Made by a program: the position numbers and the translations under genes. Positions 1-38,072 of a stretch of 38,072 nucleotides of DNA are shown piece after piece (the stretch's first letter is position 1; each line of letters begins with the position of its first letter). The stretch is from the IMG/VR virus record IMGVR_UViG_3300043424_000225, positions 1-38,072 of that record; one strand, written 5' to 3'. The stretch is from a virus. The notes beneath the pieces were generated by a model that saw only the letters and a list, made by a program, of their open reading frames with translations, had not been told where the DNA came from and searched no databases.

Positions 1-19
1 GCAAGGCCAGATTGATGTA

Positions 20-310
20 ATGAATCAGCGCATCAGCCAAACAACTGAAGCCATTGTGGAGATTGGCAAGGTCAGTTTGCAGGCGCGTGAGGCAATGCAC
101 TCAGACATGAAGCAGTCGCTCATGCGAGTGCACGAAAGAATTGATGCGCTGTTCCACGAGATGAAGGAACTGCGGAACATCCACGGCGAGATTCAGGCGC
201 TCAAGATGCAGGTCAGCCACCACGATTGGTTGCTGAAGATGGCGCTAGGCTCCGGCATTGGGGGTCTGTGCGCTGCGCTGTGGTCTTTGATTTCACATAG
301 GTTGAACTGA
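20..310 (+). CDS. Coiled-coil protein with C-terminal membrane anchor (XhlA-like)
   Basis: The protein is 96 aa from the ATG at 20. A charged helical stretch (about residues 1-70) is followed by one hydrophobic segment (about 72-92, LKMALGSGIGGLCAALWSLI) and a short basic end. This coil-then-anchor layout resembles XhlA/hemolysin-type lysis accessory proteins, but I cannot assign it firmly. The frame stays open to the window edge (codons from position 2 lack a stop) and no convincing Shine-Dalgarno precedes 20, so the true start could lie upstream. If the window is circular, however, a fibre stop at 13-15 precedes it and the ATG at 20 would be the first start. Its TGA overlaps the next ATG (TGATG). 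Confidence 0.6.
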   Translation: MNQRISQTTEAIVEIGKVSLQAREAMHSDMKQSLMRVHERIDALFHEMKELRNIHGEIQALKMQVSHHDWLLKMALGSGIGGLCAALWSLISHRLN

Positions 311-714
311 TGCTTGCAGCGTTACTGACCAACCTCCCCGACTACCAACAGCCAGGTAGGGACGCAGACGCAGCACCCGCCAAACGGCGTTATATCAACG
401 CTGATGACGTATATGACAAACAAACACGCGAGCAAGCTATCCTCACGGCGGCTAGGCGGTTGGAAGAATTGGCTACCGATGAGGTGGCTGATACCGTGGC
501 AGAAGTCGTACCACGGATTGAGCAGTACGCAGAGAACAAGACAGACACGCAGGAGCTTAGTAGCCTGCTTGCCCGACTTGCTGCGCTGGAGTTTGAGCTA
601 CGACAAAAACCTGATGTGACATCGCTTTTGGTGCTGCAAGAGGTTTCCGTGGTTCTGACGTTCCTGCGAGATGACGAAGAGGCCATTCTCGCGATCCTAC
701 TATGTGAGGCATAA
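310..714 (+). CDS. Hypothetical protein upstream of the scaffold
   Basis: The protein is 134 aa and acidic overall, with predicted helices and no membrane segment or known motif. The N-terminal 40 residues are Pro/Asp/Ala rich and look disordered. The remainder (LEELATDEVADTVAEVV onward) is helical and Leu/Glu rich. It overlaps the previous stop by one base and ends directly before the next ATG, so it sits in the late morphogenesis operon. It could be an accessory head protein. Function is not recognised. Confidence 0.7.
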   Translation: MLAALLTNLPDYQQPGRDADAAPAKRRYINADDVYDKQTREQAILTAARRLEELATDEVADTVAEVVPRIEQYAENKTDTQELSSLLARLAALEFELRQKPDVTSLLVLQEVSVVLTFLRDDEEAILAILLCEA

Positions 715-978
715 ATGTCAGATGACATTGAGAAGGTCATTGCAGACGGTAAACGCGCTGGGCAACTCTTGGCAGACCCGGTTGTGCGTCAGTCGCTTGA
801 TGCAATTATGCAGACCGAAATCCAGAAGATTATCGGTTCTTCCCCCGAGCAATCCGCTATCCGCGAACAGGCTTATTACACCATTCATGCTGTCCAGCGG
901 CTTGAGATGGCGATGAGCACGGCACGGAATAACGGCGTGTTTGAGGAAGATAAAGCAAAGCGAACCCGAAAGCATTGA
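715..978 (+). CDS. Small hypothetical protein upstream of the scaffold
   Basis: The protein is 87 aa, helical, with a basic tail (KAKRTRKH). The ATG follows the previous stop with no gap. No catalytic motif is visible. Its place immediately before scaffold and capsid genes is typical of small uncharacterised proteins in SU10/P22-like podovirus morphogenesis clusters, so a role in head assembly is an inference from context only. A reading frame on the opposite strand covers much of it, but the forward frame fits the operon. Confidence 0.7.
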   Translation: MSDDIEKVIADGKRAGQLLADPVVRQSLDAIMQTEIQKIIGSSPEQSAIREQAYYTIHAVQRLEMAMSTARNNGVFEEDKAKRTRKH

Positions 979-1002
979 TTTTCAAAAGGAAAGAGATAGA
1001 AT

Positions 1003-1977
1003 ATGGATACATCAGCAACCCCTAGCGGGACTGGTTCAATGTCCGTGATGGACGCAGTAGCAGCACTTGATGCACCTCTGCCGGAAGAAACCGGAGAACA
1101 GGGAGAAGTCGAGGCACAGACCGAAGAGACCGATGAGGTTGAAACGGTTGAGTCTGAAGAAGAAGGCGATGAGCCTGAATCTGATGATGGTTCTGAAGAC
1201 GAAGGTGACGAGCCTGAGCAAGTTGCGGAACCGGAAGCGATCACCATTGAAGTTGATGGTGAAACGGTAACGGTCAATCGTGACGAGCTTAAAGCCAGTT
1301 ACATGCGGCAGAAGGACTACACGCGCAAGACGCAGGAATTAGCCGAACAGCGTAAGGCGTTTGAGGCTGAGTACCAGCAGATTGCGAGTGAACGGCAGCA
1401 GTATGCACAGTTGTTGGGTGCGCTTGAGCAGCAATTACAGCAAACCGCAGGGGCAGAACCCGATTGGGACACGTTGCGAGCAACAGACCCGATTGAGTAT
1501 TCGCTTCAATGGACTGAATGGCAGCGAGGGCAGCAGAAGCGGCAGTTGATCGCCGCTGAACAGCAACGTATGCAGCAGTTGGCGCAAGTTGAGCAGCAGA
1601 AAGCAATGGCTCAGACCCTAGAGCGTGAGCGTCAGGCTTTGTTGGCAGTTGTCCCCGAGTGGAAAGACTCGGAACGGGCAAAGACCGAGAAGCAGATGGT
1701 TATCGAGCAGGGTAAGAAGTTGGGCTTTTCTGATGATGAACTGGCGCAAGCCTTTGACCATAGGGCAATCGTCGCTTTGCGAAAAGCGGCATTGTATGAC
1801 CAGTTGATGAGCAAAAAGCAGACTGTCGAGCAATCAAAGCCTGCACCTCAAAAAGTGGTCAAGCCTGGTACAAAGGGGACTGTAGATAACTCTGCCAAAA
1901 GACGTGCCGAGCAGCGTTTTAATTCGACAGGTTCGATTAGAGACGCAGCGGCTTTACTCAGTTTTCTTAAATCTTAA
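1003..1977 (+). CDS. Capsid scaffolding protein
   Basis: The protein is 324 aa. Residues about 20-75 are extremely acidic (runs of Glu/Asp). A helical Gln/Glu/Arg-rich coiled coil follows (about 105-215), then a more basic C-terminus ending in SFLKS. An acidic N-terminus, a long coiled coil and a position directly upstream of the major capsid gene are the usual signature of phage scaffolding proteins, which template procapsid assembly and leave before or during DNA packaging. A good ribosome site (AAAGGAAAGAG) lies before the ATG. The basic C-terminus probably contacts the capsid protein, as in P22 gp8; that is an inference. Confidence 0.85.
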   Translation: MDTSATPSGTGSMSVMDAVAALDAPLPEETGEQGEVEAQTEETDEVETVESEEEGDEPESDDGSEDEGDEPEQVAEPEAITIEVDGETVTVNRDELKASYMRQKDYTRKTQELAEQRKAFEAEYQQIASERQQYAQLLGALEQQLQQTAGAEPDWDTLRATDPIEYSLQWTEWQRGQQKRQLIAAEQQRMQQLAQVEQQKAMAQTLERERQALLAVVPEWKDSERAKTEKQMVIEQGKKLGFSDDELAQAFDHRAIVALRKAALYDQLMSKKQTVEQSKPAPQKVVKPGTKGTVDNSAKRRAEQRFNSTGSIRDAAALLSFLKS

Positions 1978-1992
1978 TTCTGGAGATTCATC

Positions 1993-2952
1993 ATGGCTGT
2001 AGCCACCAATACCTTTACCACATTTGCCGCCAAAGGCATCCGCGAAGAACTTTCCGACGTTATTTCCCGCGTGGCAATGGAGGAAACCCCCTTCATCTCC
2101 AACGCTGGCAAGAAGTCTGTTTCCAACACCTTCTTTGAATGGCAACAGCAGGATCTCGCGGCTGTCGATCTTAACAATGCTGCATTAGAGGGCGATGAAC
2201 AAACATACGCTGCCGTTACCCCGACGGTTCGCGTTGGTAACTACACGCAGATTATGCGTAAGACGTTCCTCATCTCCGAGACTGAGGAAGTTGTTAAGAA
2301 GGCAGGCCGCGCTTCTGAAATCAATTATCAGAAGATTCTGAAGGGTCTGGAAATTCGCCGTGACGCGGAAGCTATCCTGCTGTCCAACCAAGCCGCAGCA
2401 GCCGGTGACGCTACCACCAACCCCCGCAAGACGGGTTCGGTTTTGGCCTTCATTAAGACCAACACCGATATTGGTGCAGGCGGCGCAAACCCGACTTACA
2501 CCAACATTCCGACCGGCACACGCACTGACGGCACGCAACGTGCCTTTAGCGAAACGCAAGTAAAGTCGGTTTTGCAACAGCTTTACAAAAACGGTGCTAA
2601 GACCGACATGGTCATGGTTGGCCCAGTGAACAAGCAGAAGTTCAGCATGTTCGCCGGTATCGCTCAGTTGCGTACCGAAACAAACAAAAAACCTGCAACC
2701 ATCGTCGGTGCAGCAGACTATTATCTTTCAGATTTTGGCCTGCTGGCGATTGTGCCTAACGCTTTCCAGCGCGAACGAGATGCGATTTTTGTTGATACCG
2801 ATTACGTGTCCATCAACACCCTGCGCCCGTATAAGTGCGAAGAGATGAGTAAAAACTCGGACGCACGCCGCTTCCTCTGCATTGCAGAATGGGGCTTGGA
2901 ATGCTCGAATGAAAAAGGTTTGGGTCTTGTGGCCGACCTCACGACAACCTGA
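1993..2952 (+). CDS. Major capsid protein (SU10/DUF5309-type)
   Basis: The protein is 319 aa and forms the icosahedral shell. It begins MAVATNTFTTFAAKGIREEL and contains VAMEETPFISNAGKK, which I recognise as typical of the SU10-type (DUF5309) HK97-fold capsid family. It then has the charged E-loop-like stretch and the segment RRDAEAILLSNQ. The length fits the family. It lies 15 bp after the scaffold gene with a GGAG site before the ATG. A strong intrinsic terminator follows 37 bp after its stop, suggesting that high-level transcription ends here. Confidence 0.88.
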   Translation: MAVATNTFTTFAAKGIREELSDVISRVAMEETPFISNAGKKSVSNTFFEWQQQDLAAVDLNNAALEGDEQTYAAVTPTVRVGNYTQIMRKTFLISETEEVVKKAGRASEINYQKILKGLEIRRDAEAILLSNQAAAAGDATTNPRKTGSVLAFIKTNTDIGAGGANPTYTNIPTGTRTDGTQRAFSETQVKSVLQQLYKNGAKTDMVMVGPVNKQKFSMFAGIAQLRTETNKKPATIVGAADYYLSDFGLLAIVPNAFQRERDAIFVDTDYVSINTLRPYKCEEMSKNSDARRFLCIAEWGLECSNEKGLGLVADLTTT

Positions 2953-2989
2953 TAGTGTCTTAAATCTCAGGTATTAGCTGACTTGAGTG

Positions 2990-3015
2990 CCCCGCCCTAA
3001 AAAGCGGGGTTTTTT
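2990..3015 (+). terminator. Strong Rho-independent terminator after the capsid gene
   Basis: A perfect 6-bp GC stem, CCCCGC (2990-2995) with GCGGGG (3004-3009), has an 8-base loop CCTAAAAA and is followed by six T (3010-3015). It is the classic intrinsic form on the + strand. It separates the capsid gene from the inserted homing endonuclease and probably tapers late transcription. Confidence 0.9.
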
Positions 3016-3016
3016 G

Positions 3017-3045
3017 TTGTCTACCGAAGTCAGATGTTTTACAAT
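3017..3045 (+). promoter_or_regulatory. Candidate sigma70-type promoter for the homing endonuclease
   Basis: TTGTCT (3017-3022), a 17-bp spacer and TACAAT (3040-3045). The -35 matches 4 of 6 consensus positions and the -10 matches 5 of 6. It lies just after the terminator and about 30 bp before the endonuclease ATG at 3076, so the inserted gene may be transcribed independently of the late operon. Confidence 0.5.
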
Positions 3046-3075
3046 ACTCATTCGGCTAATACAATGAGGTTTGAA

Positions 3076-3630
3076 ATGAGTAAATTTTCAGTGGCAGACG
3101 TTGCATATCTAGCGGGCATTATTGAGGGCGAGGGGACAGTAAGTTTTCAAGCGCACATTAAAAAGGATGGGCTTTTGAGGATTACGCCGTACGTTTCTGT
3201 ATCAAATACTGATAAAGGGATTCTTGAACATTGCTGGAATTTGATGAATGGTTTTTGTGAGGGGACTACTGACGCTTTTCCAAGATGGTGTATGACTAAA
3301 ATTAAATCGTCAGAAGCGTCTTTTCAAGGTAACTTGGTTTGTAAAAACTTACGTCTTGACGGGGTTGCGACTAGATTGGTCATCAATGAAATTTTGCCTT
3401 ACATGAAAAGCGTAAAGAAACAGTACGCTGAAAACATTTTGCGCTACATTGCATTGCGGGAAAAAGAAGGGTTGATTCGTAACGCAAAGGGGCAAATCAT
3501 TCGCGCGGGTTACACATGGGCGCAGCTAGAACTGGTGTCGGAGTGCCGAAAATGGGCAAGAGCGACAACGCTAGAGCGTATGAAGGAATGCCCTAACGTA
3601 TTTGAATCCATTGACCTTATGCCCACATAA
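3076..3630 (+). CDS. LAGLIDADG homing endonuclease
   Basis: The protein is 184 aa from the ATG at 3076, chosen because TGAGG lies six bases upstream. An in-frame ATG at 3034 overlaps the promoter region and is unlikely. Residues 10-20 read AYLAGIIEGEG, the LAGLIDADG helix with the catalytic acidic residue. Only one clear copy is visible, so it would act as a homodimer or has a degenerate second motif. Such enzymes cut a specific DNA target and spread their own gene. It is free-standing rather than inside an intron, sits between capsid and adaptor genes, has its own promoter candidate, and is visibly more AT-rich than its neighbours. It is probably a recent insertion. Confidence 0.85.
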   Translation: MSKFSVADVAYLAGIIEGEGTVSFQAHIKKDGLLRITPYVSVSNTDKGILEHCWNLMNGFCEGTTDAFPRWCMTKIKSSEASFQGNLVCKNLRLDGVATRLVINEILPYMKSVKKQYAENILRYIALREKEGLIRNAKGQIIRAGYTWAQLELVSECRKWARATTLERMKECPNVFESIDLMPT

Positions 3631-3684
3631 ACACTACCCCAAGCCTCTGATTTATCGTACAATCTGCGATGAAAAGGAGGCTGT

Positions 3685-3993
3685 ATGGATTCAAGAACCG
3701 TATACGCAAACCCCCTATCTGGCACAGTCCAGAAAATCCACTTCCATGATGACGGGGCAATGACCCTGCAAACGACCCGCGACATGACGCAGGTTGTAGA
3801 GGAAAACAAATCCATCAGCAACATGACCACATCGCTAGACCGATGGGGCGATGGCAAGATAGTCATGCGCGGTGTTCCGCATGAACTGACCCGCAAATGG
3901 AAAGAGCGCGGTTGGTTTGAGAAAGACCAGCAGTGGCGCATTCTCACTGACCCCGAAGCGCAGCCGTACATGGTGCGTAAGGCGGTTGTATGA
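3685..3993 (+). CDS. Hypothetical late structural-region protein
   Basis: The protein is 102 aa with mixed strand and helix character and no membrane segment. It has a strong ribosome site, AAGGAGG (3674-3680), four bases before the ATG. It overlaps the adaptor gene by ATGA. Position between capsid and adaptor suggests a small head or head-completion component, but I recognise no family. A TACAAT element at 3658-3663 resembles the -10 used at 3040 and 33573 but lacks a matching -35. Confidence 0.7.
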   Translation: MDSRTVYANPLSGTVQKIHFHDDGAMTLQTTRDMTQVVEENKSISNMTTSLDRWGDGKIVMRGVPHELTRKWKERGWFEKDQQWRILTDPEAQPYMVRKAVV

Positions 3994-4601
3994 ACACCTA
4001 CGACTCCCTGAAAACCGTTATCGCTGACACCCTCAACCGAACGGATTTAGAGGCAGCAATCCCCACCTTCATCGCCTTGTGCGAGACGCAGACGGAACGC
4101 CAGTTGCGTGTACGCCAGATGTTGGCAAGCACGTCAATCACCATTGACGGCGAACTTGAACCGCTACCGGCTGACTTCCTAGAGACTCGTTCGATTGTGC
4201 TGAACACCAACCCCGTGCGCCTGCTTAACTTCCGCACGATTGACAGCATGGCGCAGTTCAAGGCGGCTTTCTCTGCTGTTGGGCGACCTACTGAATTCAC
4301 AGTTATCGGCAATGACTTTCAGTTCTTGCCCGTACCTGATTCGGCTTATACCGCCACACTGACCTACTATCAGAGTATTCCGCGTCTGTCGGCAATGTCT
4401 CAGAGCAATTGGTTACTGGCGAAGGCTCCCGACATTTACCTCTACGGCGCGCTGATTAACTCCGCGCCTTACCTGAAAGAAGATGGTCGTATCAGCACAT
4501 GGGCTACGTACTACCAAGGTGCTGTAGACGCACTGAGCGTTGAAGATGACCGGGCACAGACGGCAACAAGCGGACTAAAAGCTAAAGCGAGGCAATTCTG
4601 A
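3990..4601 (+). CDS. Head-tail adaptor protein (SU10 adaptor-like)
   Basis: The protein is 203 aa. It opens MNTYDSLKTVIADTLNRTDL and continues with a FIALCETQTERQLRVRQM segment and LPADFLETRSIVL. That pattern is shared by the adaptor family of SU10-like podoviruses, which sits below the portal and connects it to the nozzle. The C-terminal half ends with a helical YLYGALINSAPYLKEDGR segment typical of these ring proteins. It starts by ATGA overlap with the preceding gene and its stop overlaps the fibre start (TGATG). The family assignment is from memory of the pattern. Confidence 0.72.
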   Translation: MNTYDSLKTVIADTLNRTDLEAAIPTFIALCETQTERQLRVRQMLASTSITIDGELEPLPADFLETRSIVLNTNPVRLLNFRTIDSMAQFKAAFSAVGRPTEFTVIGNDFQFLPVPDSAYTATLTYYQSIPRLSAMSQSNWLLAKAPDIYLYGALINSAPYLKEDGRISTWATYYQGAVDALSVEDDRAQTATSGLKAKARQF

Positions 4602-5893
4602 TGGCAAACACCACCCGATTTTTGATTGAGATTCCCGACGTTGGCGCTGATGCCGATCAATGGGGAACAATCCTCAACAACTACTTCAACGCGCTTGAAC
4701 CTAAGATATTTGATCGCAGTGCAGGCGATACCGTTAGCGGGCCTCTGACTGTCACCGGCTCCACCTCCGTCACCACTCTGATTGCAACGGGCACCATCAC
4801 AGCGCCTAGACTAAACGGCGCAACCACGCTTGAACTGCAAACAGGCGGCACGACTAAGGTGACGGTTGATAATGCAGGCAACGCAGGTCTGGGTGTTGTG
4901 CCGAGTGCGTGGGGTAGTCTAGTCAAAGCCTTTCAAGTAGGCGGAACATCCTCACTTCAAAACTTTAACAATCTTTCTACAAGTGTAGGTCAAAACGTAT
5001 ATTTTGACGGTTCAGTTGAGAGATACCTAACCACGGCAACTGCTACAAGATATACGCAAAGTTTAGGGCAGCATAGTTGGGCAACCGCCCCCTCCGGCAC
5101 AGCAGGCGCACCTATCACGTTCAGTCAGGCGATGACGCTGACGCAGGGTGGCAATCTGTTGGTGGGGACTACCACAGCACAAGGCAAGCTTTCTGTTGTT
5201 GGTTCAACCGCAAACGATTATCTGCTGATTGATAACGCTGCTGGGGGCGAAAGCCTCATGTTTGCCAGAAGCACATTGGTTTTTGGCACTGGTGCAAACA
5301 TAGAACGCGCCCGCATCACCAGCGGGGGGTTTTTTAAGGCGAGCAATACGGGGGTGTATAACGCAGGTGTAAATAGCGCCATTCCTGAAATCAACGGCAA
5401 TGGGCCTTTTGGTTTGGCGGTCTATGGGACTGCAACAACTGGCGGTGAGTCTGTGCATCTTTCGCAGATGCCGACCACAAACGGCTACTCTGACCTATAT
5501 AGAGGAATCAACGGTGGGACGGTAACTTACAAAGTCCTCGCCAACGGCACAGTACAAAACTCCACCGGCTTGTACCAGTCCATTTCTGACCGCAGGGTAA
5601 AAGACAACCCACAACCGCTGACAGGCTCAGGCGACTTTATTGACGCACTACAGCCCAAGACTTGGGACTGGAATGAAGCATCAGGAAAGACAGGCAAATC
5701 TGCCGGTTTTATTGCTGACGAGTTTCAGCAAATTGTCCCTGATGCCGTAACAGGTCAGCCCGATGCTGTGGACGAAGAGGGCAAGCCTGTCTATCAAGCC
5801 ATTGACGCATCAACATCAGAGGTTATGGCGAACATCGTTGCTGAGTTGCAGGCTTTGCGTAAGCGTGTTGCAGAGCTGGAGGCAAAGGAATGA
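4601..5893 (+). CDS. Tail fibre with C-terminal S74 chaperone domain
   Basis: The protein is 430 aa. The N-terminus (about 1-45) begins with FLIEIPDVGADADQWGTILN, a virion-attachment type segment. The middle (45-315) is Gly/Thr/Asn-rich beta structure, as in trimeric fibres. From about residue 325 the sequence SDRRVKDNPQPL introduces an intramolecular chaperone of the peptidase S74 family, which folds and then cleaves itself off. The last 25 residues form a coiled coil (QALRKRVAELEAKE). It would bind the host surface. The C-terminal coil reappears at the end of the next gene, an HNH endonuclease, which begins on the fibre stop codon. Confidence 0.85.
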   Translation: MANTTRFLIEIPDVGADADQWGTILNNYFNALEPKIFDRSAGDTVSGPLTVTGSTSVTTLIATGTITAPRLNGATTLELQTGGTTKVTVDNAGNAGLGVVPSAWGSLVKAFQVGGTSSLQNFNNLSTSVGQNVYFDGSVERYLTTATATRYTQSLGQHSWATAPSGTAGAPITFSQAMTLTQGGNLLVGTTTAQGKLSVVGSTANDYLLIDNAAGGESLMFARSTLVFGTGANIERARITSGGFFKASNTGVYNAGVNSAIPEINGNGPFGLAVYGTATTGGESVHLSQMPTTNGYSDLYRGINGGTVTYKVLANGTVQNSTGLYQSISDRRVKDNPQPLTGSGDFIDALQPKTWDWNEASGKTGKSAGFIADEFQQIVPDAVTGQPDAVDEEGKPVYQAIDASTSEVMANIVAELQALRKRVAELEAKE

Positions 5894-6396
5894 AACATCT
5901 TCCAAACGATAAAGTCTCGTCACTGCTTTTTTATTCTGAAGAAAGTCCCAGTGGCTTGAAGTGGAAAAGAGATGTAAGCCGATGCGTTAAAGCCGGTGAC
6001 AACGCAGGGTACAGAAAGACAGACGGGTACTATGCCGTAAAAATTGACGGTAAGTTGTACCCCTGTCATCGCCTTGTTTTGCAGCTTAATGGGGTTGACG
6101 TTGAAAATAAGATCGTTGACCACATTGATCGAAACAGGTCAAACAACGTGATTTCAAATCTCAGGGTCGCAACCATTGAGCAGAACAACTCAAACAAAAC
6201 CATCAGGGTTCGAGTGGAGTTTGTAAAAGCCTTCAAGTATTACTCCGTTCTGAAAGCTGCAAAGGGTGGAGTGAAGAGATTTTCGGTGACAAAACTTGGC
6301 GAAACAGAGGCGATGAAACAGGCGCAGGCGTTTTTATTTGATCTGTTAAAAAACGCAGCTCTCACAGACCGCATTGCGGCGTTGGAGGCGAAGTGA
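5890..6396 (+). CDS. HNH homing endonuclease attached to the fibre gene end
   Basis: The protein is 168 aa. The centre carries YPCHRLVLQLNG and IVDHIDRNRSNN followed by SNLRVATIEQNNSNK, which is the HNH_3-type His-Asn-His core of phage homing nucleases. The C-terminal part looks like a degenerate AP2-type DNA-binding module. Its last residues, LTDRIAALEAK, copy the coiled-coil end of the upstream fibre. It starts within the fibre stop (ATGA) and its stop overlaps the endolysin GTG start, so it fits precisely between two genes that were probably adjacent. More AT-rich than neighbours, consistent with insertion. Confidence 0.82.
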   Translation: MKHLPNDKVSSLLFYSEESPSGLKWKRDVSRCVKAGDNAGYRKTDGYYAVKIDGKLYPCHRLVLQLNGVDVENKIVDHIDRNRSNNVISNLRVATIEQNNSNKTIRVRVEFVKAFKYYSVLKAAKGGVKRFSVTKLGETEAMKQAQAFLFDLLKNAALTDRIAALEAK

Positions 6397-6872
6397 ACTT
6401 CGACGACGCATTCACGCGCTTAATCGGGCATGAGGGGGGTTACAGCAACCACCCATCAGACCCGGGGCTTGAAACTATGTGGGGCGTGACTCTCAAAGTC
6501 GCCCGTGAAGCAGGATACGTGGGTGAAATGCGTGACATGCCGCAGCAGGTCGCAAAAGCCATTTACAAGGCGAGGTATTGGGACAAGTGCCGCTGTGATG
6601 AGTTGCCCGAGAAGCTGCGCTTTGATGTATTTGACTGTGCTGTGAACAGCGGTGTCGGCACTGCGGTTCAATTGCTGCAACGCGCCTTGCGGGTTAAAGA
6701 CGACGGGCAGATTGGCCCGCAGACAATCGGCGCGGCACAGGTGCAGCCCGTCACGATAACGATTGCCAGAATGAACGGCGCAAGGCTTGAACTCATGACC
6801 AATCTGCGCCATTGGGAGCAGTTTGGCAAAGGCTGGGCACGTCGAATTGCCGCTAACCTCATGGAGATTTGA
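6393..6872 (+). CDS. Endolysin: GH108 N-acetylmuramidase with C-terminal peptidoglycan-binding domain
   Basis: The protein is 159 aa and starts at a GTG overlapping the previous stop. Residues 13-16 (HEGG) contain the catalytic Glu14 of the GH108 family, followed by YSNHPSDPG and the WGVT strand. A PG_binding_3-type C-terminal half follows (FDCAVNSGVGTAVQLLQRAL, DDGQIGPQT). It would hydrolyse the glycan chain of peptidoglycan at lysis. The usual Gly-Gly-x-Thr after the DPG motif is replaced by LETM, a local deviation. No signal peptide is visible, so it needs a holin, and the next gene encodes a holin candidate. Confidence 0.9.
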   Translation: MNFDDAFTRLIGHEGGYSNHPSDPGLETMWGVTLKVAREAGYVGEMRDMPQQVAKAIYKARYWDKCRCDELPEKLRFDVFDCAVNSGVGTAVQLLQRALRVKDDGQIGPQTIGAAQVQPVTITIARMNGARLELMTNLRHWEQFGKGWARRIAANLMEI

Positions 6873-6874
6873 AG

Positions 6875-7075
6875 ATGAAAGACTACCTTCTGCAACGCGC
6901 AAAAGAACCCTCAACATGGCGCGGTCTGGTGCTGATTGCCACCTCTGCCGGGTGCGTTATCACCCCTGCAATGGCTGATGCAATTGTGGCGCTTGGCATC
7001 GGCTTGGCTGGCGTAATTGGTGTTGTCACAGCAGACAAAAAGACGGACAATTCTGAAACAACAGCGCAAGGTTAA
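6875..7075 (+). CDS. Holin-like small membrane protein
   Basis: The protein is 66 aa from the ATG at 6875, preceded by GGAG with eight bases of spacing. An in-frame TTG at 6869 would add two residues. Two hydrophobic segments (about 18-35 and 36-54: LVLIATSAGCVITP and IVALGIGLAGVIGVV) are flanked by a basic N-terminus and a charged tail. It directly follows the endolysin, which is the classical holin position. No sequence signature proves the function, so holin is inferred from size, topology and context. Confidence 0.68.
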   Translation: MKDYLLQRAKEPSTWRGLVLIATSAGCVITPAMADAIVALGIGLAGVIGVVTADKKTDNSETTAQG

Positions 7076-7078
7076 GCC

Positions 7079-8572
7079 ATGCTTGTGAGCCTAAAAGTCC
7101 CGCCAGGTGTCTACCGTCAAGGGACTGAATACCAGAGTCAGGGACGGTACTACGACGCAGACCTTGTGCGCTGGTTTGAAGGCACTTTGCGCCCTGTAGG
7201 TGGTTGGCGGGTCTACAAGACGGCCAACAACAGCAGCGTGACCGTTATGGGCAAGGCTCGCGGCATTCATACATGGCGAGCAAACAACGCTGACCGATAC
7301 GGCGCTATCGGCACACACACCAACCTGTACGCTATCGGCTCCAACATTGCGGTAACGCAGGACATTACACCTACGGGCATCGTGGTGGGCTTTGCTGACA
7401 ACAATGTGAACACGGGTTACGGTGGTGGCGCATACGGTATTAACACGTTTGGCACACCACGCACAGGACAGAACATCACCGACTTTGCGACAACGTGGGC
7501 GATGGACAATTTCGGTGAGTTTCTGGTGGCTGTGCAGTCACAAGATGGACGCTTGTTCTACTGGGATTTGATCACCGCCACGGCTGTTCCAGTAGTAGCC
7601 ACCGCCGGAACAGTTCCCATCAACAACAAGGGTGTGTTGGTCACAGACGAACGGTTCGTCTTTCTCTTGCAGGCCGGTGGCAATCGTCGGCGTATTGCGT
7701 GGAGCGATCAAGAGAACCTGTTTAACTGGAACATCACAGCCACAACGCAAGCGGGTGACTTTGAACTAGCCACTTCCGGTGAAATTATGACCGCGCTGAA
7801 AGTGCGTGGTCAGACACTTATTCTGACCAGCACAGACGCGCACGTTGCTTCTTACCTCGGCCCTCCATTGGTGTACGGTTTTGAGCGTATCGGTGACGGC
7901 TGCGGGTGTGTATCACGCAACGGTGCAGTGGTAGCCGATAAACTTGCGCTGTGGATGAACGATAACGGCTTCTTTGCCTTTGATGGTTTTGTGCGGAACA
8001 TTCCGAGTGATGTGGGTGACTACGTTTTTGGTCGCATCAACCGTGGGCAACTCAACAAAGTCTGGACTGTTCACAATAACGATTATGGGGAAGTCACTTG
8101 GTATTACCCTGCGGGTATGGAGGTTGATAGTTATGTCACATACAACTATCGGGAGAATCACTGGTCTGTGGGCAGCATGGTTCGCACCATTGGCGTAGAT
8201 AACTCCGTATTCCCTGTCCCGTTGCGTGTCGGTTCAGACGGTGTGCTGTATGAGCATGAAATCGGTTTTGCATACGACAGTCGCACACCGTTCGCACAGA
8301 CGGGGCCGCTAGAGGTTAATGGCGGTGAGCAGGTGGCAATGGTCAAGTATTTGTACCCCGACGAGAAAACACAGGGTCAGGTGCAGGCACGGTTTGCCAC
8401 ACGTTTCTACCCTAACGCACAAGAGTATCCTTTTGGCCCTTACCAGATGGCTAACCCTACATCAGTCCGGTTTACAGGGCGGCAGGTGGCTATGCGTGTT
8501 GAAGGCGTTGTGGGTGCTGATTGGCGTGTGGGCAACCCTCGCATTGATATCGAACTTGGAGGTATGCGGTGA
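7079..8572 (+). CDS. Probable tail nozzle / packaged-DNA stabilisation protein
   Basis: The protein is 497 aa and almost wholly beta-rich, with repeated segments of the type GRLFYWDL, TLILTSTDAHVASYL and GFFAFDGFVRNIPSDV that suggest propeller-like blades. It ends RIDIELGGMR. Proteins of this size and composition follow the adaptor in P22-like (gp10) and SU10-like phages and form the nozzle that closes the portal channel. The match is by architecture and context, so a generic tail structural protein is the alternative. It lies three bases after the holin-like gene and its stop overlaps the next GTG start. Confidence 0.65.
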   Translation: MLVSLKVPPGVYRQGTEYQSQGRYYDADLVRWFEGTLRPVGGWRVYKTANNSSVTVMGKARGIHTWRANNADRYGAIGTHTNLYAIGSNIAVTQDITPTGIVVGFADNNVNTGYGGGAYGINTFGTPRTGQNITDFATTWAMDNFGEFLVAVQSQDGRLFYWDLITATAVPVVATAGTVPINNKGVLVTDERFVFLLQAGGNRRRIAWSDQENLFNWNITATTQAGDFELATSGEIMTALKVRGQTLILTSTDAHVASYLGPPLVYGFERIGDGCGCVSRNGAVVADKLALWMNDNGFFAFDGFVRNIPSDVGDYVFGRINRGQLNKVWTVHNNDYGEVTWYYPAGMEVDSYVTYNYRENHWSVGSMVRTIGVDNSVFPVPLRVGSDGVLYEHEIGFAYDSRTPFAQTGPLEVNGGEQVAMVKYLYPDEKTQGQVQARFATRFYPNAQEYPFGPYQMANPTSVRFTGRQVAMRVEGVVGADWRVGNPRIDIELGGMR

Positions 8573-8766
8573 TTAAACTTAACCCTCCGAATGACGAACA
8601 GATGCGCCAAAACTTCCGCGCTATTGAGGCGGCTGACCGCATGAACTACAAGCGCGATCAGGACATTGACCCGGGCATGAACAGCATCATTTTGACGGCT
8701 CCGAATGGGACGCGCTATCGGCTTGTGGTGAGCAATGCGGGTCTGATTGGGACGGTGCCGGTATGA
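8569..8766 (+). CDS. Small hypothetical virion-region protein
   Basis: The protein is 65 aa with a GTG start overlapping the previous stop and GGAGG (8558-8562) at good spacing. The N-terminal half is helical and charged (NDEQMRQNFRAIEAADRMN). The C-terminal half is a short beta stretch (RYRLVVSNAGLIGTVPV). Short proteins of this pattern occur beside fibre or nozzle genes in podoviruses, perhaps as minor tail components, but I do not recognise a named family. The following gene starts by ATGA overlap. Confidence 0.7.
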   Translation: MIKLNPPNDEQMRQNFRAIEAADRMNYKRDQDIDPGMNSIILTAPNGTRYRLVVSNAGLIGTVPV

Positions 8767-10073
8767 GTACGTTTGTCGGACAAAAATTTAACTTGCCCGG
8801 TGTTGGCGATGTATCAGTGCAGGGTTTTGAAAAGTTTACTAACACCCCGGGATTTTTGGTAAACACGGACAAAGGTCAGTTCCTTTACTACGATCAGGAC
8901 TACGTAAACCGTGGTGCAGTTTATGACGGGACTCAGTATCAAACCCCCGAGCTTTTGAAGTACCTTAATTCCGGGGAATTGCTTTCCCTTGATTTAACCC
9001 CGTTTACCGATGACCCAACAGAAACAAATATCGGGCGGGCAATATCTGGCAAAGGCTATCTTTTTACAAATCCAGAGGCCGCAAATCTGTACGCAACGAC
9101 TCGGGGCGTAGATGATGGCAGCTTCAAGTCAATCAAAGGGCTTACCCGAGACGATTCCGGGAACCTTGTTTACTACACCGACATGTACGGTGACGGGAAA
9201 AACGGCGGCATCTCAATCGAGAGTGCGCCGGGGGTCATCAACACGCGCACATGGAATTCTAGCGGTGGAAAATCGTTTCTCGGAAAGACGTTCGGGAGTT
9301 TTGGGGAAAAGATTGCTGGCTCTATTCGCGATGTAATCAGTAACCCCATTGCGCAGCTTGCTATTTCCGCAGTAAACCCCGCAGCGGCGGCAGGCATACA
9401 GTTCGGCACAGCAGCCGGTTCCGGTGCGCCTATTGGCGATGCGCTTAAAGACGCTGCAAAAACCTATGCAATTGGTCAGGTGGGCAATGCCGTTGGTGGC
9501 GCTGCGGTAGGCGCATCAGGCGCTACCAATGCAATCGCCAGAGGCGCAATAGGCGGTGCAGCAGCAGGCGGCACACAGGGCTTGTTATCTGGCGGTAGCG
9601 TGTCAGAAGGCATCAAGTCAGGACTACTTGCAGGTGGTATTGGCGCAGGCGTGAACCAAGCTTTCAACGGCGCACCTGGTTCAGTTGGTGGTATTGATGA
9701 CAGCAACTACGATCTCGGCAAGTCCATGCAGTTGCAAGACATGTACTACGGGCGAATTCCCGGTGGCGCGCAGCAACGTGCGTTAAACGCTGCAAAGAAT
9801 TTTGGGCAAGAGCTTGTAACCGACAAACTTACCGGCTTGGCAAAAGCGGCATTGCTCGGTGGCGGTGGACTGCTTGCTGGCAGAGCGATTGCAGGCGGTC
9901 TACTCGGCTCTGGCGGTTCACGGCAACAACCACAACAACAGGCAGCACTGCCGATAAGCAGGTTTGGTATCACCCCGCAGGTCAATCAGTACACTGGGGA
10001 TTTCAACACATACGGGGAGCGCGGTAGTGGCGACTTCCGTTTCTATAACGCTCCTGTGGGGCTTTTGGGGTAA
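8763..10073 (+). CDS. Gly/Ala-rich virion protein, ejection-protein candidate
   Basis: The protein is 436 aa. Residues about 1-165 are a mixed, Tyr-rich folded part. Residues about 185-310 are a long Gly/Ala region with small-residue helices (repeated AAVGASGATNA and GGAAAGGTQGLL patterns) that could insert into or line a membrane. The end is Gln-rich with NQYTGDFNTYGERGSGDFRFY. Ala/Gly-rich amphipathic proteins clustered after the nozzle gene are typical of podovirus ejection proteins, which leave the capsid and build a channel across the cell envelope. Function is inferred. It precedes a similar gene by three bases. Confidence 0.65.
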   Translation: MSTFVGQKFNLPGVGDVSVQGFEKFTNTPGFLVNTDKGQFLYYDQDYVNRGAVYDGTQYQTPELLKYLNSGELLSLDLTPFTDDPTETNIGRAISGKGYLFTNPEAANLYATTRGVDDGSFKSIKGLTRDDSGNLVYYTDMYGDGKNGGISIESAPGVINTRTWNSSGGKSFLGKTFGSFGEKIAGSIRDVISNPIAQLAISAVNPAAAAGIQFGTAAGSGAPIGDALKDAAKTYAIGQVGNAVGGAAVGASGATNAIARGAIGGAAAGGTQGLLSGGSVSEGIKSGLLAGGIGAGVNQAFNGAPGSVGGIDDSNYDLGKSMQLQDMYYGRIPGGAQQRALNAAKNFGQELVTDKLTGLAKAALLGGGGLLAGRAIAGGLLGSGGSRQQPQQQAALPISRFGITPQVNQYTGDFNTYGERGSGDFRFYNAPVGLLG

Positions 10074-10076
10074 GAC

Positions 10077-11114
10077 ATGGCACTTGACTTTTTAGGCTCT
10101 AAGCAGACGGGTATGCAGAACATCAGTTCTACCATTGACCCCGATTTGAAGCAGGCGTATCTGAATCAGATCAACTACGCTAACACGGTGGCAGACCGTC
10201 CTTACCAACAATATGAAGGGCCGCAGGTTGCCGGGTTTAGCCAAGACCAACAGAACGCATTTCAAGGTATCAGGAATCTGCAAAACGGGTTTCAACCGTA
10301 CCTGCAAGGCGCTGCCAACGCAACGCAAGGTGTGATGGGCGCACAGGCGGGCAACTTCCTGACGGGCAACATTGGTGCGTACATGAACCCGTACACGCAG
10401 CAAGTCATCAACACCACGATGAGCGACATTGACCGTGCTCGCCAGATGCAGCAACAACAGGTCAACGCACAAGCACTGTCCCGTGGTGCGTTTGGTGGCT
10501 CTCGACAAGCGGTTGCGGAGGCTGAGAACAATCGAAACTTTATGGATCAGCAAGCCCGCACGATTGCCGGATTGCGTCAGCAGGGATTCGACACAGCAGC
10601 GGGTCTGATGCAGCGTGACTTTGACCGCGAGCAACAGCAGCAACAGTTGCGGCTTGGTGCAGCCAACCAATTCGCAAACCTCGGCAGTCTTGGTCAGCAA
10701 CTCGGGCTTAATCAGGCTCAAGCACTGGGTCAGGTTGGTGGCCTGCAACAGCAACAGCAGCAACGCAACCTTGATGTGGCAAAGGCTGACTTTGAGCGGC
10801 AGTGGAATTACCCCGTTCAGCAACTTGCCATTCGGCAGTCGGCGTTGCCTGCCCCCAACGCTTTCGGTGGTACGCAGTCCACGCCGATATTTGAGAACAA
10901 CGCAGCAACTTTGGCAGGGCTTGTGGGTGCTGGCTCAGGTGTGGCTAAGAATCTCGGCATCACAGGCGCAGACATTGGAAGTGCGTTGGGCACGGGGCTT
11001 AACTTTTTGGGCGGGTTGGGTTCAAATCTGTTTAGCGGATTTAATTTGTTTGGCGGGTCATCGGGTGGTGCAAGTAGCCCATTGATAGGTGACTTTGACA
11101 GCACTTTTGGTTGA
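10077..11114 (+). CDS. Gln-rich internal virion or ejection-type protein
   Basis: The protein is 345 aa. A conserved-looking core reads NPYTQQVINTTMSDIDRAR and then LSRGAFGGSRQAVAEAENNR (about 103-160), a combination I associate with podovirus structural proteins. Long Gln tracts (QQQQQ) and helical heptads follow, and the C-terminal 90 residues are Gly-rich. It is probably packed inside the head or ejected with the DNA. The Gln runs are encoded by alternating CAG/CAA and create a spurious antisense reading frame at 10092-10823. Confidence 0.68.
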   Translation: MALDFLGSKQTGMQNISSTIDPDLKQAYLNQINYANTVADRPYQQYEGPQVAGFSQDQQNAFQGIRNLQNGFQPYLQGAANATQGVMGAQAGNFLTGNIGAYMNPYTQQVINTTMSDIDRARQMQQQQVNAQALSRGAFGGSRQAVAEAENNRNFMDQQARTIAGLRQQGFDTAAGLMQRDFDREQQQQQLRLGAANQFANLGSLGQQLGLNQAQALGQVGGLQQQQQQRNLDVAKADFERQWNYPVQQLAIRQSALPAPNAFGGTQSTPIFENNAATLAGLVGAGSGVAKNLGITGADIGSALGTGLNFLGGLGSNLFSGFNLFGGSSGGASSPLIGDFDSTFG

Positions 11115-11122
11115 GGCAAAAC

Positions 11123-12328
11123 ATGGCATCTCTAAGCGACATTTTCGGCAACGCCAAGGGCTTGAAGGGCTTGCTCACAGACGATGAGATTGGCTCGGCA
11201 CAGGGTGACGCACTGCTGCAAGCCTCCCTTGCTCTCATGGCTGCGGGTGGCCCGTCTGCCTCTCCGGTTTCGTTTGGGCAGGCATTGGCAAACGCATACG
11301 GCAAGGGTAGGGAAGCGTTTAAGGGCGGCATCGAGTCGCAAGTGGGCAACCTGCTGACGGCGCAGAAGGTCAATGAGTTGAAGCGGCAGCAGAAATTGCA
11401 AGAGGCATTTACTGAGATGCAGGCAGGGCTACCGGCGTACGTCCGTAGCCGAACAAGTGGCGAGGTTAGCCCACAACAGGCAATCTCAGCACCCGGTATG
11501 CAGGCAGGCCCGACAGTTGAACGTGCGTCTATGATTGGTCAGCCCATGCCCCGAATCTCTGAGGCTAAAGCCAATGCGGAGTATTACCGCATGCAGGCTC
11601 CCAAGTTTGCTGCGGTTGACCCTGAGCGGGCGCAAAAACTTCTGGAGTACGCTGACAAGTTAGACCCGCCGTTTGAGTACGCTGCCAACATCACACAAGA
11701 GGTAGACGGCAAGCCTGTGCAGATGATGGTGGGCAAGCGTGGACAGATGCAAGCGATTGGTTCACCGTATGAGGCTTCCCCGTCATCGGTGAAGGAGTAC
11801 CAGTTTGCGGTCAAACAGGGCTATCCCGGCACTTATCAGCAGTTCCAGATTGAGCAGAAGAAGGCGGGAGCTTCAACCAATACCATCAATTTGCCGTCTG
11901 AGTCAGAGCGCACTGCCGGATTCTTGACGCAGCGTTTACAGCAGGGTTTGTCTTCTTTGGCTAGCGCGGTTGGCGTGGATCCGAACGCAGCAAAGCCCAA
12001 CATGGGGTCTGAGGTTATCGCCCGTTTGACCGGAAGCGATGCGCTGAAAAACATGACATTGCCTGAGCAACGGCAAATTGTAGAGAACGCTCAGATTGAG
12101 ATTCTAGATTCGGCCTTGACGCTAGGAACGGGAGCAGCGTACACCCGTGAGCAGTTGGACGGTTACCGAAAAACATACTTCCCGCAAGTTGGTGATAGCC
12201 CCGCCACGATTGCAGACAAGCAAAAACGGGTGCTAAACCTTTTGGCTGCCGCCCGTATCAAGTCGGGGCGAGCAACTCCGACGGATATTGGTCTGCCCTC
12301 TGGCGTTACCGTTGAAAAGGTCAAATGA
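11123..12328 (+). CDS. Hypothetical virion or ejection-type protein
   Basis: The protein is 401 aa from the ATG at 11123, which has GAGG six bases upstream. An in-frame TTG at 11111 is less likely. The first 70 residues (DEIGSAQGDALLQASLALMA, GQALANAYGKG) are helical and Ala-rich. The middle contains a beta segment (ITQEVDGKPVQMMVGKRGQM) and the rest is helical. No enzyme motif is seen. Neighbours on both sides are large Ala/Gly-rich proteins, so it is likely part of the same ejectosome or internal core. Confidence 0.65.
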   Translation: MASLSDIFGNAKGLKGLLTDDEIGSAQGDALLQASLALMAAGGPSASPVSFGQALANAYGKGREAFKGGIESQVGNLLTAQKVNELKRQQKLQEAFTEMQAGLPAYVRSRTSGEVSPQQAISAPGMQAGPTVERASMIGQPMPRISEAKANAEYYRMQAPKFAAVDPERAQKLLEYADKLDPPFEYAANITQEVDGKPVQMMVGKRGQMQAIGSPYEASPSSVKEYQFAVKQGYPGTYQQFQIEQKKAGASTNTINLPSESERTAGFLTQRLQQGLSSLASAVGVDPNAAKPNMGSEVIARLTGSDALKNMTLPEQRQIVENAQIEILDSALTLGTGAAYTREQLDGYRKTYFPQVGDSPATIADKQKRVLNLLAAARIKSGRATPTDIGLPSGVTVEKVK

Positions 12329-13935
12329 TGAACGAATATCTGGTAACGATTGACGGGCAGAAGTATAGGGTTAAGTCTGCCTCGCCACTGTCCAATGAGC
12401 AGGCTTATCAGGCGGCTTTGCAGCAGGTACAAAGCCCCGTACAACCCATGACAACCGACAAGGAACGTGTACCGTATAGCGGCGCTGCCGAGGGCATACG
12501 CGCCTTTGGTCAGGGCGTAACTCTAGGGTTTGGTGATGAGATAGAGGCTGCATTACGTACCGGCGCAATGTCAGGGCAACAGTACGAGCAGATGCGTAAC
12601 CAGTTGCGGGCGCAACAGGCATCGTTTGGCGAGGATTACCCCGTAGCCTCCACAGCGGCGAACATTGCAGGCGGGTTGGTCGTACCTGGTGGCATGGCGT
12701 TACGCGCAGGCGCAAAAGCCCCCTCATTGCTTAAAACCACGCTTGGCGGTGGCGCTGTGGGCGGTGCTGAGTCTGTTGGGCGCTCGGAAACCCCGCAGGG
12801 CATGAGCGAGAACGTATTGAAAGACGCAGCACTTGGCGCAGGCTTGTCGCTAGGTGGCGGTGTGGTCGGACGGGCATTGCGCCCTGAACTTGACCCCGTG
12901 GCAAAGAGCCTGATGCAGCAAGGTGTTCGCATGACACCAGGGCAGGCATTGGGCGGCGTGGTTGAGAGTTTTGAGGAAGTCGGTAGCGGTGCGCCTATCG
13001 TCAAGTCTTTAATTAACCCTGCACGGACAAGTGCCATCAAGTCGTTTGATATGGCGGCGTTTGACAAGGCACTAGCCCCTATCGGACTCAAAGCCCCGCG
13101 TGATGGTACGGTGCGCGAGGCGTTGTCGTTCACACGTGATGCGTTGGGCAAAGAGTACGACCGCATATACCCGCAGATGACACTGGCTTACAACAAGACG
13201 CTAGAGAACCAGATGGTGGGTTTGCTTAATCGTTACCCGAAAAGCAAACTGCCCGACGCACAGCGTGAGTTTTTCCAGAACAACATCATGGGTGTGGTGG
13301 ACACGCTATCGCAGGGTGCAATCAGCGGTGCGCGTATCAAGGCATTGCGCCAAGACCTGCGGGACATGGCGCTGAAGTACAAGAACGAAACAGGCGATGC
13401 AGGACTGCTGTACGAGCCATTGCGTGACCTTGATATTGCAGTGGGCAAATCGTTGCAGAATCAGAACCGCAAACTGGCGCGTGAGTTGGCAAAGACCGAT
13501 GAGGGTTATTCCAAATTTGTCGCCATTGAGACGGCTGTGCCTGTTGGCGGGGGTGTTGAGGGCATCTTCTCACCGGCACAGTTGGCGCAGTCCACGGCAC
13601 GGGCTGACAAGTCTATCCGCAAGGGCGCAAGCCGTCGGGGCGAGACTGAGTTGAGCAAGTTTGCCCAAGAGGGCATTGAGCGCTTGGGCAGCAAGACACC
13701 GGACAGTGGCACAGCAGGACGGGCTGCTGGCATTGGTCTGATGACGGGTGCGGCGAGCGCCGTAGACCCGATGGCGGCAACGCTGACGGGCTTGGGGTCA
13801 TTGGCGTACACTGACCCCGCCATGAACGCGTTCCAGCGGTTTATAGCGGCACAGCGCCCTGGGTTAATGCAACGTGCAGGCGCAGGGTTAAGCCGTGCTG
13901 CACCATTTCTTCCTAGCCTGTTGTACGGAGACTGA
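12328..13935 (+). CDS. Large Ala/Gly-rich ejection-type protein
   Basis: The protein is 535 aa from the second ATG at 12328, which has AAGG seven bases upstream; the ATG at 12325 is an alternative. A short beta start (YLVTIDGQKYRVKSASP) is followed by FGQGVTLGFGDEIEAALRTG (about 62-81), a motif I associate with phage internal or injected proteins. Hydrophobic Gly-rich segments (NIAGGLVVPGGMALRAGA; LGAGLSLGGGVVGRAL) and long helices come next. It may form part of the trans-envelope conduit during DNA delivery. The assignment is inference from composition, motif and position. Confidence 0.65.
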   Translation: MNEYLVTIDGQKYRVKSASPLSNEQAYQAALQQVQSPVQPMTTDKERVPYSGAAEGIRAFGQGVTLGFGDEIEAALRTGAMSGQQYEQMRNQLRAQQASFGEDYPVASTAANIAGGLVVPGGMALRAGAKAPSLLKTTLGGGAVGGAESVGRSETPQGMSENVLKDAALGAGLSLGGGVVGRALRPELDPVAKSLMQQGVRMTPGQALGGVVESFEEVGSGAPIVKSLINPARTSAIKSFDMAAFDKALAPIGLKAPRDGTVREALSFTRDALGKEYDRIYPQMTLAYNKTLENQMVGLLNRYPKSKLPDAQREFFQNNIMGVVDTLSQGAISGARIKALRQDLRDMALKYKNETGDAGLLYEPLRDLDIAVGKSLQNQNRKLARELAKTDEGYSKFVAIETAVPVGGGVEGIFSPAQLAQSTARADKSIRKGASRRGETELSKFAQEGIERLGSKTPDSGTAGRAAGIGLMTGAASAVDPMAATLTGLGSLAYTDPAMNAFQRFIAAQRPGLMQRAGAGLSRAAPFLPSLLYGD

Positions 13936-13936
13936 C

Positions 13937-15184
13937 ATGCCATCACCCGCAAGCATGGTGAAACTGATGAAGGCGTTGGGTGTAAAACTTGACGACATTC
14001 CGGTAAATGACCGCCTGATTGTTCAGCACAACGTCAGAGCCGACAAGTTGGCAGCGGCAGATAAGTTGGGCGGTCTGCCCGTCCCTTCTCTTGCTGTGAG
14101 CAAAGCCGGTTCTCCGTTGCAAAACTTTGGTGAAATTACGTTGGTGGGCAAGCCTGAGATGGCTGTGCCGTCTGCCAAGAATCCGGTGTATCGGTCTGAT
14201 GCCTACACCAAACGCAAGCCAGAGGTGATTACGGAAGTTACCAAGCAGGGCGAGAAGAAACTGGCGGGGTTGCTTGATATTGACCAACCATATCAAGTGC
14301 GAGAACTTGCTAGGCAGATTTCTAACCCGAATGAGTTGCGCTACAACGATGCGCTAATCAACAAGTTCATCAAAGAGTTTGGGCTAAAAGTTCCAGACCG
14401 AAAAGACGTTCGCGGAGATTACGCTTACGAGGTTGGCAATCTTGCCAGAGGTGACGAGCGTTTTGAGGACTTCATCGCCAATTTTGTAAACACACTGCCG
14501 CAGCAAGGTGTGGAGGTTACGGAAAAGATTTTCAAGGGCTACACGCCATCTGGTGATCGCCGTTACGCTGCTGCCACGTTGGATAACATCGTCAAGATGA
14601 TGAAGGGCGGCGCAGGTGATGAAGGGTTCAATTACGGGTTAGGCTCCATGCGCTCAGTGTTACAACCCAAGTTCAAGACGTTTGAACAGGTGCAAGGTGC
14701 GCGTAACCAGATTGTCCCATCTGCTGAGTTTGAGACAATCAAAGCCCCGCTAGACCAGCAATTCAAAGACGTTTATTCCTTGCTGTCTCAGGCGGGAATG
14801 TATCGGGCTGATGATGCGCTTATGCAGGCAGCGGAGAACCGAAGCCCTGCTATCCTGAAAACCTTGTACCCCGACTTGTCACCAGAGGCATACGACTCCG
14901 CATCTGCGCTTTTGAGTCGTTTGTCAGACCCTCGCCTGCCTACTGAATACTTTGAGATTAAGCCACAGAGGGCAGTTGGGTTAAACGAGTTTGCGGGGGC
15001 TATTGTTCCTGAGAGCGCATCAGGCAAGACGATAGACATTTTGCGTCGTGGCGGCATTAATGACTTGCAGTTCTACCGTGACGAGGCTGACCGGATTGCA
15101 AAGTTCATGCGCTTCCCGAATCAAATGTTCAGTGCTGCGCCTGTCGCACCTGGATTGCTGTCAATAATGTCGGACGAGGAATAA
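13937..15184 (+). CDS. Polyvalent-type protein (GGLPVPSLAV domain), probably virion-delivered
   Basis: The protein is 415 aa from the ATG at 13937, supported by ACGGAG six bases upstream; a longer frame from 13895 lacks support. Residues about 30-95 contain KLGGLPVPSLAVSKAG, FGEITLVGKPEM and NPVYRSDAYTKRKP. I know this pattern from very large multi-domain 'polyvalent' proteins of phages and conjugative elements, which travel with the DNA into the recipient cell. Here it is a separate short gene next to ejection-type genes. The remaining 300 residues are helical without a known active site. It may act in the host cell immediately after injection; that is an inference. Confidence 0.62.
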   Translation: MPSPASMVKLMKALGVKLDDIPVNDRLIVQHNVRADKLAAADKLGGLPVPSLAVSKAGSPLQNFGEITLVGKPEMAVPSAKNPVYRSDAYTKRKPEVITEVTKQGEKKLAGLLDIDQPYQVRELARQISNPNELRYNDALINKFIKEFGLKVPDRKDVRGDYAYEVGNLARGDERFEDFIANFVNTLPQQGVEVTEKIFKGYTPSGDRRYAAATLDNIVKMMKGGAGDEGFNYGLGSMRSVLQPKFKTFEQVQGARNQIVPSAEFETIKAPLDQQFKDVYSLLSQAGMYRADDALMQAAENRSPAILKTLYPDLSPEAYDSASALLSRLSDPRLPTEYFEIKPQRAVGLNEFAGAIVPESASGKTIDILRRGGINDLQFYRDEADRIAKFMRFPNQMFSAAPVAPGLLSIMSDEE

Positions 15185-15188
15185 CAAA

Positions 15189-15554
15189 ATGCCCGAACTC
15201 AAAGCTTCCCCCCGCAACCGTTTTGTCGGGCTTCTGGCTGACGCACTGCAAGCCGGTAAGTCTGGACTAGACACGGTGCAATTACCCGTCATTGGTGGGT
15301 TTGGTAGCTTGCTGATGGGCGATGCACCGGAGTTGGTAAACGAGGTTGCCTATTACGGCCCACAGGCTCTTGTGAAGGGCGGTAACGCTGCTACAGGCGG
15401 GCTTGGTACGTTCAGACCCGACCCACGCATCTTAGACGTTGCAGGCGTTGCTGCGGGTGCACCGGGGGCGGGGGGATTAGCCAAACAGACTAACAAAGAA
15501 CTTGTAGAGTTCTTGCGTAAAGGCGGTTATCTAAAAGGCCTCCTAGCCGACTAA
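15189..15554 (+). CDS. Hypothetical protein at the end of the late operon
   Basis: The protein is 121 aa with a helical N-terminus and a Gly/Pro-rich centre (GGLGTFRPDPRILDVAGVAAGAPGAGG) containing hydrophobic stretches. It lies four bases after the polyvalent-type gene and is the last rightward gene before the leftward operon. Its stop overlaps the stop of the opposing gene by 12 bp. It could be a split-off end of a larger ejected protein. No family is recognised. Confidence 0.68.
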   Translation: MPELKASPRNRFVGLLADALQAGKSGLDTVQLPVIGGFGSLLMGDAPELVNEVAYYGPQALVKGGNAATGGLGTFRPDPRILDVAGVAAGAPGAGGLAKQTNKELVEFLRKGGYLKGLLAD

Positions 15555-15734
15555 CCTCAACCTACCTCTACGAGCCTCAAACGCCTTTTGCTCCAAGTGC
15601 TCGACCCTCTCACGCAGGGTCAGCACCTCAACGCGTAGGCGGTCAATCTCTACCTGTTGGGCTTGCCATGCCTGATATGCTGCTTCAATGTGGGATATCG
15701 GGTTCGCCGTTGCCCACTGTATGAACTTGTCCAT
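15543..15734 (-). CDS. Small coiled-coil protein, last gene of the leftward operon
   Basis: The protein is 63 aa from the ATG at 15734, with GAGG five bases upstream. The open frame reaches 15911, but that extension has no ribosome site. After a WATANPISHIEAAYQAW start, residues 25-52 form a heptad coiled coil (VEIDRLRVEVLTLRERVEHL) and the tail is Arg-rich. It converges with the late operon and the two coding ends overlap by 12 bp. Role unknown. Confidence 0.6.
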   Translation of the reverse strand: MDKFIQWATANPISHIEAAYQAWQAQQVEIDRLRVEVLTLRERVEHLEQKAFEARRGRLRLVG

Positions 15735-15879
15735 GCTAACCTCGCTTGTGAGGATATGACACTGTGACACATCGAGGGCTATTGTGTTCCCCCGACAAAG
15801 GGTTAAAATAAGTTGCTCTTTCTTTGTTTGAGTCACCACCCAATTGGTTACGCCAGTTTCCAATGACCTACCGGCGGGT

Positions 15880-16227
15880 TCAAACACCGGACATGTACCG
15901 TTCCACGGCACGGACTAGACTTTCAATGTCCGGCGCACAGTATTTGTCCCACAAAACCTGAATCTGTTGCCGCGTCAGTGGCGGCTTGTCTATCTTCGCC
16001 ACAGGGCTTGCGTACAGCGGCACGGGTGCCGGTCGCATACCTGGCGGGATAGCGTCTAACACGGCAGCGGTTAGCCCTGCGCTGTCCAACACGGCGTATG
16101 CCACCGGCTGCTGCGTACGGGTATGGCGTAACGCTGCAAGCCAGAACACAAAACGCTCGTCCGTTGGCTCACAGTTGATGCTCTCGCAAAAGTCGGTAAA
16201 CGCCTGCCGGTGGTGTGTCTCATCCAT
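15880..16227 (-). CDS. Hypothetical early protein
   Basis: The protein is 115 aa. The first part is helical (AFTDFCESINCEPTDERFVFWLAAL). The middle has PVAYAVLDSAG and PVPLYASPVAK, a 'QPVA...PLY..P' pattern that also occurs in the gene at 17574-18017 and in many phage early hypotheticals. The start codon is odd: it is preceded directly by a T-run and GC hairpin (16228-16253) with no Shine-Dalgarno, so either the start is downstream or expression is limited by that hairpin. Confidence 0.6.
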   Translation of the reverse strand: MDETHHRQAFTDFCESINCEPTDERFVFWLAALRHTRTQQPVAYAVLDSAGLTAAVLDAIPPGMRPAPVPLYASPVAKIDKPPLTRQQIQVLWDKYCAPDIESLVRAVERYMSGV

Positions 16228-16253
16228 AAAAAAGTCCCGCGCTAGGCGGGACT
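16228..16253 (-). terminator. Leftward intrinsic terminator or attenuator
   Basis: An 8-bp perfect stem, AGTCCCGC (16233-16240) with GCGGGACT (16246-16253), has a 5-base loop. On the - strand it is followed at once by a run of T (16233-16228) and then the ATG of the 115-aa gene. The form is a standard intrinsic terminator for leftward transcription, placed inside the operon rather than at its end. Confidence 0.8.
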
Positions 16254-16283
16254 ATAACGCCTGCTTGCGCAGGACGGAGACAA

Positions 16284-16355
16284 TCAAAAGTCTTCAATGA
16301 GCAGGGCAATAAGGGTGAGCATGGTGAGCAGTAAAAACCAGTGGTCGGGGGTCAT
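16284..16355 (-). CDS. 23-residue membrane peptide
   Basis: The ATG at 16355 overlaps the upstream gene stop (ATGA) and opens a 23-codon frame, MTPDHWFLLLTMLTLIALLI followed by EDF and TGA. Seventeen consecutive residues are hydrophobic, enough for one membrane span, with an acidic C-terminus. Coupling to the upstream gene and the clean hydrophobic pattern argue that it is real despite its size. It could be a small lysis or membrane-active regulator. No homology can be judged. Confidence 0.5.
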   Translation of the reverse strand: MTPDHWFLLLTMLTLIALLIEDF

Positions 16356-16585
16356 TCTGGTTTGCCCTTCCAAGTGCACACAGAACATGATTTCCAGATT
16401 GAGTCCGTCCCGTTTACGACGCCTTCGTTTTCGTAGGTTTCAGAACCGCAGGATGGGCAAAGTCCAAGACGGTTGCGCTCATGTGCCAAAACAAGCGGAT
16501 GGCTATGCACCCCGTCTGAGTGCCATATCAGCCCTGTTGCAAACCCTGCTTCCCGTGCAATTCGAATGATTTCGTCGTGGGTCAT
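16352..16585 (-). CDS. Zinc-ribbon-like protein with MT-(H/R)-D N-terminal module
   Basis: The protein is 77 aa from the ATG at 16585, which overlaps the upstream stop (ATGA). The N-terminus MTHDEIIRIAREAGF matches the N-terminal module of two genes near 19.1-19.5 kb. The C-terminus has CPSCG and CSVC pairs about 26 residues apart ending in WKGKPE, a probable Zn ribbon. The C-terminal half is clearly related to the next upstream gene. It therefore looks like a chimera of two small families found in this operon. Function unknown, possibly nucleic-acid or protein binding. Confidence 0.65.
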   Translation of the reverse strand: MTHDEIIRIAREAGFATGLIWHSDGVHSHPLVLAHERNRLGLCPSCGSETYENEGVVNGTDSIWKSCSVCTWKGKPE

Positions 16586-16815
16586 TCCGGTTCCCCCACC
16601 CAATCACATTCTGAGCAGGTCAGCCAAAACGTCTCAATGTTGCCCACAAAGTCGTGATTCTGGCGGGTTTCGGCTCCGCACTGGGGGCAGAGGTTGAGGC
16701 GTTTGCGCAGGGCGGCTATCGCTGCGTTCTTCCCCTCAATCTGCTGCGGGTGCTTCACTGGCATGTTGCGCAGCAAGTCAAGGCAGCGCTGTAGCAGGTC
16801 GGTGTCGTCTTTCAT
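16582..16815 (-). CDS. Zinc-ribbon-like protein, paralogue of the next gene
   Basis: The protein is 77 aa from the ATG at 16815, with GGAG eight bases upstream and ATGA overlap with the preceding gene; the open frame to 16839 is not supported. The N-terminal 45 residues are helical (TDLLQRCLDLLRNMP). The C-terminus carries CPQCG and CSEC pairs and ends CDWVGEPE, paralleling CTWKGKPE in the downstream neighbour. A tandem duplication with divergence of the N-terminal half explains the pair. Confidence 0.65.
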   Translation of the reverse strand: MKDDTDLLQRCLDLLRNMPVKHPQQIEGKNAAIAALRKRLNLCPQCGAETRQNHDFVGNIETFWLTCSECDWVGEPE

Positions 16816-17093
16816 TCTGGAAACTCCGTGCGTGACCATTCGAATTTGATGGGGTAGTGGGGGTATCCCTTTGCTTCATCTTCGGACATAAGTTCAAGGC
16901 TTACTACGCCATCTTTGTTAGACCACAACCACCTCACAACGGGCGGCTTCGGCTCGTCGGGCTTAATGCGATACTCGTATTGGCTGTTCCATGTTGGTTG
17001 GTCAATATCTTTCCAACCCATGTCGCCGTAAACTTGAACCGGATGTCCGTCTGCCCACTGCTTAATTAACTCTGCGTGTTTGTGTGGTTTCAT
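16812..17093 (-). CDS. Hypothetical early protein (EYRIKP motif)
   Basis: The protein is 93 aa from the ATG at 17093, with GGGAGGG just upstream and ATGA overlap with the HNH gene. It begins MKPHKHAELIKQWADGHPVQ and has PTWNSQYEYRIKP, a recurring pattern in small proteins of phages of Gram-negative hosts. It is Trp-rich and beta-like after residue 25. The biochemical role is not known to me. Confidence 0.68.
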   Translation of the reverse strand: MKPHKHAELIKQWADGHPVQVYGDMGWKDIDQPTWNSQYEYRIKPDEPKPPVVRWLWSNKDGVVSLELMSEDEAKGYPHYPIKFEWSRTEFPE

Positions 17094-17581
17094 TTTCCCT
17101 CCCACTTTGCGTTCCTATCAAAAGATTGGACTGCGCTCATAGCTTCTTCTATTGATTTAAAATAACCCAAGTGTTTTTGCTTTCCGTTTATGGTAAAAGC
17201 GGCTCTATATCTGTTGTCGCGCGTGTGCCAAGTAATGTTTTTTATTCCTGTTTTGCTGGCTTTGCTTAAACCCTTATTAAGATTATTTATTTGAGTAGTT
17301 GTGTCTCTGAGGTTTTCAACCCTGTTATCCGTTTTGTTTCTGTTTATGTGGTCAATAACCCCTGACGGCCATTTTCCGTAAACATATAGCCAAACTATGC
17401 GATGCGCTTTGTACCTATGATTAAGCACCCTAATAACTCGGTAACCATGCCTTTTTTCTACACACCCGGCCTCTTCGCCAATTAAGGCGTTATGAGACCT
17501 TTTTACCTTCCAAAATAATTTCCCAGTGCTTTTTTCATATGAAAAAAAGTCTTTTACATTTTCTGCTGTTATTTCATTCAT
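17090..17581 (-). CDS. HNH homing endonuclease with AP2-type DNA-binding domain
   Basis: The protein is 163 aa from the ATG at 17581, with GGAGAGA upstream. The N-terminal part (FFSYEKSTGKLFWK, YKAHRIVWLYVYGKWP, VIDHINRNKTDNRVENLRDT) is the HNH_3 core with His-Asn-His residues. The C-terminal 55 residues (KTGIKNITWHTRDNRYRAAF, KHLGYFKSIEEA) form an AP2-like DNA-binding fold common in phage homing enzymes. It is much more AT-rich than both neighbours, a mark of a mobile gene. It slots between coupled genes, overlapping the upstream stop by 8 bp and the downstream start by 4. Confidence 0.85.
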   Translation of the reverse strand: MNEITAENVKDFFSYEKSTGKLFWKVKRSHNALIGEEAGCVEKRHGYRVIRVLNHRYKAHRIVWLYVYGKWPSGVIDHINRNKTDNRVENLRDTTTQINNLNKGLSKASKTGIKNITWHTRDNRYRAAFTINGKQKHLGYFKSIEEAMSAVQSFDRNAKWEGK

Positions 17582-18017
17582 TTCGGTCTCTCCACTTTGC
17601 CAACGCTGCTTTTGCCTTCTCGTAGGCACCATGACCAATATCAACAACGCCTTTCTCATCACCACGCTTCAAATGTGATCGCATTTCAAGGTCACGAATC
17701 ACGTATGAAAACGCCTCCACCAACTCCTGCACATCTGCGGCGGGTGGGTGGGTGTAGAGGGGAACAGTAAAATCGTCGCCTGTCTCTTTGTTGCAAGCCC
17801 AAGTAAACGCATCGTCTGACAAATCTTCATCAGGGTTCATCCACGCCACAGGCTGCACATCTGGCGCAGGGGCGGCGTTCTTCTCCTTGCAAATATCCTC
17901 AATCGCCTTAGCGAAGTGCAACCAACCCCAAGTATTCAGGAAGCCTTCAAGCATGTCGGGCATAGACTTCATTGCGCGTTCACGGTCTTCGTCGGTGAGT
18001 TTGTTCCATTGGTTCAT
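17574..18017 (-). CDS. Hypothetical early protein (QPVAW...PLYTHP)
   Basis: The protein is 147 aa. It starts at 18017 with GGAGG at good spacing and ATGA overlap. The N-terminal helix region (MLEGFLNTWGWLHFAKAIED) is followed by a linker QPVAWMNPDEDL and TVPLYTHPPA, then a helical C-terminus (ELVEAFSYVIRDLE). The QPVAW/PLY motif is frequent in phage early-region proteins of unknown role and is shared in part with the gene at 15880. No catalytic residues are recognised. Confidence 0.68.
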   Translation of the reverse strand: MNQWNKLTDEDRERAMKSMPDMLEGFLNTWGWLHFAKAIEDICKEKNAAPAPDVQPVAWMNPDEDLSDDAFTWACNKETGDDFTVPLYTHPPAADVQELVEAFSYVIRDLEMRSHLKRGDEKGVVDIGHGAYEKAKAALAKWRDRNE

Positions 18018-18313
18018 TTCAGTTCCTCCACGCGCACCAACTTGCCGCCCATATTTTTAGGGTTTTCTATCTCATGGGGATAAAAAGTAAATTCACCCAA
18101 AGATAATTTGCTTTTTTGCTTGGTTTTACAGCGAACAATAATTGCACTTGGCCCTCGGCCTTCTGGCCCGACAAATGTTATTTCCCCCTCGTGAACAAAC
18201 TTCACGCCGGGTGAGTTAGCATTTGTGATGTTGCCTTTTCGGTCATACACTGCACCGCCAAAGTAGGTTGTGGTTAGCCGCACGGACTGACCCACAAAAA
18301 AATCTTTGTTCAT
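18014..18313 (-). CDS. Hypothetical beta-rich early protein
   Basis: The protein is 99 aa, beta-rich with a Gly/Val/Thr pattern (GQSVRLTTTYFGGAVYDRKG; GEITFVGPEGRGPSAIIVRC), possibly a small barrel. Basic and Lys-rich in its second half. ATGA overlaps couple it to both neighbours. There is no family match that I can defend. Confidence 0.65.
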   Translation of the reverse strand: MNKDFFVGQSVRLTTTYFGGAVYDRKGNITNANSPGVKFVHEGEITFVGPEGRGPSAIIVRCKTKQKSKLSLGEFTFYPHEIENPKNMGGKLVRVEELK

Positions 18314-18651
18314 TTCTCACCCTTTCCAATCTCTGCTGCCGCACGAACAATTGCGCGGCGGGTTGCGGCGTATTGGTCTTGCCCGAGATTTTCTACTGCT
18401 TCTGTGCCTTCAGAATCATCAAAATCTTCCGAACGAAGGCAGCGAACTGAATCTGCATACTGGTCTAAATCAATCCGCAGCTTCACAGCTAACTGCAGTG
18501 CGTCGCCGTCATCGGTGAGGGGGTTCCATTGAGGCAATGAGCGATGTCTTCCGTTTTCTGTGATGCTTATGGCGCAATCCAAACGATCTTCTCCCCTCTC
18601 AATTTCTGCCGCCTTTGCAGCCAGTTCCAACAGTTCACGGTCTGTTTGCAT
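18310..18651 (-). CDS. Hypothetical early protein (WNPLTDDGDAL motif)
   Basis: The protein is 113 aa. It begins with a helix (RELLELAAKAAEIERGED), then contains LPQWNPLTDDGDALQLAVKL and ends with RRAIVRAAAEIGKGEK. This three-part pattern recurs in many uncharacterised proteins of phages and prophages of proteobacteria. GAGGGG lies nine bases before the ATG. It overlaps the upstream HNH gene by 17 bp. Role unknown. Confidence 0.7.
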   Translation of the reverse strand: MQTDRELLELAAKAAEIERGEDRLDCAISITENGRHRSLPQWNPLTDDGDALQLAVKLRIDLDQYADSVRCLRSEDFDDSEGTEAVENLGQDQYAATRRAIVRAAAEIGKGEK

Positions 18652-19066
18652 ATTTGGTTACCCCTCTTAGTAGTTGGCTAATGCACCCTTGAGAAACGCC
18701 GATGATGTTGGCAATTGCCTGTTGTGACATTCCAGAAATACGCATTGACTTGATTTGATCTATCTTCTCGGCACTGAGGATTGCCCTACTTGGAAGACCG
18801 TCTGCTTTTCTGACTGATACGCCTACCCACTTCCTACCTTTGGCTATCATGTCGTCTACGTTATCTTGCTGAGTGCCGAGAAATAAGTGCTCTGGATTTA
18901 CGCAAGCGCGGTTATCGCATTTGTGCAGTACGCTCATTCCGGCGGGAATTTCACCGTTTGCGAGAATCCATGCTCTGCGCGATGCAACCATGTTCTTCCC
19001 CCTAAAGGTTACCCAACCATACCCATCTTGGTTTTTGTATCCCTCATACTCTATGCAAACTGTCAT
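18635..19066 (-). CDS. HNH endonuclease with C-terminal helix-turn-helix
   Basis: The protein is 143 aa, starting at 19066 with GAGGAAG upstream and ATGA overlap. Residues about 45-66 read VLHKCDNRACVNPEHLFLG, the HNH_3 core with Cys and His metal or active-site residues, followed by NVDDMIAKGRK. The C-terminal 45 residues (AEKIDQIKSMRISGMSQQAI, ANIIGVSQGCISQLLRG) form a helix-turn-helix. This is the standard free-standing HNH plus HTH homing layout. Its end overlaps the next start by 17 bp. Confidence 0.85.
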   Translation of the reverse strand: MTVCIEYEGYKNQDGYGWVTFRGKNMVASRRAWILANGEIPAGMSVLHKCDNRACVNPEHLFLGTQQDNVDDMIAKGRKWVGVSVRKADGLPSRAILSAEKIDQIKSMRISGMSQQAIANIIGVSQGCISQLLRGVTKYANRP

Positions 19067-19308
19067 TGCTTCCTCGCCCTAATTGCTTCAGCGCACTTGA
19101 TGTAGTGCTCGTAAGCAGGGTTGTATGTTTCAATCGGCCCACTTATTTGTTCACACACCTTGGCGCATTGCTCCCGCTCATGTTGCGCCACCAGTGCGGC
19201 GAAGCGTTCAAGATGGTCTTGCAATACATCACGGTTTTCATCGCCGCTATCCCACCAAGCGTCAACCCCTGCTTCCTTCGCCATTCTCAAAATGTCATCG
19301 CGTGTCAT
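19063..19308 (-). CDS. Small early protein, tandem paralogue A (MTRDDI family)
   Basis: The protein is 81 aa from the ATG at 19308, with GGAG upstream; the frame extends to 19395 but lacks a ribosome site there. It begins MTRDDILRMAKEAG and contains ERFAALVAQHEREQCAK, ending in a helical segment with two Cys. The next upstream gene shares both parts, and the two carry an identical 41-bp stretch. Small proteins of this pattern are common in phage early regions, with unknown function. Confidence 0.7.
   Translation of the reverse strand: MTRDDILRMAKEAGVDAWWDSGDENRDVLQDHLERFAALVAQHEREQCAKVCEQISGPIETYNPAYEHYIKCAEAIRARKQ
19163..19203. repeat. 41-bp direct repeat, copy 1
   Basis: This is identical to 19390-19430 over 41 bases (starting gcgcattgctcccgctcatg). 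It encodes the FAALVAQHEREQCA stretch of paralogue A, so it reflects gene duplication or homogenisation rather than a mobile element. Confidence 0.85.
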
Positions 19309-19523
19309 TTCTCGCTCCTGTTTCTGATTGCTTGTGTTAGTGCGTAACCTTCGTCTGACCATGCGCCGGTGTAATGCTCGACAATCTTCGCGCATTGCTC
19401 CCGCTCATGTTGCGCCACCAGTGCGGCGAACCTTTCCAGTTTGGTCGGCTCGTCCTGATGCTCGTGTGAACGCATCAGGATTCCGGCTTCATGTGCCATA
19501 CGAACAATGTCATCGCGTGTCAC
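19305..19523 (-). CDS. Small early protein, tandem paralogue B (MTRDDI family)
   Basis: The protein is 72 aa from a GTG at 19523, with GGGAG six bases upstream and GTGA overlap with a small membrane gene. It begins MTRDDIVRMAHEAG and contains ERFAALVAQHEREQCAK, as in paralogue A, but the middle and the C-terminus differ. The exact 41-bp DNA identity within otherwise diverged genes points to selection on, or conversion of, that segment. Role unknown. Confidence 0.7.
   Translation of the reverse strand: MTRDDIVRMAHEAGILMRSHEHQDEPTKLERFAALVAQHEREQCAKIVEHYTGAWSDEGYALTQAIRNRSEK
19390..19430. repeat. 41-bp direct repeat, copy 2
   Basis: This is the second copy of the 41-bp sequence at 19163-19203, located in paralogue B. 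The copies lie 227 bp apart in the same orientation and could recombine, deleting one gene. Confidence 0.85.
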
Positions 19524-19654
19524 TTGCGTCTCCCAATCAAGTCGCCGCCAAACCGCTTCACGTCGCGACGGTCTGCTTTCCCCACTTTCCAGAGCACTTT
19601 TGACAGCACTACATGGACGGCTAGATAACCAAGCCCAATCGTAAAAGGACTCAT
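19520..19654 (-). CDS. 44-residue membrane-anchored basic peptide
   Basis: The ATG at 19654 overlaps the upstream stop (ATGA), and GAGAGG lies five bases before it. The stop overlaps the next GTG (GTGA). The peptide has a hydrophobic N-terminus (SPFTIGLGYLAVHVVLSKVL) and a strongly basic tail (WKVGKADRRDVKRFGG). Double coupling and a good ribosome site support it as a real gene. A single-span membrane peptide with a cytoplasmic basic tail is the likely topology. Confidence 0.58.
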   Translation of the reverse strand: MSPFTIGLGYLAVHVVLSKVLWKVGKADRRDVKRFGGDLIGRRK

Positions 19655-19968
19655 ACCAACCTCTCCAGCCCCTGCCAAGGCGTACCCTTCACCGTCATGG
19701 CAAACGCCTTGCTGTCAAACTTACCCGGCACAAACTTCACCTCAACAGGTTTGGGTTTCTGCGGGATACCCGTCCAGACGGGGGCGCTGTTGCGGTACGT
19801 ACCCGTGGTGCGAACCATGCCGTCGCGACGAAGATATTTAATGTGATCGGACGCATGGCGCGAACTCATGCCAAACTTCTCACCTAGCTCGCCCGAAGTC
19901 ATCGGGTTGGTCAGCAATGCCTTGTGCATTGCCTCTCGGATTTTTGCGTTGGCGGTTTTAGTCGGCAT
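19651..19968 (-). CDS. Winged-helix DNA-binding protein
   Basis: The protein is 105 aa from the ATG at 19968 (the frame opens at 19980). Residues about 5-55 have the shape of a winged helix: IREAMHKALLTNPMTSGEL, GEKFGMSSRHASDHIKYLRR and a wing DGMVRTTGTY. The C-terminal 40 residues (PKPVEVKFVPGKFDSKAF) look like a tail or interaction motif. Probably a transcription factor for phage or host genes. It overlaps the upstream LuxR-type gene by 11 bp. Confidence 0.68.
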   Translation of the reverse strand: MPTKTANAKIREAMHKALLTNPMTSGELGEKFGMSSRHASDHIKYLRRDGMVRTTGTYRNSAPVWTGIPQKPKPVEVKFVPGKFDSKAFAMTVKGTPWQGLERLV

Positions 19969-20215
19969 TCGCGCCCCCAAAGTTATCCGCAGCCACCTGA
20001 TGCCGCACCAAGCCCGCTAGCGCCGCCATACGCGCCTTGCGCTCGATGGGGAGGGCAAATATGTCAATGCCCTCTTCTCGGCACATGGCGGTAACGTCCC
20101 GCAGGGTAGACTTCACGGTTGCCTCCTCAATGCCCAGTACGAGCGCAATCTCTTTGTACGCTGCACCCCGTTGGCGCAGCAGGCTAATCTGTCTTTGTCG
20201 TGGGGTTAGTTTCAT
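19958..20215 (-). CDS. LuxR/GerE-type helix-turn-helix protein
   Basis: The protein is 85 aa. The first 45 residues, LTPRQRQISLLRQRGAAYKE then IALVLGIEEATVKSTLRDV, match the GerE/LuxR-type DNA-binding domain with its recognition helix. There is no receiver or ligand domain, so it is a stand-alone DNA binder. AGGAG lies upstream of the ATG, and ATGA overlap couples it to a 55-residue gene. Likely an early-region regulator. Confidence 0.72.
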   Translation of the reverse strand: MKLTPRQRQISLLRQRGAAYKEIALVLGIEEATVKSTLRDVTAMCREEGIDIFALPIERKARMAALAGLVRHQVAADNFGGANAD

Positions 20216-20379
20216 TGTTCGTTGTCTCCTATCTCTTTCTCTATCTCGTCAATCGCCTTGCTGATACGTTCGTCCCACAACCGTTTAAGTTCATCATCGG
20301 TAGGGTGATGCCAGAGGTGTATCTCAGCCCGCGCCACGGTGCGTAACAGGGCTATGATTTTGGCGTGGGTGGGGGTCAC
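20212..20379 (-). CDS. 55-residue hypothetical helical protein
   Basis: The GTG at 20379 overlaps the upstream stop (GTGA), and its own stop overlaps the next ATG (ATGA). The peptide begins MTPTHAKIIALLRTVARAEI and continues as a charged helix to EIEKEIGDNEQ. Coupling on both sides and gap-free packing support it. No family is recognised. Confidence 0.58.
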   Translation of the reverse strand: MTPTHAKIIALLRTVARAEIHLWHHPTDDELKRLWDERISKAIDEIEKEIGDNEQ

Positions 20380-20552
20380 TTCCACCTCCCCCTAACCTGC
20401 ACCAACCTCTTATACAGGTCGGGCAGTTCGGTCTTGACCTTGTGCCCGTACATCTCGGGGCTGAGCAAGTCCTCAACGAGTATTCTCAGAACGGCGTTCT
20501 CTTTGAACAACCTTTGGAGGTTTTCGGGGTCTATTTGGACGGGGTTGTTCAT
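20376..20552 (-). CDS. 58-residue hypothetical early protein
   Basis: The ATG at 20552 is chosen for GAGG nine bases upstream, just after the previous stop; the open frame reaches 20585. It is helical (DPENLQRLFKENAVLRILVE) with a basic end. Its stop overlaps the next GTG. No known motif. It follows the operon packing, so it is probably expressed. Confidence 0.6.
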   Translation of the reverse strand: MNNPVQIDPENLQRLFKENAVLRILVEDLLSPEMYGHKVKTELPDLYKRLVQVRGRWK

Positions 20553-20556
20553 TGGG

Positions 20557-20832
20557 TTATGCCTCAAACCGTCGAAATTCATCAATCAAATTTTTTGATT
20601 GACTCTGCAACTCACCATGCCCGTAATAACGAGAAGTGAGCATCTCAATGGCAATGTGATAAGCCGACAGCGCAATATCGTGCTGCTCGTTGTTGCCATC
20701 GTTCAACAAATTCACATGAGCAGGGTTTGCACACAGACCCGACAAGGCAAGCCCTGCAAAGTGGTCTAGCAGTGTCATCTGGCTCGGATAAACTTCTTTA
20801 AGCAAATCTTCTATTTCAGTCGGGTATGGCAT
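20557..20832 (-). CDS. Hypothetical early protein (DHFAGLALSGL motif)
   Basis: The protein is 91 aa from the ATG at 20832, with GAGGAG six bases upstream and TGATG overlap with the previous stop. It contains LLDHFAGLALSGLCANPA and HDIALSAYHIAIEML, resembling a recurrent phage protein of the pattern 'DYFAG.AL.GL...A..AY..AD.ML.AR'. Helical, cytoplasmic, role unknown. Confidence 0.68.
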   Translation of the reverse strand: MPYPTEIEDLLKEVYPSQMTLLDHFAGLALSGLCANPAHVNLLNDGNNEQHDIALSAYHIAIEMLTSRYYGHGELQSQSKNLIDEFRRFEA

Positions 20833-21005
20833 CACTTACTCCTCGGCTTGTAATGAGTCTCAACGTGGGCAACCGGCAACGGCATCATGGGGTGTTTCAT
20901 ACGTTCAGCCCACATCGGGCAGTGCTTCGCCCATGTGTGGCGTATGTCAGTGGCACAGGCGGGGGTGTAGGGTTTGCCGGTTAATAGGGTTTGGGTGGGG
21001 GTCAT
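20832..21005 (-). CDS. 57-residue hypothetical early protein
   Basis: It starts at the ATG 21005, which overlaps the stop of the upstream membrane peptide (ATGA); the frame to 21131 is a shadow of that gene. The sequence MTPTQTLLTGKPYTPACATD and IRHTWAKHCPMW is His/Pro/Met-rich with two Cys. Possibly a metal-binding or interaction peptide. No family that I can name. Confidence 0.6.
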   Translation of the reverse strand: MTPTQTLLTGKPYTPACATDIRHTWAKHCPMWAERMKHPMMPLPVAHVETHYKPRSK

Positions 21006-21088
21006 ACCACCCCCCAAAAACAAAAGTGCGCCGTCAGGATGACGATAGCGAACGCTGCGCCGACTGCCCATTCTTGTACGTAGTTCAT
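21002..21088 (-). CDS. 28-residue membrane peptide
   Basis: The ATG at 21088 overlaps the upstream stop (ATGA) and the TGA at 21004-21002 overlaps the next ATG. The peptide is MNYVQEW, then a 20-residue hydrophobic stretch (AVGAAFAIVILTAHFCFWGV) and V. One membrane span. It is coupled to a second peptide of the same kind, which supports both being genuine. Confidence 0.52.
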   Translation of the reverse strand: MNYVQEWAVGAAFAIVILTAHFCFWGVV

Positions 21089-21174
21089 TGGTACACCCCC
21101 ATGTAGAACATGACGGCAAACAGAAGTCCAAACAGGCCGCCAGCGATAACAGGGTTACGGTCTAGGAAGTTCAT
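21085..21174 (-). CDS. 29-residue membrane peptide
   Basis: The ATG at 21174 lies one base after the stop of the exported repeat protein. The peptide is MNFLDRNP, then VIAGGLFGLLFAVMFYMGVY and Q: one clear membrane span with a short charged N-terminus. It overlaps the next membrane peptide by ATGA. The longer frame through this region to 21447 is a shadow of the repeat protein. Confidence 0.52.
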   Translation of the reverse strand: MNFLDRNPVIAGGLFGLLFAVMFYMGVYQ

Positions 21175-21175
21175 A

Positions 21176-21496
21176 TCAGCGTCCATAGTAGAAAGGTTGT
21201 CCGTTGCTGTTCGTGCCGTAGCTGCCATACGGTGTGTCCGTCTTGTTCCACGACTGACCGTTGCTGCTGTAACCGTAAGTATTGGTTGTGTTGCCAATCT
21301 GATAACTGTTCTGGCTCCATGTGCTGCCCGTGTTGCTGTTGTAGCCTTGAACGTTGGTTGTGTTGCCAAACTTGGACACGCTGTAGTTGTTACCGCTTTG
21401 GGCATCAAAGCAGTTGTAGTAATTGGCTGAACCAAAACATGCAGCACTTGCCGATGTGGTCAGGGTCAATGCGATAGTGGCGATAATGGCTTTCAT
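21176..21496 (-). CDS. Exported Asn/Gly/Ser/Thr-rich repeat protein
   Basis: The protein is 106 aa with a clear signal peptide (MKAIIATIALTLTTSASA, then ACFGS) and signal peptidase I-type cleavage after Ala. The mature part has two Cys near its N-terminus (ACFG, YNCFD) and tandem repeats of about 24 residues starting GNTTNVQGYNSN and GNTTNTYGYSSN, rich in Asn, Ser, Gly and Tyr. Predicted to be periplasmic or surface-exposed. Similar small proteins occur in proteobacterial genomes without known role. It is coupled (ATGA) to an RHH regulator, which is an unusual setting in a phage early operon. Confidence 0.78.
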   Translation of the reverse strand: MKAIIATIALTLTTSASAACFGSANYYNCFDAQSGNNYSVSKFGNTTNVQGYNSNTGSTWSQNSYQIGNTTNTYGYSSNGQSWNKTDTPYGSYGTNSNGQPFYYGR

Positions 21497-21627
21497 TTTA
21501 TTTGCTCCAGATAAATTTGAATAATGTGGAGTGCCTGAGCACTCATGCTGCGGTTTTCAGTCTTAGCCAGTTCGCGCAGGCGCTCTAGAACGTCTTTTGA
21601 AAGACGAAGGGTGAGGAAGGTGGTCAT
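21493..21627 (-). CDS. Ribbon-helix-helix (Arc-like) DNA-binding protein
   Basis: The protein is 44 aa from the ATG at 21627; the open frame to 21795 overlaps the DUF3223 gene and is not supported. A beta strand (TFLTLRL) is followed by two helices (SKDVLERLRELAKTENRS; AQALHIIQIYLEQI), the complete RHH fold as in Arc or CopG. It should bind DNA as a dimer. It is the first gene after the promoter at 21664-21692 and is coupled to the exported protein, so autoregulation of this sub-operon is likely. Confidence 0.72.
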   Translation of the reverse strand: MTTFLTLRLSKDVLERLRELAKTENRSMSAQALHIIQIYLEQIK

Positions 21628-21663
21628 TGGGTTGTTACTCCGTTGTTGTGTTGATGTGTGGTG

Positions 21664-21692
21664 ATTGTGAATGAGGTTTTGGGGAGAGTCAA
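21664..21692 (-). promoter_or_regulatory. Candidate leftward promoter for the RHH/exported-protein sub-operon
   Basis: On the - strand TTGACT (21692-21687), a 17-bp spacer and CACAAT (21669-21664). The -35 matches 5 of 6 and the -10 4 of 6 consensus positions. The only sizeable gap in this part of the operon (21628-21688) lies here, and CA-rich direct repeats (GTTGTT units on +) occupy the leader, possible RHH sites. Confidence 0.45.
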
Positions 21693-22333
21693 GTGGTTTT
21701 GTTGTTTTTGTTGTTGCACTCTTTATGCGCCCATCGCAACCTGGCATTTTCGGCGTGAAAGTCTTTCCACTTTTGGGCGTAGGTGCGGTCGGCAAAAACC
21801 TTTACCCCTATCTGGTCGCCGTCCACAACATCGCCACCGTATCCAGCCCATTCTCGGAAAACCTCAACCATTGCGGCAAAAGTTTGTGGCGGCGTATGGT
21901 CTACATTTGATTCGCCCGTTATGGGTTCTCCACAAAAACCGCATACCCTTTCGCTGCTTATGTTTTGGCTAATCCACTGGTCAATCTGGTCGTAAACTTC
22001 GCATCGCATTGCCTGTTTTTGCATAAAACTTCCAGAAGGCTCGCCAGTTGGCAGTACGGCAATCCTCCAACTAATCTCATGCTCTGTGCCGTCTGGTTGA
22101 ATCATAAAAAAACATCGGGATGGTTTCTGACCAAACGGCGCAACCCATCTGACCTCTAACGAGGTTGCAGTTTTGCCTCCCTTTGCCTCAAAGTGGTAGT
22201 GCCTTGCAAGAATCCGAATCATCCATTCAAACTCATCAGGCGTTAAAACCCTTGGGGCAACCGCCGACAAGGTTCTAATCCACGATTCCAGTTCTTTCTT
22301 GGTTTCGCACCCGTGATTTTTCCACCATCCCAT
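21689..22333 (-). CDS. DUF3223-like protein fused to HNH-type zinc nuclease
   Basis: The protein is 214 aa. Residues about 10-95 (TKKELESWIRTLSAVAPRVL, TPDEFEWMIRILARHYHFEAK, RCFFMIQPDGTEHEISW) match the DUF3223 pattern. Residues about 130-205 carry CGFCG, NVDHTPPQTF and HKECNN: paired Cys, a DH and a late HxxC that resemble a zinc-stabilised HNH nuclease. It is probably another homing or DNA-processing nuclease. GAGGTG lies just before the ATG. Placing the C-terminal half as HNH is inference. Confidence 0.72.
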   Translation of the reverse strand: MGWWKNHGCETKKELESWIRTLSAVAPRVLTPDEFEWMIRILARHYHFEAKGGKTATSLEVRWVAPFGQKPSRCFFMIQPDGTEHEISWRIAVLPTGEPSGSFMQKQAMRCEVYDQIDQWISQNISSERVCGFCGEPITGESNVDHTPPQTFAAMVEVFREWAGYGGDVVDGDQIGVKVFADRTYAQKWKDFHAENARLRWAHKECNNKNNKTT

Positions 22334-22342
22334 TTGTTCACC

Positions 22343-22540
22343 TCAAAACATTATTTCGTCCCACACCCATTCTTCGCACCCTGCCATCCAAACCTCTGGC
22401 GGTGGTTCTTCGTCAAACAGACCACACACCCCGTTTGGCCTAACGTTCCTGCACGACATACATTCAACCTTGATCGCCTCCAACCGTGACACTTCCGCTT
22501 TCGCGGCACTTAGCAAACTCGACAATTCGTTCTGACGCAT
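22343..22540 (-). CDS. Cys-containing small early protein (CxxC...PPxxV...GCxxW)
   Basis: The protein is 65 aa from the ATG at 22540, with AAAGGAG five bases upstream. An N-terminal helix (LSSLLSAAKAEVSRLEAIKV) is followed by CMSC, VCGLFDEEPPPEVW and GCEEWVWDEI. The pattern C-x2-C ... C ... PP-x-V ... GC-x2-W-x-W/F-D recurs in small early proteins of phages of proteobacteria and probably binds zinc. It overlaps the end of the VRR-NUC gene by 77 bp in another frame. Confidence 0.68.
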   Translation of the reverse strand: MRQNELSSLLSAAKAEVSRLEAIKVECMSCRNVRPNGVCGLFDEEPPPEVWMAGCEEWVWDEIMF

Positions 22541-22910
22541 CTTTTGCTCCTTTCGCAACAATCGTCTGATAACCACACATCTCAACGTACTGAATAAAAT
22601 CCTTCTGTTCCTCTGACAGCCTGCCCCCCTTTGTTCGTTTCATCTCAACCCACAACCGCCATGCCGGTATAAACAAGTCCAACACACCGGGCGTTACGCC
22701 CTCGGCTTTCAGGCGTTTGGCAACAACGATTGACCTTGCTTCCCCGTTGGGTATGGCAAATATCATCACCCCCTTGAATCGGGTTCTGAACCACATGACA
22801 AATGCCGCTTGTTCGGTGTGTTCAGTAGGTACGGGCAACGATTTCGCTGAACTTCTTTCCTGGTTGCTGTCTGACCCTGATTTTTTTGGGCTTCGGTAAA
22901 CTCTCGGCAT
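22464..22910 (-). CDS. VRR-NUC domain nuclease
   Basis: The protein is 148 aa from the ATG at 22910, which has GAGGAG ten bases upstream; a downstream TTG is an alternative. After a basic leader, the VRR-NUC core contains EHTEQAAF (Glu33), AIPNGEAR, GVTPGVLDLFIP (Asp78) and VEMKRTKGG (Glu89-x-Lys91), followed by QKDFIQYVEMCGY. This is the PD-(D/E)xK fold used in phage replication and repair and in host Fan1. It overlaps the helicase end by about 89 bp, so the first 30 residues share DNA with it. Likely a structure-specific or Holliday-junction-type nuclease. Confidence 0.82.
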   Translation of the reverse strand: MPRVYRSPKKSGSDSNQERSSAKSLPVPTEHTEQAAFVMWFRTRFKGVMIFAIPNGEARSIVVAKRLKAEGVTPGVLDLFIPAWRLWVEMKRTKGGRLSEEQKDFIQYVEMCGYQTIVAKGAKDASERIVEFAKCRESGSVTVGGDQG

Positions 22911-24399
22911 AGCGCAACAACTCCTCACAATCTGACAGCGGATTGATTTTCCATTCCCCAACGCACCGATTCTCAAAACTTCTGCGCGGGTAGCCGGTAT
23001 GTTCTGGACACAACCATTCACTGTGTTTAATCAACCATCCGCAGTGATAGTCCACCCTTACCGATGGCGGTTTGCCCTCTTTTCGGTGTCGGTGATAGGA
23101 CACAGACATGACTTCAATTTCTTCGTCCTTAACCTGTTCTTTCAGCACTGCGCCGTCATACGCCACGACCTCATGCACAACCTCTGGCGGTGGGAACTCA
23201 TGATCGCAGTTGTGGCATTGACTGACCGCAGCGTGTACAACTTCCATGCAAGACGGGCATACCTTGGCAGGGGCTTGCCCATCTCCCCTGTTCTCGCCTG
23301 AAAACTTGGGTTGAACGTCATCAAATACGCCATGACGAACCACATTGCCACCGTAGTCCAGTAGCAAACAGTTATCCTTACCCTCTGCCGTCCTAGTCCC
23401 CCGCCCAACCATCTGGACGTATAGCCCCGTTGATTCGGTTGCTGTGAGCAACGCCACAAGGTCAATTTGAGGTAGGTCAAAACCCGTTGTCAGCACTTGG
23501 CAGTTGGCAATGGCTCGGATACTTCCGTCACGCATACCGGCATAAATACGCTCACGCTCTGCTTGCGTGGTGTCACCCGATACGACTTCACACACAAAGC
23601 CCTTTCGGTTAATTGCATCGGCAACGTGTTGGGCATGGTCTACACCGGCACAGAACAGCAACCATGACCGCCTGTTTGCCCCGTAACGGCATATCTCATC
23701 AGTTGCCATGTCCACCAGCGAAGAGGTGTCAGCAGCGGCCGCTAGCTCAGAAGCGATAAACTCCCCGCCTCTTTTGTGTACGCCCGACAAGTCAATGGAA
23801 CTAACCCCGCCTTTGCTAATGACGGGGGACAGATAACCGTTGTCAATCAGGTACTTAACGCCAATCTCATACGATATTCCATCAAACAGTGCGTCACTGC
23901 CTTCGTGTAAATAGCCAGAGTCCAGACGGTACGGGGTGGCACTGAGTCCGACTAGTTTCATCTTGGGATTGACTAGCCAAGCATCACGCAAGAACCGTTG
24001 GTACATGGTGCTGTCTCCACGCCCAAGAAGGTGGCACTCATCTATGATTGCAACGTCAAAGGGGTCAAAGTCACACGCCTTTTTGTAGATGGACGCAATG
24101 CCCGCCACCAATATGCGCTTGCCCTTGTCCTTGCGTTTGAGTTGGGCAGACCAGATGCCAACCGGAACGGACGTAAACGCCTCAATAGCCGCTTTGTCTT
24201 GCTTGATTAACTCTGCCCTATGGGTAAGCACCACCACACGGCTGTCAGGGTGTTGCGTGACCTCTGAGGCAAGCGTTCCCAATATGGGAGACTTCCCCGC
24301 CCCAGTGGGAGCAACAATCAGCGGGTTTTTCATTTTGCCGTTGTCCCAAACCTCATAGAGACTGTCCACAGCATCGCGTTGGTAGGGGCGTAGGTTCAT
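22822..24399 (-). CDS. SF2 DEAD/DEAH-type helicase with C-terminal zinc finger
   Basis: The protein is 525 aa. Motif I is APTGAGKS (30-37), motif II DECH (120-123), motif III SATP (about 154) and motif VI QMVGRGTR (about 335). A four-Cys zinc finger (CPSC ... CHNC, about 385-405) and a Trp-rich C-terminal domain follow. Such UvsW/RecQ-like phage enzymes unwind branched DNA during replication and recombination. It is coupled by ATGA to the SNF2-methyltransferase gene. A second helicase directly upstream makes an unusual pair. Confidence 0.9.
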   Translation of the reverse strand: MNLRPYQRDAVDSLYEVWDNGKMKNPLIVAPTGAGKSPILGTLASEVTQHPDSRVVVLTHRAELIKQDKAAIEAFTSVPVGIWSAQLKRKDKGKRILVAGIASIYKKACDFDPFDVAIIDECHLLGRGDSTMYQRFLRDAWLVNPKMKLVGLSATPYRLDSGYLHEGSDALFDGISYEIGVKYLIDNGYLSPVISKGGVSSIDLSGVHKRGGEFIASELAAAADTSSLVDMATDEICRYGANRRSWLLFCAGVDHAQHVADAINRKGFVCEVVSGDTTQAERERIYAGMRDGSIRAIANCQVLTTGFDLPQIDLVALLTATESTGLYVQMVGRGTRTAEGKDNCLLLDYGGNVVRHGVFDDVQPKFSGENRGDGQAPAKVCPSCMEVVHAAVSQCHNCDHEFPPPEVVHEVVAYDGAVLKEQVKDEEIEVMSVSYHRHRKEGKPPSVRVDYHCGWLIKHSEWLCPEHTGYPRRSFENRCVGEWKINPLSDCEELLRYAESLPKPKKIRVRQQPGKKFSEIVARTY

Positions 24400-26603
24400 G
24401 TTAATGTTCCAAAAAGTCCAATCTGTTCTTGACGTGCATCGTCAATGTTTTGACATGCCAAACTCCAGTATTGGGGCTTAAGTTCTGTTCCAACAAACCT
24501 GCGTCCCATCTTGACAGCCGTGTAACCTTCGCTACCGATTCCGGTGAACGGTGAGAAAACCAAGTCGCCTTTGTTTGTCCACAGGTGAATGCAACGCTCA
24601 ATAACGTCAAGTTGCAGCGGGCACATATGCTTTTCGTCGTTCTCATCACGCGCAGGCAGCTTGTTCAACGTGCGGCCTTGGTTGATGTCATCCCATATAG
24701 GACTGGCGTATTTCTGCCACATCATCACAGGCAAATCGTCACCATGAACCACCCGTTCTTCACATTCCCCAGGCTTACGCATCGTCACAACGTAATCAGG
24801 AAGACCCATGCGGCTCATGGTGCTGTTTTCTCGTATGGTCTTGTGCAGTAGGCCCAGTGCCTTGGTGCGCTGCATTGCAACAACTGGGTCTTTCCAGATG
24901 CAGACCTCAGAGTGATAGATAAACCCAGCGTCTTGAAATGCGCGAATCAAATCACCACGGAAGTCGCGCAGACCAATGAACCCTTGGCGCATCTTTGTTG
25001 TGGGCAGGTTCATGCAGTGAAAAGACACATTGCGCCCAGGCTTTATGACGCGGTAAAGCTCGGCAATCAGGAACTTGATTTGCGCCACAAACTCGGCATC
25101 GTCCTTGCAGTTGCCCATGTCGTGGTCGCTGTTGGAATACACAAACAAGTCAGCAAACGGTGGCGAAAACACCGAGTAGTCAATGCTGTTGTCAGCCATG
25201 CGCCGCGCCCACTTAACGCAGTCGCCTAGATGCACTGTGAATCCATCGCCCTCATGGGTTTCCTCGCGGTACTCATCCACGACGTTCTGTTGACCGGCTA
25301 GTTCTTGGTTCATGATGTCTTTCATGTGTTCAATCATATTTGCGCTCATTTCGTGGTGCGCCAGTTCTTTGCGTTTCAGGTTGGCTAGGATTTGTCCCTC
25401 GGTTTCAGCGGTGAAAAGATGCACTTGCACCTCGCGCTTCTGCCCAAATCGGTAGCATCGGCGTACGGCTTGGTAAAACTTCTCGAATGAGTCATCCAGA
25501 CCGACAAACGCCATGCGGGCGCAGTGTTGCCAATTCATCCCAAACCCGGCAATCTTTGGCTTGCTCACCAGCACCCGAATAGAACCATGCGCGAACCCCA
25601 TCAGGTTCGTTGCCTTGGTTTCCACGCTGTCAGACCCTTGGACGTTCACCGCGCCGTCAATCAGTTGCGTGATTAGCTCGGCTTCGTCGTTAAGGTGGCA
25701 CCAGATAAGCCACGGCTCGTTCGGCTCGGCGTTGACAACATCGGCCAGCGCCTTGCAGCGGGCTTCGATGCTGTCGCGCTGTGCCTTGCGGCGCTCGGCC
25801 AGGCCCATTGCAGGGCGGGCGAACAGTTCGCCGGTCAGTTGTTCCGTTTCGACAACGTGCTCGTGATAGTGCAGTTTTGGCAGTTCGTAACGCTTGCCAT
25901 CAAAGCCTAGGTCTTGCGGGTTGCGTAGCACCACAGACCATGTGCCCATCCATTCCCAGAACTTGGATGCGCCCCATCCCTTGAGTCGCCATGTGCCGGT
26001 GTCGCCGGTATCGTTGACAAAGTAGGTCGCCAGCATCTCGGTGCGTGACATTACGCCCAAAAACTCGCACTGGTTGCCAAGCTCCTCAAAGTCGTTTGGC
26101 GATGGCGTAGCCGTGCAGCTAAGGCGATACGGGATGCCCTGCGCGGCGTCAATGATTCGCTGGCGCGTCTTTCCGTCATGCGACTTCAGGATGCTCGATT
26201 CGTCCAGCACCAGGCCATGCAGCGAGGTAAAGTCCACCGCGTCCATGCGCTCGTAGTTGGTAATCCATACCCCAGGCGCATCAGGCGTTCCTCCATGAGG
26301 GGCACGACGAACATCAATGCCAAAGGCTGCGCCTTGCTCAATCGTCTGCTCTGAAACGGCCAGCGGTGCCAGCACAAGCACCATGCCGCCAGTGTGCGAG
26401 GCCACCTCATCAGCCCACGACAACTGCATCAGCGTCTTGCCAAGACCGGTGTCTGCAAAGATAGCGGCACGACCACGGCGTACCGCCCACGAAACAATCG
26501 CATGTTGAAAGTCAAAAAGATGCTCGTTTAGCTCTCCCGGTTGATGTCCGGTGGCGACCTCGGCGCGTCGCTTGCCTTGAATAAATTTTTCGTAATTTAT
26601 CAT
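24396..26603 (-). CDS. SNF2-type helicase fused to a DNA methyltransferase
   Basis: The protein is 735 aa from the ATG at 26603 (ATGA overlap); a GTG at 26612 is an alternative. Residues 1-440 form an SNF2-like ATPase: ADTGLGKT (50-57), DESS (about 135), SCTATPSPND, and a C-terminal lobe ending QAVRRCYRFGQKREVQVH. Residues about 455-735 form an N4/N6 amino-methyltransferase: SPPF (about 480) precedes FTGIGSEG (about 686), the permuted beta-class order. It would methylate phage DNA while tracking along it, plausibly against host restriction. The helicase half is visibly more GC-rich than neighbouring genes, suggesting separate origins of the two halves. Confidence 0.88.
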   Translation of the reverse strand: MINYEKFIQGKRRAEVATGHQPGELNEHLFDFQHAIVSWAVRRGRAAIFADTGLGKTLMQLSWADEVASHTGGMVLVLAPLAVSEQTIEQGAAFGIDVRRAPHGGTPDAPGVWITNYERMDAVDFTSLHGLVLDESSILKSHDGKTRQRIIDAAQGIPYRLSCTATPSPNDFEELGNQCEFLGVMSRTEMLATYFVNDTGDTGTWRLKGWGASKFWEWMGTWSVVLRNPQDLGFDGKRYELPKLHYHEHVVETEQLTGELFARPAMGLAERRKAQRDSIEARCKALADVVNAEPNEPWLIWCHLNDEAELITQLIDGAVNVQGSDSVETKATNLMGFAHGSIRVLVSKPKIAGFGMNWQHCARMAFVGLDDSFEKFYQAVRRCYRFGQKREVQVHLFTAETEGQILANLKRKELAHHEMSANMIEHMKDIMNQELAGQQNVVDEYREETHEGDGFTVHLGDCVKWARRMADNSIDYSVFSPPFADLFVYSNSDHDMGNCKDDAEFVAQIKFLIAELYRVIKPGRNVSFHCMNLPTTKMRQGFIGLRDFRGDLIRAFQDAGFIYHSEVCIWKDPVVAMQRTKALGLLHKTIRENSTMSRMGLPDYVVTMRKPGECEERVVHGDDLPVMMWQKYASPIWDDINQGRTLNKLPARDENDEKHMCPLQLDVIERCIHLWTNKGDLVFSPFTGIGSEGYTAVKMGRRFVGTELKPQYWSLACQNIDDARQEQIGLFGTLT

Positions 26604-27574
26604 CTCTGCCACGCCCTCTTGACCGTTTCAACCTTCGCCACTTCCTCAACTACCTGCGGGGCGTTCCACTTTTCCCGCAACTCAAAACTAGACAGTCCCA
26701 ATGCGCCTGTCACCGTCCCATCGGTCAATGTCAATGAACCCGATGCAAAGTAATCAGGCTTTGCCTTGGTGAAAAACACCGTGTGAAAAATATGGTTGCC
26801 ACAGACCGCCCCAAACTCATGCCCGTTGTCGCACCTCCACCCACCCTCACGAACTGGGGATGACCACGCACAGGTGCGGCAATTAACCTCTGGCAACTTG
26901 TCGCCGTGGCATACGTCCCAATGGTCACAGAACTTGCATTGCCAAAACGCAGGGTCATCGCTTAACTTTGAGGGTGGCTCTTCGGCAAATATGATGCGCT
27001 CTGCCTTCTCAAACATCTGCCTTGCATGAACGGGCGAGAAAATAACAATCTCCCCGTATATCTCGTCCGTGTCTTTGTTTACCGCCAAATAATAGGCACG
27101 GCTCAGGTCAAGTGCCGACATGTAAACCTGCATCTGCAAAAAGTGTTCAGGCTTTGCCTTTTCAACACCCTCTGCCGCCAACACCTTGAACAGCTTGTCG
27201 CTGCTGGTCTTAAACTCCAAAACCATCGGCGTGTTGGGGTCTTCCTCAAACCCCTTTCCCACCCCGTCACACGAACCGGCAAAATGACCGCCAAAGGTGG
27301 AAAAGCCAAACTGTCGACCCGTATCGGGGTCGGCATCCCACACCGTTACACCAATGTCCCGAAGGTTCTTTACCAGTACCGGCTCTTCACGCTGCCCACG
27401 CTCAAACAGGCGCAGCATACGCCCGTCAAACTTTCTGGCGGTGGCATGACGAAACCCGTACCAAAGCGCACGGGCACACGGCTTTCCGATCTCACTTGCC
27501 CCCAAGTGGGGGCGGTGAGAATCAGATGCCGACTCATAAGCCCGATAAATGGCTGCAACAGTCGGCGTTGTCAT
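26600..27574 (-). CDS. Cas4/RecB-like PD-(D/E)xK nuclease with cysteine clusters
   Basis: The protein is 324 aa from the ATG at 27574, with GGAGG upstream (TAATG overlap with the SSB-like gene); a TTG at 27586 is unlikely. The active site reads GSCDG (Asp103) and EFKT (Glu120-x-Lys122), followed by LQMQVYMSAL. Cys33 in GKPCARALWY plus CKFCDHWDVC (about 211-220) match the Fe-S arrangement of Cas4/AddB nucleases. A further Cys set (NCRTC, WRCDNGHEFG, VCG) may bind zinc. It probably resects DNA ends for the adjacent recombination ATPase and SSB. Confidence 0.85.
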   Translation of the reverse strand: MTTPTVAAIYRAYESASDSHRPHLGASEIGKPCARALWYGFRHATARKFDGRMLRLFERGQREEPVLVKNLRDIGVTVWDADPDTGRQFGFSTFGGHFAGSCDGVGKGFEEDPNTPMVLEFKTSSDKLFKVLAAEGVEKAKPEHFLQMQVYMSALDLSRAYYLAVNKDTDEIYGEIVIFSPVHARQMFEKAERIIFAEEPPSKLSDDPAFWQCKFCDHWDVCHGDKLPEVNCRTCAWSSPVREGGWRCDNGHEFGAVCGNHIFHTVFFTKAKPDYFASGSLTLTDGTVTGALGLSSFELREKWNAPQVVEEVAKVETVKRAWQR

Positions 27575-28020
27575 TACTTCCTCCAAGGCACGGTGGGCTT
27601 GGGGGCTTGTGCCGGTGCTGCTACCGTCGTGGGTTTGTAGCCGACAATCTCATTGCTGGCGGCATAGTTGGCATCGGCAGCACGAACCTTGACCTCAATT
27701 TCCATCGGCTTGTCGTGCAGGTCGTCCGGCCCTTTGGGGGTCATGACACCCACGGCACGGCAGATTGATGACAATTCACGCAATGCAATCTTTTCCGCAT
27801 CGGGGTTGGCGTTTTTGACGTTTAATCCCGCCCAAACCTTGCGCCCCTTGTGTTCACCCTCAACAATTTCAAAGGTGAAGTTAAGACGCTCACCCGTACC
27901 GGACTTGGTGGGCTTGGTTTCGTTGCCAGTAATGACGGCGATGTATTTGCCTGCTGGCAGTACATCACGGGACTGTGCGGGTTCAATCTCAGCGGCGTTA
28001 AAGTTATTCCAAATGCTCAT
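27574..28020 (-). CDS. DUF669-family single-strand DNA-binding-like protein
   Basis: The protein is 148 aa. VLPAGKYIAVITGNETKPTK, GERLNFTFEIVEGEHKGRKV and WAGLNVKN are typical of DUF669, phage proteins thought to act as single-strand DNA-binding or recombination partners. The C-terminus is Pro/Ala-rich ending TVPWRK, a flexible tail as in SSBs but lacking an acidic tip. It lies between a Sak4-like ATPase and a Cas4-like nuclease, the common setting for this family. The stop forms TAATG with the nuclease start. Confidence 0.82.
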   Translation of the reverse strand: MSIWNNFNAAEIEPAQSRDVLPAGKYIAVITGNETKPTKSGTGERLNFTFEIVEGEHKGRKVWAGLNVKNANPDAEKIALRELSSICRAVGVMTPKGPDDLHDKPMEIEVKVRAADANYAASNEIVGYKPTTVAAPAQAPKPTVPWRK

Positions 28021-28023
28021 GGC

Positions 28024-28770
28024 TTATTCTCCAATGTAGGGTGTGAAAGGGTTAGACGACAAATCAAAAACCAAATCCTCATTGATGCCGAATCGGTTTT
28101 TTGAAATATGGTTGGGTGTGGGGTAACAAGTAATGATGCGCGTACCGTCACTGACAGCCTTTTTGTTGTCAGCCTCGCCCTTCAAGAAGCGGCGAAGTTT
28201 CAGGAAAGCAACGCAGTCCACGTTGTCGGAGTAATGCCCGACCGACTTCTTGTTCATGCGAATGGTGTACCGGCTATATGGTTCACTGTCCGGCAAATCA
28301 ACCTGTTCGCTGTCGGCATGGGCAATGAAGATGATGTGCATACCCTTGGTTTGTGAAAGGTAGCCACATGCTTGCCGAATCTCACGATGGCGCTCACTTA
28401 CCGCACCGTGTCCCGCACCGTAACCGCCCAATGCCTGATTCAATGACTTGGGGTGCTTGGGGTCACTGGCGATAACCTCAGCCTCAATCATGGTGTTCAG
28501 TTGAGTGATTGAGTCGATGATGAGGGTCTTGAAGTCGTGCTTTTCTTCCAACAGGCTTGCGATGTTGTCAAACACATCGTCAGAGGTAGCCGACACCGGA
28601 AACAGCGCAACATCTGCACCACGAATTGACTGCACACCATCTTCAGTGCGAATCATCACGGGGCTTGGGAACATTGCTGCCAGTGTGGTCTTGCCAAGAC
28701 CGCCCTCACCAACAAGGGTGAAGATAGAGGGACGGTTTCCGTCAGGACGGCTTAGGTTCTTGAGATTCAT
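28024..28770 (-). CDS. Sak4-like RecA-fold ATPase (AAA_24)
   Basis: The protein is 248 aa. Walker A is GEGGLGKTT (21-29), Walker B is TLIIDSITQL (about 83-92), and MHIIFIAHADSEQ forms the sensor strand. This is the phage AAA_24/Sak4 family of single-strand annealing or RecA-like recombination ATPases, which work with an SSB of the DUF669 type. It is coupled by ATGA to the DUF7173-like gene and is separated by three bases from the SSB-like gene. Confidence 0.87.
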   Translation of the reverse strand: MNLKNLSRPDGNRPSIFTLVGEGGLGKTTLAAMFPSPVMIRTEDGVQSIRGADVALFPVSATSDDVFDNIASLLEEKHDFKTLIIDSITQLNTMIEAEVIASDPKHPKSLNQALGGYGAGHGAVSERHREIRQACGYLSQTKGMHIIFIAHADSEQVDLPDSEPYSRYTIRMNKKSVGHYSDNVDCVAFLKLRRFLKGEADNKKAVSDGTRIITCYPTPNHISKNRFGINEDLVFDLSSNPFTPYIGE

Positions 28771-29144
28771 TTTTCAATCCTCTTGATTTCAACGGAAGGC
28801 TTGCCAGGCTTGGCACTGATGGCTTGGGCAACGGTGGCGTACACGGCAGGTTCGTGTTCTTCCAACCAACGCAAGCCCTTGATATCAATCTCAGGCTTGT
28901 ATCGAACGGGGTGGAAGTGTTCAGGCACGTTGCCCTTGATGTTGTCCCATGTAGCGGCATCAAGAGTGCGGTTGATTTTGCCTGTGATGGTGATAGACCA
29001 ATCGGCTGTTTTGTGGGTTTGACTGCCTTCGTTCTTAACGCCTAGGGAAGCTGTGATGGCTTCTTCAGCCTTGATGCGACGGGCGCGAGCCTCGTCTTCT
29101 TGAGCCTTGCAATCAGCAAGGTGTAAAACCATTTCGTCAAGCAT
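28767..29144 (-). CDS. First leftward early gene, DUF7173-like helical protein
   Basis: The protein is 125 aa from the ATG at 29144, with AAGGA five bases upstream; the open frame to 29453 runs through the control region and is not real. A helical N-terminus (LADCKAQEDEARARRIKAEE) is followed by WSITITGKINRTLDAATWDN, VRYKPEIDIKGLRWLEE and KPGKPSVEIKRIEK. From memory this matches a phage family listed as DUF7173, always beside recombination genes. It is the promoter-proximal gene of the leftward operon. Mechanism unknown. Confidence 0.78.
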   Translation of the reverse strand: MLDEMVLHLADCKAQEDEARARRIKAEEAITASLGVKNEGSQTHKTADWSITITGKINRTLDAATWDNIKGNVPEHFHPVRYKPEIDIKGLRWLEEHEPAVYATVAQAISAKPGKPSVEIKRIEK

Positions 29145-29193
29145 GATCGTCCTTTCGGTTACTTGTCGCCCCCGTGCACCATGCAGCGGGTTG

Positions 29194-29222
29194 TTGATAT
29201 AGTGAACTATTAGATTTATCAT
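29194..29222 (+). promoter_or_regulatory. Rightward promoter for cro and the primase-helicase
   Basis: TTGATA (29194-29199), a 17-bp spacer and TATCAT (29217-29222). Both hexamers match 5 of 6 consensus bases. It lies 40 bp upstream of the Cro-like TTG start. Confidence 0.7.
29199..29210. promoter_or_regulatory. Operator candidate 1 (ATAGTGAACTAT)
   Basis: A perfect 5-bp inverted repeat, ATAGT and ACTAT, separated by two bases. It covers the leftward -10 and touches the end of the rightward -35. Half-site spacing suits a small dimeric repressor such as the Cro-like protein encoded 52 bp away. Confidence 0.5.
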
Positions 29223-29227
29223 GTCAA
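29199..29227 (-). promoter_or_regulatory. Leftward early promoter
   Basis: On the - strand TTGACA (29227-29222) is a perfect -35, followed by a 17-bp spacer and CACTAT (29204-29199) as -10. It would start transcription of the whole recombination and small-gene operon. Its -10 lies on the -35 of the rightward promoter and vice versa, so the two cannot fire freely at the same time. Confidence 0.65.
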
Positions 29228-29240
29228 CAAGAGTTGTCAT
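29221..29240. promoter_or_regulatory. Operator candidate 2 (imperfect 8-bp dyad)
   Basis: ATGTCAAC (29221-29228) and GTTGTCAT (29233-29240) are inverted 8-bp arms with a single mismatch and a 4-base spacer. It covers the leftward -35 and the expected rightward transcription start, so one bound dimer could block both promoters. Confidence 0.5.
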
Positions 29241-29261
29241 CTTTTTTACAAGGAGGTCAGA

Positions 29262-29435
29262 TTGAAAACTCAGGAAGCGATTGATTTTTTCGGCAGCGTC
29301 AAAGAGTTGGCGCAGTTTCTTAACGTGTATCCGCAGGTTATTTACAAGTGGGGGGACTACCCGCCAGACGGTCGGCAGTACGAGTTGGAGGTCAAGACAA
29401 ACGGACTTTTGAGGGCAGAGACAAATGAAAATTAA
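29262..29435 (+). CDS. cro: Cro-like repressor
   Basis: The protein is 57 aa from a TTG at 29262, preceded by a full AAGGAGGT (29250-29257) five bases upstream. The sequence MKTQEAIDFFGSVKELAQFL, then NVYPQVIYKWGDYPPDGRQYELEV, matches the lambdoid/proteobacterial Cro pattern (FFGS.K.LA..L.....A.Y.WG..VP..R.Y.IEV), that is a helix-turn-helix followed by a short strand. It is the first rightward gene after the divergent promoters and overlaps the primase start by 11 bp. The non-ATG start with a strong ribosome site may limit dose. No CI-type partner is found. Confidence 0.82.
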   Translation: MKTQEAIDFFGSVKELAQFLNVYPQVIYKWGDYPPDGRQYELEVKTNGLLRAETNEN

Positions 29436-31638
29436 ATTCACCACGTTTCCCAATCACTCTGCAATGCGTAAGGACGAGTGCGAATGGGAGGTTGTTGATT
29501 TGGTTGAGCATTTGAAAAACAGCGGCCCGTTTAGTCACAAGGGCGCGTGTCCGTGGATAAAGTTGGCGACCTTCGGGGCTAGGCGCACCCCGAAAAACTC
29601 CCTCCGTTGGGACGGCAACATCTTGGAGATTACCGGCATTGAGGGTGATTACGACGGCGGGGAAATCACTATCAAACAAGCCGTTGATAGGCTGTCTGAA
29701 TGTGGTATTGAGGCGATTGTGTATGCAAGCCCGTCCCACACCATTGCCGCACCCCGTTGGCGGGTTCTAGCGCCGCTATCCAAGCCTCACCCCGCCCACA
29801 TGCGTACTGTTCTCATGGGACGGCTTAACGGGGCTTTGGGGGGCATATTGTCGCCAGAGTCGTTTACCCTGTCTCAGTCCTACTACTACGGGGCGGTAGA
29901 GGGGGCGGTGTACGAAGTGGTGCATCTTGATGACGGCTTGCCCATTGACGAGTTGGACAGCCTTGACGAAATCGCCGTATTCAAAAAGCCAGCCGTTCAC
30001 AAGAACGAAGAAGGGGCGGGCGCTGACTACAGCCTGAACATGTTTGACCTTGCCGTTCGTCACTACGGGCGAAAGTTGAAGACGGGGGACAATCGCCGTG
30101 AGTTGTTGAAGGCTTACATGGCGTCACGCTCAGGAAAGGGCTTGGTTCGTGATGAGGTTCTGGCTTTGGTTGAACAGGCAATAGAAACCTATTTTGACGC
30201 GTCTGACCCCGTGGACTTGAAAAACGTCTTTGAGATTGCAACTCACTTTGCAGACAAGGACGAGGCAGACCAACCGGTTGAACTCAGTTTGATGTTAAAG
30301 GCAATCAGCAGCCGTGCGAAAGGGGCGGTTATAGACACACCCACTGGCGAGGTTGAGCAAGCCCTTCCAGACCCGTTCAGGGGGGCTATGACGGACATTG
30401 TAAATGCCTCCCTTGTCAGTGCCTTCAAACCACAACCTGAACTTGCCACCCTGTCTGCCCTTATCGCAATGGCTTCGTGCATCTCAGGCGAATACTCAAC
30501 CTCATCAGGCGGTCGTTTTAACCTCTACGGCATTGGGGCGTTGAATTCAGGTGGGGGCAAGGACAACCCCCGAAGCCTGGCCGAGAACATTTGCGCCGTT
30601 GGCAGTGGAACGATTTTAGGCAAGCCAGCGTCGGGCGCAAGTCTTGAAGACCACATCCTGTCACGCAAAAACCAGTTGGTAAGCGTTGATGAAATGTCGT
30701 TCATGCTTGATGCCGCCAATGACGAGAAAGCCCCCGCTCATCTCAAAGACTTGGTTGCCGTGTTGCTCAAACTGTACTCAGCCTCCCGCAACACATACAG
30801 CCGCCGGATTCGTGCCAAGCAAACAGGCATGAAAAACGATGATGTGGTGTCAATCCCCAACCCTTGCGTGTCCATGCTTGGATTTAGCACCGTTGAAGGC
30901 TTTTCCCGTGCTTTCACTGAGTCAAACCTTACGGACGGTTTAATTGGGCGCATGTTGTTTGTCATGGGGCGCAATGACGTAAGACCCAAAAGACCGTCCA
31001 CCCCAATGGCAATTCCCAATTCAGTGCAGGCAATCGTGGGGGCAATGGCTCCGATTAACTCTTTTGCTCAGTCCGGTGTTACGGGTTCAAACGGCGGGGT
31101 TATTGTGGCTGAAACACAAGACGCCGCACAAATGCTGAATGACATATTGGAGAATTGCGAATTTGACCGCGATAGAAGTCAGGTCGTGGCGACAAGTTTA
31201 TATGCCCGTTCTTTTGAAAAGATTGAACGCATATCGGGCGTTTTGGCAATTTGGGATGACCCGACAAGTCCGGTAATTACGGTTGAGCACGTTCAATGGG
31301 CAAAGTCGTTTGTTTATTGTTCGGATGCAACGGTAATGGGATTTGTTAAAAACAGGATGGTGGTTAATGAGTCTATGGAGAATCTTAAAAAGATTCGTGG
31401 GTTAATTAAAAAGATAATGAATAAGGAAGTTAAATTTCTCAGGAGCATGGAAAAGGAAGCCGTTGAGGACGGGAACTGCGTAGCCCGTAGCCAGTTGCTT
31501 CGGGTGTCAAAGATGCCCGTTCAGGTGTTCGACAACACGCTCAAACACCTCCACGACCTAGGGGAAGTGGTGGCTTTTATGCCCGATGGCAAGAAGCAGC
31601 AATTCATCACGGACATTGACCTAGGGGTGGACGCTTGA
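29425..31638 (+). CDS. Primase-helicase replication protein (RepA/DUF3987-type)
   Basis: The protein is 737 aa. The N-terminus (about 60-190) has ITGIEGDYDGGE with Asp75 and Asp77 and YASPSHTIAAPRWRVLAPLS, which resembles an archaeo-eukaryotic-type primase core. From about 320 a DUF3987-like ATPase follows: LNSGGGKDNPR (about 374) stands where a Walker A belongs and VSVDEMSFML (about 419) as Walker B. A helical C-terminus (about 640-737) looks like a winged helix. It should prime and unwind at the neighbouring origin candidate. The Lys of Walker A is followed by Asp rather than Ser/Thr, a notable deviation. Confidence 0.8.
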   Translation: MKIKFTTFPNHSAMRKDECEWEVVDLVEHLKNSGPFSHKGACPWIKLATFGARRTPKNSLRWDGNILEITGIEGDYDGGEITIKQAVDRLSECGIEAIVYASPSHTIAAPRWRVLAPLSKPHPAHMRTVLMGRLNGALGGILSPESFTLSQSYYYGAVEGAVYEVVHLDDGLPIDELDSLDEIAVFKKPAVHKNEEGAGADYSLNMFDLAVRHYGRKLKTGDNRRELLKAYMASRSGKGLVRDEVLALVEQAIETYFDASDPVDLKNVFEIATHFADKDEADQPVELSLMLKAISSRAKGAVIDTPTGEVEQALPDPFRGAMTDIVNASLVSAFKPQPELATLSALIAMASCISGEYSTSSGGRFNLYGIGALNSGGGKDNPRSLAENICAVGSGTILGKPASGASLEDHILSRKNQLVSVDEMSFMLDAANDEKAPAHLKDLVAVLLKLYSASRNTYSRRIRAKQTGMKNDDVVSIPNPCVSMLGFSTVEGFSRAFTESNLTDGLIGRMLFVMGRNDVRPKRPSTPMAIPNSVQAIVGAMAPINSFAQSGVTGSNGGVIVAETQDAAQMLNDILENCEFDRDRSQVVATSLYARSFEKIERISGVLAIWDDPTSPVITVEHVQWAKSFVYCSDATVMGFVKNRMVVNESMENLKKIRGLIKKIMNKEVKFLRSMEKEAVEDGNCVARSQLLRVSKMPVQVFDNTLKHLHDLGEVVAFMPDGKKQQFITDIDLGVDA

Positions 31639-31747
31639 GGCAGTGTTCTCCGTGTTCCCGAGTGTTCCCGACCCCTAGAGAACATGGAAACCCGCACCAG
31701 CACTACGTTTCCCGCGTTCCGGCGTGTTCCCCTATGTTCTCATATTC

Positions 31748-31756
31748 TTATACACA
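31748..31756 (+). promoter_or_regulatory. Perfect DnaA box (TTATACACA)
   Basis: TTATACACA matches the TTATNCACA consensus for bacterial DnaA exactly. It lies at the left edge of the AT-rich core in the candidate origin, 6 bases after an iteron. Confidence 0.65.
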
Positions 31757-31865
31757 TACAAGAGCAAGAAAAAGACTTTTGGGATACACCTATAGTAAAC
31801 AAGAGAACACTATATATTTTTTATTATTAGATGTAGTGTCCATGCGGGTTTCCGTGTTCTCTTTT

Positions 31866-31877
31866 TGTTCCGGAACA
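31866..31877. promoter_or_regulatory. Perfect 12-bp palindrome TGTTCCGGAACA
   Basis: Two iteron half-sites meet head to head as an uninterrupted palindrome. It is probably the best dimer site for whatever protein binds the iterons. Confidence 0.6.
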
Positions 31878-31906
31878 TGGCGGGAACATCGGGAACAAAC
31901 GGGGGG

Positions 31907-31935
31907 TTGTAGGGAACGAGGGGGTGGGGTATCAT
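31907..31935 (+). promoter_or_regulatory. Candidate promoter for the terminase operon
   Basis: TTGTAG (31907-31912), a 17-bp spacer and TATCAT (31930-31935). The -10 is the same hexamer as in the rightward early promoter; the -35 is weak (3 of 6). Iteron copies at 31890-31897 and 31912-31917 abut or overlap it, so the iteron-binding protein may also regulate late transcription. Confidence 0.45.
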
Positions 31936-31974
31936 GGTGTTGTCAAAAACCTACAACCAGAGAGGCAGGTTCAA

Positions 31975-32289
31975 GTGACGACAAGCGACAGCAAAATAGT
32001 GAAGGCTGGTGCAAGACCAAAGCCACCGGCCGCAGGTAAGGGTCGGGTTAAGGGAACGCCTAACAAGGCGACCAAAGCCTTCAGAGAGACGGTGCAAAGG
32101 CTTTTGGAAGACAACTCAGACAACATAAGCATTTGGCTCACGCAGGTTGCCAGTGAAGACCCTGGCAAGGCGTTGGACTTAATTAGCCGATTAGCTGAAT
32201 TTGCCGCGCCTAAATTGGCGAGGACTGAAGTTGTTGGCGATGAGGAAAAACCAATTGCTTTGAGTTTCGGATGGAAAAGCACATCCTGA
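31975..32289 (+). CDS. terS: Terminase small subunit
   Basis: The protein is 104 aa from a GTG at 31975, with GAGAGG upstream; the open frame from 31924 overlaps the promoter. The N-terminus is basic (GARPKPPAAGKGRVKGTPNK), followed by a helical core (AFRETVQRLLEDNSDNISIW; GKALDLISRLAEFAAPKL). Phage small terminase subunits with a KGTPNK-type basic start bind the packaging site DNA and the large subunit. It directly precedes and overlaps terL by 19 bp, confirming the role. The family is inferred from pattern and context. Confidence 0.78.
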   Translation: MTTSDSKIVKAGARPKPPAAGKGRVKGTPNKATKAFRETVQRLLEDNSDNISIWLTQVASEDPGKALDLISRLAEFAAPKLARTEVVGDEEKPIALSFGWKSTS

Positions 32290-33557
32290 TTGATTACTCA
32301 CCGCGCGAATGTTTTGTCCCTTATCACGAATCGGACAAAAGATATTCAATTACGATTGCGCATCGAAGGGCTGGGAAAACAGTTGCCCGAATAAACAAAT
32401 TGATTAAAGAGGCGGCTGTTTGCCAAAAGCCTAATCCGAGATTTGGTTATTTGGCTCCGTATTACATTCAAGCAAAAGATATTGCATGGGCTTATTTGAA
32501 ACATTACGCTGCGCCAATTACGGCATTAGGCGGCAAGGTTAATGAATCAGAGTTGAGTATTACGTTTGCCCACAATAATGCAAACATTCGTTTGTATGGT
32601 GCAGAAAATGCCGAGAGATTGCGTGGCTTGTACTTTGATGGTCTGGTTGGCGACGAAGGGCAAGACATACCCCCCTACGTTCTGACGCAGATCATTTACC
32701 CCGCACTGGCTGACCGGCAGGGTTGGCTTGACCTGTCAGGCACACCGAAGGGTTGGGGCAATTTGCTGGGCGAGACGTTCAAACTTGCCAGAACCTCCGA
32801 TGAGTGGTTCGTGCAGGTGCTGAAGGCATCGGAGACGGGCATCATTCCGCAGGACGAGTTGGACAGGCTAAAACGAGCCATGAGCGACAACGAGTACGCC
32901 CAAGAGTTTGAGTGCTCGTTTGACGCTGCTATTGTGGGCGCGTATTACGCTGAACAAATCAAATCCGCCGAAGAACAAGGACGCATTACCGCCGTGCCGC
33001 TTGAAGGGGCTTTGTCCGTTCATACTGCATGGGACTTAGGCATGGGCGATGATACCGCGATATGGTGTTATCAGCAGAGTCCAGGTGGTCAGGTGCGGGT
33101 CATCGACTACATCGAGAATCATGGCGTGGGGCTTGATTGGTACGTCAGAGAGATCAAAGACAGGGCATTGAAGGGTAACTGGGTGCTAGGCGAACACCTG
33201 CTACCTCACGATGTAGAGGTCAGGGAGTTGGGCACAGGGCGGTCACGTTTTGATACGTTGGTCGGTCTTGGCATCCGTCCCAACATCTGCCCCAAGTTGG
33301 GCATTGATGACGGCATTAACGCCGTTCGTGTGTTATTTCCCCGCCTTTGGTTTGACACCAACGAGAACGTGCAGCGGGGGCTTGATGCGTTGCGTCAGTA
33401 CCGGCGTGAGTATGATGAGAAGCGGCAGGTGTTTTACGAAAAGCCCCTCCATAACTGGACGAGTCACGCGGCTGACGCGATGAGATACCTTGCTGTGGGC
33501 TTACGTGAGGCATCGTCTACCGTGCCCATCAGACGCGCGCTCAAGGGCATTGTGTAA
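32271..33557 (+). CDS. terL: Terminase large subunit
   Basis: The protein is 428 aa. The ATPase has HRRAGKT (31-37, Walker A), GLVGDEGQD (Asp128-Glu129, Walker B) and SGTPKGWGN (coupling motif). The RNase H-like nuclease has AWDLGMGDDTA (Asp about 255), GIDDGINAVR and HAADAMRY near the C-terminus (Asp about 402). It powers DNA translocation into the procapsid and cuts the concatemer. The size is in the range of short podovirus-type terminases. The ribosome site within terS is weak, suggesting coupled translation. Confidence 0.94.
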   Translation: MEKHILIDYSPRECFVPYHESDKRYSITIAHRRAGKTVARINKLIKEAAVCQKPNPRFGYLAPYYIQAKDIAWAYLKHYAAPITALGGKVNESELSITFAHNNANIRLYGAENAERLRGLYFDGLVGDEGQDIPPYVLTQIIYPALADRQGWLDLSGTPKGWGNLLGETFKLARTSDEWFVQVLKASETGIIPQDELDRLKRAMSDNEYAQEFECSFDAAIVGAYYAEQIKSAEEQGRITAVPLEGALSVHTAWDLGMGDDTAIWCYQQSPGGQVRVIDYIENHGVGLDWYVREIKDRALKGNWVLGEHLLPHDVEVRELGTGRSRFDTLVGLGIRPNICPKLGIDDGINAVRVLFPRLWFDTNENVQRGLDALRQYRREYDEKRQVFYEKPLHNWTSHAADAMRYLAVGLREASSTVPIRRALKGIV

Positions 33558-33578
33558 CGCCTTGATTCCCCTTACAAT
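33550..33578 (+). promoter_or_regulatory. Candidate promoter before the portal gene
   Basis: TTGTGT (33550-33555), a 17-bp spacer and TACAAT (33573-33578). The same TACAAT with 17-bp spacing is used before the homing endonuclease (3040-3045). It occupies the short gap between terL and portal. Confidence 0.42.
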
Positions 33579-33603
33579 CGTGAAAACTTAACGGGTGCGC
33601 GTC

Positions 33604-35883
33604 ATGGCGAAACTGGACAACGAAGAACTGCGGGCAATAGTCGGTGCTGAGATCGACAGCGCAATCTACTTTGTCGATGAGGAACTAAGCGGTATCCGCG
33701 CACTGGCGACACGCTACTATCAGGGCGACCTGCCTGATGTGGAGTCCGAAGAAGGACGTTCCCGCATGGTGTCCCGTGATGTGCGTGACGTTGTGCAGTC
33801 CATGCTGCCGTCCATCATGCGGGTGTTCTTCTCGTCTGACCGTGTGGTTGAGTTTGCCCCCACCGGGCCAGAAGATGAGGTTATCGCAGACCAAGCGACA
33901 GACTACGTGCAACACGTGGTCTTGGGCGCTGACAATGATTTCTTCTCCACATTCTATGCTGTCGCCAAAGACGCTCTGATTACCAAAGTCGGCTTTGTCA
34001 AAGTGTGGTGGGACGAGAAGGAAAAGACCAGCACCCAACGCTACACCGGCCTCGATCAAGACATGCTCATGCTGCTGTCTCAGGAGCCTGATACTGAGAT
34101 TGAGGTGACGAATACCACGTTCACCGAGCAGCAAGACCCCGCCACGGGCATTATTGCCCAAATCCCCACGTATGAAGCCACCATTACCCGCAAACTCAAA
34201 GAGGGCAAAGTCGCTGTCCGTGAGGTTCCGCCCGAAGAAGTATTGGTTGCTCGCCGTGACACCCGTCTGGGTGAGTCATTCGTTGCACACCGTCGCCTGA
34301 TGACCGTCAGTGACCTGGTGGCAATGGGCTATGACCGCGAGGAAGTGGAGAGCCACACCACCGCCGAAAGCCTTGACGATAACGAGCTGTACCTCGCCAG
34401 AACCGATTACAGGCGTTATGACGGGGCGGAAGCCACCATCAACGATGCGATGAAGCAAGCCCTGTATGTGGAGGCTTACGCATACGTTGACCGCAACAAT
34501 GACGGCATTGCGGAGTTGCTGAAGGTCTGCACCATCGGCAGCGGCTATCACATCTTGTCTGTTGAGGAAGTGGACGACCACCCCTTTGTGGCGTTTACGG
34601 TAGACCCTGAGCCACATCTGAACGCAGTGGAAGCCACCAGTATTGCCGATGACCTGTTAGACATTCAGCGCGTGAAGTCCGTGGTGTGGCGCAACTCCCT
34701 TGACGCACTGGCGCAGGCGATTAACCCCCGCATGGGTATCGTTGAGGGTCAGGTGAATGTGGACGATGTGTTGAACAACGAAGTCGGCGCAATTATCCGC
34801 ATGAAGAACCCGCAGGCGCTTGTGCCTCTGGCAAGCCCTGATACGTCCGCTAACGGTCTGCAAATGCTGACCTATGTTGATAGTGTCAAAGAGGACAGGA
34901 CGGGCATTAGCAAGGCTTCTATGGGCTTGGACGCAGAGGCATTGCGTAACACCACCGCCACGGCCGCAAGCGCACAGGTAACAGCCTCGCAAGCCCGTAT
35001 CGAGTTGATTACCCGCCATCTGGCAAACGGTATGCAACAACTTTTCCGCAAGGTGTTCAAGCTCATTACTGTGAACCAGGACAAGCCCCGCACAATCAAG
35101 CTGCGCGGGCAATGGGCACAGATTGACCCGCGCTATTGGTCTAGCGGCATGGACGTGTCCATTAGTGTCGGTCTTGGCGGTGGCACGAACAATGAGAAGT
35201 TCAACGTGCTGGCTGGCTTGGCTCAGAAGCAAGAGCTTATCCTTCAGACAATGGGCGCACAGAACCCGCTTGTAAGCCTTCCGCAGTACGCCAACACGCT
35301 GAAGAAGATGATTGAGCTGGCAGGCTTCAAAAACGCTGCACAGTTCGTCAATGAGCTTCCTTCTGACTTCCAGATGCCCCCGCCACAACCTGCACCAGAC
35401 CCGCAGGCACAGGCGGCTGAACTGCTTGCACAGGTTGAGCGTGAAAAGGCTCAGATGAAAATGCAGGTTGATGCCGCCAAGATGCAGGCAGAGCAGCAGA
35501 TTCAGGCGGCAAAGCTTGAGCTTGAGCGCCAGAAGATGGAAGCCGACATTGCCCGCCGTCAGTTGGAACTGGAAATGCAAGAACAGAAAATCTTGGCTGA
35601 GTTGCGCATGAAGGAAGCCGAGATGGTATTGAAACAACTAGCCTCAGTGAAGGGGAATCAAGATGCCGTGCGACAATCCGATGAAATCGAAGGCGAAGAA
35701 GCCTCCGAAGCCCAAGAAGCGGGGCTAATGGCTCAGGCAGTCGCCATGCTAGGGCAGCTTATCCAACAAGGTAACAGCGGCTTGCAGGCGGCACTGAGTC
35801 AGCCCAAACAGGTTATTCGAGATCAGACAGGGCGTGTTGTGGGTGTCGCACCCATGCCGCCGACAAGCGGAGATTTGCAATGA
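33604..35883 (+). CDS. Portal protein (SU10/P22-like)
   Basis: The protein is 759 aa from the ATG at 33604; an in-frame GTG at 33595 adds three residues. The N-terminal half contains YYQGDLPDVESEEGRSRMVS and MLPSIMRVFFSSDRVVEFAP, and the middle RRDTRLGESFVAHRR, patterns typical of the large P22/SU10-type portal family. Residues about 585-690 are a long coiled coil (AKMQAEQQIQAAKLELERQK), the barrel helix that extends into the head. The length matches this portal class. It forms the dodecameric vertex for packaging and the head-tail connection. Confidence 0.9.
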   Translation: MAKLDNEELRAIVGAEIDSAIYFVDEELSGIRALATRYYQGDLPDVESEEGRSRMVSRDVRDVVQSMLPSIMRVFFSSDRVVEFAPTGPEDEVIADQATDYVQHVVLGADNDFFSTFYAVAKDALITKVGFVKVWWDEKEKTSTQRYTGLDQDMLMLLSQEPDTEIEVTNTTFTEQQDPATGIIAQIPTYEATITRKLKEGKVAVREVPPEEVLVARRDTRLGESFVAHRRLMTVSDLVAMGYDREEVESHTTAESLDDNELYLARTDYRRYDGAEATINDAMKQALYVEAYAYVDRNNDGIAELLKVCTIGSGYHILSVEEVDDHPFVAFTVDPEPHLNAVEATSIADDLLDIQRVKSVVWRNSLDALAQAINPRMGIVEGQVNVDDVLNNEVGAIIRMKNPQALVPLASPDTSANGLQMLTYVDSVKEDRTGISKASMGLDAEALRNTTATAASAQVTASQARIELITRHLANGMQQLFRKVFKLITVNQDKPRTIKLRGQWAQIDPRYWSSGMDVSISVGLGGGTNNEKFNVLAGLAQKQELILQTMGAQNPLVSLPQYANTLKKMIELAGFKNAAQFVNELPSDFQMPPPQPAPDPQAQAAELLAQVEREKAQMKMQVDAAKMQAEQQIQAAKLELERQKMEADIARRQLELEMQEQKILAELRMKEAEMVLKQLASVKGNQDAVRQSDEIEGEEASEAQEAGLMAQAVAMLGQLIQQGNSGLQAALSQPKQVIRDQTGRVVGVAPMPPTSGDLQ

Positions 35884-36065
35884 TTAAGTTTTGTCGTGAT
35901 TACGTCAATGAGGCGGGCAAGACCGAGTTTGTGGTGGGTGAGGTAGCCATTCTGGACGCTGAGAGCGAGGACTTGATGGTTCGTCGCAATTATGCGGATT
36001 GGCATGTGATGGAAGCGGCTCCGGTCAATACCGATAATGCTGCTGTAGAAGGCGCTGACGAGTGA
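35880..36065 (+). CDS. Small hypothetical protein after portal
   Basis: The protein is 61 aa, acidic, with a beta-like start (IKFCRDYVNEAGKTEFVVGE) and an unstructured end. ATGA overlap couples it to the portal gene, and its stop overlaps the next GTG. Probably a minor head or connector protein, from position only. Confidence 0.68.
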   Translation: MIKFCRDYVNEAGKTEFVVGEVAILDAESEDLMVRRNYADWHVMEAAPVNTDNAAVEGADE

Positions 36066-36889
36066 CGCAGGACGCCAAAGTCCAGATAGGGCTTTCCAGT
36101 GACTTCCTCGAAGGCACTAAGGTCACAACTCCTGCGGGAGCTGACCTGTTCCGCGAGGGTGTGGTCATATCTGACCCTGAAATACCTGGTGCGCGGGCTG
36201 AAGTCCGGCAGATGGGCACGCAACTGACCACAGGCGACTGGGGCTTAGTTACGCACAGCGTCATTCAGGGTTTCAGCACGGGCGGCGGTGGTCAGTACCA
36301 CGATGTGAAGGTGACGCCTAGCGGCGCACTGACTGTTGAGGCTAATATCGTTGAGCCTGTGGCGCTTGACGCTGCTACGTTGGCGGCGCTTGAAACAATC
36401 AATGTCGGTAACTTCCCTGCGACACAGGCGGTGTCTGCAACTGATTTGGACATTCGCAACCTGTCCAGTGCACAAGATAGCGTGACGGTGACGGGTAGCG
36501 TCAACGTAGGGAACTTTCCTGCCACCCAAGCAGTGTCGGGAACAGTCACCGCAAACCTCGGAACACTGAACGGCGCAGCGACAGCAGCGAATCAGACAAC
36601 GGGCAACACAAGCCTGTCCAGTATTGACGGCAAACTGCCCGACCTGTCCGGCACGTGGGGCTATAACGCAGGCACAAGCGGCACCGTGACGGTTGCGGCT
36701 AACAAGCGTGTTTTGGCTATCACGGCAACAGCCGCGCCGCTATTGGCGGCGAGCATGACGATCAACGGCGGTCAGACCATCACGATTCCTGCCGGTACGA
36801 GCATCACGATTCAGCCCCGAGCGAACCTGACGGCGCCGACACTGGTATTCACAAGCACTAGCGCGTACTTTGTGGAGTTCATCGAATGA
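36062..36889 (+). CDS. Beta-repeat virion protein
   Basis: The protein is 275 aa, starting at a GTG overlapping the previous stop. Residues about 115-160 hold two copies of VGNFPATQAVS separated by 31 residues, then GTVTANLGTLNGAATAANQT and TGNTSLSSIDGKLPDLSG. The C-terminus is all beta. The NVGNFPATQAVSGTV repeat is a recurring element in phage structural proteins and may be a stalk or decoration domain. The location suggests a head fibre, decoration or tail spike base. Confidence 0.7.
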   Translation: MTQDAKVQIGLSSDFLEGTKVTTPAGADLFREGVVISDPEIPGARAEVRQMGTQLTTGDWGLVTHSVIQGFSTGGGGQYHDVKVTPSGALTVEANIVEPVALDAATLAALETINVGNFPATQAVSATDLDIRNLSSAQDSVTVTGSVNVGNFPATQAVSGTVTANLGTLNGAATAANQTTGNTSLSSIDGKLPDLSGTWGYNAGTSGTVTVAANKRVLAITATAAPLLAASMTINGGQTITIPAGTSITIQPRANLTAPTLVFTSTSAYFVEFIE

Positions 36890-37056
36890 GTGGCTACCGT
36901 GTAAATCAGGTGCAGCAGCCAAATGAGAATGAGGGCGAGCCTATCATTGACGGCGGGAACGCCACGACAAACTACTTGGTTCAGTTTGATAACGGCATGG
37001 CGAACAACACGGGCATGACCAACCCCGTTGTGTTGAATTTTGGAGCAGCGACCTAA
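36886..37056 (+). CDS. 56-residue hypothetical structural-region protein
   Basis: The ATG overlaps the previous stop (ATGA) and the TAA overlaps the next ATG (TAATG). The protein begins MSGYRVNQVQQPNENEGEPI and ends NPVVLNFGAAT, polar and Asn/Gly-rich. Double coupling in a gap-free late operon supports a real gene. No function recognised. Confidence 0.65.
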   Translation: MSGYRVNQVQQPNENEGEPIIDGGNATTNYLVQFDNGMANNTGMTNPVVLNFGAAT

Positions 37057-38072
37057 TGGCTTTCGCACAGTACCAATTTAGACGAGACACTGCCGCTAAC
37101 TGGACAAGCGCAAACCCGACATTGCTTGCGGGGGAGTTGGGTTACGAAACTGACACACAGAAGTTCAAACTTGGCAACGGCGCGACAGAATGGAATGCTC
37201 TACCTTACGGCGGCATTCAAGGTGCAACAGGGGCGACAGGCGCTACTGGCGCAACAGGGGCGCAAGGTCAAAAAGGTTGGTCGCCCATTCTTGCTGTTGA
37301 AAATGACGGTGAGCGTCGTGTGTTGCGCGTCACCGACTGGACTGGCGGCGAAGGAACAAAGCCAGCTAGTGGGCAGTACATTGGCCCGACAGGTTTTGTG
37401 GGCACGCCCGCGCAGGCGACTGACATTCGCGGCCCGCAAGGTGCAACAGGTGTAGCGCCGACACAAAACACGTTTGCAAACGTCAGCGTAGGCACAGCGG
37501 GCGCACCGACATTGCTTCAATCCGATGCTGCTGCGGACATTTTGACAGTCAATGCGGGGACGGGCATTAGCCTCACGGCTGACGCGGCGACAGACACGTT
37601 CACAATCAATAACGCAGGTGTGACGTCCTTCAACGGTGCAACGGGCGCAATTACGGGCGTGAACAGCGTCAACGGTCAAACCGGCGCGGTTACGGTCAAC
37701 GCAGCAAGGGCTAGGATTGGCCCTCCGGTATTGGCAAACGCAACCACGACAACCGAGACAGTGGTGGCGCGTTTTACAATTCCCGCAAACTTTCTTGTGG
37801 CGGGGGATTCAATTCGCGTACTGGTGATGCACCAGTCAGCCGGTACGGGCACCCTGATTTACAGGGCGAGGATTGGAGCAGCAGGAACGATTGCAGATGG
37901 TTTGGTGGCACAGTTGACCACCTCAGCGGCTCAGGTTGCCAACGCACAAGGTCGTGCAGACTTTACGGTTTACTTCCCCAACCTCACTACTGCAACGGGC
38001 AGCGGCTTCGCCATTCAGCAGGCGGCAGCACTTGGAACAGTGACGGGCGCAGGCGCAAACGTGACGATCAGC
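37056..38072 (+). CDS. Tail fibre or receptor-binding protein, cut by the window end
   Basis: At least 339 codons, open to the last base. The N-terminus (QFRRDTAANWTSANPTLLAG, ELGYETDTQKFKLGNG, TEWNALPYGG) is the Mtd_N-like attachment domain found on phage fibres. Collagen-like triplets (GATGATGATGATGAQGQKG) follow, then a beta-rich shaft with repeated FNGATGAITGVNSVNGQTGA. A jelly-roll-like end domain begins near residue 225 (ARIGPPVLANATTTTETVVA). It is probably the main adhesin. Joining base 38072 to base 1 adds ARPD and a TGA at 13-15, a possible natural end. Confidence 0.8.
   Translation, partial: MAFAQYQFRRDTAANWTSANPTLLAGELGYETDTQKFKLGNGATEWNALPYGGIQGATGATGATGATGAQGQKGWSPILAVENDGERRVLRVTDWTGGEGTKPASGQYIGPTGFVGTPAQATDIRGPQGATGVAPTQNTFANVSVGTAGAPTLLQSDAAADILTVNAGTGISLTADAATDTFTINNAGVTSFNGATGAITGVNSVNGQTGAVTVNAARARIGPPVLANATTTTETVVARFTIPANFLVAGDSIRVLVMHQSAGTGTLIYRARIGAAGTIADGLVAQLTTSAAQVANAQGRADFTVYFPNLTTATGSGFAIQQAAALGTVTGAGANVTIS

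Follow-up and report, generated by a model that had tools for sequence, protein, structure and literature searches.

A probable phage replication origin of TGTTCYC iterons around an AT-rich core, directly behind a DUF3987 primase-helicase gene

Positions 31639-31930 of the window (the whole stretch analysed, 38,072 nucleotides of IMG/VR virus record IMGVR_UViG_3300043424_000225) are very probably the DNA replication origin of this phage, opened by the adjacent primase-helicase. This reading draws on the sequence of the array and on comparison with related loci. To our knowledge, the replication origins of most environmental phages have yet to be described. A simple rule worked for many phages with unrelated iteron words: to search just past the primase gene for iterons that surround an AT-rich core. 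The features of the region are collected in Table 1.

Table 1. Features of the putative origin and its neighbouring genes, in window coordinates
Feature	Position	Strand	Basis or remark
Primase-helicase, 737 aa, DUF3987 AAA+ helicase core, likely initiator	29425..31638	+	PF13148, phrog_3022, Foldseek
C-terminal domain, predicted helical HTH-type, proposed iteron reader	31342..31635	+	AlphaFold model
Left iteron cluster a: TGTTCTC, TGTTCCC, TGTTCCC at 31644, 31653, 31663	31644..31669	+	
Imperfect inverted repeat, left arm	31677..31706		
Inverted iteron	31678..31684	-	
Left iteron cluster b: CGTTCCG, TGTTCCC, TGTTCTC at 31715, 31725, 31735	31715..31741	+	
AT-rich core, proposed melting site; inverted iteron inside at 31803-31809	31742..31854		
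TTATACACA, DnaA-box-like	31748..31756	+	not conserved in relatives, role unsupported
Imperfect inverted repeat, right arm	31833..31862		
Two forward iterons: TGTTCTC 31855, TGTTCCG 31866	31855..31872	+	
Right inverted iteron cluster: 31871, 31882, 31891, 31912	31871..31918	-	
Next gene, putative small terminase subunit, outside the origin	31975..32289	+	directly before terminase large subunit

The array occupies a gene-free interval (31639-31974) between the primase-helicase gene and the putative small terminase gene, and its first iteron lies 5 bp past the primase-helicase stop codon. Ten exact TGTTCYC/GRGAACA sites are found on the two strands of these 336 bp, along with four near variants (CGTTCCG at 31715, TGTTCCG at 31866 and, on the minus strand, TGTTCCG at 31871 and CGTTCCC at 31912). 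Among 1000 dinucleotide-preserving shuffles of the interval, in which any best 7-mer with one transition was counted, the mean was 3.0 and the maximum 5, as against the 10 observed. The interval is also the most repeated 336-bp stretch within the 38-kb window. Inside the clusters the iterons are helically phased, with spacings of 9 and 10, 10 and 10, and 11, 11 and 9 bp. AT content peaks at 77% in 60 bp of the core (about 31740-31840), compared with an average of 50% for the whole region. The first-pass annotation had described about ten such motifs, one helical turn apart within clusters, around an AT-rich core beside the primase-helicase, and each of these points is borne out. Its description of the motifs as mainly forward on the left and inverted on the right is a fair one, given six forward and one inverted iteron left of the core and two forward and four inverted to the right, with one further inverted copy in the core itself.

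Absent from that annotation was a second property of the array: an imperfect inverted repeat, made by its two halves, whose 30-nt arms match at 83%. The single strand folds far better than its shuffles (z = -5.1), and an Rfam search gave no match. A long imperfect hairpin of this kind raises the alternative that recognition depends on the fold instead of the repeats, as proposed for the archaeal plasmid pRN1. There, an essential origin 3' of the gene for a prim-pol/helicase/winged-helix protein requires a stem-loop and has no iterons (PMC4234260). However, iterons opposed across a core yield such a fold automatically, and a hairpin does not need the phased direct copies that are present on each side, making a stem-loop origin improbable here. 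Bordetella phage BIP-1, cited in the same paper, offered nothing usable at the coordinates examined.

The protein encoded next to the array is a likely initiator. It matches PF13148, the helicase domain of PrimQH-like DUF3987 primase-helicases (E=2.6e-9; 37.2 bits, above the curated cutoff of 27), and the DNA primase family phrog_3022 (E=2e-53), and domain searches found no Toprim or D5 match. Its predicted structure matches MCM helicases (Foldseek E=2.8e-5), with overall TM-scores kept low by the poor modelling of half of the protein. Since the first 180 residues, which lie outside the model, show no sequence match to any known primase fold, priming activity is assigned from family annotation; relatives of the protein match prim-pol structures, whereas the window protein alone matches none. 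The C-terminal 98 residues are modelled by AlphaFold as a small helical domain (mean pLDDT 78) that is common to the primase family. The best PDB matches of this domain, none of them significant, are mostly winged-helix regulators, which suggests that it may be a winged helix. Winged-helix domains at the ends of such primases have been proposed as origin readers (PMC5862659).

Strong comparative support for an iteron origin tied to the primase-helicase, as had been suggested for this region, comes from relatives of the protein. A first alignment (A1) was too divergent for scanning; a second (A2), built from five annotated primase relatives, led to 80 IMG/VR loci, at which a motif-agnostic test was applied. 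The recurrence of the best 7-mer was scored in 500 bp at four positions, with seven or more copies taken as an array. Across all loci, arrays were found directly 3' of the primase gene in 30 of 71 cases, compared with 1 of 72 at its 5' end, 0 of 73 inside it and 1 of 59 at 1.5 kb away. After removal of near-identical proteins and low-complexity words (such as ATATACA in L293), the final count was 15 of 59 non-redundant relatives, against 2 of 171 control stretches (Fisher p=2.8e-8). Most of these arrays start no more than about 30 bp past the stop codon, span about 160-340 bp and contain both orientations, with the most AT-rich 60 bp lying inside them. The words themselves vary (TCTAATG, TTGTATA, TGTTTAA, AGTGATA, GGAAGTG and others), but the arrays resemble one another in position, span and AT core. 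For example, the arrays of the Sphingomonas phages Kharn and Birtae are built of GTTGTAT and ATTCTAATG, respectively, that of Achromobacter phage vB_Ade_ART of GGGGCAG, and that of Synechococcus phage Ssp-JY40 of GTCGGTT. Six copies of TTCACAT stand behind the DUF3987 gene of Spartinivicinus ruber plasmid pC. At one locus (L211) the same layout is found with TGTTCCC iterons, behind a DUF3987 gene 23% identical to that of the window. The relatives tested are only about 20% identical to the window protein and most loci fail the strict repeat test; because only about a quarter to two fifths pass, the remainder must have degenerate, more distant or other origins.

The TGTTCYC word itself recurs behind primases of other kinds. 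A blind scan of IMG/VR for three closely spaced copies gave at least 120 matches, many of them one-direction repeats that sit within coding regions and are unrelated. Among the matches listed, 50 clusters had four or more copies in mixed orientation, and in 20 of these the gene immediately 5' of the cluster codes for a primase or helicase. The genes in front of such clusters, again among the matches listed, encode DUF927 proteins (L128, L186, L187, L199, L200), VapE (L135, L166, L132), a prim-pol plus RecA-like helicase (L119, L210), a lone RecA-like helicase (L111 and kin) and DUF3987 (L211). With the permuted control word TCTTGYC, 1 of 17 mixed-orientation clusters was directly 3' of a primase gene, a partly circular comparison, since some of the query proteins were themselves taken from TGTTCYC loci. 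The recurrence of TGTTCYC arrays 3' of primases and helicases of at least four domain types is a mildly new observation. Separately, an 11-copy TCTTGYC array lies 2 bp behind a VapE helicase gene (L364 1301-1578) and is a likely origin with a different word. GGGAACA/TGTTCCC arrays were also seen directly 3' of tyrosine integrase genes (L221 1309-1410, L196 798-887, L212 1256-1335), the integrase call coming from family search in L221 and L196 and from resemblance only in L212. These are perhaps attP arm sites or belong to a neighbouring origin.

The core of the window array contains TTATACACA at 31748, the only TTATNCACA in the window. One or more would occur by chance in 336 bp with a probability of about 1-2% (a rough estimate), and a plasmid-type iteron origin could be envisaged in which host DnaA, bound to TTATACACA in the core, loads the host helicase. 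The first-pass annotation had counted this site as part of the origin and likened the region to DnaA-dependent iteron plasmids. Neither suggestion held up, as such a box is absent from the 3' regions of 70 primase relatives, from 11 TGTTCYC arrays linked to primases and from the Streptococcus phage Sfi21 origin. Furthermore, the phage has its own MCM-like helicase gene. DnaA dependence is thus quite improbable, slightly more so than recognition of the stem-loop, and the presence of TTATACACA in the core may be a coincidence. GC skew, which had been put forward as a check, speaks neither for nor against an origin. Coding-strand skew is alike in all gene blocks (+0.08, +0.08 and +0.11 in the three), so the cumulative curve only tracks gene direction, and the skew argument was rejected.

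The array lies between an early gene and the late genes and is made of many short sites, as might an operator array for a phage repressor controlling the late operon. However, the downstream genes vary between phages while the 3' end of the primase is constant, operators do not typically comprise over ten sites arranged about an AT core, and sigma-70 promoter-like sites number 0 against 0.4 expected. A role as operator array is accordingly very improbable.

Structural relatives of the phage separate the primase from the terminase as the partner of the array. Relatives found by terminase and portal have the structural genes in common and mostly lack the window primase; where that primase is missing, the array is absent as well. 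Homologues of the putative small terminase gene precede the large-subunit gene in L004, L005, L010 and L011. One relative (L006), with a portal 96% and a large terminase subunit 77% identical to those of the window, carries in the same slot a different 820-residue primase (phrog_1156), with GGTTACA/TGTAACC repeats on both strands behind it. Since another primase comes with another iteron in the same slot, gene and repeat array appear to be exchanged together as a unit. This exchange, together with the structural relatives that have neither primase nor array, assigns the array to the primase rather than to packaging. The least probable alternative, a cos or pac site upstream of the terminase genes, might be suggested by the position of the array directly before the putative small terminase gene and by contigs from one sample that break within it, but was rejected because the array is not conserved with the terminase: across phages it goes with the primase, two relatives with large subunits 77% identical (L004, L005) have the small terminase gene 13 bp behind a helicase gene with no repeats between, and a long inverted repeat explains the contig breaks equally well. 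The breaks themselves, at 31805 and 31906, both fall within the inverted-repeat core and were seen on two contigs of sample 3300051213 that are 99.9-100% identical to the window, in a comparison that covered loci L001, L003 and L032. Because L032 joins the window end to the window start via about 674 extra bases, the genome is circular or permuted, with a length of about 38.7 kb.

An iteron origin behind an initiator gene is a layout already known from phage satellites and from at least one tailed phage. In PICIs, the origin lies 3' of the initiator gene and consists of two iteron sets with AT-rich DNA between them (PMC6092414). Both SaPI Rep and SCCmec Cch2 bind iterons that immediately follow the gene encoding the protein, and Cch2 does so with its C-terminal domain (PMC7581432). 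The window array is likewise immediately 3' of the primase/initiator gene. It differs in its DUF3987 helicase and its TGTTCYC word, and in that the window encodes an SU10-type portal and a terminase; as a phage with its own structural genes, it is PICI-like only in its origin. In SCCmec, the iterons just downstream of the MCM-like initiator helicase gene are only three AAGTG copies, the helicase is DUF927-related and the element is a chromosomal cassette (PMC7581432). In satellite phage P4, the gene for the alpha primase-helicase is immediately followed by crr, which carries type I repeats, TGTTCACC, in both orientations. These have TGTTC in common with the window array and differ from its word thereafter. 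Moreover, alpha is a Toprim/D5 protein rather than a DUF3987 protein, and P4 also has ori, a further site at a distance of 4.5 kb. The tailed phage is Sfi21 (NC_000872), whose annotated 302-bp non-coding origin is directly 3' of its primase, and in which a core of 93% AT is flanked on each side by GTTACT/AGTAAC copies; it differs in its D5-type helicase and separate prim-pol, its word and its host group. The earlier suggestion that the architecture is undescribed is therefore only half right, the layout as such being known. Within the literature searched, most subscription papers lying outside it, neither the layout in this phage type, nor its generality across full phages with DUF3987 primases, nor the recurrence of TGTTCYC was found.

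By analogy with P4 alpha, SaPI Rep and Cch2, a mechanism of binding, melting and priming can be proposed. The primase-helicase would assemble on the TGTTCYC iterons that flank the AT-rich core on either side, its C-terminal helical domain reading the iterons. Two rings facing opposite ways would then melt the core, the MCM-like DUF3987 motor would unwind the DNA, and the primase-helicase, or a partner, would prime both strands. A much broader generalization is possible but doubtful: that in most tailed phages whose primase-helicase is AEP or D5-like (DUF3987, DUF927, VapE, prim-pol plus RecA-like) an iteron origin lies right behind the gene, that gene and origin form one travelling cassette whose word co-evolves with the C-terminal domain, and that TGTTC is an old word shared from P4 alpha to DUF3987 rather than a repeated invention.

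Two other features of the window lie outside this region. A single gene at 24396-26612 on the minus strand encodes a DEAD/SNF2-type helicase fused to an N6/N4 DNA methylase domain, and a run of CAGCAGC-type repeats in a coding region (10473-10900) ranks second among the window's repetitive stretches.
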